Positions 1 to 64,000 of a stretch of DNA of 64,000 bases are shown in pieces (within the stretch, counting starts at the first letter, position 1; each line of letters opens with the position of its first letter). The stretch comes from Actinotalea sp. JY-7876. Its GTDB lineage: Bacteria; Actinomycetota; Actinomycetes; Actinomycetales; Cellulomonadaceae. The stretch spans positions 2,728,001-2,792,000 of the forward strand of contig NZ_CP059493.1 of assembly GCF_014042015.1 (NCBI RefSeq). Reading direction: 5' to 3'. Both the position numbers and the translations under genes were made by a program. The notes under the pieces are model-generated. The model saw only the letters and a program-made list of their open reading frames with translations. It ran no database searches and had not been told where the DNA came from.

Positions 1-277
1 CACGCTCCCGGGGATCATGCCCACGATCGTCGTGCTGCTCATCATCAACAGCGGCTGGATCCTGTCCACGAACTTCGAGCTGCCGTACTTCCTCGGCAAC
101 GGCCTGATCTCCGAGAGGGCCGAGACCATCGACGTCTTCGTGCTCCGCTACGGCTACGAGCTGGGCAACTACAGCCTCGCCGTCGTCGCGGGCATCTTCA
201 AGACCGTCGTCGCCATCATCCTCGTGGGCTCGGCGAACCAAGCGGCCAAGCGGCTCAACCAAGAGACGCTGGTCTAG
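1..277 (+). CDS. ABC sugar transporter permease, LplB type (3' fragment)
   Basis: This is the C-terminal end of an inner-membrane permease; the gene begins left of the window and reads in frame from base 2. The visible part carries the late transmembrane segments (VVLLIINSGWIL near the start, SLAVVAGIFKTVVAIILVG near the end) and the LPGI-P motif that follows the EAA loop in LplB/UgpA-type subunits. It ends with TAG at 275-277, and that stop overlaps the AGGAGG ribosome binding site of the next permease. The partner permease, YesL-type gene and GH120 xylosidase downstream suggest import of xylo-oligosaccharides. Family assignment is firm; the substrate is inferred from context. Confidence 0.85.
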   Translation, partial: TLPGIMPTIVVLLIINSGWILSTNFELPYFLGNGLISERAETIDVFVLRYGYELGNYSLAVVAGIFKTVVAIILVGSANQAAKRLNQETLV

Positions 278-286
278 GAGGCTGTC

Positions 287-1240
287 ATGTCGAGTATCTC
301 CGTCACGAAGCCGCGCGTCCGGCGCGCGTCACGAGGAGGGTCACCGCGTCGCGCGTGGACCACCGAGCGCGTCATCTTCACGACGCTCAACACGACCTTC
401 CTGGTGCTCCTCGCGGTGCTCATGGTCTACCCGCTGCTGAACACGCTTGCCATCTCCCTGAACGACGGCATGGACGCTGTCCGTGGCGGGATCGGCATCT
501 GGCCCCGGGTCTTCTCGCTGAAGAACTACGAGGTCGTGCTCAACATGGACACGATCTACCAGGCGTTCTTCATGAGCGTCATGAAGACCGTCGTCGTGGT
601 GGCGACGAACCTGTTCTTCACCTCGATGCTCGCCTACGCGCTCAGCCGCAACGAGTTCATCTTCCGCCGCCCGATCACCCTGATCTTCGTGCTGACGATG
701 TACTTCGACGCCGGGCTGATCCCGAACTACCTGCTCATCAAGGACCTGGGCATGCTGAACAGCTTCCATGCCTACTGGGTGCCGACCATCATCAGCGCGT
801 TCAACCTGATCATCCTGCGCACGTACATGAAGTCGATCCCCGACGAGGTCACCGAGTCGGCACGGATCGACGGCGCCGGCGAGTTCCGCACGTGGTGGCA
901 GATCGTGATGCCGCTGTGCAAGCCCACGCTGGCCGTGGTGGGGCTGTTCGTGGCCGTCGGCAGCTGGAACGCCTGGCTGGACACGCTGCTGTACAACTCG
1001 GGCGAGCAGTGGTTGTCCACGCTGCAGTACGAGCTGCAGAAGCTGCTGTCGAGCTCGATGAACGCCGGCGCGAACACCGCGGGCAACGCGGCAGCCGTGG
1101 GAGCGGGCGGGCAGCTCACCACACCGATCGCGCTGCGGTCCGCGATCACCATGGTGGCGGCCGTCCCGATCCTGCTCGTCTACCCGTTCCTGCAGAAGCA
1201 CTTCGTGTCCGGTCTCATGATCGGCTCCGTGAAGGGCTGA
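287..1240 (+). CDS. ABC sugar transporter permease, LplC/YtcP type
   Basis: A 317-residue inner-membrane permease, the second transmembrane half of the transporter started by the upstream gene. After a basic cytoplasmic N-terminus (about residues 1-28) there are six hydrophobic segments, and the EAA-loop signature (ARIDGAGEFRTWWQIVMPL) that docks the ATPase lies near residue 200. The ATG at 287 sits behind an AGGAGG overlapping the previous stop, so the two permeases are translationally linked. No ATPase gene follows; this class of importer usually borrows a shared MsmX-type ATPase encoded elsewhere. An oligosaccharide substrate, probably xylan-derived, is inferred from the neighbouring GH120 gene. 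Confidence 0.9.
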   Translation: MSSISVTKPRVRRASRGGSPRRAWTTERVIFTTLNTTFLVLLAVLMVYPLLNTLAISLNDGMDAVRGGIGIWPRVFSLKNYEVVLNMDTIYQAFFMSVMKTVVVVATNLFFTSMLAYALSRNEFIFRRPITLIFVLTMYFDAGLIPNYLLIKDLGMLNSFHAYWVPTIISAFNLIILRTYMKSIPDEVTESARIDGAGEFRTWWQIVMPLCKPTLAVVGLFVAVGSWNAWLDTLLYNSGEQWLSTLQYELQKLLSSSMNAGANTAGNAAAVGAGGQLTTPIALRSAITMVAAVPILLVYPFLQKHFVSGLMIGSVKG

Positions 1241-1247
1241 CGACGTC

Positions 1248-1272
1248 GGCCTCCCGCGCACCGCGGGAGGCC
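1248..1272 (+). terminator. Intra-operon hairpin after the second permease
   Basis: A perfect 11-bp inverted repeat (GGCCTCCCGCG, 1248-1258, against 1262-1272) with a 3-nt loop starts 8 bases after the permease stop. There is no T-run, so it could be a weak terminator or an mRNA-stabilising hairpin that lowers expression of the yesL-xylosidase part of the operon. Confidence 0.5.
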
Positions 1273-1317
1273 GGCCCCGTCCTCGGGACCCGCACTCCGC
1301 ACTGAGAGGGCTCAACC

Positions 1318-1935
1318 ATCTTCCGGTACAACCCCGGATCGCGACTGTGGCGCATCCTGGACTCGCTCGGCTCCGTCATCGTGATCAGCCTGGTCTGGCT
1401 CCTGAGTCTCGGCCTCGTCGTCACGGCGGGAGCAGGAACGGTGGTCGCCTACGAGCTCTGCCGCCGGTACGTGCTGGGCAAGGACGCAGGTCTCTGGGCG
1501 GTCGCCACGAAGGCCGCGCGCCAGAGCTGGAGGCAGGCGACCCTCATCGGCCTGCTGGCCGTCCCGGTCGCGGCCCTCGGCATCCTCACGGTCTCCTACC
1601 TGCCCACTCTCGGGCTGGCCGAGGTCCTGGTGCCGCTCCTCGTCATCGGGCTCTTCCTCCTGCTCCTGGTCTTCTGGTGCCTCCCCCTCGCAGCCCGCTT
1701 CACGAACCCCACGTGGCGCCAGGTGCGCAACGGCTTCACCTTGGGCCTGACGACGCCCAGCCTGACGTTCCTGCTCGGGATCGCCGTGCTCCTCGCGGGC
1801 TTCGCCGTCTGGAACTTCATGCCCGCGGTGTTCGTGGCACCCGGCCTCATCCTCCTGTGGTGGTGCTCCCTGCTCGAGCGGTTCTTCGTCGACCGGGGGT
1901 ACGTGACATCGCAGCCGGAGGAGGCGGAGGTCTGA
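1318..1935 (+). CDS. YesL/DUF624-type membrane protein, apparent ATC start
   Basis: A roughly 205-residue membrane protein of the YesL (DUF624) family, small polytopic proteins that accompany oligosaccharide ABC transporters in Firmicutes and Actinobacteria; their molecular role is not settled. About five hydrophobic segments are visible. The first canonical in-frame start is GTG at 1381, but family-typical sequence (FRYNPGSRLWRILDSLGSV) begins 21 codons earlier. That frame opens at a TGA at 1303-1305, and the only plausible initiator between is ATC at 1318, about 8 bases after GAGAGGG. Either ATC is used as a rare start, an ATG mutated to ATC, or a shorter GTG-started protein is made. Confidence 0.75.
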   Translation: MFRYNPGSRLWRILDSLGSVIVISLVWLLSLGLVVTAGAGTVVAYELCRRYVLGKDAGLWAVATKAARQSWRQATLIGLLAVPVAALGILTVSYLPTLGLAEVLVPLLVIGLFLLLLVFWCLPLAARFTNPTWRQVRNGFTLGLTTPSLTFLLGIAVLLAGFAVWNFMPAVFVAPGLILLWWCSLLERFFVDRGYVTSQPEEAEV

Positions 1936-1996
1936 CGCGCTTCCGCCGTGCTGCTCCTCCCCGCCCACGACCGAGTGAACGACGAAAGGCGCTGTC

Positions 1997-4048
1997 GTGA
2001 CCATCCTGCACGTCACCACCACCGGCTCCGACCGTGCTGACGGGTCGGCCGACGACCCGTTCCGGACCATCAACCGGGCCGCTCAGGCTGCCATGCCGGG
2101 CGACACCGTCGCCGTGCACGAAGGTGTGTACCGAGAGTGGGTGAACCCGCCGCGCGGCGGCACGGTCGACGCGCCGATCACCTACCAGGCCGCGGTGGGC
2201 CCGGACGGGCGCTTCGAGCCCGTCACGATCTCCGGTGCCGAGGTGATCACCGACTGGCGCCCCCACCCCGGCGCCGAGGGCCGCGTCTGGTTCACGGAGG
2301 TGCCGAACGCCCTGTTCGGGGAGCGCAACCCGTACGCGGAGCGCATCGGCGGGGACTGGTTCTTCGACCAGGTCAACACCTGGCACACGGGCGAGGTGTA
2401 TCTCGACGGAAAGTCGATGTACGAGTCCCTGACGCTCGGCGGCGTCGAGCACCCCGAGGTCACCCCGGACTCGTTCGACCCGGAGGGCTCGCTGCTGACC
2501 TGGTACTGCGAGGTGGGCGACGACGTCACGACGATCTGGGCGAACTTCGGGGGCGCAGACCCGGCCGCGCATGAGATCGAGATCAACGCGCGCACCTTCG
2601 TCCTCTGGCCGACGGCGACGGGCATCGACTACGTCACGGTGCGCGGGTTCACCCTGACGAAGGCCGCCACGCAGTGGGCACCGCCCACCGCGCTGCAGGA
2701 AGGTCTGATCGGCCCGCACTGGTCGAAGGGCTGGGTGATCGAGGACAACACGATCACCGACTCGAAGAACGTCGGCGTCTCGCTCGGCAAGGAGGCCAGC
2801 ACCGGGCAGAACGAGGCGGCCGCGGGGCCGGAGGGCGCCAAGGGCGGCACGCAGCGCGAGCGCGAGGTGATCCAGCGGGCACTCGTCCTGGGCGGGCCCG
2901 ACGCAGGCGAGCCGCACCCGTGGCACCGGGACCACGTCGGCTCCCACACCGTGCGCCGCAACACGATCCGGGACTGCGAGCAGGCCGGCGTCGTCGGGCA
3001 CCTGGGGGCGGCGTTCTCGACCGTCGCCGACAACCACATCTCGCGCATCCACGTGAAGCGACAGTGGCACGGCGCCGAGGTGGCGGGGATCAAACTGCAC
3101 GCCGCCATCGACACCGTGATCAGCGGAAACACGATCCATCACACCCACCGCGCGCTGTGGCTCGACTGGCAGGCCCAGGGCACCCTGGTGCGGGGCAACG
3201 TGTTCTACGCCTCGACCGCCGAGGACTTCATGGTCGAGGTCTGCCACGGCCCGTACCTCGTGGACTCGAACCTCTTCCTGTCGCCGTGGGCGGTCAAGGA
3301 CATGTCCACCGGTGGCGCCTACGTCCACAACTACATCGCGGGTCGCATCGCGAACTGCACAGAGCACCAGCGGTACACCCCGTACCACGTCCCGCACTCG
3401 ACGGCCGTCTACGGCGTCTCGAACATCCCCGGCGGCGACAACCGGTTCTACAACAACCTCTTCGTCGGTGACCGCGCGACCGGCGAACCGACCGGAGCGG
3501 ACGCGCAGGCGGAACCGGCGCTCGCCAGCTTCTGGTCCGGCGCGATCGACATGGACGGCGTGCCCGGCCAGGCGACCTTCGTCCCGACCCCCGTCGGCAC
3601 GTCGCAGTACGACGCCTACCCGACGGCGCAGGAGTACCCCAACGAGCGCGGCAGCGACCTGGCCGGGCCACGGCTCCCGGTCTGGATCGAGGGCAACCTC
3701 TACGCAGAGGGTGCCGAGCCGTTCCGCGCGGAGCCCACGGCCGTCGTGACCGGTACGTCACCGGTGCGCGTCGAGGTGGTCGACGCCGACGCCGGAACCG
3801 TCCGCGTGGACGTGAGCGACGCGGGCGGGATCGACGTCGTCGCTCCGGTGACGACCGCGCGCCTCGGGACGAGCTACCAGGCCGAGATGCCGTACACCAA
3901 TCCCGACGGGTCCGATCTGGACCTGAGCGCCGACGTCTTCGGGGTTCCACGGGACCCGGTCGTGCCCGGGCCGTTCGCCGCATCGGCACCCGCGACTCGG
4001 ATCGTTGCGGCACCCGCACCCGCACCCGGACCGGCTGGTCGGCCGTAG
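1997..4048 (+). CDS. GH120 family beta-xylosidase
   Basis: A 683-residue right-handed beta-helix glycosidase. It closely resembles XylC of Thermoanaerobacterium, the founding GH120 retaining beta-xylosidase. The N-terminal DPFRTINRAAQAAMPGDT stretch starts the beta-helix, GIDYVTVRGF and GLIGPHWSKGW are near-identical to family blocks, and the two catalytic acids align: Asp390 (nucleophile, in WLDW) and Glu414 (acid/base, in MVEVCHGPYLVD). No signal peptide is visible, so it should act in the cytoplasm on imported xylo-oligosaccharides, which fits the permeases upstream. The GTG at 1997 follows a GAAAGG site. A Pro/Ala-rich tail of about 25 residues ends the protein. Family identity is strong; substrate is known only from the family. 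Confidence 0.92.
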   Translation: MTILHVTTTGSDRADGSADDPFRTINRAAQAAMPGDTVAVHEGVYREWVNPPRGGTVDAPITYQAAVGPDGRFEPVTISGAEVITDWRPHPGAEGRVWFTEVPNALFGERNPYAERIGGDWFFDQVNTWHTGEVYLDGKSMYESLTLGGVEHPEVTPDSFDPEGSLLTWYCEVGDDVTTIWANFGGADPAAHEIEINARTFVLWPTATGIDYVTVRGFTLTKAATQWAPPTALQEGLIGPHWSKGWVIEDNTITDSKNVGVSLGKEASTGQNEAAAGPEGAKGGTQREREVIQRALVLGGPDAGEPHPWHRDHVGSHTVRRNTIRDCEQAGVVGHLGAAFSTVADNHISRIHVKRQWHGAEVAGIKLHAAIDTVISGNTIHHTHRALWLDWQAQGTLVRGNVFYASTAEDFMVEVCHGPYLVDSNLFLSPWAVKDMSTGGAYVHNYIAGRIANCTEHQRYTPYHVPHSTAVYGVSNIPGGDNRFYNNLFVGDRATGEPTGADAQAEPALASFWSGAIDMDGVPGQATFVPTPVGTSQYDAYPTAQEYPNERGSDLAGPRLPVWIEGNLYAEGAEPFRAEPTAVVTGTSPVRVEVVDADAGTVRVDVSDAGGIDVVAPVTTARLGTSYQAEMPYTNPDGSDLDLSADVFGVPRDPVVPGPFAASAPATRIVAAPAPAPGPAGRP

Positions 4049-4106
4049 ACGGTGCGGCGTGACCGCTCGTCGTCGAGGCGGCCGCGCGAAGAACACCATC
4101 CCGTAC

Positions 4107-4142
4107 GAGTCCGGACACCCCCGTGCGGGGGTGTCCGGACTC
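4107..4142 (+). terminator. Terminator-like hairpin after the GH120 gene
   Basis: A perfect 16-bp stem (left arm 4107-4122, right arm 4127-4142, loop GTGC) lies 59 bases after the xylosidase stop. There is no T-tail, as is common in GC-rich actinobacteria. It probably ends the sugar operon. Confidence 0.75.
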
Positions 4143-4174
4143 GCCTGTGGCGTACGTTCCGCGTCCGCCAACGC

Positions 4175-4212
4175 CAGAGGCCCTCTCGATCCGAAGATCG
4201 AAAGGGCCTCTG
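4175..4212 (-). terminator. Terminator hairpin downstream of tRNA-fMet
   Basis: A 17-bp inverted repeat with one mismatch (4175-4191 against 4196-4212) and a 4-nt loop lies 17 bases beyond the 3' end of the tRNA gene on the minus strand, so it most likely ends the tRNA transcript. It could also serve as a second stop for the sugar operon on the other strand. Confidence 0.7.
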
Positions 4213-4229
4213 AACTGCTACTTCACAAG

Positions 4230-4303
4230 TAGCGGGGGCAGGATTTGAACCTGCGACCTCTGGGTTATGAGCCCAGCGAGCTACCGAGCTGCTCCACCCC
4301 GCG
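4230..4303 (-). tRNA. Initiator tRNA-Met (CAT anticodon)
   Basis: A 74-nt cloverleaf without encoded CCA. The acceptor stem CGCGGGG pairs with CCCCGC but leaves position 1 (C) opposite position 72 (U) unpaired. The anticodon stem carries the three GGG/CCC pairs around CTCATAA, and the T arm is GCAGG-TTCAAAT-CCTGC. The unpaired 1-72 position and the three G-C pairs are the two hallmarks of formylated initiator tRNA, so this is tRNA-fMet rather than elongator tRNA-Met. Confidence 0.96.
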
Positions 4304-4523
4304 TCGGTTCCGTAACCATACGTGCCGCCCGGACCCCGGGGCAAATCGCGCCTCCTCCCTCACCGGTGACCTCCGACACGCCGCGGTGCCCGCCGGTCGG
4401 CTGGCCGGCCCGCAGGACCGTCGGCCCGGGCCGGGCCGCACCGCGCCACCGACGGAACCGCGGACCCGGGCTCCCGCGCAGCGACAGCAGCGGTCCACAC
4501 ACGCCGAGCGGGTCCCCGACGCA

Positions 4524-4560
4524 TGAAGGGCTGCCGTCGCGGTGCGACGGCAGCCCTTCA
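4524..4560 (-). terminator. Terminator hairpin after the UPF0182 gene
   Basis: A perfect 17-bp stem (4524-4540 against 4544-4560, loop GGT) lies 23 bases past the stop codon of the minus-strand UPF0182 gene. There is no U-run. The interval 4304-4523 between tRNA and hairpin shows no gene; it must hold the tRNA promoter but no clear hexamers were seen. Confidence 0.75.
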
Positions 4561-4583
4561 CGGTCCTGCGGGATGCGGGCCGG

Positions 4584-7500
4584 TCAGCCCTCCAGCTCCT
4601 GCTCGGCGGCGATAGCCGCCTCCAGCGCCGCCTGCAGGCGGTCCTGGGCCTCGCCGTAGGCGACCCAGTCCTGCTCCGCGAGCGCCGACTGGCCGGCCTC
4701 GATCGCCTGCTGGGCCTCCGCCAGCGCCGCGTCGAGCCGCGCCCGGGGGTCGCCCGAGGGCGCCGGCTGGGTGGTGGGCGCGGTGGTCGGCTCCGTCGTC
4801 GGCTCCGTCGTCGGCTCGGCCGTCGCGTCCGGGTCGACCACCTCGGGCGCGTCCGGGTCCACCGGCGCGTCCGGGACCACCTCGGCGTCCTCACCCGGTT
4901 GGACGTCCTCGACGCCCGCGTCACCTTCGAACACCTGGTCCAGCGCCTCCTGGAGCGTCTCGGCGAAGCCGATCTGGTCACCGAAGGAGACGAGCACGCG
5001 CTGCAGGAGCGGGAACTGCGTGCCCTGGGACGACTGCACGTACACCGGCTGGACGTACAGGAGACCGCCGCCGACCGGCAGCGTCAGCAGGTTGCCGCTG
5101 CGCACCGTCGAGTTGCCCTGGCGCAGCAGGTTGAGGTTCTGGGACACCTCGGGGCTGGCGTCGAAGTTGTTCTGCACCTGCCCCGGTCCGGGCACGGTCG
5201 AGTTGCGTGGCAGCTCGAGCAGCCGCAGCTGGCCGTAGCCCTCGCGCGGTTCGCCGTCCGTGCTGCCCGGCTCGGCGTCCACGGCGAGGAAGCCCGTGAG
5301 CACCTCACGGTCGGTGTTACCGCCCGGCACGAAGGTCGAGGTCAGCGAGAAGGTCGGATCGTCCTGCCCCGGCATCTGCAGCGTCAGGTAGTAGGGCGGC
5401 TGCAGCTGGGACTCGGTGACCGGGTCCTGCGGGTTGCGCCAGAAGTCCTGGCCCGAGTAGTACTCCGCCGCGGTGTCGACGTGGTACGTCGCGAGCAGGT
5501 TCCGCTGGACCTTGAACAGGTCCTCCGGGTAGCGCAGGTGGCTCATGAGCTCGCCGTCGATCTCGCTCATCGGCTCGATCGTCGCCGGGAAGATGCTCTG
5601 CCAGGCGGCGAGGACGGGGTCCTCCTCGTCCCACGCGTACAGCGTCACCTCACCCGTGTACGCGTCCACGGTCGCCTTGACCGAGTTACGGATGTAGCTG
5701 ACCTCCTGCGGAGCCAGCGCCGCGATGGTGTCCGACGTGGCCGTGAGTGCGTCGGCCGTGACGTCGTCCAGCGGGCGCGAGGCGGAGTAGGGGTACGTGT
5801 CCCCCGTCGTGTAGCCGTCGACGATCCACAGGACCTTGCCGTCGACCACTGCCGGGTACGCACGGCTGTCGAGCGTGAGGTACGGCGCGACCTTCTCGAT
5901 CCGGTCGTGCGGGTCGCGGTCGAACAGGATCTGCGACTCCTCGGTGACCCGGTCGGAGAACATGATCTGCTCCGAGCCGAACTTCAGCGAGAAGAGCAGC
6001 TGGTTCCACAGGTTGCCGATGCTGGGCCCGGCCTCGATCTCGTCCGTCGGGAAGCTCGTGTTGACCTGCCCGCCGGCCTCGTCGTCCGGGAAGTCGAGCT
6101 CCCACGGCTCGGTGTCGTCGGGGGCGCCGACGATCGAGTACTCGGGCGTGTTCTGCCCGAAGTAGATGCGCGGCTCGTAGTCGCCGAGGGAGCCCTCGGA
6201 GGGGATCCCGCCCTGGTAGAACGCGGGCCGGCCGTCGGCCGCCGTCGTGTTGCCGTACGCGGCGACGACGCCGAACCCGTGGGTGAAGACCGTGTGGTCG
6301 TTGACCCACGTGCGCTGGTCCTGACCGAGGCCGTCGAGGTTGAGCTCGCGCACGGCGATGACCGTGTCCCGGCTCTCGCCGTCGATCACGTAGCGGTCGA
6401 CCGACAGCGTGTCGGGGAAGTCGTAGTACTGCTTGTTCTGCTGCAGCTGGCGGAACGAGGGGCTGACGATCGCGGGGTCGAGCAGGCGGATGCTCGCCGC
6501 CGTCTCGGCGTCCGCGCGCAGCGCGCCGGCCTCGGCCTCCGTCGCCGCGTCGTACGGGATGACCTCGACGTCCTCGAGACCGAACGCGGCCTTGGTGGCG
6601 TCGATGTTGCGCTGGATGTACTCGCTCTCCGCCTCCTGCTCGTTCGGGGCGACCTGGAAGCGCTGCACGACGGCGGGGTAGATCCCGCCGATCGCGACCG
6701 CGGACACGACCATGAGGCCGACGCCGATCGCGGGCAGGCGCCACGTCCCACGGAACGCCGCGACGAGGAACAGCACCGCGACCAGGACGGCGACCGCGGT
6801 GAGGATGCGCTTGGACGGCAGGACGGCGTTGACGTCCGAGTAGGACGCGCCCTGGATCAGCTCGCCGGCCTTGGTCAGCAGCGAGTACTGGTCGAGCCAG
6901 TAGTTGGCGCCGATGAGAAGCATGACCAGCGCGGCCGTCACGCCCAGCTGGACGCGGGCGGCCGGCGTCGTGCGGTCACCCGTCCCGCCGATGCGCAGGC
7001 CGCCGTAGAGGTACTGGGTCGCGATCCCGGCGATGCCCGCGATGACCACCACGGCCATGAGGAAGGACACGACGAAGCGCAGGATCGGCAGGTCGAACAT
7101 GAAGAACGACAGGTCCAGGCCGTACTGGGGGTCCGTCTGGCCGAACTGCCCGCCGTTGAGGAACAGCAGCGCGTCGGCCCACTGCGCCGACGCCGCGGCA
7201 CCGGCGAAGAACCCGAGCACGGCCGGCGCCGCGAGCATGACGATGCGGCGCAGCGGCTCGATCATCTCGCGGTACTGGTCGAGGGACGCCTGCTCCGGCG
7301 TCGACGGGGCGTACACGGGCCGCGTCCGATAGCCCACCTGGAGCGAGGCGTAGACGGCGCCCGCCATCAGCAGGAAGCCGGCGACGAACAGCGCGCCGCG
7401 GGTCACCCACTCGGTGCGCAGGACGTCGACGAAGCCGAGCTGGTCGTACCAGAGGACCTCCGTCCAGACCTGGGACGTGATCATGAGCAGGATGCCCGCG

Positions 7501-7589
7501 ATCACCAGCACCACGAGCGTGGGGATGAGGGCTCCCCGACGCCGAGCCGCAGGTCGCGCGGCGGGGCGTGGGGTCGGTGCGAAGGTCAC
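4584..7589 (-). CDS. UPF0182 family large membrane protein
   Basis: A 1001-residue protein of the UPF0182/COG1615 family, found across actinobacteria; function unknown. The N-terminal third holds about seven hydrophobic segments (for example TLVVLVIAGILLMI near residue 25). The rest is a large, mostly soluble and presumably external domain with many aromatic and acidic residues. The C-terminus carries a Thr/Pro-rich spacer of repeated EPTT units and a final Ala/Glu helical stretch. The GTG start at 7589 has a GAGG element about 12 bases upstream. It faces a divergent PPA1309-type gene and heads the block that resembles M. tuberculosis Rv3193c onward. Length matches the family. Confidence 0.92.
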   Translation of the reverse strand: MTFAPTPRPAARPAARRRGALIPTLVVLVIAGILLMITSQVWTEVLWYDQLGFVDVLRTEWVTRGALFVAGFLLMAGAVYASLQVGYRTRPVYAPSTPEQASLDQYREMIEPLRRIVMLAAPAVLGFFAGAAASAQWADALLFLNGGQFGQTDPQYGLDLSFFMFDLPILRFVVSFLMAVVVIAGIAGIATQYLYGGLRIGGTGDRTTPAARVQLGVTAALVMLLIGANYWLDQYSLLTKAGELIQGASYSDVNAVLPSKRILTAVAVLVAVLFLVAAFRGTWRLPAIGVGLMVVSAVAIGGIYPAVVQRFQVAPNEQEAESEYIQRNIDATKAAFGLEDVEVIPYDAATEAEAGALRADAETAASIRLLDPAIVSPSFRQLQQNKQYYDFPDTLSVDRYVIDGESRDTVIAVRELNLDGLGQDQRTWVNDHTVFTHGFGVVAAYGNTTAADGRPAFYQGGIPSEGSLGDYEPRIYFGQNTPEYSIVGAPDDTEPWELDFPDDEAGGQVNTSFPTDEIEAGPSIGNLWNQLLFSLKFGSEQIMFSDRVTEESQILFDRDPHDRIEKVAPYLTLDSRAYPAVVDGKVLWIVDGYTTGDTYPYSASRPLDDVTADALTATSDTIAALAPQEVSYIRNSVKATVDAYTGEVTLYAWDEEDPVLAAWQSIFPATIEPMSEIDGELMSHLRYPEDLFKVQRNLLATYHVDTAAEYYSGQDFWRNPQDPVTESQLQPPYYLTLQMPGQDDPTFSLTSTFVPGGNTDREVLTGFLAVDAEPGSTDGEPREGYGQLRLLELPRNSTVPGPGQVQNNFDASPEVSQNLNLLRQGNSTVRSGNLLTLPVGGGLLYVQPVYVQSSQGTQFPLLQRVLVSFGDQIGFAETLQEALDQVFEGDAGVEDVQPGEDAEVVPDAPVDPDAPEVVDPDATAEPTTEPTTEPTTAPTTQPAPSGDPRARLDAALAEAQQAIEAGQSALAEQDWVAYGEAQDRLQAALEAAIAAEQELEG

Positions 7590-7708
7590 AGCTCGGTACC
7601 TCGTGTCGGTCGGAACGGTCGATCGGCGGGTGCGCGCGCGGCGCCCGCGTCACCGTGTGAACGCTGACGCCTGCGGACAGGTTCCCACACGCCTGAGACG
7701 ATGAGGGG

Positions 7709-8329
7709 ATGAGCGACCCCACCGACGCCACCCCCCGCGACCACGCCGACGCCGCCCCGGACCCCGCCGCCGCCGGCGCGACGGCGGCCCCCCTGACGCC
7801 CGGCCGGGCGGCCCTCGCCGAGGCGGTCCACGAGATCGAGCGCCACGTCGCGGGCGCCGGGTGGGACGGGCCGGTGCGGGTCTTCGCGCTCGTGGCGACG
7901 GGTCGGGCGCTCGAGACCGAGCCGGGCCTCGAGCGTCAGCTGCCGCCCGAGGTGGTCGCGCGCGCCCGTCGCGACCCGAACCACCTGACGTCCGTCGAGC
8001 AGGAGGACCTGCCCGCCGCGGACTCGCTCGAGGACCTGCTCGCGCGGCTCTCGTGGCCCGAGACGGTCGACGGCGCCGCCGTCGTCGTCGAGCGCGTGAT
8101 GCTCCCGCCGGAGGCGGAGGAGGCCATGCCCGACGACCCGGACGCGGCGCTCGCCTACCTCATGGCGCACCCGGACCGGCAGGACGTGCGCCTGGCCGTC
8201 GGCGTCCTGCGCGGCGGCGAGACGTGGTGCGCCGTGCGGACGCGCGCCGACGACGCCGACGACCGCGTCGGCGGCGGCCCGGACCTCGTGCCCGGGCTCG
8301 TGCACGCCGTCGCGGCGACCCTGCTCTGA
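7709..8329 (+). CDS. PPA1309-family conserved protein
   Basis: A 206-residue soluble protein matching the actinobacterial PPA1309 family, which has no assigned biochemical role. After an Ala/Asp/Pro-rich N-terminus (residues 1-30) the body starts at ALAEAVHEIERHVA, followed by WDGPVRVFALVATGRAL and a conserved C-terminal GETWCAVRTR segment; no catalytic motif stands out. It is divergent from UPF0182 and converges on the PDZ protease gene with 13 bases between the stops. Confidence 0.8.
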   Translation: MSDPTDATPRDHADAAPDPAAAGATAAPLTPGRAALAEAVHEIERHVAGAGWDGPVRVFALVATGRALETEPGLERQLPPEVVARARRDPNHLTSVEQEDLPAADSLEDLLARLSWPETVDGAAVVVERVMLPPEAEEAMPDDPDAALAYLMAHPDRQDVRLAVGVLRGGETWCAVRTRADDADDRVGGGPDLVPGLVHAVAATLL

Positions 8330-8342
8330 GGGCGGCGGGACC

Positions 8343-9518
8343 TCAGCCGGCCGGGGTGCGGGGGGCTGCCGAGCAGGTCGGCAGCTCCTCGCCCCGGCCC
8401 GCGCCGATCGCCGTCATTGCCTCGCGCGCCTCGGCGAGCGTCGCCACGGAGACCACCCGCAGGCCGTCGGGCACGTAGCCGACGACCTCGTCGCAGTTGG
8501 CCTCGGGCGCCAGGAACCAGGTCGCCCCGTCCTCCTTGGCGCCGGCCAGCTTCTGCCGGATGCCGCCGATGGGGCCGACGGCGCCCGTGAGGTCCATCGT
8601 CCCGGTGCCGGCGATGGTCTGGCCGCCGGTCTCGTCCGCCTCGGTGAGCCGGTCGATGATCCCGAGCGCGAACATGGTCCCCGCGCTCGGTCCGCCGATG
8701 GAGTCGATCTCGATCGTGACGTCCACGGGCAGCTCGAACTCGGGCGCGAGGTAGACGCCGAGCAGCGCCGTGCCGTCCGGTCCCTGCGTCGTCGTCACGC
8801 GGAGGTCGACGGGCTCGCCGTCACGCTCGACCCCCAGCACCACGTCGGCGCCGGGCTCCACCGTCCCCAGCACGTCGTCGAGCTCGGAGAACGCGTCCAC
8901 GGGCGTGCCGTCGACGGAGACGATCACGTCGTCGGGCAGCACGACGCCCTCGGAGCCCGACCCCGGCACGGCGTCGGCGACGACGAGCCGCGTGGGCACC
9001 TCGTAGCCGAGCTCCTCGAGGGCCGCGACCGTCGCGTTCTCCTGGGACGAGGCCATCGCCGCCTGGTTGCGCTCCTCGACCTCCTCGCGGGTCTCCTCGG
9101 ACGGGTACAGCTGCTCGACGGGCAGCACGGCGCGGGTCCGGTCGAACCACGAGGCCACGACCTGCGGGAGCGAGACCGCCGAGCCGGGGCCGCCCGCGAC
9201 ACGCACGGTGGTGAGCAGCAGCTCCCCGCTCGAGTCGAACGTCGGCGCACCCTCCACGGTGATCAGGGGCGTGCCGTCGTCCTCGCCCAGGGTGTCGCGC
9301 GTGGGCCCGGGCGACTCGATCGCGTACGGCAGCGGCAGCGCCGCGCAGACGGCGAGCAGCACCGCCGTGACGACCGTCGCGACCGACGCCGTGATGGCGC
9401 GCGGCGTGAGCGGCGCCGGCTCGGGCCGGGAGCCCGGTCCCTCGGCGAACGGTCCCTGGGCGAACGGTCCGTCGGGTGGCCCGGCGGCGTGGTGGCCCGG
9501 CTCGCTCTGCTGCGTCAC
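8343..9518 (-). CDS. Membrane-anchored PDZ / Lon-like serine protease (YlbL type)
   Basis: A 391-residue protein. After a cytoplasmic Pro/Gly-rich stretch there is one membrane anchor (about residues 43-63). A PDZ domain follows (about 165-250), then a C-terminal S16 Lon-type proteolytic domain. The catalytic dyad is intact: Ser278 in GGPSAG and Lys323 in GGIRQKLAGA, 45 residues apart as in Lon. No ATPase domain is present, so it belongs to the secreted PDZ-Lon group related to B. subtilis YlbL. The active domain should lie outside the membrane. The GTG start at 9518 precedes MTQQSEPG. Substrates are unknown. Confidence 0.9.
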   Translation of the reverse strand: MTQQSEPGHHAAGPPDGPFAQGPFAEGPGSRPEPAPLTPRAITASVATVVTAVLLAVCAALPLPYAIESPGPTRDTLGEDDGTPLITVEGAPTFDSSGELLLTTVRVAGGPGSAVSLPQVVASWFDRTRAVLPVEQLYPSEETREEVEERNQAAMASSQENATVAALEELGYEVPTRLVVADAVPGSGSEGVVLPDDVIVSVDGTPVDAFSELDDVLGTVEPGADVVLGVERDGEPVDLRVTTTQGPDGTALLGVYLAPEFELPVDVTIEIDSIGGPSAGTMFALGIIDRLTEADETGGQTIAGTGTMDLTGAVGPIGGIRQKLAGAKEDGATWFLAPEANCDEVVGYVPDGLRVVSVATLAEAREAMTAIGAGRGEELPTCSAAPRTPAG

Positions 9519-9545
9519 GCGCCCATCATCCCCCGGCGGGTCGGC

Positions 9546-10616
9546 TCAGCCGTAGCCGCGGCCGCGGGCCTGGCGCCACGCCGCCGCGGTACCGAGGAGC
9601 GCGACGGCGGCACCGGCCGCGCCCAGGGCGACGTGCCGCCCGCCCACCTCGCGGCCCGCCAGCACGGTCCGCCCCCGCACCCCGGCGAGGAGCACGTCGA
9701 GGCACGCGTACGCGTCGTGCACCGGCTCCCACCCCACGGCGCGCAGCCGCGCGGGCTCCACCGTCCACGGGTAGACGGTGAACGCGAGCTCCTCCGCGGG
9801 CGCCCGCAGCACCCCCACGCGGTGCAGCCGCTCGGCGGTCCCGAACGCGGTGACCGCGGGGAGCTCGATCCGCCGCATCCCCGCCCGGCGCGCGACCTCC
9901 GCGGCGCTGAGCAGCGGACCCGCCGCGACCGTCGCGGCCCCCGTCCAGCGCTCCCGCACGGCGACCTCCACCGCGGCGGCGACGTCGTCGACGTGGACCA
10001 GCTGCCAGGGCCGCTCGACCCCGCGCAGCACGAGCAGGCGGGGGGCGGCGAAGTGGCGGGTCACCAGGGTGTCCACGCCCGGTCCGACGACGGCGGCCGG
10101 GCGCAGGACGGCGATCCGCGGCGCCTTCGCGCCGCGGCGGGCGGCGGCGCGCGCGAGGACCGCCTCGACGGCGACGAGGTCCCCGACCAGGCCCGCCCCG
10201 GGTGTCGTGGACGGCGGCTCGTCGTCGGTGATGACGGCACGGCCGGGCGCGGCGCCGTGCACCATCGCGGACGTCACGGCGACGACGTGCTCGACGTGCC
10301 CCGTCCGGGCGGCGGCCACGGCCCGCTGCGCGAGCGCCACGGCCTCGGCCCGGCGACGCTCGGGGTCCGGGTCGGAACGGCCCGTGCGGTCGGGGGCGGA
10401 CAGGTCGGCCTCGTCGGCGACGAGCACGACGACGCGCGCACCGGCGACCGCGTCACCCGGCGCCTCCAGGGGCAGGTCGGGCAGGGCGCGCACGAGCCCC
10501 TGCGCCAGGTCCGCTGCCGCGGCGAGCCGCGAGACGACCGCCGCGGCGACCGGTCCGCGGCCCACGACGACGAGGTCCCCCGCGGCGCTGCGCCCTGAGC
10601 GAATACCGCTGCTCAT
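9546..10616 (-). CDS. NAD(P)-binding SDR/epimerase-like protein
   Basis: A roughly 356-residue Rossmann-fold protein. The N-terminal nucleotide-binding loop reads VVVGRGPVAAAVVSRL, followed by LVADEADLS. VVAVTSAMVHG resembles the third-strand Ser of extended SDRs and WQLVHVDDVA a substrate-side block, but the canonical YxxxK was not found, so catalysis is uncertain. A hydrophobic C-terminal segment (ALGAAGAAVALLGTAAAW) suggests membrane association. Start chosen at ATG 10616; GTG 10619 directly precedes it, and GGGAGGG lies upstream. It is co-directional with the PDZ protease gene (27 bases) and divergent from the next gene. Function cannot be specified. Confidence 0.75.
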   Translation of the reverse strand: MSSGIRSGRSAAGDLVVVGRGPVAAAVVSRLAAAADLAQGLVRALPDLPLEAPGDAVAGARVVVLVADEADLSAPDRTGRSDPDPERRRAEAVALAQRAVAAARTGHVEHVVAVTSAMVHGAAPGRAVITDDEPPSTTPGAGLVGDLVAVEAVLARAAARRGAKAPRIAVLRPAAVVGPGVDTLVTRHFAAPRLLVLRGVERPWQLVHVDDVAAAVEVAVRERWTGAATVAAGPLLSAAEVARRAGMRRIELPAVTAFGTAERLHRVGVLRAPAEELAFTVYPWTVEPARLRAVGWEPVHDAYACLDVLLAGVRGRTVLAGREVGGRHVALGAAGAAVALLGTAAAWRQARGRGYG

Positions 10617-10694
10617 CACGTCCGCCCTCCCCTCGGGGCCGTCCAGCTGTGGTTACCGTGGAGCGCCCCAGCCCATCGTCTCAGGAGCACACCG

Positions 10695-12140
10695 ATGAGC
10701 ACGCCGCCGCACGACGCCGACGACTCCGGATCCGGCGTGCCGCCGCAGTGGGAGCAGCTGCTGCGCCAGGTCCTCGGCCCGGACGCCGACGAGGTCCTGC
10801 GCGAGATGTCGGAGCGCGGTGGGCTCGGCGCCCTCGGACTCACCGGCCCTGACGGCACGCCGCTGGACCTCGCGCAGATGGCCGCGGCGGCCGGGCTGCC
10901 CGACGACCCCGCGGTCCTGAGCCAGATCCTCGGCCAGATCCAGCGCATGCTCGCCGCCTCGGGCGACGGTCCGGTGAACTGGGAGCTGGCGCACGACCTC
11001 GCCCGGCAGGCGGCCGTCGCCGAGGGCGACCCGTCGGTCGGCGAGGCCGCCCGACGCGAGGTCGTGGAGGCGTTCACCGTCGCGGAGCTCTGGCTGGACA
11101 CCGCCACGGAGCTTCCGCCGGCCGGCGGTCCGCGCCAGGCCTGGAGCCGCTCCGAGTGGGTCGAGCAGACGCTCGACACGTGGCGCACGCTCGCCGAGCC
11201 GGTCGCCGCCTCGGTCGCGGACGCGCTCGCCGGGGCGCTCGCGAGCCAGCTCCCGGAGGGCGTCGACCCCTTCGCCGGCGGGAGCGCCGGTGGACCGGGC
11301 GCGATGATGCGCCAGCTCGGCGGCGCGGTCTTCGGCATGCAGGTCGGCCAGGCCGCCGGCACGCTCGCGCGCGAGGTCTTCGGCACCACCGACATCGGGC
11401 TGCCCCTCATCGAGGGCCGCGGCACCGCCCTGCTCCCCCGCAACGTCGACGCCTTCGCCGAGGGCCTCGACATCCCGGCGGACGAGGTCCGGCTCTTCCT
11501 CGCGGTGCGCGAGGCCGCCCACGCGCGCCTCTTCACGCACGTCGGATGGCTGCGCGCTCACCTCATCGGCGCCGTGCAGGCCTACGCCCGCGGCATCACG
11601 ATCGACACGGACTCGCTCGAGGAGGCCGTGCGCTCGATCGACCCGACCGACCCCCGCGCCCTGCAGGAGGCGCTCTCCGGGGGCGTCTTCTCGCTCGGCA
11701 CGACGCCGGCCCAGCAGGCCGCGCTCGCGCGCCTCGAGACGGCGCTCGCGCTCGTGGAGGGCTGGGTCGACGAGGTCAGCACCGACGCGACCGCGCCGCA
11801 CCTGCCCCACACCGCCGCGCTGCGCGAGATGATGCGCCGCCGCCGCGCGGCGGGTGGTCCCGCCGAGGACACCTTCGCCACCCTCGTCGGTCTGGAGCTG
11901 CGCCCCCGCCGCAGCCGCGACGCCGCGGCGCTGTGGGCGCACGTGAAGGCCGACGGCGGCCTCGAGGCGCGCGACCACGTGTGGGACCACCCGGACTTCC
12001 TGCCGACCGCCGAGGACCTCGACGACCCGCACGCCTACACGGCTCGGCGGGCGGCGGCGGGCGAGGAGTCGGACGTCGACCGCGCGATCGACGAGATCTT
12101 CCGCGCCGACGAGGGCCCGGGCGGGCCTCAGAACAGCTGA
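10695..12140 (+). CDS. Zincin-like DUF2342 (Zincin_2) protein
   Basis: A 481-residue soluble protein of the DUF2342 / Zincin_2 family (Rv3195-like), annotated in databases as a zinc-dependent metalloprotease or F420-associated hydrolase. The long helical body includes FGMQVGQAAGTLAREVFG and the conserved block around residue 272. The expected HExxH helix reads RExxH here (Arg272-Glu273-Ala-Ala-His276), so the first zinc ligand is absent and protease activity is doubtful. ATG 10695 follows CAGGAG. Its last 13 bases overlap the 3' end of the convergent metallopeptidase gene. Confidence 0.85.
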   Translation: MSTPPHDADDSGSGVPPQWEQLLRQVLGPDADEVLREMSERGGLGALGLTGPDGTPLDLAQMAAAAGLPDDPAVLSQILGQIQRMLAASGDGPVNWELAHDLARQAAVAEGDPSVGEAARREVVEAFTVAELWLDTATELPPAGGPRQAWSRSEWVEQTLDTWRTLAEPVAASVADALAGALASQLPEGVDPFAGGSAGGPGAMMRQLGGAVFGMQVGQAAGTLAREVFGTTDIGLPLIEGRGTALLPRNVDAFAEGLDIPADEVRLFLAVREAAHARLFTHVGWLRAHLIGAVQAYARGITIDTDSLEEAVRSIDPTDPRALQEALSGGVFSLGTTPAQQAALARLETALALVEGWVDEVSTDATAPHLPHTAALREMMRRRRAAGGPAEDTFATLVGLELRPRRSRDAAALWAHVKADGGLEARDHVWDHPDFLPTAEDLDDPHAYTARRAAAGEESDVDRAIDEIFRADEGPGGPQNS

Positions 12141-12778
12141 CCGTCCGGGACGTCCTCCTCCACGACGTCCTGGCCGTCGTCGAGGTCGGCGCCGTCGTCG
12201 ACGTCCGTGCCGCCCGCCACGTCGTCCCCGCCGTCGCTCACGGCGTCGGCGGCGTACGCGTACCCCTCGAGGAAGCCCCGCGCCCGCTCGGCGCGGGGGT
12301 AGGCCGCCACGAGCGCCCAGAAGTCCGGCCCGTGCCCGCTGCTGAGCAGGTGCGCGAGCTCGTGCAGGAGCACGTAGTCGAGCACCCACAGGGGCAGGCC
12401 GCGCACGCGCGTCGAGATCCGGATGGTGCCCTGGGACGGCGTGCAGGAGCCCCAGCGGCGTCCCTGGTTGGACGACCACCGCACGCTCGACGGCCGCGCC
12501 CGGCCCGCGAGGTAGCGCTCGGACAGCTCGGCCGCCCGGCGCGCGAGCTCGACGTCCGACGGCCGGCGGCGCGCGTCCTGCGACGCGAGGCGCGCGACCA
12601 TCCGCTCGACCCACTCGCGCTCCTGCGTGCGCGTGAACCGGGCCGGGATCGCGACCACGATGCGGCCGTTCTCGCGGAACGCGGTCACGGTGCGCACGCG
12701 CCGCCGGCTCCGGCGCACCTCGACGTCGGCGAGCGCGGCGGCGACCGCGGCGTCGAGGGAGGGGCGGGTCCGGACCAC
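12128..12778 (-). CDS. YgjP-like (DUF45) metallopeptidase
   Basis: A 216-residue predicted zinc metalloprotease of the YgjP / M48-like group. The RWGSCTPSQGTIRIS strand block and the HELAH active-site helix (His139, Glu140, His143) are intact, with a further candidate ligand in SSGHGPDFW (His149). It lacks a signal peptide and so is likely cytoplasmic. The C-terminal 30 residues are Asp-rich. Start is GTG 12778. The gene converges with the DUF2342 gene and their coding ends overlap by 13 bases. Family is firm; substrate unknown. Confidence 0.88.
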   Translation of the reverse strand: MVRTRPSLDAAVAAALADVEVRRSRRRVRTVTAFRENGRIVVAIPARFTRTQEREWVERMVARLASQDARRRPSDVELARRAAELSERYLAGRARPSSVRWSSNQGRRWGSCTPSQGTIRISTRVRGLPLWVLDYVLLHELAHLLSSGHGPDFWALVAAYPRAERARGFLEGYAYAADAVSDGGDDVAGGTDVDDGADLDDGQDVVEEDVPDGQLF

Positions 12779-13020
12779 GGAAGCACGCTAGCCGTCCGTG
12801 ATCGCCAGGCACAGGGTTGGGGCGCCACGGTGGACATCTCCCCCGCGCGCACCCCGGGGATCGCCCGTGCGGCGCGCCGCAGGTCCCCCGCACGTGCGCG
12901 ATGTCCGGTGAGCACTACGCTGTCCGATGCACGGTGACGCCCGGCCAGCTGTTGGTCGCGCTCACGAAGCCGGCCGGGTCGATCACGTCCGGTGCGCAAG
13001 CCTTCTGAACGGAGAACCTC

Positions 13021-13176
13021 ATGGCCGAGACCTACAAGGGCGATTTCTACTGCGTGAAGTGCAAGGAGAAGCGCGAGGCCGAGGGCGACGTCGTCGTCGC
13101 GAACGGCCGCAAGATGGCCAAGGGTGTGTGCCCCGTGTGCGGCACCAAGCTGAACCGGATCCTCGGCAAGGCCTGA
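13021..13176 (+). CDS. DUF5679 small zinc-ribbon protein
   Basis: A 51-residue protein starting MAETYKGDFYCVKCKEKR. Two Cys pairs (C11-VK-C14 and C38-PV-C41) form an evident zinc ribbon, and the C-terminus is basic (KLNRILGKA). It matches the actinobacterial DUF5679 family; function is unknown, though such ribbons often bind nucleic acid or protein. The ATG at 13021 follows GAACGGAGAACCTC, an acceptable ribosome site, and a strong hairpin follows the stop. The 242 bases upstream (12779-13020) hold no other gene that I can see. Confidence 0.85.
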   Translation: MAETYKGDFYCVKCKEKREAEGDVVVANGRKMAKGVCPVCGTKLNRILGKA

Positions 13177-13185
13177 ACCACACCG

Positions 13186-13221
13186 CGAGAGGCGGCTCCC
13201 CGGTCGGGGGGCCGCCTCTCG
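13186..13221 (+). terminator. Terminator hairpin after DUF5679 gene
   Basis: Left arm 13186-13201 pairs with 13206-13221 (16 bp including one G-U) around a 4-nt loop, starting 9 bases after the stop. No T-run follows. Confidence 0.8.
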
Positions 13222-13344
13222 GCATGTCCGGCCCTGGACCGGCGACGACTGGTCCTGTGGACAACGCCGCCGGTGGGCGCGGCCGCGGCAGCCTGCTCTG
13301 GCGGCCCGCACGGACCGCGTAACCGGGGCGGCGGGGGGAACCGG

Positions 13345-14373
13345 GTGGCGGCACGCGTGGGAACCTCGTCGGCACCCGAGCGGCGGCTCCGCGGGCGGCT
13401 GCCCGTCCTGTGGCGCGGCGCCGACGAGGTCCAGGTGGGCACCGACCCGCGCTGGGCGCTCGGCGTCTCCGGGCTGCCGCCCGCCGCCGCGCGGGCGCTG
13501 AGCGAGCTCCCGGCCGGCGCCGACCGGCGCGCCGTCGTCACGACCCTGCGGCGTGCCGGGGCGCCCGAGGCGGCGACCTCGGCCGTCGTGGCGCACCTGA
13601 CCTCGGCGGAGCTGCTGGTGGCGTGCCCGCCGCCCGGAGCCTCGCCGGACGAGCAGGCCTGGGCCCTCCTGGCCCACGACGCCGACGGCGCGCGGGTGCT
13701 GCGCCGTCGCGCACGCGCCGTCGTGGGGGTACGCGGCCTGGGCCGGGTCGGCACCGGCGTCGCCGCCGGCCTGGCCGGCGCCGGCGTGGGCACCCTCGTG
13801 CTCGAGGACGCCGGCCACGTGACCCGGCACGACGTGGGGGCGAGCGGCCTGCGCGACCAGGACGTGGGGCGTCCGCGCGCCGACGCGGTCGCCCGGCTGC
13901 TGCGCGACGTCGCGCCCGACGTCCGCACGTCCGACGGCGAGCCGGACCTCGTCGTGGTGGTCGAGCACCACGTCGCCGACCCCGTCGGCTACGCCCTGCT
14001 GCACGAGGCGGGCCGGAGCCACCTCTCGGTCGTCGTGCGCGAGGCGTCGGCGCTCGTCGGGCCGCTGGTCGTGCCGGGCAGGACGGGGTGCCTGCGCTGC
14101 GTCGACCTCGAGCGCACCGCGCGTGACGACCGCTGGCCGACGCTCGCCGCGCAGCTCGCCCGGGCGCCGGCCGCCCCGGAGGAGACCACCCTCGCGCTGG
14201 CCACCGCCGCGCTCGCCACCGCGCAGGCGCTCGCCCACGTCGACGGGCGGCCCGTGACGGTCCACGACGCGTCGCTCCTGCTCCGGCTGCCGGACGTGCT
14301 GCCCCACGTCGTGGCCTGGCCGCGACGCCACGAGTGCGGCTGCACCGCGCCCGACCCGGTGGCGACCGGCTGA
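13345..14373 (+). CDS. ThiF/E1-like protein, TOMM leader-binding type (orphan)
   Basis: A roughly 342-residue protein. The N-terminal 90 residues (LRGRLPVLWRGADEVQVGTDP onward) resemble the winged-helix precursor-binding region of azoline-forming (TOMM) cyclodehydratase C proteins. The rest is an E1/ThiF Rossmann fold (VVGVRGLGRVGTGVAAGLAGAGVGTL). The adenylation-site residues look degraded: the usual D-x-D and N-L-x-R-Q are replaced by EDAG and SGLRDQ. Zinc-type Cys pairs remain (GCLRC, ECGC). GTG 13345 sits behind a G-rich ribosome site. No YcaO, oxidase or precursor peptide is nearby, matching the stand-alone homologue next to whiB7 in mycobacteria (Rv3196). Role unknown. Confidence 0.75.
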   Translation: MAARVGTSSAPERRLRGRLPVLWRGADEVQVGTDPRWALGVSGLPPAAARALSELPAGADRRAVVTTLRRAGAPEAATSAVVAHLTSAELLVACPPPGASPDEQAWALLAHDADGARVLRRRARAVVGVRGLGRVGTGVAAGLAGAGVGTLVLEDAGHVTRHDVGASGLRDQDVGRPRADAVARLLRDVAPDVRTSDGEPDLVVVVEHHVADPVGYALLHEAGRSHLSVVVREASALVGPLVVPGRTGCLRCVDLERTARDDRWPTLAAQLARAPAAPEETTLALATAALATAQALAHVDGRPVTVHDASLLLRLPDVLPHVVAWPRRHECGCTAPDPVATG

Positions 14374-14386
14374 GCCCGGGACGCCG

Positions 14387-14416
14387 AGGCCCCCGGCAGC
14401 GTGCTGCCGGGGGCCT
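14387..14416. terminator. Bidirectional terminator between ThiF-like gene and whiB7
   Basis: AGGCCCCCGGC (from 14387) pairs with GCCGGGGGCCT (to 14416) around a short GC-rich loop in the 63-base convergent gap, so it can end both transcripts. Confidence 0.75.
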
Positions 14417-14436
14417 GGCTCGGAGGGAGCGGGTGG

Positions 14437-14805
14437 TCAGGCCGCCGAGGTCTCGTCCTTGCGCGGACGGCCACGGCCGCGTTTGCGCGGCACGACGACG
14501 CCGCCGACGAAGACCTCACCACCCCAGACGCCCCAGGGCTCCCGGCGGGCGATCGCACCCTCCAGGCACCCGGCGCGCAAGGGGCACTGCCGGCACAGCG
14601 CCTTGGCCGCCTCCACCTGCGCGGTCGACTCGGCGAACCAGAGCTCGGCGTCGTTCTCGCGGCACGGGATGAGGGTGGCGACCAGCTGGTCGAAGGTCTC
14701 GGCGTCGGTGGGAGCCGTCGGGCTCGGTCGGTCGGTACGGCGGGTCTCGGGCCACGGGCCGGATCCGCTGTCGTTCAGGGTGTCGAGCAGCGAGGTGAGC
14801 CGCAC
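14437..14805 (-). CDS. whiB7: WhiB7-type iron-sulfur transcriptional regulator
   Basis: A 122-residue WhiB protein. The four cluster-binding cysteines are C48, C71, C74 and C80, followed by GVWGG (92-96), the sigma-A contact turn. The C-terminal RKRGRGRPRK is an AT-hook, the feature that separates WhiB7 from other WhiB proteins. WhiB7 activates intrinsic antibiotic-resistance genes, including its own, when ribosomes are inhibited. The GTG at 14805 has AGGAGG six bases upstream. The long leader holds a small ORF and an intrinsic terminator, and the genomic place beside uvrD2 matches mycobacterial whiB7. Confidence 0.95.
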   Translation of the reverse strand: MRLTSLLDTLNDSGSGPWPETRRTDRPSPTAPTDAETFDQLVATLIPCRENDAELWFAESTAQVEAAKALCRQCPLRAGCLEGAIARREPWGVWGGEVFVGGVVVPRKRGRGRPRKDETSAA

Positions 14806-14899
14806 GGTGGTCCTCCTGGTCCGGAGTCTGATCAGCTGGTCGTTCGGTGCGGGGACCGTGGACCTTCGCCGACCGCCCGGAGCGGAAGGACATGAAGAA

Positions 14900-14930
14900 G
14901 GCCGCGGGTCCCGAGATGGACTCCGCGGCC
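14900..14930 (-). terminator. Attenuator terminator in the whiB7 leader
   Basis: Reading the minus strand, GGCCGCGG-(A)-GTCC pairs with GGAC-CCGCGGCC (12 bp, one bulged base, 6-nt loop), followed at once by TTCTTCATGTCCTT. It lies 18 bases past the upstream ORF's stop and 94 bases before whiB7, so it would abort leader transcripts. It is the only hairpin in the window with a convincing U-rich tail. Confidence 0.85.
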
Positions 14931-14948
14931 GGTGAGGCGTCTGGTCGA

Positions 14949-15131
14949 TCAGACCAGGCATGCCCCCGGGTGGGAGTCGGGCTCGGTGGACGGGGTGCGC
15001 CCGCGAAGTCGCCGGCCGAGGCCGCCGGCAGCGCGCACACCTGTCCCCTGGATCGGGGCGAAGGCGGGCGCGGCGGGACGCGGCAGAGAGCGCTCGGCGA
15101 GATCGAACGTCACCACGGTCATCGTGTCCAT
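14949..15131 (-). CDS. whiB7 leader peptide (upstream ORF)
   Basis: A 60-codon reading frame beginning MDTMTVVTFDLAERSL inside the whiB7 leader. AGGAGG lies 11 bases before the ATG at 15131; a second ATG three codons later is possible. Its stop (14949-14951) lies just before the attenuator hairpin. In mycobacteria and Streptomyces a leader ORF links ribosome inhibition to whiB7 read-through; the same layout supports this role here. The peptide sequence itself probably matters less than its translation. No known protein domain. Confidence 0.72.
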   Translation of the reverse strand: MDTMTVVTFDLAERSLPRPAAPAFAPIQGTGVRAAGGLGRRLRGRTPSTEPDSHPGACLV

Positions 15132-15199
15132 CAGTGCACCCACCTCCTCTCGACTCAGGCCCCGGCCTCTTCGGCCGTGCCTCCAACAAGGACTCGAGA

Positions 15200-15238
15200 A
15201 CCCTAGAGCCGCGCCGCGAGGCGCCACAACCGATTATT
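15200..15238 (-). promoter_or_regulatory. whiB7 autoregulated promoter
   Basis: On the minus strand: AATAAT (15238-15233), three bases CGG, -35 TTGTGG (15229-15224), an 18-bp spacer, -10 TAGGGT (15205-15200). An A/T-rich patch immediately upstream of a GGTTGTGG-like -35 is the known target of the WhiB7-sigma-A complex in mycobacteria. It is placed about 70 bases upstream of the leader ORF. Confidence 0.8.
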
Positions 15239-15283
15239 CCCACGAGTTTCGACGACCTTCCGCCACCCGTGCGGCGGGCGCCG

Positions 15284-17278
15284 TCAGCGGTGCCGCGCGA
15301 CGATCTCCAGCAGGGCCGGACCGTACTTGTCGATCTTGGCCGGGCCGATGCCGCGCACCCGGGACAGCTCGCCCACAGTCGACGGTCGCAGCTCGGCGAT
15401 GCCCGCCAGCGTCGCGTCGGCGAGCACGGTCCAGACGGGACGGTCCGCCTCGGCCGCGGCTGCCTCGCGCCACTCGCGCAGCGCCGCGACGAGCACCGGG
15501 TCCTGGTCACCGAGCGCGCCGGTCGCCCGGAGGGCCGCGGCACCCGTGCGGCGGCGCGCGTCGCCGTCGGGCCAGATGCCGTCGAGGAAGCGCGTCCGGC
15601 GGCGGCCCGCGCGTCCGCCCGGGTGCCGCGCGCGCGCGAAGCTCAGCTCGAGCTGCTCGCGGGCCCGGGTGACGCCGACGTACAGCAGGCGGCGCTCCTC
15701 CGCGACGGCCTCGTCCGTCTCGGCGAGCGAGATCGGCATCAGGCCCTCGCTGAGCCCGGCGAGGAACACCGCGTCCCACTCCAGGCCCTTGGCCGCGTGC
15801 AGGGACGCGAGCGTCACCCCGTCCACCGCGGGTGCGTGCTGGGCGGCGGCGCGCTCGTCGAGCTCGGCGACGAGGTCGACGAGCGAGGGGGTGCGGCCCT
15901 GCGGAGCCGCGGCGGCCAGCTCGTCGGCGAGCGCGACGAGCGCCTGCAGCGAGTCCCACCGCTCGCGCACCGCGCCGCGCGCGGCCGGCGGGTCGGGGCT
16001 CCACCCGGCGGAGGCCAGGACGTCGCGCACGGCCTCGGGCATCGGGATGTCGGCCGTCGAGCGCGCGGCGCCGCGGAGCAGCACGAGCGCGTCGCGCACC
16101 TCCTTGCGGCCGAAGAACCGCTCGCCGCCCCGCACGAGGTACCCGATGCCAGCGTCGGCCATGGCCTGCTCGAAGGCCTCCGACTGCGCGTTCGTCCGGT
16201 ACAGGACGGCGATCTCGCGCGCCGGTGTGCCGGCGGCGATCAGGCGGCCCACCCGGGCGGCCACGCCGCGGGCCTCGGCCTCGTCGTCGTCGTACGCGGT
16301 GAAGCCGACCGGCGGCCCGGACGGGCGCTGGGCGATGAGCTCCAGCCCGCTGCCGCGGCGGCGGCCGGTCGAGGCGAGGAGCCGGTTCGCGACGTCGACG
16401 ACCTGCGGCGTGGAGCGGTAGTCGCGCACCAGGCGCACGACCGTGGCGCCCGCGTACCGCTGACCGAAGGTGAGCAGGTGGTGCGGCGTCGCGCCCGTGA
16501 AGGAGTAGATGGTCTGGCTCGGGTCCCCGACGACGCAGATCTCGGTGCGTCCCCCCAGCCACTGGTCGAGCAGGTACTGCTGCGCGGGCGAGACGTCCTG
16601 GTACTCGTCGACGACGAAGTGGCGGTACTGCGCGCGCACCGTCTCGGCGATGTCGCGCCGGCTCTCGAGCACGTGGCCGAGCATCGTCAGGACGTCCTCG
16701 AAGTCGATGACACCCCGGGCGTCCTTCGCGTCCTCGTACGCGGCGATGAGGCGGGCCACGGTGGCGCGGTCGTAGCCCGCGGGGGCGGGCCGCCCGGTCG
16801 CGGACGCGGCGCGCACGTAGTCGTCGGCCGCGACGAGGCTCACCTTGGACCACTCGATCTCCGAGGCCAGGTCCCGCACGCTGAGCCGGTCGACGCCCAG
16901 GCCGAGGCGCGTCGCGGCCTCGGCGACGACGGGCGCCTTGTGCTCGAGGATCCGCGGCGGCGCCCCGCCGACCACCTGGGGCCAGAAGAACGACAGCTGC
17001 CGCAGCGCGGCGGCGTGGAACGTGCGGGCCTGGACCCCGGCGACGCCGAGCCCGCGCAGCCGGGTGCGCATCTCGCCCGCGGCGCGCGCGGTGAACGTCA
17101 CCGCGAGGACGCTCGAGGGCGCGTAGGTGCCGGTGCGGACGCCGTAGGCGATGCGGTGGGTGATGGCACGGGTCTTGCCCGTGCCGGCGCCCGCGAGCAC
17201 GCACACGGGACCGGTGAGCGCGAGGGCCACCTCTCGCTGGTCGGGGTCGAGGGCGTCGAGGAGCTGGTCGGCGGACAT
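15284..17278 (-). CDS. uvrD2: UvrD2-type superfamily 1 DNA helicase with HRDC domain
   Basis: A 664-residue ATP-dependent 3'-5' helicase. Motif I is GAGTGKTRAITH (near residue 33), motif II DEYQD, and motif III follows as GDPSQTIYSF. The later motifs include VTLASLHAAKGLEWDAVF and VGVTRAR. The last 80 residues form an HRDC domain (LVAALREWREAAA to GIGPAKIDKYG), characteristic of actinobacterial UvrD2. ATG 17278 was chosen because MSADQLLDALDPDQREVALA aligns with family N-termini; the frame is open further upstream. It lies between whiB7 and the mycoredoxin gene as in M. tuberculosis. Confidence 0.93.
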   Translation of the reverse strand: MSADQLLDALDPDQREVALALTGPVCVLAGAGTGKTRAITHRIAYGVRTGTYAPSSVLAVTFTARAAGEMRTRLRGLGVAGVQARTFHAAALRQLSFFWPQVVGGAPPRILEHKAPVVAEAATRLGLGVDRLSVRDLASEIEWSKVSLVAADDYVRAASATGRPAPAGYDRATVARLIAAYEDAKDARGVIDFEDVLTMLGHVLESRRDIAETVRAQYRHFVVDEYQDVSPAQQYLLDQWLGGRTEICVVGDPSQTIYSFTGATPHHLLTFGQRYAGATVVRLVRDYRSTPQVVDVANRLLASTGRRRGSGLELIAQRPSGPPVGFTAYDDDEAEARGVAARVGRLIAAGTPAREIAVLYRTNAQSEAFEQAMADAGIGYLVRGGERFFGRKEVRDALVLLRGAARSTADIPMPEAVRDVLASAGWSPDPPAARGAVRERWDSLQALVALADELAAAAPQGRTPSLVDLVAELDERAAAQHAPAVDGVTLASLHAAKGLEWDAVFLAGLSEGLMPISLAETDEAVAEERRLLYVGVTRAREQLELSFARARHPGGRAGRRRTRFLDGIWPDGDARRRTGAAALRATGALGDQDPVLVAALREWREAAAAEADRPVWTVLADATLAGIAELRPSTVGELSRVRGIGPAKIDKYGPALLEIVARHR

Positions 17279-17426
17279 CACCCGCAGTCTCTCAGCCGCC
17301 GCCGACACGTCCCGACGCGAACGGGAAGCCCCGGGCGGCGATGATGGTTGGCGGGAGGGACGGTGCACGCGCCGGCCCGGAGCGGCCGGCCCCCGCCGAG
17401 CCGGACAGCGACGAGAAGGAGAACCG

Positions 17427-17693
17427 ATGACCGACGCGACAGCACTGCCGGCCGAGGGCACCGTGACGATGTTCACCACGACGTGGTGCGGCTACTGCCG
17501 GCGCCTGAAGTCGCAGATGGACTCCGCGGGCGTGCGCTACTCCGAGGTCAACATCGAGGAGACGCCCGGCGCGGCCGAGTTCGTCGAGAAGGTCAACGGC
17601 GGCAACCAGACGGTGCCGACCCTGCTGTTCCCGGACGGCAGCGCCGCCACGAACCCCTCCCTCGCCGAGGTGCAGCAGCGCCTCGCCGTCTGA
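17427..17693 (+). CDS. mrx1: Mycoredoxin (glutaredoxin-like)
   Basis: An 88-residue thioredoxin-fold protein with redox motif TWCGYC near residue 20 and the cis-Pro segment QTVPTLLF. The N-G-G-N before the cis-Pro is typical of mycoredoxin, which reduces mycothiol-protein disulfides. ATG 17427 follows GAAGGAG. It is divergent from uvrD2 and converges on nudC (5 bases between stops), the same order as Rv3198A-Rv3199c. Confidence 0.93.
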   Translation: MTDATALPAEGTVTMFTTTWCGYCRRLKSQMDSAGVRYSEVNIEETPGAAEFVEKVNGGNQTVPTLLFPDGSAATNPSLAEVQQRLAV

Positions 17694-17698
17694 GTCCG

Positions 17699-18670
17699 TC
17701 AGGCCTCCAGCGGGCCGCCGAACCAGTCCTCGATGAGCGCGCGGGCCACGGACGTGCGCATCGGGAGCAGCACCTCGCCGTCGGCGACGGCGGCGGCGAG
17801 CTCCTCCCGCGTGAACCACCTGGCCTGCGTCACCTCGACGCCGTCGACCTCGATGGCCGTGGACGTGGCGCGCGCCGTGAAGGCGAGCATCAGCGAGGCC
17901 GGGAACGGCCACGGCTGGCTGCCCCGGTAGGTCACCTCGCCCACGCGCACGCCGACCTCCTCGTGGACCTCACGGCGCACCGCGGCCTCGAGCGACTCCC
18001 CCGGCTCGACGTAGCCCGCGAGCGTCGAGAAGCGACGCTCGGGCCAGTGCGCCGCGTGCCCGAGCAGCAGCCGGTCGTCGCCGTCGAGCACCGCCATGAT
18101 CACCGCCGGGTCGGTCCGCGGGTAGTGGTCGGTGCCGTCGGCCGTGCACGTGCGGGTCCAGCCCGCCGCCGACGGCTGGGTGACGGCGCCGCACCGCGGG
18201 CACCTCGGGTGCCGCTCGTGCCACGCCGCGAGCCCGACCGCGGCCGCGGCGAGGCCGGCGTCGCGGTCCGGCAGGACGTGGCCGACGTCGCGCAGCGTGG
18301 ACCACTGCCGCGACGCGCCGGCGGTGCCCGCGCCGCCCGTGGGAACACCCTCGAGGTCCACCCCGCCGCCCGGGACCTCGTCGACCGCGTACGCGAGGTA
18401 GGCGCTCACCCCGTCCTCGCCGAGGAACATGACCAGGGGGGCCCCGGCGCCCACGGGTCGGTCCGCGAGGACGGCGTCCGCCTCCCGCGGGGAGACGAGG
18501 TCGAGCTCGGCACCGGTGGGCGTCGGCCGCGTGGCGAGGCGCCCGTCCGCGAGCAGCAGGACGCGGGTCGACGGCTCGGACCCCAGCACGGCGAGCAGGT
18601 CCGGCTCGGCGCGCCGGTGCGCCGCCCGCTCCAGGTCGGTGCGAGCGAGGGGCAGCCGCGTCCAGTCCAC
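17699..18670 (-). CDS. nudC: NAD(H) diphosphatase NudC
   Basis: A roughly 323-residue Nudix enzyme that hydrolyses NAD(H) and can remove NAD caps from RNA. The Nudix box is complete (GYVEPGESLEAAVRREVHEE), and the SQPWPFPAS motif downstream marks the NADH pyrophosphatase subfamily. The zinc ribbon shows CPRC and one further Cys, but the fourth ligand position reads Asp (TCTADGTDHYPRTDP), so zinc binding may be incomplete. GTG 18670 was chosen because VDWTRLPLARTDLERAA resembles family N-termini; GTG 18703 is an alternative. Confidence 0.93.
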   Translation of the reverse strand: MDWTRLPLARTDLERAAHRRAEPDLLAVLGSEPSTRVLLLADGRLATRPTPTGAELDLVSPREADAVLADRPVGAGAPLVMFLGEDGVSAYLAYAVDEVPGGGVDLEGVPTGGAGTAGASRQWSTLRDVGHVLPDRDAGLAAAAVGLAAWHERHPRCPRCGAVTQPSAAGWTRTCTADGTDHYPRTDPAVIMAVLDGDDRLLLGHAAHWPERRFSTLAGYVEPGESLEAAVRREVHEEVGVRVGEVTYRGSQPWPFPASLMLAFTARATSTAIEVDGVEVTQARWFTREELAAAVADGEVLLPMRTSVARALIEDWFGGPLEA

Positions 18671-18838
18671 CGGTCCACGGTACGGGCGCCCGGCCCGGCC
18701 CACGCGGTCGGGCCGGGCGGGTCCCGGGTGGCGCCGGTCCGCAGCCGGTCACGTCCGGGTGCCGTCCGGGTCCCGTCCGCTCGGTGACACGCGGCACGGC
18801 ACGTCGCCGCCGCCGCGCGGTGCGCCTACCGTGGGGCC

Positions 18839-20137
18839 GTGCCACGCTCTCCGCTCGCCCTCGCGGCTCTCGCCACCGTCGCTGTGCCCGGCCTGGACGC
18901 GTTCGACGTGCGGCGGGCCGCCCACCCCGCGGCCGGCGTGGACACCGCCGTCGTCATCGACGCGACGGGCCGGCGCTGGGTCGTCCGCGCGCCCGCGACC
19001 CCGGGCGCCGGGGCCGCGCTCGAGGCCGAGGTGGCGCTGCTCGAGACGCTCGTGCGCCACGTGGACGCCGGCGACCTCCCGTTCGACGTGCCGCGGACCG
19101 TCGGATCGGCACACCTGCCCGAGGGGGGACGCGCCTTCGTGCACGCGCAGCTGCCGGGCCGGCCCCTGCGCCTCGAGCGGCTCGGCCCCGGCCCCGGCCT
19201 GGCCGCCTCCGTCGGGCGCGCGGTGGCGTCCCTGCACGAGCTGCCCACGAGCGTGGTGGAGGACGCAGGGCTGCCGGTGTACGAGGCGGAGGACTACCGC
19301 CGACGCCGGCTCGCCGAGGTCGACGAGGCCGCCCGGACCGGCCACGTGCCGACGTCGCTGCTGCGGCGCTGGGAGCGTGCGCTCGAGGACGTCGGGATGT
19401 GGCGCTTCCGGCCGACCGTCGTCCACGGCGACCTGTCCGCCGAGCACGTGCTGTGCCGCGGCGACGAGGCGGCGGGCATCCTCGGCTGGTCGGAGGCGAA
19501 GGTCGCCGACCCCGCCGACGACCTCGCCTGGCTGCTCGTGGCGGCGCCGCAGGAGGGCGTCGACCCGATCCTCGAGGCGTACAACCTGCGCCGGACCGAG
19601 CTCACCGACCGCAACCTCGCCGCGCGGGCGCTGCTCGCCGGCGAGCTGGCCCTGGCACGGTGGCTGCTCCACGGCGTGCGCTCGGACGACGCGGCCATCG
19701 TGGACGACGCCACCGCCATGCTCGACGACCTCGCCGCGCACACCGCCGAGGTCTCCCCCGTCGTCGAGGTGCCCGCGCCGGCCGTGGCCCCCGGCTGGAC
19801 GGCCACCGACGGGCCCGACGACGCGGCGGAGCCGCACGACGCAGAGCGCGACGAGGCCGTGGTCGACGGCGACGCGAGCGAGGACGAGGCGGACGTGAGC
19901 GAGGACGGTGCGGACGACGCCGACGCGCGTCGGGCGCGCGACGACGCCACGGACGAGCCGCAGGCCGCCGGCGACGACGCATCCCCGGATGACGCCCCCG
20001 CCGACGCGCCGGGCGAGCCCGACGGCGAGCAGGCCGACGGCGAGCAGACCGGCAGCGCGCCGGCCGGAAGCGAGCAGCCCGAGGACCCGGCCCCCGGCGC
20101 GGACGAGGACGACGTCCGGTCGCCCGGCTCGGCCTGA
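18839..20137 (+). CDS. Aminoglycoside/macrolide phosphotransferase-like protein with acidic tail
   Basis: A 432-residue protein. Residues 1-300 have the APH kinase fold: TAVVIDATGRRWVVRAP forms the nucleotide lobe and VVHGDLSAEHVL (His196-Gly-Asp198) is the catalytic loop. The following metal-binding motif, normally G-x-I-D-W, reads GILGWSEAKVADP, with Gly216 in place of the Mg-binding Asp, so kinase activity is doubtful. Residues 305-432 are a disordered Asp/Glu/Ala-rich tail (EDEADVSEDGADDADARRA region). It sits between nudC and adnB, converging with adnB by 7 bases. A resistance role is not supported; a conserved housekeeping or scaffold role is possible. Confidence 0.78.
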   Translation: MPRSPLALAALATVAVPGLDAFDVRRAAHPAAGVDTAVVIDATGRRWVVRAPATPGAGAALEAEVALLETLVRHVDAGDLPFDVPRTVGSAHLPEGGRAFVHAQLPGRPLRLERLGPGPGLAASVGRAVASLHELPTSVVEDAGLPVYEAEDYRRRRLAEVDEAARTGHVPTSLLRRWERALEDVGMWRFRPTVVHGDLSAEHVLCRGDEAAGILGWSEAKVADPADDLAWLLVAAPQEGVDPILEAYNLRRTELTDRNLAARALLAGELALARWLLHGVRSDDAAIVDDATAMLDDLAAHTAEVSPVVEVPAPAVAPGWTATDGPDDAAEPHDAERDEAVVDGDASEDEADVSEDGADDADARRARDDATDEPQAAGDDASPDDAPADAPGEPDGEQADGEQTGSAPAGSEQPEDPAPGADEDDVRSPGSA

Positions 20138-20144
20138 CCCCGTC

Positions 20145-23100
20145 TCAGGCGGAGGGCGCACCACCCCCGCCCCGCAGCAGCGACTCGAGCTCCTCGGCGC
20201 CCAGCAGCCGCTCGGGGCGGACCGTGACCCCCGCCGCGACGTAGAAGAACGCCGCGCGCACCCGGTCGAGGGGCTTGCCGGTCCACCGCGACCACGCGAG
20301 GCGGTAGACGGCGAGCTGCAGCTCACGCGCCGCAGCGCCCGCGGCGTCGGCGGGCGGCCGGCCGGTCTTCCAGTCGACCACCACCACGCCGCCGTCCGGC
20401 TCGGGGAAGACAGCGTCGATGCGCGAGCGCAGCACGACGCCGCCGACGGGCGTCTCGACGTCCACCTCGACCGCAGACGGCGTGCGCGACGCCCACGGTG
20501 ACGCGAGGAACGCCTCCTGCAGCGCGGCCAGGTCGAGCACGTCGGCGGCCTCGTCGCCAGCCCCGGGCAGCGCGTCGACGTCGACCAGGGCCGCGCGCCC
20601 GTAGTACCGCTCGACCCAGGCGTGGAACGCGGTCCCCCGCCGGGCGTGGGTCGACGGCGCGAGCGGCACGGGTCGGCGCAGCTGGAGCGCGAACGCGTCG
20701 CGGTCAGCCGCGAGGCGGACCAGGGCGGACGCCGACAGGTGCGCGGGAAGGGCGACGCCCGACTGCTCCGCCCGGCCCCGGCGCCGCTCCTCGAGCAGCA
20801 GCTCCACGGTCTGCTCGAGCTCCGAGGCGGGACGCGCACCGCTCTGGCCCGCGGCACCGGTCCCGAGCGCCGGACCCTCGCCGCCGCCGGACCGCACCGC
20901 CGCCGCGGCCGCCGCCAGGGCGGCGTGCCGCCGCTCCCCGAACGGCGCGGGTGAGGGCCACGTCGGCGCGGCGGCGACCGGCGGCGGCGGCTTCTGCGGC
21001 GTGCGCGGCACGCCGTCCTCGTCGGGCGCGGCCGGGTCGGGCGCCCACTCGAGGACACAACCGGGACCGACGGTCTCGACCACCTCGGTGAGGAACACCG
21101 ACGGCGGCGTCGGGCGCTGCGCGTCGCGCCACACGGACCCGGACACGAACAGGTGCCGCCGCGCGCGGGTGAGGGCGACATACGCGAGCCGCCGCTCCTC
21201 GTCCAGCTGGTGGGCCCCGTGGTCGGCGACGTACTGCTCGATCCGCTCCGCGGCGTCACGACGGTCCGTCGCCACCGAGAGCTCGACGTCCGGCAGGCTG
21301 TCTCGGTCGCCGCGCAGGCTCGTCGGCAGGGCCCCGCGGTCCTTGACCCAGCCGGACGTGCGCGGGCTCATGGGGAACGTCTTCGCGACCATGCCGGGCA
21401 CCGCCACGACGTCCCACTCGAGCCCCTTCGAGGCGTGCACGGTCAGGAGCTGGACCGCGCCGGGGTCCATGTCGCCGACCGGGGCCTCCAGCCCGCGCTC
21501 CTCGCGCTGGGCCGCGTCGAGCCACGCGAGGAACGCGCCCAGCGTCCCGCCCTCCGTGTCGCTGAACCCGGCAGCGACCGAGCGGAAGGCGTCGAGGTTG
21601 GCCCGGGCGGTGCCGGGTGCGATGCCCGGGCGCGCCGCGACCTCGATGTCCAGCCCGAGCAGGCGCTCAGCCTCGGCGACCAGGTCGACCACCGGCAGGA
21701 AGGTCAGCCCGCGCAGCGCCCGGAGCAGCGTGCCGAGGTCGGCCAGGCGCGCCCGACCCGGCGCCGACAGCTCGCGTCCGCGACGGCTCACCCAGCCGGC
21801 GGGGGGCAGGGCGTCGAGCGCGTCGACGATGCTCCGCTCGTCGAGGACGTCGGGACCGCTCGTGCCGCGTCCCTGCCGCGGGTGCTGGTCCTGGCCCGCC
21901 TCGCGCGACCAGTCGCCGAGCGCGTGCAGGTCCGCCAGGCCGAGCCGGGCCCGCGGGCCGGTGAGCAGCCGCATCAGCGAGTCGCCGCGTGACGGGTCGT
22001 GCGCCGCCTCCAGGGCCGCCACCAGGTCGACCACCTCGGGCGCGCTGAGCAGCCCGCCCAGGCCCACCACCTCGACCGGCAGCCCGGCGTCGAGCAGGGC
22101 CGCCTGCAGCGGCGCGAACTGCGAGCGCTTGCGGCACAGCACCGCGGCCGTCCGCGGCTCCGCGGTCCCGGTGCCGTCGTCGGGGCGGGTCCGTCGCTCG
22201 CGCACGAACTCCGCGACCGCGCGCGCCTCGTCCTCGATCGTCTCCAGGTACGCGGCGACGACCTCACCGGCGCCCGCGCCCGGCCGGGCCCGCAGCTCGG
22301 GCAGGCTCACCCCGGCGCCCCGCTCCGCGGCCGCGCGCAGGGGGGCCGCCGTCGCGTTGGCGACGCGCAGCACCTGCTCGTCGTTGCGCCACGACGTCGA
22401 CAGGGCGCGGTGGGCCGCGGGGACCGGGCCGTCGGGCCCCGATCGCAGGGGGAAGTCCAGCGGGAAGCGCTCGAGCCCCCCGGCGCTCGCGCCGCGCCAG
22501 CCGTAGATCGACTGGTGGGGGTCGCCGACGGCGGTGACCGGGTGCCCGAGGCCGTCGCCAGCGCCGCCGAAGAGGTGCCGCAGGAGGCTGAGCTGCGCCA
22601 CCGAGGTGTCCTGGTACTCGTCCAGGAGCACGACGGCGAAGCGCGCCCGCTCACCGGCGCCCACGTCGGGGACCTCGCGGGCCAGGCGCGCGGCGAGGGC
22701 CACCTGGTCGGCGAAGTCGACGAGGTCGCCCTCGCGCTTGCGCGCGGTGAACTCCTCGACGAGGTCGACGAGCCGGGCGCGCAGGGCCAGCGAGGCGCCG
22801 ACCTCCCGCACGAGCTTCTCGTCCTTGGCGCGGGCCGTGCCCGGCGGCAGCGCCGCGAGGCGGTCGACCAGCCGCGCCGCCTCGTCGCGCAGCCGGTCCG
22901 GCTCCACGAGGTGCTCGGCGAGCCCGCCCGCGAGGTCGAGGACGGCGGCCGTGACGGTCGACGGCGCGAGGTCCACGTCCAGGTCACCGGCCCAGTGCTC
23001 GACGACGTCGTGCGCGAGCTGCCACCGCGCCGCCTCGCCGAGCAGGCGCGACGACGGCTCGATGCCGAGGCGGAGCGCGTGGTCGCCCACGAGCCCGGCC

Positions 23101-23504
23101 GCGTAGGAGTTGTACGTCGAGATCGTCGGCACGACGAGCGTGGGCTGGTCCAGGTCGCGGCGCGAGACCAGCCGCAGCGCCCGCAGCCGGCGCCGGACCC
23201 GCTCGGACAGCTCCCCCGCCGCCTTGCGCGTGAAGGTCAGGCCGAGCACCTGGTCGGGCTGCACGAGGCCGTTCGCGATGAGGTGGACCACCCGCGCCGA
23301 CATCGTCTCCGTCTTGCCCGACCCCGCCCCGGCCACGACGAGCAACGGCTCCAGCGGCGCCTCGATGACGGCGACCTGCTCGGGTGTCGGCTCGGGCAGG
23401 CCGAGCATCCGCGCGACGTCGGCGGCGCCGAGCCGCACGGGCGCCTCGGCGGGCCCACCGGCCGGCACGGCCCCGGCGTCCGCCGCGAGCTCCGTGAGCG
23501 TCAT
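20145..23504 (-). CDS. adnB: AdnB-type helicase-nuclease subunit
   Basis: A 1119-residue UvrD-like motor fused to a C-terminal RecB-family nuclease. The motor motifs include GAGSGKTETMSARVV (motif I), VVLLDEYQDTS (II), GDPHQSIYGWRG (III) and VHASKGLEWDVVAVP. The nuclease core is RSRIDAVFPEPDGG followed by VVVDWKTG. With the upstream gene it matches the mycobacterial AdnAB double-strand-break resection heterodimer (Rv3201c/Rv3202c). ATG 23504 overlaps the adnA stop as ATGA, implying coupled translation. No Fe-S cysteine set is visible in this subunit. Confidence 0.92.
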   Translation of the reverse strand: MTLTELAADAGAVPAGGPAEAPVRLGAADVARMLGLPEPTPEQVAVIEAPLEPLLVVAGAGSGKTETMSARVVHLIANGLVQPDQVLGLTFTRKAAGELSERVRRRLRALRLVSRRDLDQPTLVVPTISTYNSYAAGLVGDHALRLGIEPSSRLLGEAARWQLAHDVVEHWAGDLDVDLAPSTVTAAVLDLAGGLAEHLVEPDRLRDEAARLVDRLAALPPGTARAKDEKLVREVGASLALRARLVDLVEEFTARKREGDLVDFADQVALAARLAREVPDVGAGERARFAVVLLDEYQDTSVAQLSLLRHLFGGAGDGLGHPVTAVGDPHQSIYGWRGASAGGLERFPLDFPLRSGPDGPVPAAHRALSTSWRNDEQVLRVANATAAPLRAAAERGAGVSLPELRARPGAGAGEVVAAYLETIEDEARAVAEFVRERRTRPDDGTGTAEPRTAAVLCRKRSQFAPLQAALLDAGLPVEVVGLGGLLSAPEVVDLVAALEAAHDPSRGDSLMRLLTGPRARLGLADLHALGDWSREAGQDQHPRQGRGTSGPDVLDERSIVDALDALPPAGWVSRRGRELSAPGRARLADLGTLLRALRGLTFLPVVDLVAEAERLLGLDIEVAARPGIAPGTARANLDAFRSVAAGFSDTEGGTLGAFLAWLDAAQREERGLEAPVGDMDPGAVQLLTVHASKGLEWDVVAVPGMVAKTFPMSPRTSGWVKDRGALPTSLRGDRDSLPDVELSVATDRRDAAERIEQYVADHGAHQLDEERRLAYVALTRARRHLFVSGSVWRDAQRPTPPSVFLTEVVETVGPGCVLEWAPDPAAPDEDGVPRTPQKPPPPVAAAPTWPSPAPFGERRHAALAAAAAAVRSGGGEGPALGTGAAGQSGARPASELEQTVELLLEERRRGRAEQSGVALPAHLSASALVRLAADRDAFALQLRRPVPLAPSTHARRGTAFHAWVERYYGRAALVDVDALPGAGDEAADVLDLAALQEAFLASPWASRTPSAVEVDVETPVGGVVLRSRIDAVFPEPDGGVVVVDWKTGRPPADAAGAAARELQLAVYRLAWSRWTGKPLDRVRAAFFYVAAGVTVRPERLLGAEELESLLRGGGGAPSA

Positions 23505-26500
23505 GCGCCCACCACCCGCCCCTCGGGCTGGGCGGGGCACGAGCGCGCCACCGGGCAGCGCCGGCACAGGTCGTTGGTCGTGGCCGCCATCGCCGACGCG
23601 CTGACCGTCGTGGCGACGTCGTCGAGGAGGCGCCGGGCCCAGTCGGGCTCGGCGTCGCGCTCCGGCGCCGCCTGCTCGCGCACGGGTGGGCTCTTCTGCG
23701 TGGTGCCGACGTACACCAGGGCCGCACCGCCGGGACGCGCCTGGCCGACCCGCTCGGCGAAGGCGCCGGCGGCCACGGCCTCCTGGTAGGCCCCGAGCTG
23801 CGCGTGCCGCCCGGCGGCGTCCGCCGAGACGGTCGCGCGGCCGGTCTTCAGGTCGACGACCCGCACCCGGTCCGGGCCCTCGTCGTCCGCGGGCACGCGT
23901 TCGAGACGGTCGACCGTGCCGCGCAGGAGCACCCGGCCCACGCGCGCCTCGAACGGCTCCTCGACCGCCACCACGTCACCGGCGTCGCGCAGGTACCGCG
24001 CCAGGTGCCGGACCATGGCGTCCGCACGGCGGCGCTGGACGGAGCCGACCCAGCCGTCGCCCAGGCGCAGCTCGCCCCAGCGCTCGTCGAGGAGCGCGGC
24101 GAGCTCGGCCTCATCGCCCCGGGGCAGCGCGGCCGCGACGGCGTGGACGAGGGTGCCCAGGGACTGCTCGCCGGAGTCGGCGGCGGTGCCGCCGGCCGCC
24201 TCGAGCGCCCACCGCAGGGCGCAGGTCGCCGCCGACTCGATCTTCGACGGCGAGAGCGGGACCGGCCCGTCGGCCGGCCACAGGGGCGCCGACGTGGATG
24301 GCTCGCACACGCCGTACCACTGGGCCGGGTCCGCACCGGGCACGCCCTCCGCGGCCAGCCGGCGCAGGAGCGCCGCGGCCGGGTGGTCCGCGAGCGCCGG
24401 CTCCGCGAGCGGGCGGGCCAGCGCCGCGCCCTCGAGCGTCGCGCGGCAGCGCGCGACCACCGCGCGCAGGTCGAGCGGCGGCGGCACGGCTACGAGCCGC
24501 GGGTCGCCGGCGCCCTCGGCCGGGTCGGGGCCCAGGAGGTCCAGCAGCCCCGAGGGCTGGTGGTCGGTGTCCTGGACGGCGGTCACGAGCAGGCGCCGCC
24601 GCGCGCGCGACACGGCCACGGCGAAGGCCCGAAGCTCGTCGTCGAGCACCGCCGCGCGGGCCTCGGCCGAGACCGCCGGCACGGAGGCACCGGGGGCGGC
24701 GGCCGAGGCGGCAGGGACCGCCCGGCCCGCGAGGAGCTCGACCAGGTGCTGGGCACCGAGCAGCGAGTCGCGCAGCCGCAGGTCCGGCCAGATCCCCTCC
24801 TGGACGCCCGCGACGACGCAGACGTCCCACTCACCGCCCGCGGCTGCCGCCGCCGTCAGGACGGGCACGGACTCCTGGACGTCGCCCTGGGCCGCGAGCG
24901 AGTCCGCCGGCAGGTCCTGCGCGCGCAGGTGGTCGAGGAACGCGGTCGGGGGCGCCATCGGCAGGCGGTCGACGAACTGCTCGGCGGCCTTGAACAGCGC
25001 CAGCACCGCGTCCAGGTCCCGGTCGGCGCGGGCGCCGCCGGTCCCGCCCGCGAGCGCCCGCCGGCGCCACGGCTCCGCGAGGTCCGCCGCCGACCACAGC
25101 GCCCAGAGCACGTCGAGGACCCCGGCCCCCGCCGCACCGGCCGCCTCGCGCCCGGCGCCGATCACGCGCGCGAGGCGCTGCACCGGGCGACGCACCTGCA
25201 CCGGCAGGGTGGCGGACCGCTCGGGTGCGCCGAGCGCCTCCACCAGCAGCTCGTCGCTCGACCTGTCCCCGCCACCCGCGAGCTCCTCGGCCCGCAGGGC
25301 CCGGCGCACGCGCCGCAGCCCGACGGCGTCGATCCCGCCCAGCGGCGAGACCAGTAGCTCCGCCGCGAGCTCGGCGTCGAGCTCACGGGGGCTGAGCACC
25401 GCCCCGAGCGCGAGGAGCAGGGGCCGCACGGCGGGCTCGGCGCGCAGCGCGACGTCGCTGCCCACGACGGCGACGGGCACCTGGGCCGCCAGCAGGGCGC
25501 GGCGGAGCTCGGTCACCTGCCCGCCCGACCGCACCACGACGGCCATCCGGCTCCACGCCACGCCGTCGTGCAGGTGCGCCGAGCGCAGCGCGTGCGCGAC
25601 GTAGGCGGCCTCCTGGGCGGGCGAGCGCAGGAACCGCACGGTGACCTCGCCGTCGTGCGCCCCGGGCGCGGGCGCCGCGGCCCGCTGGCTCCGGCCGGGC
25701 CCGCGGATCTCGCGCGTCACCGCACGCACCACGTCGCGCAGCGCGCCCCCGTGCCGCCACACGGTCCCGAGCACCACCTCGTCCGCGCCGAAGGCCCCCA
25801 GCCCGGAACCCGGCGCGGCGCCCGCCCGCTCGGCCAGACCCGGGGTCGCACCGCGGAAGGTCTGGACGGCGGCGTCCGGGTCCGCGAGCAGCACGAGGTC
25901 GGCGCCGCCGGCGACCAGGACGTGCAGCAGCCGTGCCGTGGCCGCCGTGGTCTCCTGGTAGTCGTCCACGACGACGAGCCGCCAGGACGGGCGCGGAGCG
26001 CCGGGCACCTCCTGCTCCCAGGCGTGGAGGGCCTCGGCGGCCTCGTCCACCACGACGGCGGCGTCGTACCGGGCGCCGGCGTCCGGCGTCCCCGAGCGCA
26101 GCCGCGTGACGTCCAGGTACTCGGCGTAGACGGCGGCGGCCGAGACCCACTCGGGCCGCCCGTGCTCCTCGCCGAGGCGTGCCAGCTCGGCCGGGCGCAG
26201 GCCGCGCTCCGCCGCCCGCATCAGCAGGTCCCGGAGCTCGTCCCGGAAGGCGCGCAGGCCGACCGCGGCCGCCGGCACGCGCGCCGGCCAGGCCACCCGC
26301 GCCCCCTCGCCCGCCGCGTGACCCGCGAGCAGCTCCGCCAGGACGAGGTCCTGCTCCGGGCCGGAGATCAACGTCGGCGCGGGCTCACCGAGGAGCGAGG
26401 CACGCGCGCGCAGGATCGAGAAGGCCGCGGACGCCGGCGTGCGCACCACGGGCTGCCCCGTGGTCCGGCCCAGGCGCGCCGAGAGGTCGTCGCGCAGGCG

Positions 26501-26731
26501 CGCCGCGGCGCGTCGCGTGGGCGCGAGCACGAGCACGTCCTCGGTGCGCACCTCGCCCGACGCCACGCGCTCGGCGACGAGCGCGAGCGCCGTCGTCGTC
26601 TTGCCGGTGCCCGCGGCCCCGCGGACCAGCAGCGCCGGCCCGCGGTGCTCGACGACACGCCGCTGGTCCGCGTCCGGCGCGAGCGCGGCCGTGCGGACCG
26701 GCGGGGGAACCAGGGTGACCGTCACGCGCAC
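23501..26731 (-). CDS. adnA: AdnA-type helicase-nuclease subunit with Fe-S cluster
   Basis: A roughly 1076-residue UvrD-like protein with a C-terminal nuclease. Motif I is GAAGTGKTTTALAL and motif II VVVDDYQETTA, in which the usual DExxQ glutamate is Asp. The nuclease domain has VRVVDLKTG and the AddB-type iron staple: one Cys in SAATCALRW and three at the C-terminus (C1056, C1059, C1065 in LCRRCPVARSC). It partners AdnB in end resection for homologous recombination. The start is GTG 26731 or GTG 26725; no ATG fits. It is divergent from a methyltransferase gene with 109 bases between. Confidence 0.9.
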   Translation of the reverse strand: MRVTVTLVPPPVRTAALAPDADQRRVVEHRGPALLVRGAAGTGKTTTALALVAERVASGEVRTEDVLVLAPTRRAAARLRDDLSARLGRTTGQPVVRTPASAAFSILRARASLLGEPAPTLISGPEQDLVLAELLAGHAAGEGARVAWPARVPAAAVGLRAFRDELRDLLMRAAERGLRPAELARLGEEHGRPEWVSAAAVYAEYLDVTRLRSGTPDAGARYDAAVVVDEAAEALHAWEQEVPGAPRPSWRLVVVDDYQETTAATARLLHVLVAGGADLVLLADPDAAVQTFRGATPGLAERAGAAPGSGLGAFGADEVVLGTVWRHGGALRDVVRAVTREIRGPGRSQRAAAPAPGAHDGEVTVRFLRSPAQEAAYVAHALRSAHLHDGVAWSRMAVVVRSGGQVTELRRALLAAQVPVAVVGSDVALRAEPAVRPLLLALGAVLSPRELDAELAAELLVSPLGGIDAVGLRRVRRALRAEELAGGGDRSSDELLVEALGAPERSATLPVQVRRPVQRLARVIGAGREAAGAAGAGVLDVLWALWSAADLAEPWRRRALAGGTGGARADRDLDAVLALFKAAEQFVDRLPMAPPTAFLDHLRAQDLPADSLAAQGDVQESVPVLTAAAAAGGEWDVCVVAGVQEGIWPDLRLRDSLLGAQHLVELLAGRAVPAASAAAPGASVPAVSAEARAAVLDDELRAFAVAVSRARRRLLVTAVQDTDHQPSGLLDLLGPDPAEGAGDPRLVAVPPPLDLRAVVARCRATLEGAALARPLAEPALADHPAAALLRRLAAEGVPGADPAQWYGVCEPSTSAPLWPADGPVPLSPSKIESAATCALRWALEAAGGTAADSGEQSLGTLVHAVAAALPRGDEAELAALLDERWGELRLGDGWVGSVQRRRADAMVRHLARYLRDAGDVVAVEEPFEARVGRVLLRGTVDRLERVPADDEGPDRVRVVDLKTGRATVSADAAGRHAQLGAYQEAVAAGAFAERVGQARPGGAALVYVGTTQKSPPVREQAAPERDAEPDWARRLLDDVATTVSASAMAATTNDLCRRCPVARSCPAQPEGRVVGA

Positions 26732-26840
26732 GATCCCATCACGCGCCACCGACACCCCGGACCGCCCCCTCGGCGGCCCACGCCCGCGGACCGTCCGTCC
26801 TCCCTGTCGCCCCACCGCACCGGCCGGGCATGCTGCGGGG

Positions 26841-27671
26841 ATGGAGCACCCCAGCACCGGACCGACGACGGCCGCGCCGCCCGCCGGCGACACCTACACC
26901 TTCGGGGACACGCCGACGGCGGCACGACGGCTCGCCCTGCTGGCCGAGGTCTTCGACCCGCCGACCCGGTCGCTCCTGGCGAGCTGGCGACCGGAGGCGC
27001 CGGGGCTGGCCGTCGACCTGGGGTGCGGACCCGGCCACACGACCCGTCTGCTGCACGACGTCGGCGCCGCGCGACGCACCGTAGGTCTGGAGCGCTCCGC
27101 GGAGTACGTCGCCCGCGGCCGAGCGGGCCTGCCGGCGGGCGCGGAGATCGTGGAGCACGACGTCACGGTCGCGCCGCTCCCCGTGCCACCGGTGGATCTG
27201 GCCCTCGCACGCTTCCTGCTCACGCACCTCGCGGACCCGGGCGGCGCGCTGGCGGTGTGGACCTCCGCACTCGCGCCCGCCGGTCGGCTGCTGGCCCAGG
27301 AGACCGCGCACATGTCGTCCGCCGACCCGGTGCTCGCGCGCTACTACGAGCTCGTCGCGCAGCTGCAGCGCCACCACGGGCAGGCCCTGGACATCGGCGC
27401 CCGCCTGGCCGACCTCGCGCGGGCGACGCCGGGCACGCGCGTCCTGCACGCGGACGTGGTGCCGCTGCGCCCCGCCGTGCCCGCGATGGCGGCGCTGCAC
27501 GCGATGAACGTGCGCACGTGGCGGACGGACCCGTACGCGGCGGCGGCGTTCGACCCCGTGGAGCTCGACGAGCTCACGGACGCGCTCGACGCGCTCGCCG
27601 GGGGCGCGCACCCCACCGGCCCGGTCGAGATGGGCCTCGCCGAGGTGGTGCTGGAGCGGGTCGGGGACTGA
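26841..27671 (+). CDS. Class I SAM-dependent methyltransferase
   Basis: A 276-residue methyltransferase. The SAM-binding motif I is AVDLGCGPGHTTRLL (near residue 58), the acidic end of strand 2 is GLERSAEYV, and motif IV is LPVPPVDLALARFLLTHLADP. The C-terminal half is helical and likely binds the substrate, which cannot be identified. ATG 26841 gives the natural N-terminus; the open frame extends upstream without coding character. It converges on the DUF3152 gene. Confidence 0.85.
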   Translation: MEHPSTGPTTAAPPAGDTYTFGDTPTAARRLALLAEVFDPPTRSLLASWRPEAPGLAVDLGCGPGHTTRLLHDVGAARRTVGLERSAEYVARGRAGLPAGAEIVEHDVTVAPLPVPPVDLALARFLLTHLADPGGALAVWTSALAPAGRLLAQETAHMSSADPVLARYYELVAQLQRHHGQALDIGARLADLARATPGTRVLHADVVPLRPAVPAMAALHAMNVRTWRTDPYAAAAFDPVELDELTDALDALAGGAHPTGPVEMGLAEVVLERVGD

Positions 27672-27673
27672 TC

Positions 27674-27704
27674 CGCTCCGGCCCGCGGACCCGCCGCCGG
27701 AGCG
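27674..27704. terminator. Hairpin between methyltransferase and DUF3152 genes
   Basis: CGCTCCGGC (27674-27682) pairs with GCCGGAGCG (27696-27704) around a 13-nt loop in the 48-base convergent gap. A bidirectional terminator is plausible but the long loop makes it weak. Confidence 0.5.
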
Positions 27705-27733
27705 TCAGCCGGAGAACGGTCAGCCGGGGAACG
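27704..27733 (-). repeat. 15-bp tandem repeat spanning a stop codon
   Basis: Two near-identical units, GTCAGCCGGAGAACG and GTCAGCCGGGGAACG, plus half of a third, cover the last codons and stop of the DUF3152 gene. Each unit encodes a Pro-Phe-x-Gly-stop string on the minus strand, so the end of the gene, including its stop codon, appears duplicated. Confidence 0.75.
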
Positions 27734-28661
27734 GCCAGCCGTTGGCGACGCAGGGCGCGACGCCGACCGTCTGCTGCTGCATGATCGGCGCCGTCGCCCC
27801 GGGGGCCGGGCACTCGACGTGGCGCTTGCCCAGCAGGTGGCCTACCTCGTGGTTGACCAGGTACTGCCGGTACGTCGTGCGGTCGGCGAACTCGTCGGTC
27901 CCCTGCACCCAGCGCCGGACGTTGAGCACGGCGTGGCCCCGGGTGCCGCACGAGAAGAGGCCCTCGGTCTCGAGCGGCGCGCACATCTCGTCGACCAGCG
28001 ACGGCGAGGCGAGGACCACGCGGATGTCGGCGGGCCCGTCCGTCCGCGCGAAGGTCACCGAGCCGTCGGCGCCCCACCCGCGCGGGTCGTTCAGCGTCGC
28101 CATCACGGTCTCGGCGAAGAGGGCGCCGTCGACCTCCAGACCGACCTCGACCTCCACGCGGATCGTCCGGACGGGGCGCTCCGGTGCCGGCGCGGCCACG
28201 CTCCCCGGCACGACGACGAGCGTGCCCGACGCCGACTCCGGGACGGCGGCCGCGAGCAGGCCCGCCTGCCGGTCGGCGAGCGTGAGACCCGCGGCGTCGA
28301 CGGCGTTGGGGTCGAGCACGGCGGCGGCCGCCGGGGGCGCGGGCAGCGGCACGGTGGCGGGGGCGGCGGGCACGTCGCGCGGCACGGCGACACCGTCGGC
28401 CGTCCGCGCGACCCCCGTCGGGTCGGTCTCCGCGGAGGGCGCCGGCTCCGACGTCGAGGGTCCGTCCGCCCCGACCACGTCGCGCTCGAGGGCGCGCGCG
28501 ACCGCGACGGTCGTCGGGCCCTGCGCCACGGCACCGGTTGCGACGCCGGCGCCGAGCCCGAGCAGCGCCGCCACCGCGAGTGCGCCCGCCGGCACGCGGC
28601 GCTCGAGCAGGCGGCGCACCGGGGCGCGGCCCCGGGGCGACGGGTCGACGTGGGAGGGCAC
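27720..28661 (-). CDS. DUF3152 membrane-anchored metzincin-like protein
   Basis: A 313-residue protein with one N-terminal anchor (about residues 24-46), a Pro/Ala-rich linker, and a C-terminal DUF3152 domain (about 165-313). The domain holds an extended zinc motif HEVGHLLGKRH (His271, Glu272, His275, Gly278, His281) and a Met-turn-like PIMQQQ (Met294), the arrangement of metzincin proteases. Four cysteines (for example C227, C238) may form disulfides outside the cell. Start is GTG 28661. It corresponds to Rv3207c in the syntenic block. Protease activity is an inference from the motif. Confidence 0.88.
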   Translation of the reverse strand: MPSHVDPSPRGRAPVRRLLERRVPAGALAVAALLGLGAGVATGAVAQGPTTVAVARALERDVVGADGPSTSEPAPSAETDPTGVARTADGVAVPRDVPAAPATVPLPAPPAAAAVLDPNAVDAAGLTLADRQAGLLAAAVPESASGTLVVVPGSVAAPAPERPVRTIRVEVEVGLEVDGALFAETVMATLNDPRGWGADGSVTFARTDGPADIRVVLASPSLVDEMCAPLETEGLFSCGTRGHAVLNVRRWVQGTDEFADRTTYRQYLVNHEVGHLLGKRHVECPAPGATAPIMQQQTVGVAPCVANGWPFPG

Positions 28662-28752
28662 CGACCCATGGTGACACCCGGGCGGCGAGTCCGGGTACCA
28701 CGGCCGAGGTCCGGGCCCCGCCGCGTGGGAGCCCTCTCGCTAGCATCGGCGG

Positions 28753-29406
28753 ATGACCAGTCCTGGGCACCGGCCCCGCGCCGCGCGCATGGATCGCGAT
28801 ACGCGACGCGCCCAGGTGCTCGCCGTCGCGCAGGACCTGTTCGCGCGCGAGGGCTATCACCACGTCTCGATGGACGACATCGCCGAGCGTGCCGAGGTCA
28901 GCAAGCCGGTGCTCTACCGCCACTTCCCGTCCAAGCTCGACCTGTACCTCGCCGTCGTCGACCACCGTGGCGAGGCGCTCGTGGCCGCCGTCGACGACGC
29001 CCTGGCGACGGCCGGCCGGGGTGACCAGCAGAACGGCCGCGCCGTCGTCCGCGGGATCGTCCAGGCCTACGTCGAGTTCGTGGAGCACGCCGGCGACTCC
29101 TTCTCCCTGCTGTTCGAGTCGGACGTGACCCGGGACAGCGGTGTGCGCTCGCGCGTCGAGCAGGCCTCCGCGGACGCCGCGCACGCGATCTGCCGGGCCC
29201 TGCGCGAGCTGGCCGGGCTGCCCCCGGAGCAGGCGGAGCTGCTGAGCTCGGCCCTCGTGGGCATGGCCCGGGTGGCCGCCACGACCCGCTACCGCTCGCG
29301 GGAGGTCGGCGTCGAGGACACCGTGGAGCTGGTCACCCAGCTCGCCTGGCGCGGCGTCGCGGGCCTGGTCCGCGACCGCGAGTCCCCCGAGCCCACCGGC
29401 ACGTGA
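28753..29406 (+). CDS. TetR-family transcriptional regulator
   Basis: A 217-residue TetR repressor. The DNA-binding helix-turn-helix is SMDDIAERAEVSKPVLYRHFPSK (about residues 37-60); the C-terminal domain is helical with a TetR-type ligand pocket. ATG 28753 gives a short unstructured N-terminus, and ATG 28789 (MDRDTRRAQV) is an alternative start closer to the domain. It matches Rv3208 in position, between DUF3152 and DUF3107. The ligand and targets are unknown. Confidence 0.92.
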   Translation: MTSPGHRPRAARMDRDTRRAQVLAVAQDLFAREGYHHVSMDDIAERAEVSKPVLYRHFPSKLDLYLAVVDHRGEALVAAVDDALATAGRGDQQNGRAVVRGIVQAYVEFVEHAGDSFSLLFESDVTRDSGVRSRVEQASADAAHAICRALRELAGLPPEQAELLSSALVGMARVAATTRYRSREVGVEDTVELVTQLAWRGVAGLVRDRESPEPTGT

Positions 29407-29534
29407 CCGGCGCCCCGCCGGGCGCGCGGCGTGATCAGCCCTGCGCGGACAGGGCGGGCCGAGCCCGCCGGGCCTGCCTAGGATGAACGGCAGGCAGGAC
29501 GCAGGCACGACGGCGACAGACGGAGGCGATGGGC

Positions 29535-29759
29535 GTGGAGATCACGATCGGTGTGCAGCACGTAGCACGGGAGCTGGTGCTGGAGACCGACCAGACCTCG
29601 GACGACGTCGTCAAGGGCGTGCTCAAGGCGCTCGAGGTGGGCGCGCCCGTCGAGCTGACGGACACCCGCGGCCGCCGCGTCGTGGTCCCGGCGTCCGCGG
29701 TGGGCTACGTCGAGATCGGCGGCGACGAGAAGGGCAAGGTCGGCTTCCACAACCTCTGA
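29535..29759 (+). CDS. DUF3107 small protein
   Basis: A 74-residue protein, MEITIGVQHVARELVLETD onward, of the DUF3107 family (Rv3208A). The family is conserved in actinobacteria and uncharacterised. GTG 29535 is preferred over ATG 29529: GGAGG at 29522-29526 is 8 bases from the GTG but only 2 from the ATG, and homologues begin M-E-x-x-I-G. Conserved TDTRGRRVVVPASAVGYVEIG makes up the core. Confidence 0.88.
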   Translation: MEITIGVQHVARELVLETDQTSDDVVKGVLKALEVGAPVELTDTRGRRVVVPASAVGYVEIGGDEKGKVGFHNL

Positions 29760-29774
29760 CGAGGCCGGCCGACC

Positions 29775-30503
29775 TCAGGGCGTGAGCCCGAGGCGCTCCA
29801 TGCGGCGGCTGTGCTCGGCCGTGAGGGCGGAGAACAGCCGCTGCTGGGCGTCGCCGGGTGTGCCGACCTCGAGCAGGCCACGCAGGTCTGGGTGGTCCGC
29901 CAGGACGCGCTGCACGACGCCGAGCGCCTCGCCGACCAGGCGCCGTCCCCACAGCGCGAGGCGGGACGCGAGCGTCGGGTCCTGCGCGGCCGCGGCCGCG
30001 AGGGCGTCCACGACGAGCTCCGCGTACGCCTCGTCGGCGAGTACGTCGACCACCATGTCGCGCGTGTCAGGGTCGAGCCGCTGCGCGACGATCCGGCTGA
30101 AGTCGTCGGCCACGCCGTAGCCGACGTAGCCCTTGAGCAGCCGCTCCCACCAGGTCCCCGGGGCGGTGCGCTGGTCGAACTCGACGAGCACGCCCGCGAA
30201 CGGCGCCATGACCGGCTCGAGGTCGTGGCCGAGCTCCTCCAGGCGCTCGGCCACCCGGTCCAGCCGACGCAGCGCGAGGCCGGCCAGGCGGCTCAGGCGC
30301 AGACGCTGCGAGAGCTCGGGCGCGAGGGCGGCGTCGGCCGCCAGCCTCGAGAACGCCGCGAGCTGGCCGTACGCGATCATCCCGAGCACCGCGTTCGTGC
30401 TCTCGGCGGAGGCCGGATCGGCTGCCGCGACGCCGTCCTGCGCGATCGCGGAGCCCGCCGTCGCCGGGCTCGCTGAGGGATCGGGGGCCACGGGGATGGT
30501 CAT
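29775..30503 (-). CDS. Ferritin-like fold protein (MiaE-like domain)
   Basis: A 242-residue all-helical protein of the ferritin-like, MiaE-related family that lies beside the RhlE gene in mycobacteria (Rv3210c). Helices carry AYGQLAAFSRLAADA, LRRLDRVAERLEELG and DEAYAELVVDALAA. The last supplies one carboxylate cluster, but I could not place two full ExxH motifs, so diiron binding is uncertain. The N-terminal 35 residues are Ala/Pro-rich and disordered. It converges with DUF3107 (15 bases) and is divergent from the helicase gene. Confidence 0.8.
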   Translation of the reverse strand: MTIPVAPDPSASPATAGSAIAQDGVAAADPASAESTNAVLGMIAYGQLAAFSRLAADAALAPELSQRLRLSRLAGLALRRLDRVAERLEELGHDLEPVMAPFAGVLVEFDQRTAPGTWWERLLKGYVGYGVADDFSRIVAQRLDPDTRDMVVDVLADEAYAELVVDALAAAAAQDPTLASRLALWGRRLVGEALGVVQRVLADHPDLRGLLEVGTPGDAQQRLFSALTAEHSRRMERLGLTP

Positions 30504-30794
30504 CGCACCAGGCTAGCCGCGCGCGCCCGGCGCGCCGCCCCGTCGCGCCGGGCGCGCGCCAAGGCATGTCCGGTAGCATGACTTCGTACATCGGTTGACC
30601 GGTCGTCCCGACATCCTCGCCCGCGAGCGCACGCTGCACCCGAGAACCACCCCCGAACCACCGCAGCGCGACGCCCCGCCAGGGCGGCGCCTTCCACGAT
30701 CGGCTGCCGGCCCCCGCCCGCGGCGCGGCCCGCTCCCGGTGCGACGCGACGTCGCCCGATGCGTGTGGCCCCTCGGGCCGACCACCGGAGAACC

Positions 30795-32579
<1,785 letters not shown>

Positions 32580-32592
32580 GCACCGATCGACC

Positions 32593-32622
32593 AGACCCCC
32601 GGGCCGCGAGGCTCGGGGGTCT
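32593..32622 (+). terminator. Terminator hairpin after rhlE
   Basis: AGACCCCCGGGCC (32593-32605) pairs with GGCTCGGGGGTCT (32610-32622), 13 bp with one G-U and a GCGA tetraloop, 14 bases past the stop. Confidence 0.8.
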
Positions 32623-32703
32623 CGTCGTCCCGGGCCGTACTGCCGGCGCGCTCCACGGCGCCGTCGGTCACCTGACCGCGCCGGTTCCCGGCAGGATCGG
32701 GGC

Positions 32704-33312
32704 ATGAGCCTCTACGCGGAGCACCCGGCCCGACGCACGCGACAGCTGATCGGTGACGCGGCGGTGGTCGCCTGGGTGGCCGCCTGGATCTGGGCGGGCG
32801 TGGTCGTCCACGACCTCGTGGCGGCGCTGGCGGCGCCCGGCCGGACCATGGCGGATGCCGGGACGTCGCTCGAGCAGGGTCTGCGGGGGGCGGGCGACGG
32901 CGTCGCCGAGGTGCCGCTGATCGGTGACGAGCTCCGCGCCCCGCTCGACGCCGCCGGGGACGCCGCCGGCACGCTGACGCAGGCGGGCGTCGACCTGCAG
33001 GAGGGCGTCGCGCAGGCCGCGGTCCTCGCCGGGTGGTCGGTCGCGCTGTGGCCGGTGCTCCTCGTGGCCGGCACGTGGGTCGCGCTCCGCGTCCGCTTCG
33101 CCCGTCGCTCGGCGAGCGCGCGTCGCCTCGTCGCCGCCGGGACCGACCTCGACCTGTTCGCCCTGCGTGCGCTCGCCCGCGCTCCCCTGACGACGCTGAG
33201 CCGGGTGAGCGACGACCCCGCCGGCGACTGGCGCCGCGGCGACGAGACCGTCGTCCGCGCGCTCGCCGCCCTGGAGCTCCGGCACGCCGGGGTACGCCTC
33301 CCGCCGGCCTGA
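32704..33312 (+). CDS. Two-pass membrane protein, unknown function
   Basis: A 202-residue protein with two hydrophobic segments (VVAWVAAWIWAGVVVHDLV near 22-42, and WSVALWPVLLVAGTWVAL near 112-130). They flank a roughly 60-residue external loop with Gly-Ala-Asp repeats that may form an amphipathic helix pair. The C-terminal tail is cytoplasmic and basic, ending with LFALRALARAPLTTLSRV. ATG 32704 starts MSLYAEHPARR. I do not recognise a named family; similar proteins occur across Micrococcales. Confidence 0.7.
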   Translation: MSLYAEHPARRTRQLIGDAAVVAWVAAWIWAGVVVHDLVAALAAPGRTMADAGTSLEQGLRGAGDGVAEVPLIGDELRAPLDAAGDAAGTLTQAGVDLQEGVAQAAVLAGWSVALWPVLLVAGTWVALRVRFARRSASARRLVAAGTDLDLFALRALARAPLTTLSRVSDDPAGDWRRGDETVVRALAALELRHAGVRLPPA

Positions 33313-33355
33313 ACCAGCGCGCGGACCCATCCCCGCCCACGACTCCGGCCCGCCT

Positions 33356-33403
33356 CGCACCGCTCCGGCGTCTTCGCGGCTCCCCGCGCACCACTCCGGC
33401 GTC
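33356..33403. repeat. Short direct repeats downstream of the HNH gene
   Basis: CGCACCGCTCCGGCGTC (33356-33372) and CGCACCACTCCGGCGTC (33387-33403) differ at one base and sit 31 bases apart. They lie in the otherwise empty gap 33313-33471, downstream of the HNH gene. Confidence 0.55.
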
Positions 33404-33471
33404 CCTGCGCACCGCTGGGCCGCCGCCAGGTCGTGCCGCGAGCCGATACCCCGCTGCTCAGAGGGTGCTGC

Positions 33472-34956
33472 TCAGAAGGGTGGGGGTGGGTAGAGGTCGA
33501 TGCGCTCGTCGTAATCGCTGGGTGGTCGCGGTGGGACCGGTGGCGGTGCGTGCTCGGGCGCGCGGGGGTAGATCCGGCCGGTGGGTGAGCGCCACAGGGT
33601 CGTGCCGTCGGCCTCGCGGTGCGGTGTCCACCCGGCGTGGGTCTTGGCCCGGTGGTGGTGGCGGCACAAGGCCTGCAGGTTCGCCACGCTGGTCTGGTCG
33701 CGTTCACCCTCGCGAGCCTGCGGGTCCGGACCAACGCCCGGATCGGGCGCCTCACCCGTCCCCCGCTGCTCGTCGTCGGGGCGGTAGGGCACAACATGGT
33801 CGATATCGCAGCGCGCGGCGGGCATCCGGCACCCAGGGAAGGTGCACGTCACATCCCGCAGCACCACCACGTCGCGTTGCGCCTGGGTCGGGGTGTAGCG
33901 GCGCGTCGAACGGGCCAGCGGCGCACCGCTCCACGCGTCGGTCAGCAACGGCTCCCACGTCGAGCGGGCGGCGATCCGCCGGGCCATCTGCGGTGGGATC
34001 GGCCCGTACCCGGCGAGCTCGCCCGGCTCGTGGCTGAGCCCCAGCAGCGTGGCCGCCGAGGCGGTCACCGCCAGGTGGGGGCGGCGACCCTGCCGCACCG
34101 GCAACGGCGTCCCGTCGGGGTGGACCCCGGCGTCCAACCAGCGCGTGGTCACGTCCACCAGCGCGTCGGCGCGGCGCTGGTCCAGCGTCCGCGCATCGCC
34201 CGGCGACGCGTCCCCCGCCAGGGCGGTCAGGCCGGTGTGGATCGCCACCGCCTCGTCGGCGGGCAGGTACGCGCTCAACCACGCCATCGCATCCGGCGCC
34301 GGGTGCAGCTCGACTCGCCGCTGCTCGCGCGCCCGGACATGGCGCTTGTGCGCACCGTCGGGATCGCGGCACAGCTCCAGGCGCCGCAGCCGGCCCCGCA
34401 GCTGCGGGGCGGTGCACGAGCCCGCACCGGGCAGCACCGCCGCGGCCACGTCCTGCGCCACCTCGTCGGGCACGTGCGCGAGCTCCTCGCACAGCACCGT
34501 CGCCCGCCGCACGTCGACCTGGCCACCCGCCAGCGCGTCCGCGGCCGCGGGGATCCGGCCCAGGCCCACGGCCAAGGCGACCTTCTCCTCCGCGACGCGG
34601 CGCGTCACCGACAACGCCACCGCGACCTCCTCGGCCAGGAACTCCCCGCGCGCACCGCGCTCACGTGAGGCCAGCTCGGCGATCACCCGAGCCTGCCCGG
34701 CGACCGCCCACGAGACCACCCGCTCCCACGCGGCGAGCGCCTCCACCAGGCCCGCCTCGTCGACGTCGGCCGGCTCCAACCCCGCCAACCGCTCGGCCAA
34801 CCCCACGCCCGGCGCCGCCTCGGCGAGCTCCGCCGCGACCGCGTGACACACCGCCCACACCCACGCCTCCACCTGCGGATCCACCTCGCGGCCACCACCG
34901 GCACCACCGGGGCGCGGCGCACCGGCCGCACCACCGACAACCCGCGACCTGGACAT
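33472..34956 (-). CDS. DUF222 / 13E12-family HNH endonuclease
   Basis: A 494-residue protein: an N-terminal DUF222 domain (about 20-320, with DRRAD-like block LDQRRADALVDVTTRWL) and a C-terminal HNH nuclease (about 370-450). The HNH core is CTFPGCRMPAARCDIDHVVPY and then LQALCRHHHRAKT, with the Cys-zinc pairs and catalytic His intact. This family (REP13E12 in mycobacteria) is often multi-copy and behaves like a dispersed mobile gene. The ATG at 34956 is clear. No inverted repeats or target duplications were seen around it. It differs from its neighbours by being accessory. Confidence 0.9.
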   Translation of the reverse strand: MSRSRVVGGAAGAPRPGGAGGGREVDPQVEAWVWAVCHAVAAELAEAAPGVGLAERLAGLEPADVDEAGLVEALAAWERVVSWAVAGQARVIAELASRERGARGEFLAEEVAVALSVTRRVAEEKVALAVGLGRIPAAADALAGGQVDVRRATVLCEELAHVPDEVAQDVAAAVLPGAGSCTAPQLRGRLRRLELCRDPDGAHKRHVRAREQRRVELHPAPDAMAWLSAYLPADEAVAIHTGLTALAGDASPGDARTLDQRRADALVDVTTRWLDAGVHPDGTPLPVRQGRRPHLAVTASAATLLGLSHEPGELAGYGPIPPQMARRIAARSTWEPLLTDAWSGAPLARSTRRYTPTQAQRDVVVLRDVTCTFPGCRMPAARCDIDHVVPYRPDDEQRGTGEAPDPGVGPDPQAREGERDQTSVANLQALCRHHHRAKTHAGWTPHREADGTTLWRSPTGRIYPRAPEHAPPPVPPRPPSDYDERIDLYPPPPF

Positions 34957-35099
34957 ACCGGCACACTACGGGCGACCACCGACACGACCCCGCGCCGGTG
35001 GCACCGCCGGGCAGCGGCCGATCCGCGTCACCTGCCCGCGCCGCGCGAACGACGCACGACGCCCGAACCAGGCACCACGCCCGAACCCCGACCGAGCCC

Positions 35100-35720
35100 T
35101 TACCCCGCTTCGACGAACGCGCGGATCGCGTCGGCCATGAGCTGCACGGCGATCGCCGCGAGCAGCAGACCGGCGATCCGGGTCACGAGCGTGACCCCGC
35201 TGTCCTTGAGGACTCGCTGGATGACGCCCGCGAAGCGCATCGAGAGCCACAGGCACACGTGGACGCCGACGACGGCGAGCCCGATCGCCACCCAGTCCGC
35301 CGGCTCGCGCGCCCCCTGGACGAAGACCATGGTCGCGACGATCGCGCCGGGGCCGGCGAGCAGGGGGGTGCCGAGCGGCACGAGCGCGACGTTGACGCCC
35401 TGGTTGCCGGAGGGCTGCGGCTCCTCGGACTTGCCCGTGAGGAGCTCCATGGCCACGAGGAGCAGCAGCAGCCCGCCGGACGCCTGCAGCGCGGGCAGCG
35501 AGATGTGCATGTAGGCGAGGAGCTGCTGGCCGAACAGCGCGAACGAGACGATGACGCCGAACGCGACGAGGATCGCCTGCCGGGCCGCCCGGTTCCGCTG
35601 GTGCCGGGTCATCGTCCCGGTGAGCCCGAGGAAGATCGGCACGGTGCCGGGCGGGTCCATGATGACGAAGAGGGTGATGAACGCCGAGGCGAGCAGCTGC
35701 CCGTCGACGACGGCGCTCAC
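35100..35720 (-). CDS. MarC-family integral membrane protein
   Basis: A 206-residue membrane protein with six hydrophobic segments. The family signatures are FIMDPPGTVPIF near residue 19 and PLGTPLLAGPGAI near 117. MarC-family proteins lie in the inner membrane; the name comes from the E. coli mar locus but no drug-efflux role has been proven. Start GTG 35720 overlaps the preceding PHP gene stop as GTGA, so the two are co-translated. Confidence 0.92.
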   Translation of the reverse strand: MSAVVDGQLLASAFITLFVIMDPPGTVPIFLGLTGTMTRHQRNRAARQAILVAFGVIVSFALFGQQLLAYMHISLPALQASGGLLLLLVAMELLTGKSEEPQPSGNQGVNVALVPLGTPLLAGPGAIVATMVFVQGAREPADWVAIGLAVVGVHVCLWLSMRFAGVIQRVLKDSGVTLVTRIAGLLLAAIAVQLMADAIRAFVEAG

Positions 35721-36562
35721 GGGCGGACCACGGGCAGCAGACCGCGGGCCTCGATCGCCTCGAGCACCTCGGGCGACGTCGTGAACTCCCCGAGGAGGTT
35801 CGGCTTCCCGGCCCCGTGGTAGTCGCTCGACCCCGTGACCAGCAGACCGGCGTCGGCCGCGATCCCGGCGAGCCGACGCCGCTGGGACTCGTCGTGGTCC
35901 CGGTGGTCGACCTCGAGCCCGAGCAGACCGGCATCGACGAGCCGACCGATCGCGTCGTCGCTGAGGATGCGACCGCGCACGTGGGCGCCGGGGTGGGCCA
36001 GCACGGGGACGCCGCCCGCGGCGCGCACGAGACGCACGGCCGTCTCCGCGTCGGGCGCGTAGTGCGGCACGTAGTAGGGCGAGCCGACGGCGAGCACCGT
36101 GGCGAACGCGGCCGAGCGGTCGGGCACGTGCCCCTTGGCGGCGAGCGCGTCGGCGATGTGGGGACGGCCGACGGTCGTGCCCGGCACGGTCTGGGCCTCG
36201 ACGTCGTCCCAGGTGAGGTCGAGGTCCGCCGCGATCAGGTCCACCATCGCCCGGGCCCGCTGGAGCCGCGCCTCGCGCGTGCGCTCCGCCTCCGCGAGGA
36301 GGCCGGGGTGGGTGGGGTCGTGCAGGTAGCTCAGGAGGTGGACGCTCATCCGGCCGTCGACGAGGCACGAGACCTCCGCCCCGCGGACCAGGGCGACCCC
36401 GTGGCGCGGCACCGCGGCCTCGGCCTCGGCCCACCCGCGGGTCGTGTCGTGGTCCGTCAGCGCGACGACGTCGAGCCCGGCCGCGGCCGCCGCCGCGACG
36501 AGCTCGCCCGGTGCGTCCGTACCGTCCGACGCCACCGAGTGGGTGTGGAGGTCGATGCGCAC
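35717..36562 (-). CDS. PHP-domain phosphoesterase (RNase AM / YciV type)
   Basis: A 281-residue metal-dependent phosphoesterase. PHP motifs: DLHTHSVASDGT (metal ligands His6, His8), ALTDHDTTRGW, GAEVSC, PVLAHPGAH and GSSDYHG near the C-terminus. Relatives include the 3',5'-bisphosphate nucleotidase / RNase AM that trims RNA 5' ends. GTG 36562 begins MRIDLHTHS. It is divergent from pepP, with 68 bases between, and translationally coupled to marC. Confidence 0.9.
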   Translation of the reverse strand: MRIDLHTHSVASDGTDAPGELVAAAAAAGLDVVALTDHDTTRGWAEAEAAVPRHGVALVRGAEVSCLVDGRMSVHLLSYLHDPTHPGLLAEAERTREARLQRARAMVDLIAADLDLTWDDVEAQTVPGTTVGRPHIADALAAKGHVPDRSAAFATVLAVGSPYYVPHYAPDAETAVRLVRAAGGVPVLAHPGAHVRGRILSDDAIGRLVDAGLLGLEVDHRDHDESQRRRLAGIAADAGLLVTGSSDYHGAGKPNLLGEFTTSPEVLEAIEARGLLPVVRP

Positions 36563-36630
36563 CGGACAAGGATAGGTGCGCGCGGGACCGCACCTGCCGC
36601 CGAGGGTCCCGGCAGTGCGAGCATGGGTGC

Positions 36631-38229
36631 ATGGCAGACCAGCACCGCACCGACCAGCACAGCGCGTCCGACCCGGCGGCCGCCGGGGCGCTCGCTCCCG
36701 CGCCGCCGACGGCGACGTCGCCCGACCCTGCCGCGGAGCCCGGGACGACCGAGCAGCCCCTCGCCGACCGCGGCTCCAACCGGTCGCAGCGCCCGACGTC
36801 GGAGGCGTTCCTCGCGTTCGTCGCCGACCGGTGGGCGGACCGCCCGGAAGGCCCCGCCGGACCGCTGCCGTCGGCCTCGTGGGCCGCGGCACGCCGCGCC
36901 GCGATCTCGGCGCTCTTCCCGGGCGAGCGCCTCGTCGTGCCCGCCGGCCCGCTGAAGACGCGCTCCAACGACACGGACTACCGCTTCCGGCCGCACTCCG
37001 CCTTCGCGCACCTCACGGGGCTGGGCACGGACCAGGAGCCCGACGCCGTGCTCGTGCTGCACCCGGTCGACGCCGGCCACGAGGCGGTCCTCTACTTCCG
37101 CCCGGCGTCCGGGCGCGACACGCAGGAGTTCTTCGCCGACTCCCGCTACGGCGAGTTCTGGGTCGGCGCCCGCCCCTCCCTGTCCGACCTCGCGGTCCTC
37201 ACCGGCCTGACGACGGCGAACCTCGACGAGCTCGCCGCCGCTCTGGCCAAGGACGTCGGCGAGGACGGCGTGCGCGTGCGCGTGGTGCCCGGCGCCGACG
37301 ACGCCGTGACCGCGCTGGTGGACGGGGTGCGCGAGCATGCGGCGGACGACCGCGACGCCCTCGACGCCGAGCTGGCGGAGGCCCTGAGCGAGCTGCGCCT
37401 GCTCAAGGACGAGTACGAGGTCGAGCAGATGCGCGCGGCGGTCGCGGCGACGATCGAGGGGTTCGCGCGCGTCGTGCGGAACCTGGGTCGGGCCGTGGGG
37501 CACGCGCGGGGCGAGCGCGTCATCGAGGCGACGTTCGACGGCCACGCGCGCGAGGCGGGGAACACGGTCGGGTACGAGACGATCGCCGCCGCGGGCGACC
37601 ACGCGACGACGCTGCACTGGATCCGCAACGACGGCCGCGTCCGCCGGGGGGAGATGGTCCTCGTGGACGCCGGTGTGGAGGTCGACTCGCTCTACACGGC
37701 CGACATCACGCGCACGCTGCCGGTCGACGGCACCTTCACCGACGTCCAGCGCCGCGTCTACCAGGCGGTCCTCGACACGGCCGACGCCGCCTTCGCCGTC
37801 GCGCGGCCGGGCAGCCGGTTCCGCGACGTGCACGCGGCCGCGATGGAGGTGATCGCAGCACGCCTCGGCGAGTGGGGCCTGCTGCCGGGGACTGTCGAGG
37901 AGTCGCTCGCGCCCGAGGGCCAGTTCCACCGCCGCTGGATGGTGCACGGCACGAGCCACCACCTCGGCCTCGACGTGCACGACTGCGCCCAGGCACGCCG
38001 CGAGCTCTACCTCGACGCGGTCCTCGAGCCCGGCATGGTGTTCACGATCGAGCCGGGCCTGTACTTCAAGGCGGACGACCTGGCCGTGCCGGAGGAGCTG
38101 CGGGGCATCGGCGTGCGCATCGAGGACGACGTGCTCATCACCGCCGACGGCAACGAGAACCTCTCGGCGGCCCTGCCGCGGCGTCCCGACGACGTCGAGG
38201 CGTGGATGCGGAGCCTGATCGAGGCCTGA
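36631..38229 (+). CDS. pepP: Xaa-Pro aminopeptidase (M24B)
   Basis: A 532-residue cytoplasmic metallopeptidase that removes N-terminal residues preceding proline. After a disordered Ala/Pro-rich N-terminus (1-55) comes the aminopeptidase-P N-terminal domain (about 75-230, SNDTDYRFRPHSAFAHLTG), then the pita-bread catalytic domain. The metal ligands are in VDAGVEVDSLYTADITRTLP (two Asp), HGTSHHLGLDVHD (His), FTIEPGLY (Glu) and RIEDDVLI (Glu). ATG 36631 is used. Confidence 0.93.
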   Translation: MADQHRTDQHSASDPAAAGALAPAPPTATSPDPAAEPGTTEQPLADRGSNRSQRPTSEAFLAFVADRWADRPEGPAGPLPSASWAAARRAAISALFPGERLVVPAGPLKTRSNDTDYRFRPHSAFAHLTGLGTDQEPDAVLVLHPVDAGHEAVLYFRPASGRDTQEFFADSRYGEFWVGARPSLSDLAVLTGLTTANLDELAAALAKDVGEDGVRVRVVPGADDAVTALVDGVREHAADDRDALDAELAEALSELRLLKDEYEVEQMRAAVAATIEGFARVVRNLGRAVGHARGERVIEATFDGHAREAGNTVGYETIAAAGDHATTLHWIRNDGRVRRGEMVLVDAGVEVDSLYTADITRTLPVDGTFTDVQRRVYQAVLDTADAAFAVARPGSRFRDVHAAAMEVIAARLGEWGLLPGTVEESLAPEGQFHRRWMVHGTSHHLGLDVHDCAQARRELYLDAVLEPGMVFTIEPGLYFKADDLAVPEELRGIGVRIEDDVLITADGNENLSAALPRRPDDVEAWMRSLIEA

Positions 38230-38234
38230 CCGCC

Positions 38235-38267
38235 CGGATCAGGACCGGATCAGGACCGGATCAGGAC
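38235..38267. repeat. Three perfect 11-bp tandem repeats at a convergent junction
   Basis: CGGATCAGGAC occurs three times without interruption between the pepP stop and the stop of the opposing GSP17M-like gene; the third copy contains the latter's stop codon (38261-38263). Confidence 0.9.
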
Positions 38268-38944
38268 TGCGGGCCGGCGGGCGGCTGCTGGGGCGGGTAG
38301 GGCGCCTGCCCCGGCGCCGGCTGCTGGGGCGGGTAGGGGTCCTGAGGCGCGGCCTGCGGCGGGACCTGGGTCTGCGGCGGGACGGCCTGCGGGTACGGGG
38401 CCTGCGGCGGCGCGGTGACCGGCGCCTGCTGCGGCACGCCCGGCACGCCCCCGGCGACGGTCGCCCCGATCTCGCCGAGCAGGGCGCGCGCCCGGTGCGC
38501 CTGCTCGCCCGCGCACAGGAGCGAGTAGGACGACGCGACGATCTGGCTCGACGAGGTGAAGTCGCGCTTGCCGCCCGTGAGGGCGTAGGAGATGACCGAG
38601 AAGAGGATGCCGAAGGCGGCACCGATCGCGATGGCCGGGAACAGCGGGAGCACGGCCCCCTCGGGGCTGGCGAAGAACGAGAGCAGCAGGCCGACGAAGA
38701 GGCCGAACCAGGCGCCCGACGCCAGGCCGGCGAGCGCGACGCGCGGGTACGTCAGGCGCCCCGTCACGCGCTCCACCATCTGCAGGTCCGTCCCGACGAT
38801 CGTGACGTTCTGGACGGGGAACTCCTTGTCCGAGAGGTGGTCGACGGCGCGCTGCGCCTCGAGGTAGGTCGGGTAGCGCGCGACCTGCTCCCCCTTGGGC
38901 AGCGTCGGCACACCGGGCACCCTGGACGTCCCGTTCATCGTCAT
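38261..38944 (-). CDS. GSP17M-like general stress membrane protein
   Basis: A 227-residue protein. Its N-terminal half resembles the general-stress-protein 17M (YflT-like) domain (ARYPTYLEAQRAVDHLSDKEF, VTIVGTDLQ). Two transmembrane segments follow (GLFVGLLLSFFAS and AIAIGAAFGILFSVISYA). The C-terminal 70 residues are Pro/Gln-rich repeats (PPQ, YPPQQP) and probably disordered. The start is ATG 38944 (MTMNG) or ATG 38938. No catalytic residues are known for the family. Confidence 0.82.
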   Translation of the reverse strand: MTMNGTSRVPGVPTLPKGEQVARYPTYLEAQRAVDHLSDKEFPVQNVTIVGTDLQMVERVTGRLTYPRVALAGLASGAWFGLFVGLLLSFFASPEGAVLPLFPAIAIGAAFGILFSVISYALTGGKRDFTSSSQIVASSYSLLCAGEQAHRARALLGEIGATVAGGVPGVPQQAPVTAPPQAPYPQAVPPQTQVPPQAAPQDPYPPQQPAPGQAPYPPQQPPAGPQS

Positions 38945-39026
38945 GGGCCGATTCTCGCCCAGGAGGCGTCGCACGGCCAGGGGGCGCGCCCCGGCCCGCG
39001 GCGGCCCCGGCCACTAGTCTGACGGC

Positions 39027-40319
39027 GTGAGCAGCGCCGTGACCCGGGTCTTCGTCGCGCGCCTCGCCGGCACCAGCGTCTTCGACCCGATCGGGGACCA
39101 GGTCGGGCGCGTGCGCGACGTCGTCGTGCTGCTCGCCGCGAAGGGCGCGCCGCGCGCGGTCGGCCTGGTGGTCGAGGTGCCGGGTCGCCGCCGCGTCTTC
39201 CTGCCGCTCACGCGCGTCACCAGCATCGACTCCGGTCAGGTGATCATCACCGGCCTGCTCAACCTGCGGCGCTTCGAGCAGCGCCCGTTCGAGACCCTGG
39301 TCATCGGCGAGCTGCTGGACCGGCACGTGGACCTGGCGGACGGCTCCGGCTCGGCCACCGTGGTGGACTGCGCCATCGAGCAGCAGCGCTCGCGGGACTG
39401 GCACCTGACCAAGCTGTTCGTCCGGCGCCAGCCCCCGGGCAAGGGCGCCCTCATCCGGCGGCGCGGCGAGACCCTCCTGGTCGACGTCGGCGACGTCCGC
39501 TCGCTCGCGCCGCGCGGCGCCCAGCGCGCCGACCTGCTCCTGGCCTCCTACGAGGACCTCAAGCCCGCCGACCTCGCCGACGTCATGCACACGCTCGGGT
39601 CCGTGCGCCGGATGGAGGTCGCGGCGGCCCTCGACGACGAGCGGCTCGCGGACGTCCTCGAGGAGCTGCCGGAGGACGACCAGGTCGCGATCCTGTCGGC
39701 CCTGAGCCTCGGCCGGGCCGCCGACGTCCTGGACGTCATGCAGCCGGACGACGCGGCCGACCTGCTCAGCGAGCTGCCCGTGGAGCAGGCCACGGAGCTC
39801 CTCGAGCTCATGGAGCCCGAGGAGGCCCGCGACGTGCGGCGCCTGCTCGCCTACGAGGACGACACCGCGGGCGGTCTCATGACCACCGAGCCCGTCGTCC
39901 TCGGCCCCGAGACGACGATCGCCGCGGCGCTCGCCCACGTGCGCCGGCGGGACCTCACGCCCGCGCTGGCGTCCATGGTCTTCGTCGTCCGCCCGCCGCT
40001 CGAGACGCCGACGGGGCGCTTCCTCGGCGTCGTGCACCTGCAGCGGCTCCTGCGCGAGGCGCCGCACGACCCCATCGGGGGCCTGCTCGACGCGGAGATC
40101 GAGCGGGTGGGCGTGGACGCGCCGCTGAGCCAGCTCACGCGCCTGCTCGCGACGTACAACCTGCTCGCGCTGCCGGTCGTGGACGACGAGCGCCGGCTGC
40201 TCGGCGCCGTCAGCGTCGACGACGTGCTGGACCACCTGTTGCCGCAGGACTGGCGCGAGAACGATGCCGAGGAGACCGACCGGGCGATGACCGAGCAGCG
40301 GGAGGCGGGGCGTGGCTGA
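39027..40319 (+). CDS. Soluble MgtE_N-CBS protein without a membrane domain
   Basis: A 430-residue protein: an N-terminal PRC-barrel-like region (about 8-80), an MgtE_N superhelical domain (about 170-270, repeated LADVLEELPEDDQ and LLSELPVEQA), and a CBS pair (about 280-400). The MgtE channel domain is absent, so it cannot itself carry Mg2+; it may be a cytosolic regulator sensing Mg2+ or adenine nucleotides. It matches Rv1232c and sits in the same order with DUF1003 (Rv1231c) and mrp (Rv1229c). GTG 39027 is the start; the 3' end overlaps the next gene by 8 bases. Confidence 0.88.
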   Translation: MSSAVTRVFVARLAGTSVFDPIGDQVGRVRDVVVLLAAKGAPRAVGLVVEVPGRRRVFLPLTRVTSIDSGQVIITGLLNLRRFEQRPFETLVIGELLDRHVDLADGSGSATVVDCAIEQQRSRDWHLTKLFVRRQPPGKGALIRRRGETLLVDVGDVRSLAPRGAQRADLLLASYEDLKPADLADVMHTLGSVRRMEVAAALDDERLADVLEELPEDDQVAILSALSLGRAADVLDVMQPDDAADLLSELPVEQATELLELMEPEEARDVRRLLAYEDDTAGGLMTTEPVVLGPETTIAAALAHVRRRDLTPALASMVFVVRPPLETPTGRFLGVVHLQRLLREAPHDPIGGLLDAEIERVGVDAPLSQLTRLLATYNLLALPVVDDERRLLGAVSVDDVLDHLLPQDWRENDAEETDRAMTEQREAGRG

Positions 40320-40821
40320 GCGGCTCGACACCCCGAAGATCCCGCGCCGCTCGCTGCGGCCGACCATGGACCCCGACACCGTCGGGCGCCTCGCGGAGAG
40401 GTTCGCCCGGTTCATGGGGACGGGACGCTTCCTCGTCTACATGACCGTGTTCGTGATCCTGTGGGTCGCGACGAACGTCTTGGCCCTGTGGGGCCTGCAG
40501 TGGGACCCGTACCCGTTCATCCTGCTCAACCTCTTCTTCTCGGTGCAGGCCTCCTACGCGGCGCCGCTCATCCTGCTGGCGCAGAACCGCCAGGACGACC
40601 GCGACCGGGTGGCGCTGGAGCACGACCGGCAGCGGTCCGAGCGCTCGCTGGCCGACACCGAGTACCTGGCACGCGAGATGGCGGCGCTGCGCATCGCGCT
40701 CGGCGAGGTCGCGACGCGCGACTTCGTCCGCTCCGAGCTGCGCAACCTGCTCGAGGAGATGCAGGAGCAGCGCGAGGCCCGCGAGCACCCCGCCGAGGAC
40801 GTCCCGGCCGACGGCCGCTGA
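40312..40821 (+). CDS. DUF1003 membrane protein
   Basis: A 169-residue protein with two transmembrane segments (FLVYMTVFVILWVATNVLAL and PFILLNLFFSVQASYAAPLIL) of the DUF1003 family, followed by a long charged helix (DRVALEHDRQRSERSLADTE on) likely to form a coiled coil. GTG 40312 overlaps the MgtE_N-CBS gene by 8 bases, so coupling and joint function are likely. No biochemical role is established. Confidence 0.9.
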   Translation: MAERLDTPKIPRRSLRPTMDPDTVGRLAERFARFMGTGRFLVYMTVFVILWVATNVLALWGLQWDPYPFILLNLFFSVQASYAAPLILLAQNRQDDRDRVALEHDRQRSERSLADTEYLAREMAALRIALGEVATRDFVRSELRNLLEEMQEQREAREHPAEDVPADGR

Positions 40822-40873
40822 GCCGCGGGCGGCCCGCCCGCGACGTCCCGGGGCGCACGCGCTCCGACCTACG

Positions 40874-42028
40874 ATGGACGGCATGCCTGCTCCCACCGTC
40901 GAGTCCGTCACCGCAGCTCTGGCCGGCGTCATCGACCCCGAGATCCGACGCCCGATCACCGAGCTCGGGATGGTGCGCTCGGTGGAGCTGTCGCCCGCCG
41001 CGGACGGCGCGGCCGCCGTCGTCGTCGGCGTGGACCTCACGACCGCCGGGTGCCCGATGCGCGACACCATCACGCGTGACGTGACCGCCACCGTCCAGGC
41101 GCTCGAGGGGGTCTCGTCCGTGACGGTGGATCTGGGCGTGATGAGCGCGGAGCAGCGGGCCGAGCTGCGCTCCATGCTCCGCGGCGGCGCGGCCGAGCCG
41201 GTCATCCCGTTCGCCCAGCCGGACAGCCTCACGCGGGTCTACGCGATCGCGTCCGGCAAGGGCGGCGTGGGCAAGTCCTCGGTCACCGCGAACCTCGCGG
41301 TCGCCATGGCGCAGCAGGGCCTCAAGGTCGGCGTCGTCGACGCGGACGTCTACGGGTTCTCGATCCCGGCGATGCTCGGCGTCACGCAGGCACCGACCAA
41401 GGTCGACGACATGATCCTGCCGCCGGTCGCGCACGGCGTGAAGGTGATCTCGATCGGCATGTTCGTGCCGGCGGGCCAGCCCGTGGTGTGGCGCGGGCCG
41501 ATGCTCCACCGCGCGCTGCAGCAGTTCCTCGCCGACGTCTTCTGGGGCGACCTGGACGTGCTCCTGCTGGACCTCCCCCCGGGGACCGGTGACATCGCGA
41601 TCTCCGTCGCGCAGCTGCTGCCGACCAGCGAGCTCGTCGTCGTCACGACGCCGCAGCCCGCCGCCGCCGAGGTGGCTGAGCGCGCCGGCTCGATCGCGCT
41701 CCAGACGCGCCAGCAGCTGGTCGGCGTCGTCGAGAACATGTCCTGGCTCGAGCAGCCGGACGGCACGCGCGTCGAGGTCTTCGGCGCCGGCGGCGGGCAG
41801 TCCGTCGCGGACAACCTCACGCGCGCGACCGGTGCGCCGGTGCGCCTGCTCGGCCAGGTCCCGCTGGACCTCGAGCTCCGCGCGGCGGGCGACGCCGGGA
41901 CCCCGGTCGTCCTGACCTCCCCGGACTCGCCCGGCGCCCGCGTGCTGCGCGACATCGCCTCCGCCCTCGCCCACCGCTCGCGCGGGCTCGCGGGCCGATC
42001 GCTCGGCCTCTCCCCCGTCACCCGTTGA
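40874..42028 (+). CDS. mrp: Mrp/NBP35-type P-loop ATPase
   Basis: A 384-residue ATPase for iron-sulfur cluster carriage. The N-terminal 95 residues are a MIP18/DUF59 domain (VIDPEIRRPITELGMV). The P-loop domain has the deviant Walker A GKGGVGKSSVTANLA and LLDLPPGTGD. The C-terminal CxxC that bridges a cluster in many Mrp proteins is not present: the region reads MSWLEQPDGTRVEVFG, so cluster binding by this protein is uncertain. ATG at 40874; 52 bases after the DUF1003 gene. Confidence 0.92.
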   Translation: MDGMPAPTVESVTAALAGVIDPEIRRPITELGMVRSVELSPAADGAAAVVVGVDLTTAGCPMRDTITRDVTATVQALEGVSSVTVDLGVMSAEQRAELRSMLRGGAAEPVIPFAQPDSLTRVYAIASGKGGVGKSSVTANLAVAMAQQGLKVGVVDADVYGFSIPAMLGVTQAPTKVDDMILPPVAHGVKVISIGMFVPAGQPVVWRGPMLHRALQQFLADVFWGDLDVLLLDLPPGTGDIAISVAQLLPTSELVVVTTPQPAAAEVAERAGSIALQTRQQLVGVVENMSWLEQPDGTRVEVFGAGGGQSVADNLTRATGAPVRLLGQVPLDLELRAAGDAGTPVVLTSPDSPGARVLRDIASALAHRSRGLAGRSLGLSPVTR

Positions 42029-42055
42029 CCACCCGGACCGCCGCCGACCGCCGCC

Positions 42056-42102
42056 GACCCGCCGCCTCCTGACCACCCGCCGACCCGCCGCCCCCTGACC
42101 AC
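42056..42102. repeat. Direct repeats after mrp
   Basis: Two 21-bp copies starting GACCCGCCGCC and ending CCTGACCAC (42056-42076 and 42082-42102) differ at one base. They lie in a pyrimidine-rich CCGACC/CCGCC tract (42030-42115) within the 380-base gap after mrp. There is no coding sense in this part. Confidence 0.7.
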
Positions 42103-42170
42103 CGCCGACCGGCCCTCCCGACGGCGACCGCCGCCAGCGCCGCCGCCCACGCCGTCGCGCGCACCCCGAC

Positions 42171-42259
42171 GCGCACATGTTCGGACCCGCGCATCCGTGC
42201 GCTTGGAGGCGTTCCGTTCACCTCCATCCGCGCGGATGTGCGCGTCCGAACATCCGCGC
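42171..42259. repeat. Long imperfect palindrome upstream of deoR
   Basis: Arms of about 44 bases centred near 42215: GCGCACATGTTCGGAC and GCATCCGTGCGC on the left match, in reverse complement, GCGGATGTGCGCGTCCGAAC and following bases on the right, with several mismatches. A G-rich tract of GGGGC units follows (42261-42345). The region has no gene; it could be a cruciform, a small dispersed element or a cluster of regulator sites. Confidence 0.7.
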
Positions 42260-42373
42260 AGGGCGGGGCCGGGGTGGGAGGCTGCGGGCCGGGGCGGGGC
42301 GGGGCGGGGCGCGGCGGGCAGGGGTGGGAGGCGGCGGGCTCAGCGGCTCGGCGTGCGGCTCGGGCCTGGCGTG

Positions 42374-42408
42374 TTGTGTTCTGTTTGGTCGTGGCCGATA
42401 CTGTTCAC
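42374..42408 (+). promoter_or_regulatory. Promoter of the deoR-galT-galK operon (leaderless)
   Basis: TTGTGT (42374-42379), a 17-bp spacer, then GATACT (42397-42402). The expected transcription start, about 7 bases downstream, is the A of the deoR ATG at 42409, and no ribosome binding site is present. The transcript is probably leaderless. Confidence 0.75.
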
Positions 42409-43314
42409 ATGCTTGCGCAGCAGCGGCAAGACCTGATCCTCGCCCGCGTCCGCACCGCCGGGGCGGTGCGGGTGGCGGACCTCGTCGCGAGCCTCGACGT
42501 GTCGGACATGACGATCCGCCGGGACATCGCCGAGCTCGCGCGCCGCGGGCTCGTGCACCGGGTCCACGGCGGCGCCGTCGACGCACGCCAGGCCGCCCAC
42601 GAGCCCGCCTTCGGCGCGAAGCGTGAGCTCGCCGCCTCGCAGAAGCGCGCGATCGCACGGGCGGCCCTGGCCGAGATCGAGCCGGGGAGCGCCGTCGCGC
42701 TCTCGGCCGGCACGACGACGCACGCGCTCGCCGAGCTCATCGCCGCGAGCCCGGCGCTGCGGCCCCTGACCGTGGTGACCAACTCGCTGCCCGCGGCCGA
42801 CGCGCTGCACCGCCCCGACGACCGCGAGCTCACGGTCGTCCTCACCGGCGGCACCCGGACGCCGTCGGACGCGCTCGTGGGACCCATCGCTCTGCGCACG
42901 CTCGAGACGCTCCGCGTCGACGTCGCCTTCCTCGGCGTCCACGGCGTCGACCTCGACGCCGGGCTGACCACGCCGAACCTCCTCGAGGCCGACACGGACC
43001 GCGCGCTCGTGCGGGCCGCGGCCCGCACCGTCGTGCTCGCCGACACCTCCAAGTGGGGCGCCGTCGGCCTGAGCCGGATCGCCGACCTGTCCGAGGTGGC
43101 GGTGCTCGTGTGCGACGACGCCCTGCCCGACGAGGCCGCCGCGGATCTGCGCGAGCGCGTGGACCGCCTCGTCCTGGCCCCCACGTACGACGACGGCGGA
43201 CCCGGCGGCCGCGAGCTCTCGGGCCACGACGACGACGCCCCCCGCGCCACCCAGCCGCCCGACCGGAGCACCGGCCCGTCCGCGGCCCCGGCGCGCCCAC
43301 CAGGAGAGTCATGA
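42409..43314 (+). CDS. DeoR/GlpR-family sugar-phosphate regulator
   Basis: A 301-residue regulator. The N-terminal winged helix is RVADLVASLDVSDMTIRRDIAEL, followed by the DeoR sensor domain with SAGTTTHALAELI (phosphate-binding loop), FLGVHGVDLDAGLTTPN and VLADTSKWG. The last 45 residues are a Pro/Asp-rich tail. It most likely represses the galT-galK genes it is fused to by overlap (ATGA, 43311-43314) and its own promoter, responding to a galactose metabolite. ATG 42409 was chosen from homology and the promoter position; a longer open frame exists upstream. Confidence 0.9.
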   Translation: MLAQQRQDLILARVRTAGAVRVADLVASLDVSDMTIRRDIAELARRGLVHRVHGGAVDARQAAHEPAFGAKRELAASQKRAIARAALAEIEPGSAVALSAGTTTHALAELIAASPALRPLTVVTNSLPAADALHRPDDRELTVVLTGGTRTPSDALVGPIALRTLETLRVDVAFLGVHGVDLDAGLTTPNLLEADTDRALVRAAARTVVLADTSKWGAVGLSRIADLSEVAVLVCDDALPDEAAADLRERVDRLVLAPTYDDGGPGGRELSGHDDDAPRATQPPDRSTGPSAAPARPPGES

Positions 43315-44540
43315 CCGGCAGCACCCCGACCGACGACCACCGCGCGCACGTCCGCAGGACGGCGACGACGCTCGCCGACGGTCGCCCGTTCCTCTACTTC
43401 GACGACTCCGAGCCGTACGTCTCGGGCGGCGCCACGAGGCGCCTGGACGACCCCCGCCCGCTGGGCGAGCGCTTCGCCCCCGCCCAGCCGGGCGGGAGCC
43501 CTCAGGGCCCCGAGATGCGCCTCGACCCGCTGACGGGCGAGTGGGTCCCGATGGCCTCGCACCGCATGAACCGCACCTTCCTGCCGGCCGCCGACGCCTG
43601 CCCGCTGTGCCCGGCACGGACCGCCGACGACGGCTCCGGCTACTCGGACGGCGAGGTGCCGGACACGGACTACGACGTGGTCGTGTTCGAGAACCGCTTC
43701 CCCGCGCTGATGCAGCTGCCGGGCCTGACGCGCGCGGACGGCTGGGACGTCGACGGCGAGCCGTTGTGGCCCGCGGCCCCGGCCGCCGGACGCTGCGAGG
43801 TGGTCTGCTTCAGCGCCGACCACACGAGCTCCTTCGCCGACCTGACACCGCGGCGGGTGCGCACCATCGTCGAGGCGTGGGCCGACCGCACCGCCGAGCT
43901 CGGCGCCCTGCCCGGCATCGAGCAGGTCTTCTGCTTCGAGAACCGCGGCCAGGAGATCGGCGTGACGCTCCCCCACCCGCACGGGCAGATCTACGCGTTC
44001 CCCTTCGTCGCGCCGCGCACGCAGGCGATGCTGCGCCAGGCCGCCGCGTACCGCGAGCGCACCGGCGGCCACCTGCTGCACGACGTCGTCGCGGCGGAGC
44101 GGCGGGCGGGCACGCGGGTCGTGCTGGAGTCCGAGCACTGGGTCGCGTACGTGCCGGCGGCCGCGCGCTGGCCCGTCGAGGTGCATCTCGCACCGAAGCG
44201 CGACGTGCTCGACCTGCCCGGCCTCACGGGCGCCGAGCGCGACGACCTCGCGGTCACCTACCTCGAGCTGCTGCGCCGGCTCGACCGGTTCTTCGTCGAG
44301 CCGGACGCGCCCGACGGCGAGCCGGGCCGGGCCATCCCGCTGCCCTACATCGCGGGCTGGCACCAGGCCGTCGTCGGCGAGGGCCGCGAGCTGGGACGCC
44401 TGCACCTGCAGGTCTTCTCGGTGCTCCGCGCGCCCGGCAAGCTCAAGTACCTGGCCGGCGTGGAGTCGGGCGTCGGCGCCTGGATCAGCGACACGACGCC
44501 CGAGCGGATCGCCGCGCGCCTGCAGGAGGTCGCGGCGTGA
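43311..44540 (+). CDS. galT: Galactose-1-phosphate uridylyltransferase
   Basis: A 409-residue Leloir enzyme exchanging UMP between UDP-glucose and galactose-1-phosphate. The catalytic HPH triad is in LPHPHGQIYAFPF, the zinc-type pair is CPLC, and the second conserved block reads LPYIAGWHQAVV. ATG 43311 overlaps deoR by 4 bases and CAGGAG precedes it. It is followed by galK with a GTGA overlap, so deoR-galT-galK is one translation-coupled operon. UDP-galactose epimerase is not encoded here. Confidence 0.95.
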   Translation: MTGSTPTDDHRAHVRRTATTLADGRPFLYFDDSEPYVSGGATRRLDDPRPLGERFAPAQPGGSPQGPEMRLDPLTGEWVPMASHRMNRTFLPAADACPLCPARTADDGSGYSDGEVPDTDYDVVVFENRFPALMQLPGLTRADGWDVDGEPLWPAAPAAGRCEVVCFSADHTSSFADLTPRRVRTIVEAWADRTAELGALPGIEQVFCFENRGQEIGVTLPHPHGQIYAFPFVAPRTQAMLRQAAAYRERTGGHLLHDVVAAERRAGTRVVLESEHWVAYVPAAARWPVEVHLAPKRDVLDLPGLTGAERDDLAVTYLELLRRLDRFFVEPDAPDGEPGRAIPLPYIAGWHQAVVGEGRELGRLHLQVFSVLRAPGKLKYLAGVESGVGAWISDTTPERIAARLQEVAA

Positions 44541-45784
44541 GCGCCGTCGAGCCGCTGGTCGCGTGGGACCGGGCGCAGGCCGCCGTGCGCGCGACGGACG
44601 CGTTCACGGTGCGGTTCGACGCCGCGCCCGACGGCGTGTGGTCCGCACCCGGGCGGGTCAACGTCATCGGCGAGCACACCGACTACAACGGCGGGCTCTG
44701 CCTGCCGATCGCCCTGCCGCACCGCACCTACGTCGCGCTGCGCCGGCGCCGGGCCGACGCCGGCCTCGCGCCGGGCACGGTGCGCCTCGCGTCGGCCCAG
44801 GAGGCCGACGGCGGGCTCGTCACGATGGACCTGGCCGACGTCGCGCCGGGCACGGTACCCGGCTGGGCCGCCTACGTCGTCGGCGTCGCGTGGGCGCTGC
44901 GCGAGGCGGGCCACGCGGTCGACGGCTTCGACGCCGTCGTCGACTCGTGCGTGCCGTACGGCGCCGGGATGTCCTCGTCCGCCGCGCTCGAGTGCGCGGT
45001 GGCCGTCGGGCTCGACGACCTCCACGGGCTCGGGCTGGGCGGCGACGACGCCGGCCGCGCCGCCCTGGCCGAGGCGTGCATCCGGGCCGAGAACGACATC
45101 GCGGGCGCGCCGACGGGCGGCATGGACCAGGCCGCCTCGCTGCGCTGCCGTGCCGGTCACGCCCTCCTGCTGGACTGCCGCGACGGGTCGACGCGCCACA
45201 TCCCGCTCGACCTGGAGCGCCACGGGCTGACCCTGCTCGTGGTCGACACGCGCGCCGAGCACCAGCTCGCCGACGGCCAGTACGCGCGGCGCCGCGCGGC
45301 GTGCGAGCGCGCGGCCGCCCACCTCGGTGTCGCCACGCTCCGGGAGGTCACGGACCTGGACGCCGCGCTCGCGGCGCTCGGCTCGCTCGACCCGTCGACC
45401 GGCGAGGACGACGTCGACGTCGTGCGCCGGCGGGTGCGGCACGTCGTGACCGAGATCGAGCGCGTCCGCGAGGTGGAGCGGCTCCTCGACGCGGGCGACG
45501 TCGACGCGGTCGGCCCCGTCCTGAGCGCGGCCCACGCGTCGCTGCGCGACGACTACGAGGTGAGCTGCCGCGAGCTCGACGTCGCCGTCGAGGCCGCCAC
45601 CGCCGCCGGTGCGCTGGGCGGCCGCATGGTCGGCGGCGGCTTCGGCGGCTCCGCGGTCGCTCTCGTACGCACGCGCGACGTCGACCGCGTCTCGCGCGCC
45701 GTCGCGCAGGCCTTCGCGGCCGAGGGGCTCACCGCCCCGGCCTTCCTGCTCGCGACCGCGAGCGGTCCCGCCGGGCGGGACTGA
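44537..45784 (+). CDS. galK: Galactokinase
   Basis: A 415-residue GHMP kinase that phosphorylates galactose. The galactokinase signature GRVNVIGEHTDYNGG is near residue 37, the ATP-binding GHMP motif is VPYGAGMSSSAALE, and the substrate-binding segment is APTGGMDQAASL; the C-terminal GGRMVGGGFGGSAVAL closes the family set. GTG 44537 overlaps galT and has CAGGAGG upstream. A perfect hairpin ends the operon 8 bases after the stop. Confidence 0.96.
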   Translation: MSAVEPLVAWDRAQAAVRATDAFTVRFDAAPDGVWSAPGRVNVIGEHTDYNGGLCLPIALPHRTYVALRRRRADAGLAPGTVRLASAQEADGGLVTMDLADVAPGTVPGWAAYVVGVAWALREAGHAVDGFDAVVDSCVPYGAGMSSSAALECAVAVGLDDLHGLGLGGDDAGRAALAEACIRAENDIAGAPTGGMDQAASLRCRAGHALLLDCRDGSTRHIPLDLERHGLTLLVVDTRAEHQLADGQYARRRAACERAAAHLGVATLREVTDLDAALAALGSLDPSTGEDDVDVVRRRVRHVVTEIERVREVERLLDAGDVDAVGPVLSAAHASLRDDYEVSCRELDVAVEAATAAGALGGRMVGGGFGGSAVALVRTRDVDRVSRAVAQAFAAEGLTAPAFLLATASGPAGRD

Positions 45785-45792
45785 CCGCAGGG

Positions 45793-45830
45793 CCGACGGG
45801 CGGGGCGCGACGGCGCGCCCCGCCCGTCGG
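45793..45830 (+). terminator. Terminator of the gal operon
   Basis: A perfect 17-bp GC-rich stem (45793-45809 against 45814-45830) with loop ACGG. No T-run follows. Confidence 0.85.
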
Positions 45831-45981
45831 CGTGCTACCCGCGGGCCGGCCCGCACCCGCCTGCTCATCCGGACGTCCGAGTCGGTGCCGCACAAGGTCA
45901 TCCCGCAGGACGATCTGCGCGAGGCACGCGCCTGGATACGTTCGCACCGCACGACCACGACCGCACCTCGAGAGGCGTCCC

Positions 45982-47022
45982 ATGACCAGCACCCTGCACC
46001 GCACGGCGACCGCCTCCGCGGGCGCCGCCCTCCTCCTCGTCCTGGCCGCGTGCGGCGGTGGTGGTGGCGGCGGCGGCAACGACGACGACGGTGGGGCCTC
46101 CTCCTCGTCCGACCTGCCGAAGGGCCCGATCGACGAGCTGTACGAGGAGATGTACCGCGGCGACAACGAGGAGGCCATGAACCAGCAGATGATGGATGTC
46201 GAGGAGCGCACCGCCGCCTGCATGGCGGAGCAGGGCTTCGAGTACATCCCCGTCGACTGGACGCAGGGCGGCGGCTTCGACCCGGGCGAGGAGCTCGACG
46301 TCGAGTGGGGCACCCTCGAGTTCGCCGAGAAGTACGGCTACGGCGCGACCACGAACCCGTACGGCGACGGCACCGAGGCTCCCGGGGCAGAGGAGTGGGT
46401 CAACCCCAACGACGAGCTCGTCAGCGCCATGTCCGAGACCGAGGTGCAGGCGTACAACGAGGCGCTCTGGGGCCCGCCGGTCGAGAGCACGGGCGACGAG
46501 CCGGTCGAGTGGACCTGGGAGACCGGCGGATGCCAGGGGCGTGCGCAGCACGAGGTGGACGTCGAGAACGGCGTCGGCGGCGAGGAGTTCGAGGCGCTGC
46601 AGGACGAGATGGAAGCCATGTGGATGGAGATCGAGAACGACCCGAAGCTGGTCGAGCTGAACGCGGAGTGGGCCTCCTGCATGGCTGACGCCGGCTACCC
46701 CGGCTTCGCGGCGCCGACGGACGCGGAGACCTCGATCTACGACAAGGTCAACGCGGTCTACGACGAGGTGTACGCGGGCGCGTCGTTCGACGAGAACACC
46801 ACCGAGGAGGACTGGGCGGCGGTCGAGGAGCAGGTCCAGGAGCAGCTCGGCGCCATCACCGAGGAGGAGATGAAGACCGCTCTGGCGGACTACACCTGCC
46901 GCGAGGACGTCGACATGCTGCGGACGCAGGCCGAGATCAACGTCGAGCACCAGCAGGCGTTCTACGACGCCCACAAGCAGGAGCTCGAGGCCTGGCGGGA
47001 CGCCGTCGTCGCGTCTCGCTGA
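45982..47022 (+). CDS. Acidic secreted lipoprotein, unknown function
   Basis: A 346-residue lipoprotein. The signal peptide ends in the lipobox LAAC (Cys24), followed by eight glycines and an Asp/Ser linker. The mature part is strongly acidic (Asp/Glu-rich) and helical, with four Cys in separate blocks: RTAACMAEQGF, TGGCQG, WASCMADAGYPGF and YTCREDVD. The first and third share a C-M-A-(E/D)-x-G-(F/Y) pattern, so the domain may be an internal duplication with paired disulfides. Similar lipoproteins often precede MacB-type ABC systems in actinobacteria, as here. A role as partner or accessory of that exporter is inference. Confidence 0.8.
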   Translation: MTSTLHRTATASAGAALLLVLAACGGGGGGGGNDDDGGASSSSDLPKGPIDELYEEMYRGDNEEAMNQQMMDVEERTAACMAEQGFEYIPVDWTQGGGFDPGEELDVEWGTLEFAEKYGYGATTNPYGDGTEAPGAEEWVNPNDELVSAMSETEVQAYNEALWGPPVESTGDEPVEWTWETGGCQGRAQHEVDVENGVGGEEFEALQDEMEAMWMEIENDPKLVELNAEWASCMADAGYPGFAAPTDAETSIYDKVNAVYDEVYAGASFDENTTEEDWAAVEEQVQEQLGAITEEEMKTALADYTCREDVDMLRTQAEINVEHQQAFYDAHKQELEAWRDAVVASR

Positions 47023-47063
47023 GACCGCTGCGGGCCCCCGGGCGAGGGGCACCGGAGCGCGGC

Positions 47064-47104
47064 CACCGGCCGGGCGGGGTGTGAGGGCGCCCCGCCCGCC
47101 GGTG
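47064..47104 (+). terminator. Hairpin between lipoprotein and efflux operon
   Basis: CACCGG-(C)-CGGGCGGGG (47064-47079) pairs with CCCCGCCCG-CCGGTG (47090-47104), 15 bp with one bulge and a 10-nt loop, 41 bases past the lipoprotein stop. It suggests the lipoprotein and efflux genes can be separate transcripts. Confidence 0.65.
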
Positions 47105-47198
47105 AGGACCACACCGGCACGACACGAGCCACCGGCACCACACGGACGACGAGCACGCGACACGACGCGCACGGCGCGCAGCGACGAGGGGCAGGGCG

Positions 47199-48821
47199 AT
47201 GAAGGCACCGAAGATGAGCGGGTCCACGAGGACCATCTGGATCATGGCGCTCACCGCGGTGGTCAGCCTGGGTGCGGGCCTGGGGCTCAGCCAGCTGATC
47301 GTCTCCCCTGCCGACGCGGCGGCCAACGCGGCGCCGCCCGAGCCGGGACCGATCACCGTCCCCGTCGAGCTCAAGGAGCTCGAGAACGACGTGGTCCTGC
47401 GCGGCGACGTGGTCTACGAGGACCCGGTCGACGTGACCATCGAGGCCGGCGACCTGGGCGGGACCGCCGTCGTCACGGGGCGGGTGCCCGCCGTGGGTGC
47501 GACGCTCAACGCCGGCGACGTCATGCTCGAGATCGCCGGACGACCCGTCATCCTCCTGCCCGGCGACCTGCCGGTGTACCGCACGCTGCGCGTCGGCGTC
47601 TCCGGTCCGGACGTGCTCCAGCTGAAGGCCGCGCTGGCCTCGCTCGGCCTGAACCCGGGTGACGTGGCGTCGAACGCCTACGACACCCAGACCGCCGCCG
47701 CCGTCCAGGCCCTCTACGAGCGCGCCGGGTACGAGGTGCCCACCGGGGGCGAGGAGGCGCAGGAGGCGGTCGAGACGGCCCGCGACGGCGTCCGCGCCGC
47801 CGAGGAGCAGGTCGGCGCCGCGCAGCGCGCGGTGGCCACCGCGGGCGCGGGGATCAAGCGGTCCGAGCGCATCGCGCTCGACACGGCCGCCGACACCGCC
47901 CAGGCCCGCCTGAACCAGGCGCGGGCCGCCTGCGAGGGCGGCGGGACGCCCGAGTCCCCGTGCGACCCGACGGCCGTCGTCGAGGCCCAGGGCATGCTCG
48001 CCCAGGCGGTCGCCGCCCGCGAGGAGGGGCTCGCCGCCCCCGACGCGGCCGAGGAGCGCGCCGCCCTCGCCTCCGCCCAGCGGGCTCTCGACGACGCCCG
48101 CGAGGAGCTGGCGCGGGCCCAGGAGGACGTCATCACGCCGCTGCCCGCGGCCGAGGTCGTGTTCCTGTCCAACCTCCCTCGCCGGGTCGACGACGTCGAC
48201 GTGCGCCGGGGCGCGACGGTGGAGGGTGCTCCCGTGGCGAAGGTGTCGGGCGCGACGCTGCAGATCGCCGGGAACGTCTCCGCCGAGGACGCGGCGCTGG
48301 TCCCCGTGGGCGCGGTGACGACGATCACGATGCCCGACGGCAGCGAGATCCCGGGCACGGTGCAGTCGATCGGCACACCGCCGGCCGACGCGGAGGGCGA
48401 GGACGGCGACGAGGGCGAGGGCGAGGGCGGCGGCGAGAGCGGCGGCGCCGGCGGCGCCGGTGCGGACGGTCGGATGCGCCTGGTCGTCGTGCCGGACGCG
48501 CTGACCGACGAGCAGCGCGGACAGCTCCAGGGCGCGAACGTGCGGATGACGATCGAGGTGGGCTCGACGGAGGGCGAGGTCCTCGCCGTCCCGACCGCGG
48601 CGCTGACCGCCGGCCCCGGCGGCGAGGCGCGCGTCGAGGTCCTGTCCGGCGACGAGTCGACGCTCGTCACGGTCCAGACCGGACTCGCCGCTGCGGGCTT
48701 CGTCGAGGTCACCGCGATCGACGGCACTCTCGCGGAGGGTGACCGCGTGGTCGTTGGCGTGACCGCCGCGGGCCAGACCGAGTCGCCGGACGAGGCCGAG
48801 GACGAGGGCAGCGACGGATGA
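47199..48821 (+). CDS. Efflux adaptor (HlyD/MacA-like) with peptidoglycan-binding domain
   Basis: A 540-residue membrane-anchored adaptor. One N-terminal segment (about 11-33) anchors it; the beta-barrel halves flank a PG_binding_1 domain (about 127-180, VSGPDVLQLKAALASLGL) and an Ala/Glu-rich coiled coil (about 185-310). A low-complexity Glu/Gly insert (EGEDGDEGEGEGGG) lies near 398. Such adaptors link MacB-type transporters to the cell wall. The start is ATG 47199 or ATG 47214. ATGA overlap with the ATPase gene shows co-translation. Confidence 0.88.
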   Translation: MKAPKMSGSTRTIWIMALTAVVSLGAGLGLSQLIVSPADAAANAAPPEPGPITVPVELKELENDVVLRGDVVYEDPVDVTIEAGDLGGTAVVTGRVPAVGATLNAGDVMLEIAGRPVILLPGDLPVYRTLRVGVSGPDVLQLKAALASLGLNPGDVASNAYDTQTAAAVQALYERAGYEVPTGGEEAQEAVETARDGVRAAEEQVGAAQRAVATAGAGIKRSERIALDTAADTAQARLNQARAACEGGGTPESPCDPTAVVEAQGMLAQAVAAREEGLAAPDAAEERAALASAQRALDDAREELARAQEDVITPLPAAEVVFLSNLPRRVDDVDVRRGATVEGAPVAKVSGATLQIAGNVSAEDAALVPVGAVTTITMPDGSEIPGTVQSIGTPPADAEGEDGDEGEGEGGGESGGAGGAGADGRMRLVVVPDALTDEQRGQLQGANVRMTIEVGSTEGEVLAVPTAALTAGPGGEARVEVLSGDESTLVTVQTGLAAAGFVEVTAIDGTLAEGDRVVVGVTAAGQTESPDEAEDEGSDG

Positions 48822-49546
48822 GCGTCGTCGAGCTGTTCGACGTCACCGCGCCCGAACCGGAGCCCGGGGTCGAGCCGCCGGTCATCGAGCTCCGGGGTCT
48901 GAGCCGGACGTTCCCGGGCACCGAGCCGGTCCGCGCCCTGAAGTCGGTCGACCTGCGCGTCCAGCGGGGCGACTACGTCTCGATCATCGGGCCGTCCGGG
49001 TCCGGCAAGTCGACCCTGCTCCACATCCTCGGCCTCCTCGACCGGCCGACCGAGGGCGACTACCTGCTGGACGGGCTCGCCACCGGGCAGGCCTCGGACG
49101 AGGACCGCGCCACGCTGCGCGGCGGGCGCATCGGCTTCGTCTTCCAGTCCTTCCACCTGCTGCCGCACCGCAGCGTGCTCGACAACGTCCTGCTCGCCAC
49201 GCTGTACAGCGGCGTCCCGCGCGCCGAGCGCCGCGACCGCGCGCTGGCGGCGCTCGACCGGGTGGGGCTCAACCACCGCCTCGACTTCCTGCCCACGGTG
49301 ATGTCCGGCGGCGAGCGCCAGCGGGTGGCCGTGGCCCGCGCGGTGGTCGCGGGCCCGGCGGTGCTCCTGGCGGACGAGCCGACGGGCAACCTCGACTCCG
49401 AGAACTCCGCGGGCGTGCTCGACCTGTTCGACGAGCTCCACGCCGACGGCCTGACGCTCGTCGTCATCACGCACGACCCCGGCGTCTCCGCGCGCGCCCA
49501 GCGGCGCATCCGGATCGCCGACGGCCTGCTCACCGAGGTGGCGTGA
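48818..49546 (+). CDS. MacB/LolD-type ABC ATPase
   Basis: A 242-residue ATPase. Walker A is GPSGSGKST, the signature MSGGERQRVAVARAVV, Walker B VLLADEPTGNLDSE; the order and the EPTGNLD string place it in the MacB/LolD group of export and mechanotransmission ABCs. ATG 48818 overlaps the adaptor stop; its own stop overlaps the permease start. Confidence 0.93.
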   Translation: MSVVELFDVTAPEPEPGVEPPVIELRGLSRTFPGTEPVRALKSVDLRVQRGDYVSIIGPSGSGKSTLLHILGLLDRPTEGDYLLDGLATGQASDEDRATLRGGRIGFVFQSFHLLPHRSVLDNVLLATLYSGVPRAERRDRALAALDRVGLNHRLDFLPTVMSGGERQRVAVARAVVAGPAVLLADEPTGNLDSENSAGVLDLFDELHADGLTLVVITHDPGVSARAQRRIRIADGLLTEVA

Positions 49547-50859
49547 TGGCGGGCATCGCTCCGCTGACGGCGCTGCCCCGGCGCCTGCTCGCCCGCGCCG
49601 GGCGCCGTCGGCCGACGTCGGTCGTGCCGCGCGGCCCCAAGGGCGACCGGTTCGGCCTGCGCGACCTCGTCAACGAGGCCGCCCACGGCATCGGTGCCCG
49701 CCCCGGGCGCCTCGTCCTGACGATCATCGGGACCGTGCTGGGCGTCGGGTCGCTGGTCGTGACGGTCGGCCTCGCCCAGACCGCGGCCGGGCAGATCGCC
49801 GCCCAGTTCGACGCGGTCGCCGCGACGCAGGTCGTCGTCGAGCCCGCGACGGCGCGCACCGCCGGCGGTGAGCGCGCCGCGGGCACCATCCCGTGGGACG
49901 TCGAGGACCGCCTGGGGCGTCTCGCGGGTGTCGAGGCGGCCGGCGCCGTCGCACCGGTCGACGTCGACGGCGCGACCATCACCGCCGTGCCGGTCAACGA
50001 CCCGTCGGCGCCGACGCTCGCGTCACCGGAGGTCCGGGCCACCAGCCCCGGCCTGCTCGACGCCGTCCGCGGCTCGGTCGTCACGGGTCGGTACTTCGAC
50101 GCCGGCCACGACGAGCGCGCCGACCGCGTCGTGGTGCTCGGGTCGCGCGCCGCGACCCGCCTGGGCGTGCACCGCGTGGACCGTCAGCCGTCCATCTTCA
50201 TCGGCGAGCGCTCGTTCACCGTGATCGGCATCATCGACGACGTCAAGCGCCGCAGCGACCTCCTGGACGCCGTGATCCTGCCCGTCGGCACCGCGCGCGC
50301 CGTCTTCGGCCTGCAGGGCCTGGAGCAGGCGCACGCGACGATCGCCGTCGGCGCCGGACCCGTCGTGGGCGACCAGGCCCCGCTGGCGCTCGCGCCCAAC
50401 AACCCGGACTCGCTGGAGGTCCAGGTGCCGCCCCCGGCGTCGGCCGTCCGCGAGAACGTCCAGGCGGACATCGACGCGATCTTCCTGGCCCTGGGCGCGG
50501 TCGCCCTGCTCGTCGGCGGCCTGGGCATCGCCAACATCACCCTGCTCTCCGTCCGGGAGCGGATCGGCGAGATCGGGCTGCGCCGCGCCCTGGGGGCGAG
50601 CAAGCGCAACATCGGCAACCAGTTCCTGGCGGAGTCCATGGTGATCGGCCTCCTCGGCGGCCTCATCGGCGCCGCGATCGGCGTGCTCGTCGTCGTGGCC
50701 GTCTCGCTCGGCAAGGAGTGGACGCCGATCCTCGACCCGCTCGTGGCCATCGGGGCCTCGCTCCTGGGCGGCCTGATCGGGCTCGGGGCGGGCACCTACC
50801 CGGCGCTCAAGGCGGCCGGCATCGAGCCGATCACCGCGCTGCGCGGCGGCACGGGCTGA
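49546..50859 (+). CDS. MacB-type ABC permease (FtsX domain)
   Basis: A roughly 437-residue permease. The first transmembrane segment (LVLTIIGTVLGVGSLVVTVGLA) lies after a basic N-terminus, followed by an extracellular MacB core domain (about 80-290). Three more segments at the C-terminus form the FtsX domain (VALLVGGLGIANITLLSV onward, with the RIGEIGLRRALGASKRNI coupling helix). ATG 49546 (TGATG overlap) is used; GTG 49543 is one codon earlier. With adaptor and ATPase it makes a complete tripartite-like exporter; substrate unknown. Confidence 0.9.
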   Translation: MAGIAPLTALPRRLLARAGRRRPTSVVPRGPKGDRFGLRDLVNEAAHGIGARPGRLVLTIIGTVLGVGSLVVTVGLAQTAAGQIAAQFDAVAATQVVVEPATARTAGGERAAGTIPWDVEDRLGRLAGVEAAGAVAPVDVDGATITAVPVNDPSAPTLASPEVRATSPGLLDAVRGSVVTGRYFDAGHDERADRVVVLGSRAATRLGVHRVDRQPSIFIGERSFTVIGIIDDVKRRSDLLDAVILPVGTARAVFGLQGLEQAHATIAVGAGPVVGDQAPLALAPNNPDSLEVQVPPPASAVRENVQADIDAIFLALGAVALLVGGLGIANITLLSVRERIGEIGLRRALGASKRNIGNQFLAESMVIGLLGGLIGAAIGVLVVVAVSLGKEWTPILDPLVAIGASLLGGLIGLGAGTYPALKAAGIEPITALRGGTG

Positions 50860-50871
50860 CGCCCCCGGGGC

Positions 50872-51672
50872 TCAGACGTCGTAGCCCACGACCAGCGGCG
50901 CGTGGTCGCTGAAGCGCGCGTCGTACGTCGCCGCGCGGTCGACCTCGGCCTTGACCGCGGCGGCCGCGAGCTCGGGGGACGCGATCTGGTAGTCGATGCG
51001 CCAGCCGGCGTCGTTGTCGAACGCCTTGCCGCGCCACGACCACCACGTGTACGGCCCCGGGCCGTCGCCGCCCAGGCGCCGGCCCAGGTCGACCCAGCCG
51101 GCGTCGAACCAGCGGTCGAGGTAGGCGCGCTCCTCCGGCAGGAAGCCCGCCTTGCCGACGTTGCCCTTCCAGTTCTTGATGTCCGCCTCCGTGTGGGCGA
51201 TGTTCACGTCGCCCGCCACGACGGCGAGGCCGCCGTCGGCCCGCAGCTCGGCGAGCCGCGCGGTCACCCGCTCGAGGAAGCCGTACTTCTCGGCCATCGA
51301 CGGCGTGCCCACGGTGCCCGAGTGGATGTACGTCGACACGACGGTCAGCGTGCGCCCCGCCGGCAGCTCGAGGTCCGCCTCGACCCAGCGCCCGGTGTTG
51401 CCGGGGACGTCGAGGGTGCCGTCGAGGCCGATCCGGACCGCACGCATCGGCAGCCGGGACGCGATCGCGACGCCGGAGCGCCCCTTGACCTCGGACTCCG
51501 CGTGCGCGAGGTCCCACTCCCCCGGCGCGAACGCGTCCGCGACGGACTCCTGCGGCGCGCGGACCTCCTGCAGCAGGACGACGTCGGGCCGCCGGGACGC
51601 GAGCCACGCGTCCATGCCGCGCCGCACGGCGGCGCGGATCCCGTTGACGTTGACGGTCGCGATGCTCAGCAC
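50872..51672 (-). CDS. xthA: Exodeoxyribonuclease III
   Basis: A 266-residue AP endonuclease / 3'-5' exonuclease for base-excision repair. Family motifs: TVNVNGIRAAV, LLQEV (metal Glu), and a C-terminal IDYQIASPEL and FSDHAPLVV (catalytic Asp-His). GTG 51672 gives the natural N-terminus (MLSIATVNVNG); TTG 51684 is an alternative. It converges on the permease with 12 bases between the stops. Confidence 0.93.
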   Translation of the reverse strand: MLSIATVNVNGIRAAVRRGMDAWLASRRPDVVLLQEVRAPQESVADAFAPGEWDLAHAESEVKGRSGVAIASRLPMRAVRIGLDGTLDVPGNTGRWVEADLELPAGRTLTVVSTYIHSGTVGTPSMAEKYGFLERVTARLAELRADGGLAVVAGDVNIAHTEADIKNWKGNVGKAGFLPEERAYLDRWFDAGWVDLGRRLGGDGPGPYTWWSWRGKAFDNDAGWRIDYQIASPELAAAAVKAEVDRAATYDARFSDHAPLVVGYDV

Positions 51673-51755
51673 CGGACCATCCAACCAAACGCCCCCGACG
51701 GGTCGGGGCGCCGTCAGGGGTGGCGCTCGTCACGCGCCGCGAGCAGCATGGGCGC

Positions 51756-52166
51756 ATGATCGGACGCCTCGAGACCGTGGTCCTGGACTGCGTCGACCCG
51801 CGCGCGGCCGCGCAGTTCTACGCCGCCGTCCTCGGCCTGGAGATCGTGCGCGAGGACGGGGGCTGGATCGACCTCGGCCCGCCCGGCGCGGGCCCCGACC
51901 GGCGCGTGCTCTCGTTCCAGCACGCGCCGGACCACGTGCCGCCGACGTGGCCGGACCCGACCGTCCCGCAGCAGTTCCACCTGGACATCGAGGTCGCGGA
52001 CATCGAGCGTGCCCAGGAGCAGGTGCTGGCGCTCGGGGCCCGCCGGCTGCCGTGGGAGGAGCCGGGCTTCCGGGTCTACGCGGACCCGGCCGGCCACCCC
52101 TTCTGCCTCACCTACGCCACCGCGCCGGACGACGCCGCGGACGCCGTCACGCCGTCGGAGCACTGA
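51756..52166 (+). CDS. VOC (glyoxalase-like) protein
   Basis: A 136-residue single-domain VOC protein: METVVLDCVDPRAAAQFYAAVLGLEI-like N-terminal half and HPFCLTY in the second half. It belongs to the actinobacterial Glyoxalase_6-type group with unknown substrate. ATG 51756. Its last 20 bases overlap the 3' end of the convergent gene. Confidence 0.85.
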   Translation: MIGRLETVVLDCVDPRAAAQFYAAVLGLEIVREDGGWIDLGPPGAGPDRRVLSFQHAPDHVPPTWPDPTVPQQFHLDIEVADIERAQEQVLALGARRLPWEEPGFRVYADPAGHPFCLTYATAPDDAADAVTPSEH

Positions 52167-52647
52167 CCTCGCGGCCGTCGTACGCGGCCTGCAGCGCCGC
52201 GATGTCGAGCTTGCCCATGCCGAGCATCGCCTGCATCGCGCGGTTGACGCCCTCGGCGTCCGGGCCGGCCATGATGTCGTCGAGCTGCGCCGGGACGACC
52301 TGCCACGAGACGCCCCAGCGGTCCCTGAGCCACCCGCACTCGCTGTGCTCACCGCCCCCCGCCGCGAGCGCCTCCCAGTAGTGGTCCACCTCCTCCTGCG
52401 AGTGACAGGTGAGGTAGAACGAGAACGCCTCGTCGAGCCGGAACTGCGGACCCGCGTTGATCGCGGTCACGGGCATCCCGTCCAGGACGAAGTCGACGAT
52501 GAACGCGACGCCGCCCTCGACCCCCGGGACCCCCTCGGGCGCCCGCGCGACCCGCGTGACCGCCGAGTTCTTCACCGTCGCGGCGTAGAACTCCGCCGCC
52601 TCCTCGGCACCCGAGCTGAACCACAGGTGCGGTCGGACGTCTCCCAT
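52147..52647 (-). CDS. VOC protein, PhnB / 3-demethylubiquinone methyltransferase-like
   Basis: A 166-residue VOC protein of the PhnB-like group often misnamed 3-demethylubiquinone-9 methyltransferase; no SAM motif is present. Core: VRPHLWFSSGAEEAAEFYAA, GVAFIVDFVLDG and YWEALAAGGGEHSECGWLRDRWG. ATG 52647; convergent overlap of 20 bases with the other VOC gene. Enzymatic role unknown. Confidence 0.85.
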   Translation of the reverse strand: MGDVRPHLWFSSGAEEAAEFYAATVKNSAVTRVARAPEGVPGVEGGVAFIVDFVLDGMPVTAINAGPQFRLDEAFSFYLTCHSQEEVDHYWEALAAGGGEHSECGWLRDRWGVSWQVVPAQLDDIMAGPDAEGVNRAMQAMLGMGKLDIAALQAAYDGREVSAPTA

Positions 52648-52722
52648 GACGGTCTCCTCTCCCCGGGTCCCGGACGGACCCGCCGGAGATGATGACCAGC
52701 GGGCCGTCCGGAACTCATCGCG

Positions 52723-53607
52723 TCAGGCGGGGGCGGCCGCCTCCGCGGCGTCGACGACGTTCGCCAGCAGCATCGCGCGCGTCATCGGCCCGACGCCGCC
52801 CGGGTTCGGCGAGAGCCACGCCGCGACCTCGGCGACGCCCGGGTCCACGTCGCCCGCGACGCGGGTCGTGCCGGTGGCCGGGTCGGTGACCCGCGAGACG
52901 CCGACGTCGATCACGGCGGCGCCGGGCTTGACCATGTCGGCCGTGATGATGCCGGGCACGCCCGCCGCCGCCACGACGACGTCGGCCGTGCGGGTGTGCG
53001 ACGCCAGGTCCCGCGTGCCCGTGTGCGTGAGGGTGACCGTCGCGTTGACCGCGCGCCGCGTGAGCAGCAGCCCGATCGAGCGGCCCACCGTCGTGCCCCG
53101 CCCGACGACGACGACGTGCGCGCCGTTCAGCTCGACGCCGTGCCGTTCGAGCAGCTCGATGATCCCGCGCGGCGTGCAGGGCAGCGAGGAGGTGACCGCC
53201 TCGTTGACGCGCAGCACGAGGCGCCCGAGGTTGGTCGGGTGCAGGCCGTCCGCGTCCTTGTCCGGGTCCACGAGCTCGAGCACGCGGTTGGTGTCGATGC
53301 CCTTCGGCAGCGGCAGCTGGACGATGAAGCCCGTGCACGCCGGGTCCCGGTTGAGGCGCTCGACGGCGGCCTCGATCTCCTCCTGCGTCGCGGTCTCGGG
53401 CAGGTCCTCGCGGATCGACGCGATGCCGACCTCCGCGCAGTCCTTGTGCTTGCCGTTGACGTACCAGGTGGAGCCCGGGTCCGACCCGACGAGCAGCGTG
53501 CCGAGGCCCGGGCGGACGCCGCGCTCGGCGAGCGCGGCGACGCGCGTCGTCAGCTCCGCCTTGATGGCCGCGGCCGTCGCCGTCCCGTCCAGGACGCGCG
53601 CGGTCAC
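52723..53607 (-). CDS. folD: Bifunctional methylene-THF dehydrogenase / cyclohydrolase
   Basis: A 294-residue enzyme interconverting 5,10-methylene-THF and 10-formyl-THF. The substrate Lys is in [14 protein letters not shown], the signature [20 protein letters not shown] is present, and the NADP-binding motif [14 protein letters not shown] and [12 protein letters not shown] complete the family. GTG 53607 overlaps the glyA stop as GTGA, so both are made from one riboswitch-controlled mRNA. Confidence 0.96.
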
Positions 53608-54884
53608 TGCTGCAGGCCGGGGTAGAGCGGGAACGCCTCGGTCAGGCGGGCGACACGCGCCGCGAGCGCGTCGACGTCCGTCGCCTGGCCCTGCACCAGG
53701 GCCGTCGCGATGAGGTCGGCGACCTCGGTGAACTCCGTCGCGCCGAAGCCGCGCGTCGCAAGCGCCGGCGTGCCGATCCGCAGGCCGGACGTCACGCGCG
53801 GCGGGCGCGGGTCGAAGGGCACCGCGTTGCGGTTCACCGTGATGCCGACGGCGTGCAGGAGGTCCTCCGCCTGCTGGCCGTCGAGGTCGGACTTCCGCAG
53901 GTCGACGAGCACGAGGTGCACGTCCGTGCCGCCGGTGAGGACCGAGACCCCGGCACCGGCGACGTCGGGCTGCGAGAGCCGGTCGGCGATGATCCGCGCA
54001 CCCTCCAGGGTGCGCTCCTGGCGCTCGCGGAACTCCGCCGTGCCGGCGATCTTGAAGGACACGGCCTTGGCGGCGATGACGTGCATGAGCGGGCCGCCCT
54101 GCTGACCCGGGAAGACGGCGGAGTCGATCTTCTTCGCGAGCTCGTCCGTGGTGAGGATGAAGCCCGAGCGCGGGCCGCCGATCGTCTTGTGGACGGTGGA
54201 GGAGACGACGTCGGCGTGCGGCACCGGGCTGGGGTGCAGGCCGGCGGCCACCAGGCCCGCGAAGTGCGCCATGTCGACCCACAGGCGCGCGCCGACCTCG
54301 TCGGCGATCGCGCGGAAGGCGGCGAAGTCGAGGTGCCGCGGGTACGCCGACCAGCCCGCGACGATGACCTGCGGGCGGTGCTCGAGGGCCCGCTCGCGCA
54401 CGACGTCCATGTCGACGAGGAACGTGTCGGGGTCGACCCCGTACGCGCCGACGTCGTACAGCTTGCCCGAGAAGTTGATCTTCATGCCGTGCGTGAGGTG
54501 GCCACCGTGCGCGAGCTCGAGGCCGAGGAGCCGGTCCCCCGCGTTCGCGAGCGCGTGCATGACCGCCGCGTTCGCCGTGGCCCCCGAGTGCGGCTGGACG
54601 TTGGCGTGCTGGGCGCCGAAGAGCTCCTTGGCCCGCGTGATCGCGAGGGTCTCCGCGACGTCGACCTGCTCGCAGCCGCCGTAGTACCGCCGGCCCGGGT
54701 AGCCCTCGGCGTACTTGTTCGTCAGGACGGAGCCCTGGGCCTGCAGGACCGCGCGGGGCACGAAGTTCTCGCTCGCGATCATCTCGAGCGTGTCGCGCTG
54801 GCGAGCCAGCTCACCGTCGAGGACGGCGGCGATCTCGGGGTCCAGCTCGGACAGCGGCTGGTCGAGCGTTCGGTCGGAGCTCAT
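53604..54884 (-). CDS. glyA: Serine hydroxymethyltransferase
   Basis: A 426-residue PLP enzyme converting serine and THF to glycine and 5,10-methylene-THF. The N-terminus [16 protein letters not shown], the [18 protein letters not shown] segment and the PLP-Lys block [13 protein letters not shown] are diagnostic. ATG 54884 with GAGGAG seven bases upstream is clear. It is preceded by a ZTP riboswitch and coupled to folD, forming a folate one-carbon operon that responds to low 10-formyl-THF. Confidence 0.97.
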
Positions 54885-54906
54885 GGGACTCTCCTCGGCA
54901 TCAGGG

Positions 54907-55044
54907 GTGCGTGGTGGCCCCGGCTCGGTCCGGGCACGCACACGACAGGGTGTGGTGACCCGGGGCCCAGGCGTACGACCCGAAGTCTGATGCTTGCGTC
55001 GCTCCCTGGTGGTGACCCACCTGCGCCAGTCGCGACCCGGGTCA
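54907..55044 (-). promoter_or_regulatory. ZTP (pfl) riboswitch controlling glyA-folD
   Basis: On the minus strand the aptamer runs 55044 to 54956, closed by TGACCCGGG / CCCGGGTCA. It contains the conserved pfl strings GGGTCGCGACTGGCG (55038-55024), a GGTGGG/CACC helix with AGGGAGCGACG, and the 3' CGCCTGGGC (54973-54965). These match the motif that binds ZTP/ZMP, the purine intermediates that accumulate when 10-formyl-THF is low. A second hairpin follows (GTGCGTG/CACGCAC arms at 54941-54935 and 54913-54907, inner CCCGG/CCGGG) with no U-tail; it may be the expression platform. The ribosome binding site lies just after it. Confidence 0.88.
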
Positions 55045-55062
55045 TGCTAGCAACGAGCGACC

Positions 55063-55629
55063 TCAGTCCGTGAGCAGCCGGACCGCCACCGCCGCGAGCG
55101 GCAGCGCCACGGGCCCTCCGCACACGACGAGCCAGGCCCACAGCGGGACGCGCGGCGCCATGTCGCGGCCCGTGCGCGGGTCGAGCACGGGGTCGGCCGC
55201 GGCACGCGTCCGCAGGACCACGCCGCCGGCGAGAGCCGCCAGCAGCGCGAGGCCCGCGAGCAGCACCCCGAGCGCGGGCTGGCCCCCGACCGCCGGCTCC
55301 CCGTCCGCCAGGCCCACGGCGCCGTCGAGGAGCAGCCACGTGCCCGCGAACGACACCGCCGCCGCACCGGCGGCGACGAGGGCCTCGCGCCACGTCAACC
55401 CGGCTCGCATGGTGCGCCACCAGCCGCGTCCAGCCGGCAGGCCGAGGCTCACGGCGAGCTCGTCGGCGTAGGCGCGCGGCGGGCCGAACGACTCGAGGGC
55501 ACCCTCGCCCGTCTCGGCGACGTGGCTGTCCACCTCGGCGAGCGCCTCGGCGATCCGCGGGCCGGGGACGTCGCGCAGGCGGAGCTCGAGCAGGAGCTGG
55601 TCACGGTAGGCCCGCACCTCGGTGGTCAT
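55063..55629 (-). CDS. HAAS-type signalling membrane protein (PadR partner)
   Basis: A 188-residue protein. The N-terminal helical HAAS/DUF1700-like domain (YRDQLLLELRLRDVPGPRIAEALAEVDSHV, about 5-65) precedes three transmembrane segments. Such proteins are encoded directly after PadR regulators. ATG 55629 overlaps the padR stop (ATGA). The glyA riboswitch begins 18 bases after its stop, so the two transcripts abut. Confidence 0.82.
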   Translation of the reverse strand: MTTEVRAYRDQLLLELRLRDVPGPRIAEALAEVDSHVAETGEGALESFGPPRAYADELAVSLGLPAGRGWWRTMRAGLTWREALVAAGAAAVSFAGTWLLLDGAVGLADGEPAVGGQPALGVLLAGLALLAALAGGVVLRTRAAADPVLDPRTGRDMAPRVPLWAWLVVCGGPVALPLAAVAVRLLTD

Positions 55630-55970
55630 CGTCGCGCTCCCTCGGGGTCGAGCAGGCCCACGGCCCGCTGGGTGAAGGTGGTCCAGTCGGCGACGCGACG
55701 GGCGAGCTCGGCCCGCCCGGCGTCGGTGACGGCGAAGTACTTGCGCCCGGGGCCGGCGTCGCCCTCGCGCCACGCGCAGGTGACGAGGCCGTCCTCCTCG
55801 AGCCGGGTCAGGACGGGATACAGCGTGCCGCCCTTGATCGCGCCGAGACCGGCGGCCTGCAGGCGCTGGGCGACGGCGTACCCGTAGGTCTCGCCCTCCG
55901 CGACGACGGCGAGGACGCAGAGCGACAGCACGCCCCGCAGCCACTCCCCGGGCCAGCGCACCTCGTCCAT
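55626..55970 (-). CDS. PadR-family transcriptional regulator
   Basis: A 114-residue winged-helix repressor: GETYGYAVAQRLQAAGLGAIKGGTLYPVLTRLEEDGLV is the PadR fold and GRKYFAVTDAGR the wing. It probably represses itself and the membrane gene: a perfect 12-bp palindrome lies between the -35 and -10 of its promoter. The ATG at 55970 coincides with the expected transcription start, so the mRNA should be leaderless. Confidence 0.92.
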   Translation of the reverse strand: MDEVRWPGEWLRGVLSLCVLAVVAEGETYGYAVAQRLQAAGLGAIKGGTLYPVLTRLEEDGLVTCAWREGDAGPGRKYFAVTDAGRAELARRVADWTTFTQRAVGLLDPEGARR

Positions 55971-55976
55971 GGCTAG

Positions 55977-56005
55977 ACAGTACGACTGACTAGTCAGGCG
56001 CGCAA
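55977..56005 (-). promoter_or_regulatory. padR promoter with operator in the spacer
   Basis: Minus strand: -35 TTGCGC (56005-56000), 17-bp spacer, -10 TACTGT (55982-55977), seven bases before the ATG. The spacer contains the perfect palindrome CTGACTAGTCAG (55986-55997), a likely operator for the PadR dimer. Confidence 0.8.
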
Positions 56006-56086
56006 CCTAGGACGCGCCGACGCCTCGCAGCAGCGGGGTGCGCGGCGGTGCGGGGGCGGGCGGGGGGCCGCCGTCGGGGCGGCGCG

Positions 56087-56107
56087 GCGCCGGTCGGCGA
56101 CCGGCGC
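56087..56107 (-). terminator. Hairpin after the GNAT gene
   Basis: GCGCCGGTC (56087-56095) pairs with GACCGGCGC (56099-56107) around GGC, 7 bases beyond the GNAT stop on the minus strand. Confidence 0.65.
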
Positions 56108-56114
56108 GCAAGGA

Positions 56115-56615
56115 TCAGTCGGCGACCGCCTCCGCGTCGTCGCCCAGGATCTTGCGCAGGTAGGCGTACGTGAGGTCCCCCGCCGCCTGGTCGTACTGGT
56201 GCTCGTAGCCGTGCTTCGTGTACATCTGCAGGTTCTGGACCGAGTCCTGGCCGGTGAAGACCCAGAGCTCGGAGGTGTCCGCCGGCAGGCGCTCCGGCAC
56301 GGCGAGGAGCAGGGCCGTCCCGATGCCCTTGCCCTGCATGTCGGGCACGACGGCGAGCCGGCCGAGCGTCGCCTTGGTCCCTTCCTGGCCGATGCGGATG
56401 GACCCGACGAGGCGGTGGCCGAGCCACGCACCGAGGGTCACCACCGACGGGTCGGCGAGGTCGGCGCGGAGCTCGTCGAGCGTCTGCGTCAGGGGCGGGA
56501 TGTTCGGGTCCCCGTACAGCTGCGCCTCGCTGACGAAGGCGGCACGCCGCACGGTCAGCAGCTCACCTGCCGCCTCGTCGCCGACGACGTCGATCCTCAC
56601 CTCGGGCTCGCTCAT
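56115..56615 (-). CDS. GNAT-family N-acetyltransferase
   Basis: A 166-residue GNAT enzyme. Acetyl-CoA loop: LAVVPDMQGKGIGTALLLAV (R/Q-x-x-G-x-G/A pattern), with the C-terminal YTKHGYEHQ strand. Substrate not identifiable. ATG 56615 (MSEPEVRI) has GGAG at suitable spacing; ATG 56624 is nine bases upstream. It is divergent from purU. Confidence 0.88.
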   Translation of the reverse strand: MSEPEVRIDVVGDEAAGELLTVRRAAFVSEAQLYGDPNIPPLTQTLDELRADLADPSVVTLGAWLGHRLVGSIRIGQEGTKATLGRLAVVPDMQGKGIGTALLLAVPERLPADTSELWVFTGQDSVQNLQMYTKHGYEHQYDQAAGDLTYAYLRKILGDDAEAVAD

Positions 56616-56702
56616 GCCGGTCATGCTCCCATCCGGGCGCGGGCACGTGCCCGCGACGCTCCGCTGGCGAGACGCGGCGCCTCGGCCGGTAGCCTCGGGC
56701 CC

Positions 56703-57590
56703 GTGACCAGCACCTCCACGTCGCCCGATCCGGCTCCGCCGACAGCCCCCACGCACTGGGTGCTCAGCCTGTCCTGCCCGGACCGGCCGGGCATCGTCGC
56801 GGCGGTCGCCGGGCTGCTCGCCGCCCACGGGGGCAACATCACCGAGTCCCAGCAGTTCGGTGACCCGCAGACGGGCCTGTTCTTCATGCGCGTGCAGGTC
56901 GAGGCGTCCGCCCCCGAGGCGGACCTGCGGGCCGCCCTGACGCACCTCGCCGACGAGTTCGCCATGACGTGGCGGCTGGACGTCGCGGGCCGCCGGATGC
57001 GCACGCTCGTCATGGTCTCCACGGCCGCGCACTGCCTGCACGACCTGCTGTTCCGCCAGCAGTCCGAGGGCCTCCCGGTCGACATCGTCGCGGTGGTCTC
57101 GAACCACACGGACCTGGCCGACGTGGCCGCCTTCTACGGCATCGGGTTCCACCACGTGCCGGTCACGCGCGACACCAAGGCCGCCGCCGAGGCGCGGCTG
57201 CTCGCGCTCGTCGAGGAGCTCGACGTCGAGCTCGTGGTCCTGGCCCGCTACATGCAGATCCTGTCCGACGACCTGTGCCGCACCCTGAGCGGGCGCGTCA
57301 TCAACATCCACCACTCGTTCCTGCCCAGCTTCAAGGGCGCGCGCCCCTACGCGCAGGCGCACGACCGCGGCGTCAAGCTCATCGGCGCGACGGCGCACTA
57401 CGTCACCGGCGACCTCGACGAGGGCCCGATCATCGAGCAGGACGTCGAGCGGGTCGACCACAGCAAGCGGGTCGAGGACCTCGTGGCGCTGGGCCAGGAC
57501 GTCGAGCGCCGCGCCCTCGCGCGCGCGGTGCGGTGGCACGCCGAGCACCGCGTCCTGCTGGACGGGCACCGCACGATCGTCTTCCGCTGA
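56703..57590 (+). CDS. purU: Formyltetrahydrofolate deformylase
   Basis: A 295-residue enzyme hydrolysing 10-formyl-THF to formate and THF. The N-terminal ACT domain (about 18-95: VLSLSCPDRPGIVAAVAGLL) binds regulatory ligands; the formyl-transferase domain has the catalytic Asn-His-Asp set in INIHHSFLPSFKG and TAHYVTGDLDEGPI. Start GTG 56703. Its product balance opposes that of the glyA-folD operon beside it. It converges on the sugar permease with 9 bases between the stops. Confidence 0.96.
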   Translation: MTSTSTSPDPAPPTAPTHWVLSLSCPDRPGIVAAVAGLLAAHGGNITESQQFGDPQTGLFFMRVQVEASAPEADLRAALTHLADEFAMTWRLDVAGRRMRTLVMVSTAAHCLHDLLFRQQSEGLPVDIVAVVSNHTDLADVAAFYGIGFHHVPVTRDTKAAAEARLLALVEELDVELVVLARYMQILSDDLCRTLSGRVINIHHSFLPSFKGARPYAQAHDRGVKLIGATAHYVTGDLDEGPIIEQDVERVDHSKRVEDLVALGQDVERRALARAVRWHAEHRVLLDGHRTIVFR

Positions 57591-57599
57591 GCCGCGCGC

Positions 57600-58820
57600 T
57601 CACGGCACGGCGGTGACCCGCCGGCGCGAGAGCGCGTCGATCGTCACGGCCAGGGCCAGCACCACACCGGTCACGATGTAGCGGATCGACGCGTCCAGGT
57701 TGAGCAGCGTCAGCCCGCTCGAGATCGAGTGGATGACCAGGGCGCCGAGCACCGCCGACCAGGCGCTGCCCCGGCCGCCGAACAGGCTCGTGCCGCCGAT
57801 CACGGCGGCGGCGATGGCCGTGAGGTTGACGTCCGACCCGCCGGTCCCCTGGTTCGCGGCCGCGAGCCGGCCCGCGGACAGGACGCCGCCGAGCGCCGCC
57901 AGCGCGGTGCACGCCATGAAGACCGACACGTACACGCGCCGCACGGCGAACCCGGCGCGGCGGGCCGAGGCGGGGTTGCTCCCCACGGCCCGCACCGAGC
58001 GGCCCCACCGGGTCCGGCGCAGCAGCACGTCCACCGCGAGCACGAGGACCAGGAACAGGGCGAACATCGCGCCGACGCCCCGGTTCTGGTTGAGGTACCA
58101 GGTGGCCAGGCCGAGGCAGGCCGCGAGCACCGCCGTGCGCGCGGCGATGCTCCGCAGGCCCTCCGCGGGCAGCTCGGCGGCCACGCGGCGCCGGCGTCCG
58201 ACCAGGAGCGTGGCTGCGTACCCGGCGACGACGAGCGCCGCGAGCGCGTACGACGTCGCGGGCGCGAGGAACGTCTGCTGGCTGAACCGCACGAGCCAGG
58301 ACTCGTAGGGCAGGTTGATCGAGCCGGTGGTGCCGAGCACGCGCACCTGCAGGCCGACGCACACGAGCAGGCCGGCGAGCGTGATGACGAAGCTGGGGAC
58401 GCCGAGCCGGGTGAAGAGCCAGCCGTACCCCGCGCCGACGGCGGCCCCGAGTGCGACCGCGACGAGCACCGCCACCCACAGCGGCCACCCCGCCTGGACG
58501 AAGCCGACGGCGACCACCGCCGCCGCCAGGCCGCTGACGGCGCCGACCGAGAGGTCGATCTGGCCCACGAGCAGCACCAGCACGACGCCGAGGGCGATCA
58601 CCCCCGTCGTCGCCGACTGGAGCGTGAGGTTGACGAGGTTGTCGCTCGACAGGAAGTTGCTGTTGAACGCCTGGAACACGAGGGCGAGGACCACCAGCCC
58701 CACGACGACGGGCAGCGAGCCCGGCTCGCGGTCCCGCCACCCGAGCGGCGGGGGTCCGACGGGAGCGCCGACGGGGCGGCGACCGACCACGCCGGCGGTC
58801 GTCCAGGTGCCCGTGCTCAT
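57600..58820 (-). CDS. Xylose/ribose-type ABC permease (XylH-like)
   Basis: A 406-residue permease with about ten transmembrane segments, the BPD_transp_2 fold of ribose/xylose importers. Motifs: GQIDLSVGAVSGLAA, VVLLVGQIDLS, GVPSFVITLAGLL and AVIGGTSLFGGRGSA. ATG 58820 overlaps the ATPase gene (ATGA). It is last in the four-gene operon. Substrate inferred as D-xylose from the binding protein. Confidence 0.92.
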   Translation of the reverse strand: MSTGTWTTAGVVGRRPVGAPVGPPPLGWRDREPGSLPVVVGLVVLALVFQAFNSNFLSSDNLVNLTLQSATTGVIALGVVLVLLVGQIDLSVGAVSGLAAAVVAVGFVQAGWPLWVAVLVAVALGAAVGAGYGWLFTRLGVPSFVITLAGLLVCVGLQVRVLGTTGSINLPYESWLVRFSQQTFLAPATSYALAALVVAGYAATLLVGRRRRVAAELPAEGLRSIAARTAVLAACLGLATWYLNQNRGVGAMFALFLVLVLAVDVLLRRTRWGRSVRAVGSNPASARRAGFAVRRVYVSVFMACTALAALGGVLSAGRLAAANQGTGGSDVNLTAIAAAVIGGTSLFGGRGSAWSAVLGALVIHSISSGLTLLNLDASIRYIVTGVVLALAVTIDALSRRRVTAVP

Positions 58821-59620
58821 ACGTCCTCCTGCCGCCGACGACGCCGGACGGGGCTCGCGCCCGTGATCGCCGCGATGATCTCCTCGTAGCTCGTGCGGTC
58901 CGCGTCGAAGTCGCCGTTGAGGCGCCCCCGGCGCAGCACGACGATGCGGTCCGCGACGGCCTGCACGTCGGCCATGCTGTGGCTGACGAGCACGACGCCG
59001 TACCCGCGCTCGCGCACGCGCTCGACGAGCGTGAGCACCTCGGCCGTCTGCGTGACGCCGAGCGCCGCCGTCGGCTCGTCGAGCACGAGCACACGCGGCT
59101 CGCCCAGCAGGGCACGCGCGATGGCGACCGCCTGGCGCTGCCCGCCCGACAGGTCACGCACGGGCGCGCGCACCGAGGGCACACGCGCCGCGAGCAGCGC
59201 GAGCAGGCGGTACGCCTCGCGCTCCATCGCGACCTCGTCGAGCAGGGGCCCGCGGCGGATCTCCTGGCCGAGGAAGAGGTTCTCGACGACGTCGAGGTCC
59301 TCGCAGAGCGCCAGGTCCTGGAACACGGTCGCGATGCCCAGCTGGCGCGCCACGCCCGGGGAGCGCAGGTGGGTCTCGCGCCCTTCGACGACGACCTCGC
59401 CGGCGTCCGGCACGAGCACGCCGGACAGGACGTTGACCAGGGTCGACTTGCCGGCGCCGTTGTCGCCGACGACCGCGACGACCTCGTGCGCGTGCAGGTC
59501 CAGGTCCACGTCCACCAGGGCCCGCACCGCGCCGAAGCTGTGCGAGACGCCCCGCAGCGAGATCACCGGGCCGTCCGCGCCGGGTGCGCGACCCGCGCGG
59601 TGCTCCGCGACGGCGCTCAC
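58817..59620 (-). CDS. Single-domain ABC ATPase for the sugar importer
   Basis: A 267-residue ATPase. Walker A is GDNGAGKSTLVNVL, the signature DLSGGQRQAVAIARALL and Walker B VLVLDEPTAALG. It resembles XylG/RbsA but has one nucleotide-binding domain, not the usual fused pair (about 500 residues), so two copies must assemble. GTG 59620 overlaps the binding-protein stop. Confidence 0.92.
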   Translation of the reverse strand: MSAVAEHRAGRAPGADGPVISLRGVSHSFGAVRALVDVDLDLHAHEVVAVVGDNGAGKSTLVNVLSGVLVPDAGEVVVEGRETHLRSPGVARQLGIATVFQDLALCEDLDVVENLFLGQEIRRGPLLDEVAMEREAYRLLALLAARVPSVRAPVRDLSGGQRQAVAIARALLGEPRVLVLDEPTAALGVTQTAEVLTLVERVRERGYGVVLVSHSMADVQAVADRIVVLRRGRLNGDFDADRTSYEEIIAAITGASPVRRRRRQEDV

Positions 59621-60699
59621 GAGCCCGCCCCCGCGTCCAGCAGCCCGAGGGCCCGGCAGTCGTCCGTGTACGGCTCCACGCAGATCTCCTCCGTGCTGTG
59701 CACGCCGCCGCCCACGACGACGTCGGCCACCTGGTCCCGGGTCACGGCCACGGGAGCCAGGAGGATCGACGGCACGCCGCCGACCTGGACGGTCGCCTGC
59801 GGCGTCTCGCCGCGGGCCAGCCGCACCGCCAGCTCGGCGGCGGTGCGCGCCTGCTGGCTGATGGCCTTGAAGACGGTCATGTGCTGGTCACCGGCCACGA
59901 TGCGCTGGACCGCGGCGAGCTCGGCGTCCTGGCCCGTGACGGGCGGGACGGGGTCCATCCCCGCGGCACGCATCGCCGAGATCGCGCCGCCCGCCGTGCC
60001 GTCGTTCGCGGCGTAGACGCCCACGACGCGGCCGGCGTACTGGGTCAGCTGGCCCTGGACCCACTCCTGGGCCTTGTCCGGGCTCCAGTCGGGCGTGTCG
60101 TACTCGGCCAGCACTGTCAGTCCCGAGCCCTCGAGCGCCGCGGCGAGCCCGGCCTTGAGGCCGGCGGCGTTCGGGTCGGTCGACGCCCCGTGGACGAGCA
60201 GCACGCCCTCGCCGGGAGCCGTCGGCCCGACGGCCGCCACGAGCGCCTCGCCCTGGAGCTGCCCGACGCGGGCGGCGTCGTACGCCACGAAGTAGTCGAC
60301 CGGGGCGCCGGCGACGAACCGGTCGTACGCGACGACCGCGACGCCACGGTCGGCGGCCGCCACCACGATGCTCTGCGCGGCGGCCGCGTCGACCGCGCCG
60401 AGCACGAGGACGTCCGCTCCCTGGGTGAGCGCCGACTCGGCCTGCTGCTGCTGGCGCGCGGCGTCCTGCCCGGCGTTGGCGTAGAGCACGTCGCAGTCGG
60501 CGCAGCGCTCGGCCACCACCTGCTCGAACACCGGCCGGTCGATGCCCTCGTAGCGCGAGGTCTTCGACTCCGGGAGCAGGAGGGCGATCGTGGCGCCCGG
60601 TGCGTCGGACGACGGCGGGGCGCCCGGCTGCACCGTGCAGCCGGCGGCGAGGGCCAGGGCGGCCACGACCAGCCCGACGCACCGGGCGACGCGCCTCAC
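59617..60699 (-). CDS. Xylose-binding lipoprotein (XylF-like)
   Basis: A 360-residue periplasmic-type binding protein anchored as a lipoprotein (signal ending ALAAGC, Cys21). Type I fold with the XylF-like sugar-contact blocks YEGIDRPVF, AYDRFVAG, AANDGTAGGAI and PVTGQDAELAAVQRI. Start GTG 60699 (MRRVARCVG) overlaps the ROK gene stop as GTGA. The frame is open far upstream, but the signal peptide fixes the start. Xylose is inferred from the family. Confidence 0.92.
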   Translation of the reverse strand: MRRVARCVGLVVAALALAAGCTVQPGAPPSSDAPGATIALLLPESKTSRYEGIDRPVFEQVVAERCADCDVLYANAGQDAARQQQQAESALTQGADVLVLGAVDAAAAQSIVVAAADRGVAVVAYDRFVAGAPVDYFVAYDAARVGQLQGEALVAAVGPTAPGEGVLLVHGASTDPNAAGLKAGLAAALEGSGLTVLAEYDTPDWSPDKAQEWVQGQLTQYAGRVVGVYAANDGTAGGAISAMRAAGMDPVPPVTGQDAELAAVQRIVAGDQHMTVFKAISQQARTAAELAVRLARGETPQATVQVGGVPSILLAPVAVTRDQVADVVVGGGVHSTEEICVEPYTDDCRALGLLDAGAGS

Positions 60700-61877
60700 C
60701 GGACCGCCATCGGCACGGGCGCCGCGAGCTGGGCCGCGTCGACCGCGAGCGCGAGGGCCCCGCGGACCTCGGCCTGGTCGCCGAGCGTCGCGACCACCAC
60801 CTCGACGGGACCGGCCGTCGAGAGCAGGGCGCGCTCCTCGACCTCGCGGCGCAGCGGGCCGAGCAGCACCTCGCCCGCGTGCGCGAGCTCGCCGCCCACC
60901 ACGATCATCTCCGGGTCCAGGAGCGTGCACACGCCCGCCATCGCCGCGCCGAGCCGGCGCCCGACGTCCGCGACCACCGCCCGGCAGCCCTCGTCGCCCT
61001 CGCGCGCGCGCACCACGAGGTCCCGCAGGGTCAGGTGCCGCTCCGGGATGCGCCGCACGACGGCGCTCGAGCCGACGACGCCCTCCAGGCAGCCGTCGTT
61101 GCCGCACCGGCACGGCGCCCCGCCCTCGTCGACGACGAGGTGACCGAGCTCGCCCGCCGCGCCGACCCGGCCGTGGAAGACGCGTCCGTCGAGCACGAGC
61201 CCGAGGCCCACGCCGTGCGAGACGCGCAGGTAGGCGACGTGGGACCGTCCGCGTGCCGCACCCAGCCGGACCTCCGCGAGCGCGCCGAGGTTGGCGTCGT
61301 TGTCCACGCGGACCGGCACGCCGAGGCGGTGCGAGAGCACGGCCGGGACGTCCACGCCGTCCCAGCCCCGCAGGATCCCCACGCCCGAGACGCGGCCGGT
61401 ACGCACGTCGACCGGCGCGGGGACGCCCACCCCGAGCGCCAGGACCTCGCCCGGCGCGGCCCCGAGCGAGTCGACCATCTCCTCCACCAGCATCGCGGCG
61501 CGGTCGAGGCCCTCGTCGGCACGGTGCTCGGGCGGCAGGGGCAGCCGCTGCTCGGCGAGCACGCGCTGGGTGACGTCGCCCAGCGCCACGCGCATCGAGC
61601 GCTCCGCGACGTGCACGCCGGCGAGCAGGCCGAGGTTGCGGGCCAGGGTGACGAGCTGGGCGCGGCGGCCGCTGCGCGACGTCGGCGCGGTGCTCAGGAC
61701 GCCGGCCTGGGCGAGCTCCTTGACGATGTTGGAGATCGTCGCGGCGGACAGGCCGGTGAGGCCGGCGAGCTCGACCTGCGTGATGGCACCCTGCTGCTGC
61801 ACTGCGGTCACGATGCGGGCGCGGTTGGCCTCGCGCAGAGAGGTCTGGGAGCCTGGCGGCACCCGCTCGTTGGCCAC
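60696..61877 (-). CDS. ROK-family (XylR-like) transcriptional repressor
   Basis: A 393-residue ROK regulator: N-terminal winged helix (ITQVELAGLTGLSAATISNIVKEL), then a sugar-kinase-like domain with the zinc motif CRCGNDGCLE and DNDANLGALAE. It is the first gene of the ABC operon and probably represses it and the divergent lipoprotein, sharing a 50-base control region (61878-61927). GTG 61877 is the start; a TATCCT element lies at 61888-61883, close enough to suggest a leaderless mRNA, but no -35 is clear. Confidence 0.92.
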   Translation of the reverse strand: MANERVPPGSQTSLREANRARIVTAVQQQGAITQVELAGLTGLSAATISNIVKELAQAGVLSTAPTSRSGRRAQLVTLARNLGLLAGVHVAERSMRVALGDVTQRVLAEQRLPLPPEHRADEGLDRAAMLVEEMVDSLGAAPGEVLALGVGVPAPVDVRTGRVSGVGILRGWDGVDVPAVLSHRLGVPVRVDNDANLGALAEVRLGAARGRSHVAYLRVSHGVGLGLVLDGRVFHGRVGAAGELGHLVVDEGGAPCRCGNDGCLEGVVGSSAVVRRIPERHLTLRDLVVRAREGDEGCRAVVADVGRRLGAAMAGVCTLLDPEMIVVGGELAHAGEVLLGPLRREVEERALLSTAGPVEVVVATLGDQAEVRGALALAVDAAQLAAPVPMAVR

Positions 61878-61927
61878 GCCCGAGGATAGCCTGGCGCGGT
61901 CGGCACACGGCGACGAAGGCGGAGCCC

Positions 61928-63196
61928 ATGCGCAGGTCAGGCACAGCGCGGCTGATCGCTGCCGCCGTCGCCGCCCTGCTCCTCGCGGGCTGCGCCGCCG
62001 GCGGCACCGTCGCGGCGCCGGAGGCGACCTCCCGCGTCGAGGTCTTCACGTGGTGGGCGAGCGGCTCCGAGAAGCGCGGCCTCGACGCCGTCGTGGGGGT
62101 CTTCGCCGCCCAGCACCCCGACGTGCGGCTCGTGGACGGCGCCGTGGCCGGAGGGGCGGGAACGGCGGCCAAGGACCTGCTGCGCTCGCGGCTCGCGGCC
62201 CAGGACCCGCCGGACACCTTCCAGGCGCACGCCGGCGCGGAGCTCGCCGACTACGCCGAGGGCGGGCGGCTCGAGGACCTCTCCGACCTCTACGACGAGC
62301 TCGGCCTGCGCGACGTGCTGCCGCCCGAGCTCGTGGCGACGCTCACGGTCGACGGCGACATCTACGCGGTGCCCTCGAACATCCACCGCGCGAACGTCGT
62401 GTGGGCGAACCCCGACGTGCTCGCCGCGGCGGGCCTCGACCCCGACGCGACGTACGCGTCGATCGACGAGTGGGTGGCGGCTCTCGAGACCGTCGGGCGC
62501 TCGGGCGTCACGCCGCTGGCCGTGGGCACGACGTGGACCCAGGTGCACCTGCTGGAGACCGTGCTCCTGGCGGGCCTGGGGGCCGAGGCCTACACCGGCC
62601 TGTGGGACGGCACGACCGACTGGCGCGGCCCCGAGGTCACGGCCGCCCTGGAGGACTTCCGCACCCTGCTGAGCCTCACGAACCCCGACCGGGACCAGCT
62701 CGACTGGCCCGACGCCACGCAGCGGGTGATCGACGGCCAGGCCGCCTTCACGGTCATGGGCGACTGGGCGCTGCCGGCGTTCGAGGGCGCGGGCCGGGAG
62801 GTCGGGACCGGCGTCGTCCACTTCCCCGTACCGGGGACCGACGGCGTCTTCGACTTCCTCGCCGACTCCTTCACCCTGCCCGTCGGGGCGCGGAACCCCG
62901 ACGGCGCCCGGGCCTGGCTCGAGACCGTGGCGTCGCGCGAGGGGCAGACGGCCTTCAGCCGCGCGAAGGGCTCGATCCCGGCGCGCACGGACGCCGACCC
63001 GGCGGACTTCGGCCCCTACCAGCGCTCGGCGATGGCCTCGTTCCGGGAGAGCACCGTCGTCGGCTCGCTGACCCACGGCGCCGTCGCGCTCGCGACGTTC
63101 GACGCGGTCGCGGCCGCCGTGCGGTCCTTCACGACCGGCGCGACGGACGTCGCGGGACTCCAGGCGGCCCTCGCCGCCGCGGCGTCCACGCGCTGA
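61928..63196 (+). CDS. Sugar-binding lipoprotein of a family 1 ABC importer (orphan)
   Basis: A 422-residue extracellular solute-binding protein. Lipobox LLAGC (Cys22) follows a classic signal. Motifs: VFTWWASGSEKRGLDAVV, YAVPSNIHRANVVWANPD and AAFTVMGDWALPAFEG, as in xylo-/cello-oligosaccharide or glucose-type binding proteins. No permease genes follow, so it must work with a transporter encoded elsewhere or be a relict. It is divergent from the ROK-led operon and probably co-regulated. Confidence 0.9.
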   Translation: MRRSGTARLIAAAVAALLLAGCAAGGTVAAPEATSRVEVFTWWASGSEKRGLDAVVGVFAAQHPDVRLVDGAVAGGAGTAAKDLLRSRLAAQDPPDTFQAHAGAELADYAEGGRLEDLSDLYDELGLRDVLPPELVATLTVDGDIYAVPSNIHRANVVWANPDVLAAAGLDPDATYASIDEWVAALETVGRSGVTPLAVGTTWTQVHLLETVLLAGLGAEAYTGLWDGTTDWRGPEVTAALEDFRTLLSLTNPDRDQLDWPDATQRVIDGQAAFTVMGDWALPAFEGAGREVGTGVVHFPVPGTDGVFDFLADSFTLPVGARNPDGARAWLETVASREGQTAFSRAKGSIPARTDADPADFGPYQRSAMASFRESTVVGSLTHGAVALATFDAVAAAVRSFTTGATDVAGLQAALAAAASTR

Positions 63197-63202
63197 CGGG
63201 GG

Positions 63203-63226
63203 CGGGGACGGCTCAGACCGTCCCCG
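63203..63226. terminator. Bidirectional hairpin after the lipoprotein gene
   Basis: CGGGGACGG (63203-63211) pairs with CCGTCCCCG (63218-63226) around CTCAGA in the 33-base convergent gap. Confidence 0.75.
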
Positions 63227-63229
63227 GCG

Positions 63230-63682
63230 TCACGCGACCCCGCGGGGCACGAACGTCACGGTGCCGTCCGGGCCGATGACCGTCTCCGCCCATCCGGGGG
63301 CTCCCGGGGCCGGCAGCGGCACCGCGTCGTCGGTGGCCCGGTGGTACAGCGCCCAGTCCGACTCGGCCACGGCGCGCGTCGAGGTGAACGTCCGCTCGGC
63401 CCCGGCCGGCTCGGCCTGGACCCGGCGCACCGGCACCGCCGCGCGCGCGTCGTCCGGCTCGTCCGGGACCAGCGCCGGGACGTGCATGCCGGGCGGTGGA
63501 GCCGTCGGCCCGGGCTCCCTCCGGACGGGCGCCGCCGGCACCGGGCCGTCGGCGAGGTCGTCGACCCACCAGACGTGGTCGGCGGGCGGCGCGGGCCAGG
63601 CCGGGTCCGGCCGCCAGCCGGAGGGCGGCGACCAGCCGGTCGGCGGGGTGGGCCATCCGGGAGGGGCGTGGAAGCGGTGCAC
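63230..63682 (-). CDS. Small proline/tryptophan-rich protein
   Basis: A 150-residue protein whose first 35 residues are repeated Pro-Pro-x-Gly-Trp units (PPGWPTPPTGWSPP), the module that actinobacteria often place at the N-termini of membrane proteins. The rest is soluble with a C-terminal ETVIGPDGTVTFVPRG. No catalytic or membrane feature. ATG 63682 is the start. Function not recognised. Confidence 0.65.
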   Translation of the reverse strand: MHRFHAPPGWPTPPTGWSPPSGWRPDPAWPAPPADHVWWVDDLADGPVPAAPVRREPGPTAPPPGMHVPALVPDEPDDARAAVPVRRVQAEPAGAERTFTSTRAVAESDWALYHRATDDAVPLPAPGAPGWAETVIGPDGTVTFVPRGVA

Positions 63683-63865
63683 ACAGCGAACCTAGCGACG
63701 CGGCCCGGCCGGGAACGAGCCGCGCCGTGGCACCTCACCCCCTCTTTCACCCGCGCCCGGCCGGCGGCTCGGCCGTCCGGGTGAGCCGGCACGAAACAGG
63801 ACCGTGACACGTGGCAACGCCCCGTTCACCCCGCGGCGGCGCTCCCGAAACACGGATCCAGAACT

Positions 63866-63895
63866 GTATCCAGGCATGAGCACACGCGTGGATAC
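63866..63895 (+). promoter_or_regulatory. Inverted GTATCC/GGATAC sites around the gntR start
   Basis: GTATCC (63866-63871) and GGATAC (63890-63895) are separated by 18 bases and straddle the start codon; a further GGATCC lies at 63854-63859. Such sites could be the autoregulatory operator of the GntR protein. The rest of the 193-base gap shows no gene. Confidence 0.4.
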
Positions 63896-64000
63896 GGGCC
63901 CCCAGGCCCGTCGCTCGCGCCGCGAGCAGGTGTACGAGTCGCTGCGGGACGAGCTCGTCAGCGGACGCTTCTCGCCCTGGGAGCGCCTGGGCGAGGAGCG
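63876..64000 (+). CDS. GntR-family regulator (5' fragment)
   Basis: The first 41 codons, MSTRVDTGPQARRSRREQVYES on, run off the window end. The REQVYESLRDELVSGRFSPWERLGEE segment is the start of the GntR winged helix. Subfamily cannot be told from the fragment; ligand and targets are not visible. Confidence 0.85.
   Translation, partial: MSTRVDTGPQARRSRREQVYESLRDELVSGRFSPWERLGEE

Follow-up and report, generated by a model that had tools for sequence, protein, structure and literature searches.

A probable ribosome-mediated transcription attenuator ahead of whiB7 in Actinotalea sp. JY-7876, with a candidate antiterminator hairpin over the uORF stop codon

The leader of whiB7 in Actinotalea sp. 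JY-7876 is very probably a ribosome-mediated transcription attenuator of the whiB7/wblC type, in which the tail of an upstream ORF (uORF) would pair with the 5′ arm of an intrinsic terminator to build an antiterminator of three helices, P1, P2 and P3. The locus analysed lies on the minus strand of the window, a stretch of 64,000 nt within a single-contig genome of 3.55 Mb. Comparison of leaders supplies the parts, their conservation, their pairing and its compensatory changes. The system is of a known kind, and the present work is mainly confirmation in a new genus. An earlier sequence-only reading had proposed a translation-sensing whiB7 switch at this place. That proposal is well supported by anatomy, conservation and the literature, but the specific 8-bp helix that it named is not. 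All of the elements it described were located on the minus strand, at the positions it had given them.

The gene order on the minus strand is uvrD2-like helicase, promoter, uORF, terminator and whiB7; whiB7 follows uvrD2 in Mycobacterium and Streptomyces too. The features are as follows.

15284-17479, minus strand: uvrD2-like helicase, with UvrD and HRDC domains.
15200..15238, minus strand: WhiB7-type promoter, with AATAAT at 15238-15233, a 3-nt gap, the −35 element TTGTGG at 15229-15224, an 18-nt spacer and the −10 element TAGGGT at 15205-15200.
15180..15193, minus strand: mini-hairpin GTCC-loop-GGA, lying immediately behind the −10, where the transcript is expected to begin.
14949..15131, minus strand: uORF of 60 codons, from ATG at 15131 to TGA at 14949, with AGGAGG at 15148-15143.
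15036..15050, minus strand: mid-uORF block CAGGGGACAGGTGTG, encoding QGTGV, then R.
14891..14930, minus strand: intrinsic terminator, with its stem at 14930-14900, a bulged A at 14922 and the tail UUCUUCAUG.
14812..14817, minus strand: ribosome site of whiB7, AGGAGG, as read from the sequence.
14437..14805, minus strand: whiB7, with a GTG start at 14805 and 122 aa, including four Cys, GVWGGE and the AT-hook RGRGRPRK.

As had been claimed, the gene behind the terminator is whiB7, starting with GTG at 14805. Its product has a WhiB domain (Pfam match, 2.5e-15), four cysteines, a G[VI]WGG turn and a C-terminal AT-hook, and its best solved relatives are the WhiB7 chains 7kif (3.8e-26) and 7kug (1.7e-19). 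There are four WhiB-domain genes in the genome; by eye, the RGRP AT-hook is missing from the other three frames. A search of named genome contigs gave the closest named whiB7 matches in Cellulomonas, and NCBIfam gave no family name for the protein. The identity of the gene as WhiB7 is secure. In Rfam, the leader has no family match at gathering score. Convergent with whiB7 is the gene of a ThiF-domain protein (13273-14373, plus strand), which weakly resembles a TOMM leader-peptide-binding model, with a score under the cut-off. The window also carries a ZMP/ZTP riboswitch at 54958-55043 on the minus strand (54.9 bits).

Leaders for comparison came from a search of 150 family genomes (29 relative loci), from 80 more stretches and from 80 named genome contigs. 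With the window this made 190 leaders; removal of 13 duplicates left 177, of which 119 form a family set and 58 are distant. The family set is defined by search origin and not by tree, its counts include the window, and its members are related genomes, so that these counts overstate the independent evidence. Left out were L055, which has no terminator, and L021, L032 and L168, which have no callable uORF (L168 is a cut contig). Alignment A1 holds the 112 distinct segments among the 115 leaders with a callable uORF, and A2 the 54 of these 112 retained at a similarity of <0.86.

The sequence-only reading had seen an A/T patch and the −35 element of a WhiB7-type promoter, and both are present. 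The patch lies 3 bp upstream of the −35, and the spacer falls within 16–19 bp, which, as far as sequence alone can say, is the layout described in passages of PMC7157823; an AT-hook and an A/T patch upstream of the −35 figure in passages of PMC3905903 and PMC7157823. With its spacing fixed, the pattern is unique, having a single match in the whole 3.55-Mb genome, at whiB7, and still one when one mismatch is allowed. A spacer one base shorter gave no match in the genome, and the strict pattern (0 or 1 mismatch) found no further WhiB7 target promoters genome-wide. Within the window, AATAAT-NN-GTTGTGG with at most 2 mismatches matches once, versus 0.00 times expected by chance; a consensus scan of 14300-15700 found no sigma-70 promoter. 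The same layout was recognised in 60 of the 115 leaders (window included), and in all 60 at least 4 of the 6 places ahead of the −35 are A/T. Transcription would start just after the −10. There, the 5′ mini-hairpin recurs in 48 of these 60 leaders, where mononucleotide shuffles would lead one to expect 1.8; a second hairpin, GCC-GRRR-GGC, follows in 37 of the 60 (2.9 expected). Pairing of the 5′ hairpin with the mid-uORF block was considered and rejected by eye; the 5′ element also occurs in genera that lack the block.

A Rho-independent terminator lies between the uORF and whiB7. It had been described as U-tailed and as beginning 18 bases after the uORF stop, and here the position and the strong stem hold: 12 bp with one bulged A, beginning 18 nt past the stop, at −26.1 kcal/mol and a z of −5.23. 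The tail, however, is just moderately U-rich, and a consensus terminator scan of 14300-15700 gave no match. The pattern of the 5′ arm is found in 118 of 119 family leaders.

The 60-codon uORF with its own AGGAGG was likewise read correctly, and places a uORF with a Shine-Dalgarno (SD) sequence between promoter and terminator. A uORF with a ribosome site is callable in 115 of 118 leaders (95 ATG and 20 GTG starts; 34 to 97 codons). The calling itself required a stop within 8 to 75 nt of the terminator; in 115/115 leaders the first stop in the uORF frame falls 8–30 nt before it, compared with 1 and 11 when the two remaining frames are read from that start. In uORFs, G+C by codon position is 0.649, 0.593 and 0.806, the third being raised, as in translated sequence. 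Among 38 non-overlapping pairs of related uORFs that are 70–97% identical, substitutions by codon position run 0.116/0.130/0.116, as against 0.052/0.031/0.146 for whiB7 in the same pairs. Since the codon positions of the uORF evolve equally, unlike those of whiB7, it seems to be translation of the uORF that is sensed, and not the peptide. Indels in pairs of related uORFs are multiples of three in 30 of 69 cases; frame-keeping is visible in the position of the stop and not in the indels. The flat codon-position rates reveal no amino-acid constraint across the full uORF and argue for a general sensor of slow translation. Since evolution has preserved the start and the stop of the uORF but not its peptide, the leader would, most simply, gauge the timely arrival of the ribosome at the uORF end. 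In L021 and L032, the uORF seems to end about 90 nt earlier, outside the stop hairpin, with the antiterminator word and the terminator arm present; L120, which has the same compensated word, has the usual stop position.

An unlikely alternative to such a general sensor is an arrest-peptide attenuator of the erm-leader type, in which certain drugs would stall the ribosome at a defined uORF peptide and thereby set the RNA fold. The mid-uORF block would suit this: a QGxxV[SPF]-like peptide (QGTGVP-like) occurs in 37 of 115 uORFs versus 5.1 expected, and at the nucleotide level CAGGGG-N6-GTGTGYCC is found in 25 of 115 leaders, in frame in 25/25, and also in 10 of 58 distant loci (e.g. L069, L072, L074 and L075), some perhaps by chance. 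In addition, a passage of PMC12121999 calls drug stalling of ribosomes within the whiB7 uORF untested. By the peptide pattern, however, the block is missing from 78 of the 115; across its entire span the uORF has neither amino-acid constraint nor a conserved peptide, and its length ranges widely. The window's own QGTGVR falls outside the 37; its block fits a looser pattern present in 40 of 115, one of these spurious (at the start codon). The Gly codon of the block has G in third place in 85% of 40 rows. The block puts an SD-like AGGGG about 6 nt ahead of an in-frame GTG, perhaps a pause or an internal start. Given the absence of amino-acid constraint over the whole uORF, the sensor appears to be ribosome progress, and not a drug-specific arrest peptide.

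How the position of the ribosome could be passed on to the terminator is suggested by pairing between the uORF tail and the terminator itself. The predicted helices are these.

14973..14978, minus strand: 5′ strand of P1, the uORF-tail word GACTCC, which pairs with 14924-14919 (6 bp in the window).
14919..14924, minus strand: 3′ strand of P1, GGAGTC, inside the 5′ arm of the terminator.
14962..14969, minus strand: middle helix P2, paired with 14938-14929, imperfect, from the MFE fold of the nascent RNA (−30.8 kcal/mol).
14941..14957, minus strand: stop-codon hairpin P3, CTGGTC-TGATC-GACCAG, with 14957-14952 paired to 14946-14941 and the uORF stop TGA in the loop.

GACTCCg(c), the word in the tail of the uORF, is complementary to GCGGAGTC in the terminator 5′ arm. 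Of 118 leaders, 102 have a P1 of 6 or more contiguous Watson-Crick pairs (26.5 expected) and 63 have one of 8 or more (1.8 expected); the 6-bp word is missing from 16 of the 118, and P1 of the window is just 6 bp. The CTCC core of the word stands 25 nt (54/99) or 28 nt (24/99) before the uORF stop. It is read as Asp-Ser in 89 of 99 leaders and in another reading frame in 10 of 99, which implies that the RNA, rather than the peptide, is constrained. Compensatory forms of P1 are GACTCCAC/GTGGAGTC in 3 leaders, GACTCCGT/ACGGAGTC in 1 and GCTCCG(C)/(G)CGGAGC in 2. Matched changes were seen at three P1 positions (G-C for A-U, A-U for G-C and U-A for C-G); every one of them appears in a single row out of 54. 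The best stem near the uORF stop runs to 5 bp or more in 100 of 115 leaders (17.9 expected) and to 6 bp or more in 60 of 115 (4.8 expected), with paired sequences of many kinds; its loop holds the stop codon in 63 of the 115, and the codon overlaps the stem in 30 and lies outside it in 22. P2 is more weakly conserved, with 62.6% of its cells paired versus 86.2% for P1. When RNA ending before the 3′ arm was folded one sequence at a time, 110 of 115 leaders formed the composite antiterminator hairpin, where shuffles gave 63.6; in 90 of the 115 the stop codon stood at the apical loop as well, where shuffles gave 25.4. Together, these results point to a candidate antiterminator formed by the uORF tail and the terminator 5′ arm and enclosing the stop-codon hairpin, a predicted and conserved structure that overlaps both uORF and terminator.

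Other folding and alignment results run contrary to this picture. Of the 52 eligible leaders, 40 were folded whole at equilibrium and without any ribosome; the terminator is favoured in 38 of them. This implies that antitermination must be kinetic, with the antiterminator forming first. It could also mean that the terminator is constitutive and the uORF incidental, whiB7 being controlled at its promoter alone or from another start site. We consider this highly improbable, strong as the terminator is, for the start, frame and stop position of the uORF are conserved, as are P1 and P3, and attenuation is described for the same leader in other actinobacteria in passages of the papers cited below. 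Returning to the attenuator, the window is the sole leader of the 40 whose whole-leader fold favours the antiterminator, with a probability of 0.99 without a ribosome; this falls to 0.42 when a ribosome occupies the start, to 0.02 when it stands at codon 20 and to 0.07 when it is at the stop. With the ribosome held at codon 20, the terminator has a probability of 0.98, and in a shorter fold of the window it has 0.997. P1 of the window goes from 0.60 when free to 0.04 with a ribosome masked at the stop. Among relatives (the 100 of 115 leaders whose word has at least 6 bp), the same mask takes the mean P1 probability from 0.90 to 0.71, and at least 0.5 remains in 74 of 100. In the modelled window, P1 and P2 occupy all but scattered bases of the 5′ arm, which would presumably slow displacement.

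On the 54-row MAFFT alignment, RNAalifold returned no antiterminator and three trivial pairs. In the same alignment, two-sided changes occur in 6 pairs versus 3.1 in shuffles (2/500 reach it), and the covariation score is 0.121 versus 0.113 (25/500). The share of paired cells, 76.4% versus 76.1% in shuffles (104/500), is no better than in shuffles because the terminator arm barely varies; slid controls reach at most 45.7%. As support for the antiterminator, then, the pair counts are mixed.

The sequence-only reading had assigned the switch to a different helix, in which GATCAGAC at the ribosome site of whiB7 is the partner of the uORF stop region and a terminating ribosome controls the switch through these 8 bp. 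The octamers GTCTGATC (14954-14947) and GATCAGAC (14833-14826) are indeed exact complements, but chance is enough to account for this: 122 of 300 mononucleotide shuffles yield a helix of 8 bp or more joining the uORF region to the part of the leader that follows the terminator. Comparing the octamer at each uORF stop with the last 70 nt before whiB7 (2 of 115 leaders were dropped for too little sequence), we find that the helix can form in 3 of 113 leaders (window included, G-U allowed) versus 0.98 expected, and with one mismatch in 20 of 113 versus 20.4 expected. Relatives, whose pairing had been named as the check, do not keep it. In the folded leader of the window, its probability is 0 and the stop region sits in the local hairpin P3 at about 0.99. 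The 8-bp complementarity is a chance match, and we give control through it almost no credence. The idea that a ribosome at the uORF end blocks an alternative helix is probably right, with other partners, namely the uORF tail and the terminator 5′ arm, closed over the stop-codon hairpin.

Beyond the family set, a terminator was recognised in 52 of 59 distant or leftover actinobacterial loci, the 7 without one including L055. In 25 of these 52, the upstream region can form 8 bp or more with the 5′ side of the terminator (2.3 expected). The words are different ones in other genera, for example GCCTGGAG/CTCCAGGC in Nocardioides and, at 7 bp, CCCTGGA/TCCAGGG in Streptomyces. One of the distant loci, L060, carries the family word. 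Among the leaders that reach just 5 bp are L104 and L111 from Streptomyces, three from Nocardia and one from Mycobacterium; a second Mycobacterium leader has no recognised terminator. The geometry is widespread; it is the sequence that changes.

We propose that transcription would begin at a WhiB7-dependent, autoregulated promoter. Ribosomes moving at full speed would cover the uORF tail and then sit at the stop codon in the apical loop of P3, preventing the antiterminator, so that the terminator (14930-14900) would form and RNA synthesis end ahead of whiB7. If ribosomes are slow or stalled earlier, as under a drug, GACTCC would be free as the 5′ arm of the terminator emerges; it could then pair with GGAGTC and complete the long P1-P2-P3 hairpin that spans the stop codon, letting polymerase continue into whiB7. 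WhiB7 would then stimulate its own promoter. A fuller version of this proposal holds that the uORF is a peptide-independent meter of ribosome progress, for which nothing but start, open frame and stop position matters; that the antiterminator is a single long hairpin with the stop codon in its apical loop, opened by the arriving ribosome; and that lineages swap pairing words while the geometry is kept. We regard this version as evenly poised between right and wrong.

In the trp attenuator, the position of the ribosome on the leader ORF decides the RNA fold, and in erm leaders antibiotic-slowed ribosomes favour an antiterminator. The ilvB1 attenuator resembles the whiB7 leader in that, according to a passage of PMC13236596, ribosome position on the leader ORF selects between two RNA folds. 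Inspection by eye shows no stretch in which a single regulatory codon is repeated; in this the leader differs from the ilvB1 and trp attenuators, as it does in lacking a conserved peptide. The Streptomyces ARE-ABCF leaders are5sc and tiaA, as portrayed in parts of PMC12421871, are alike in that antibiotic-slowed ribosomes favour the antiterminator; their uORFs are very short (MLV and MRS; MVGDDDISG) and stalling is at the start codon, whereas here there are 60 codons and the stop lies in the antiterminator loop. Closest are the whiB7/wblC uORF attenuators of Mycobacterium and Streptomyces (Lee, Lee and Roe 2022; Burian and Thompson 2018, both as represented in papers citing them). Passages of PMC4128351 describe a whiB7 leader with a uORF, attenuation and an intrinsic terminator behind the uORF, and one in PMC10727445 an antiterminator built from overlapping uORF and terminator sequence; the review PMC11550727, in the part concerned, presents the attenuation model. 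The present leader shares with those of Mycobacterium and Streptomyces, as far as these excerpts describe them, the A/T-patch promoter, the long leader, the uORF with its SD sequence, the intrinsic terminator and, as predicted here, the overlapping antiterminator. It differs from other whiB7/wblC leaders in its word, GACTCCGC/GCGGAGTC here and of the CCTGGAG type in many Nocardioides and several Streptomyces leaders tested.

To this known system, the comparative data add testable structure, and they bear on the question of ribosome stalling by drugs inside the whiB7 uORF. If the uORF does act as a meter of ribosome progress, this would account for the induction of whiB7 by many unrelated drugs as well as by amino-acid starvation.
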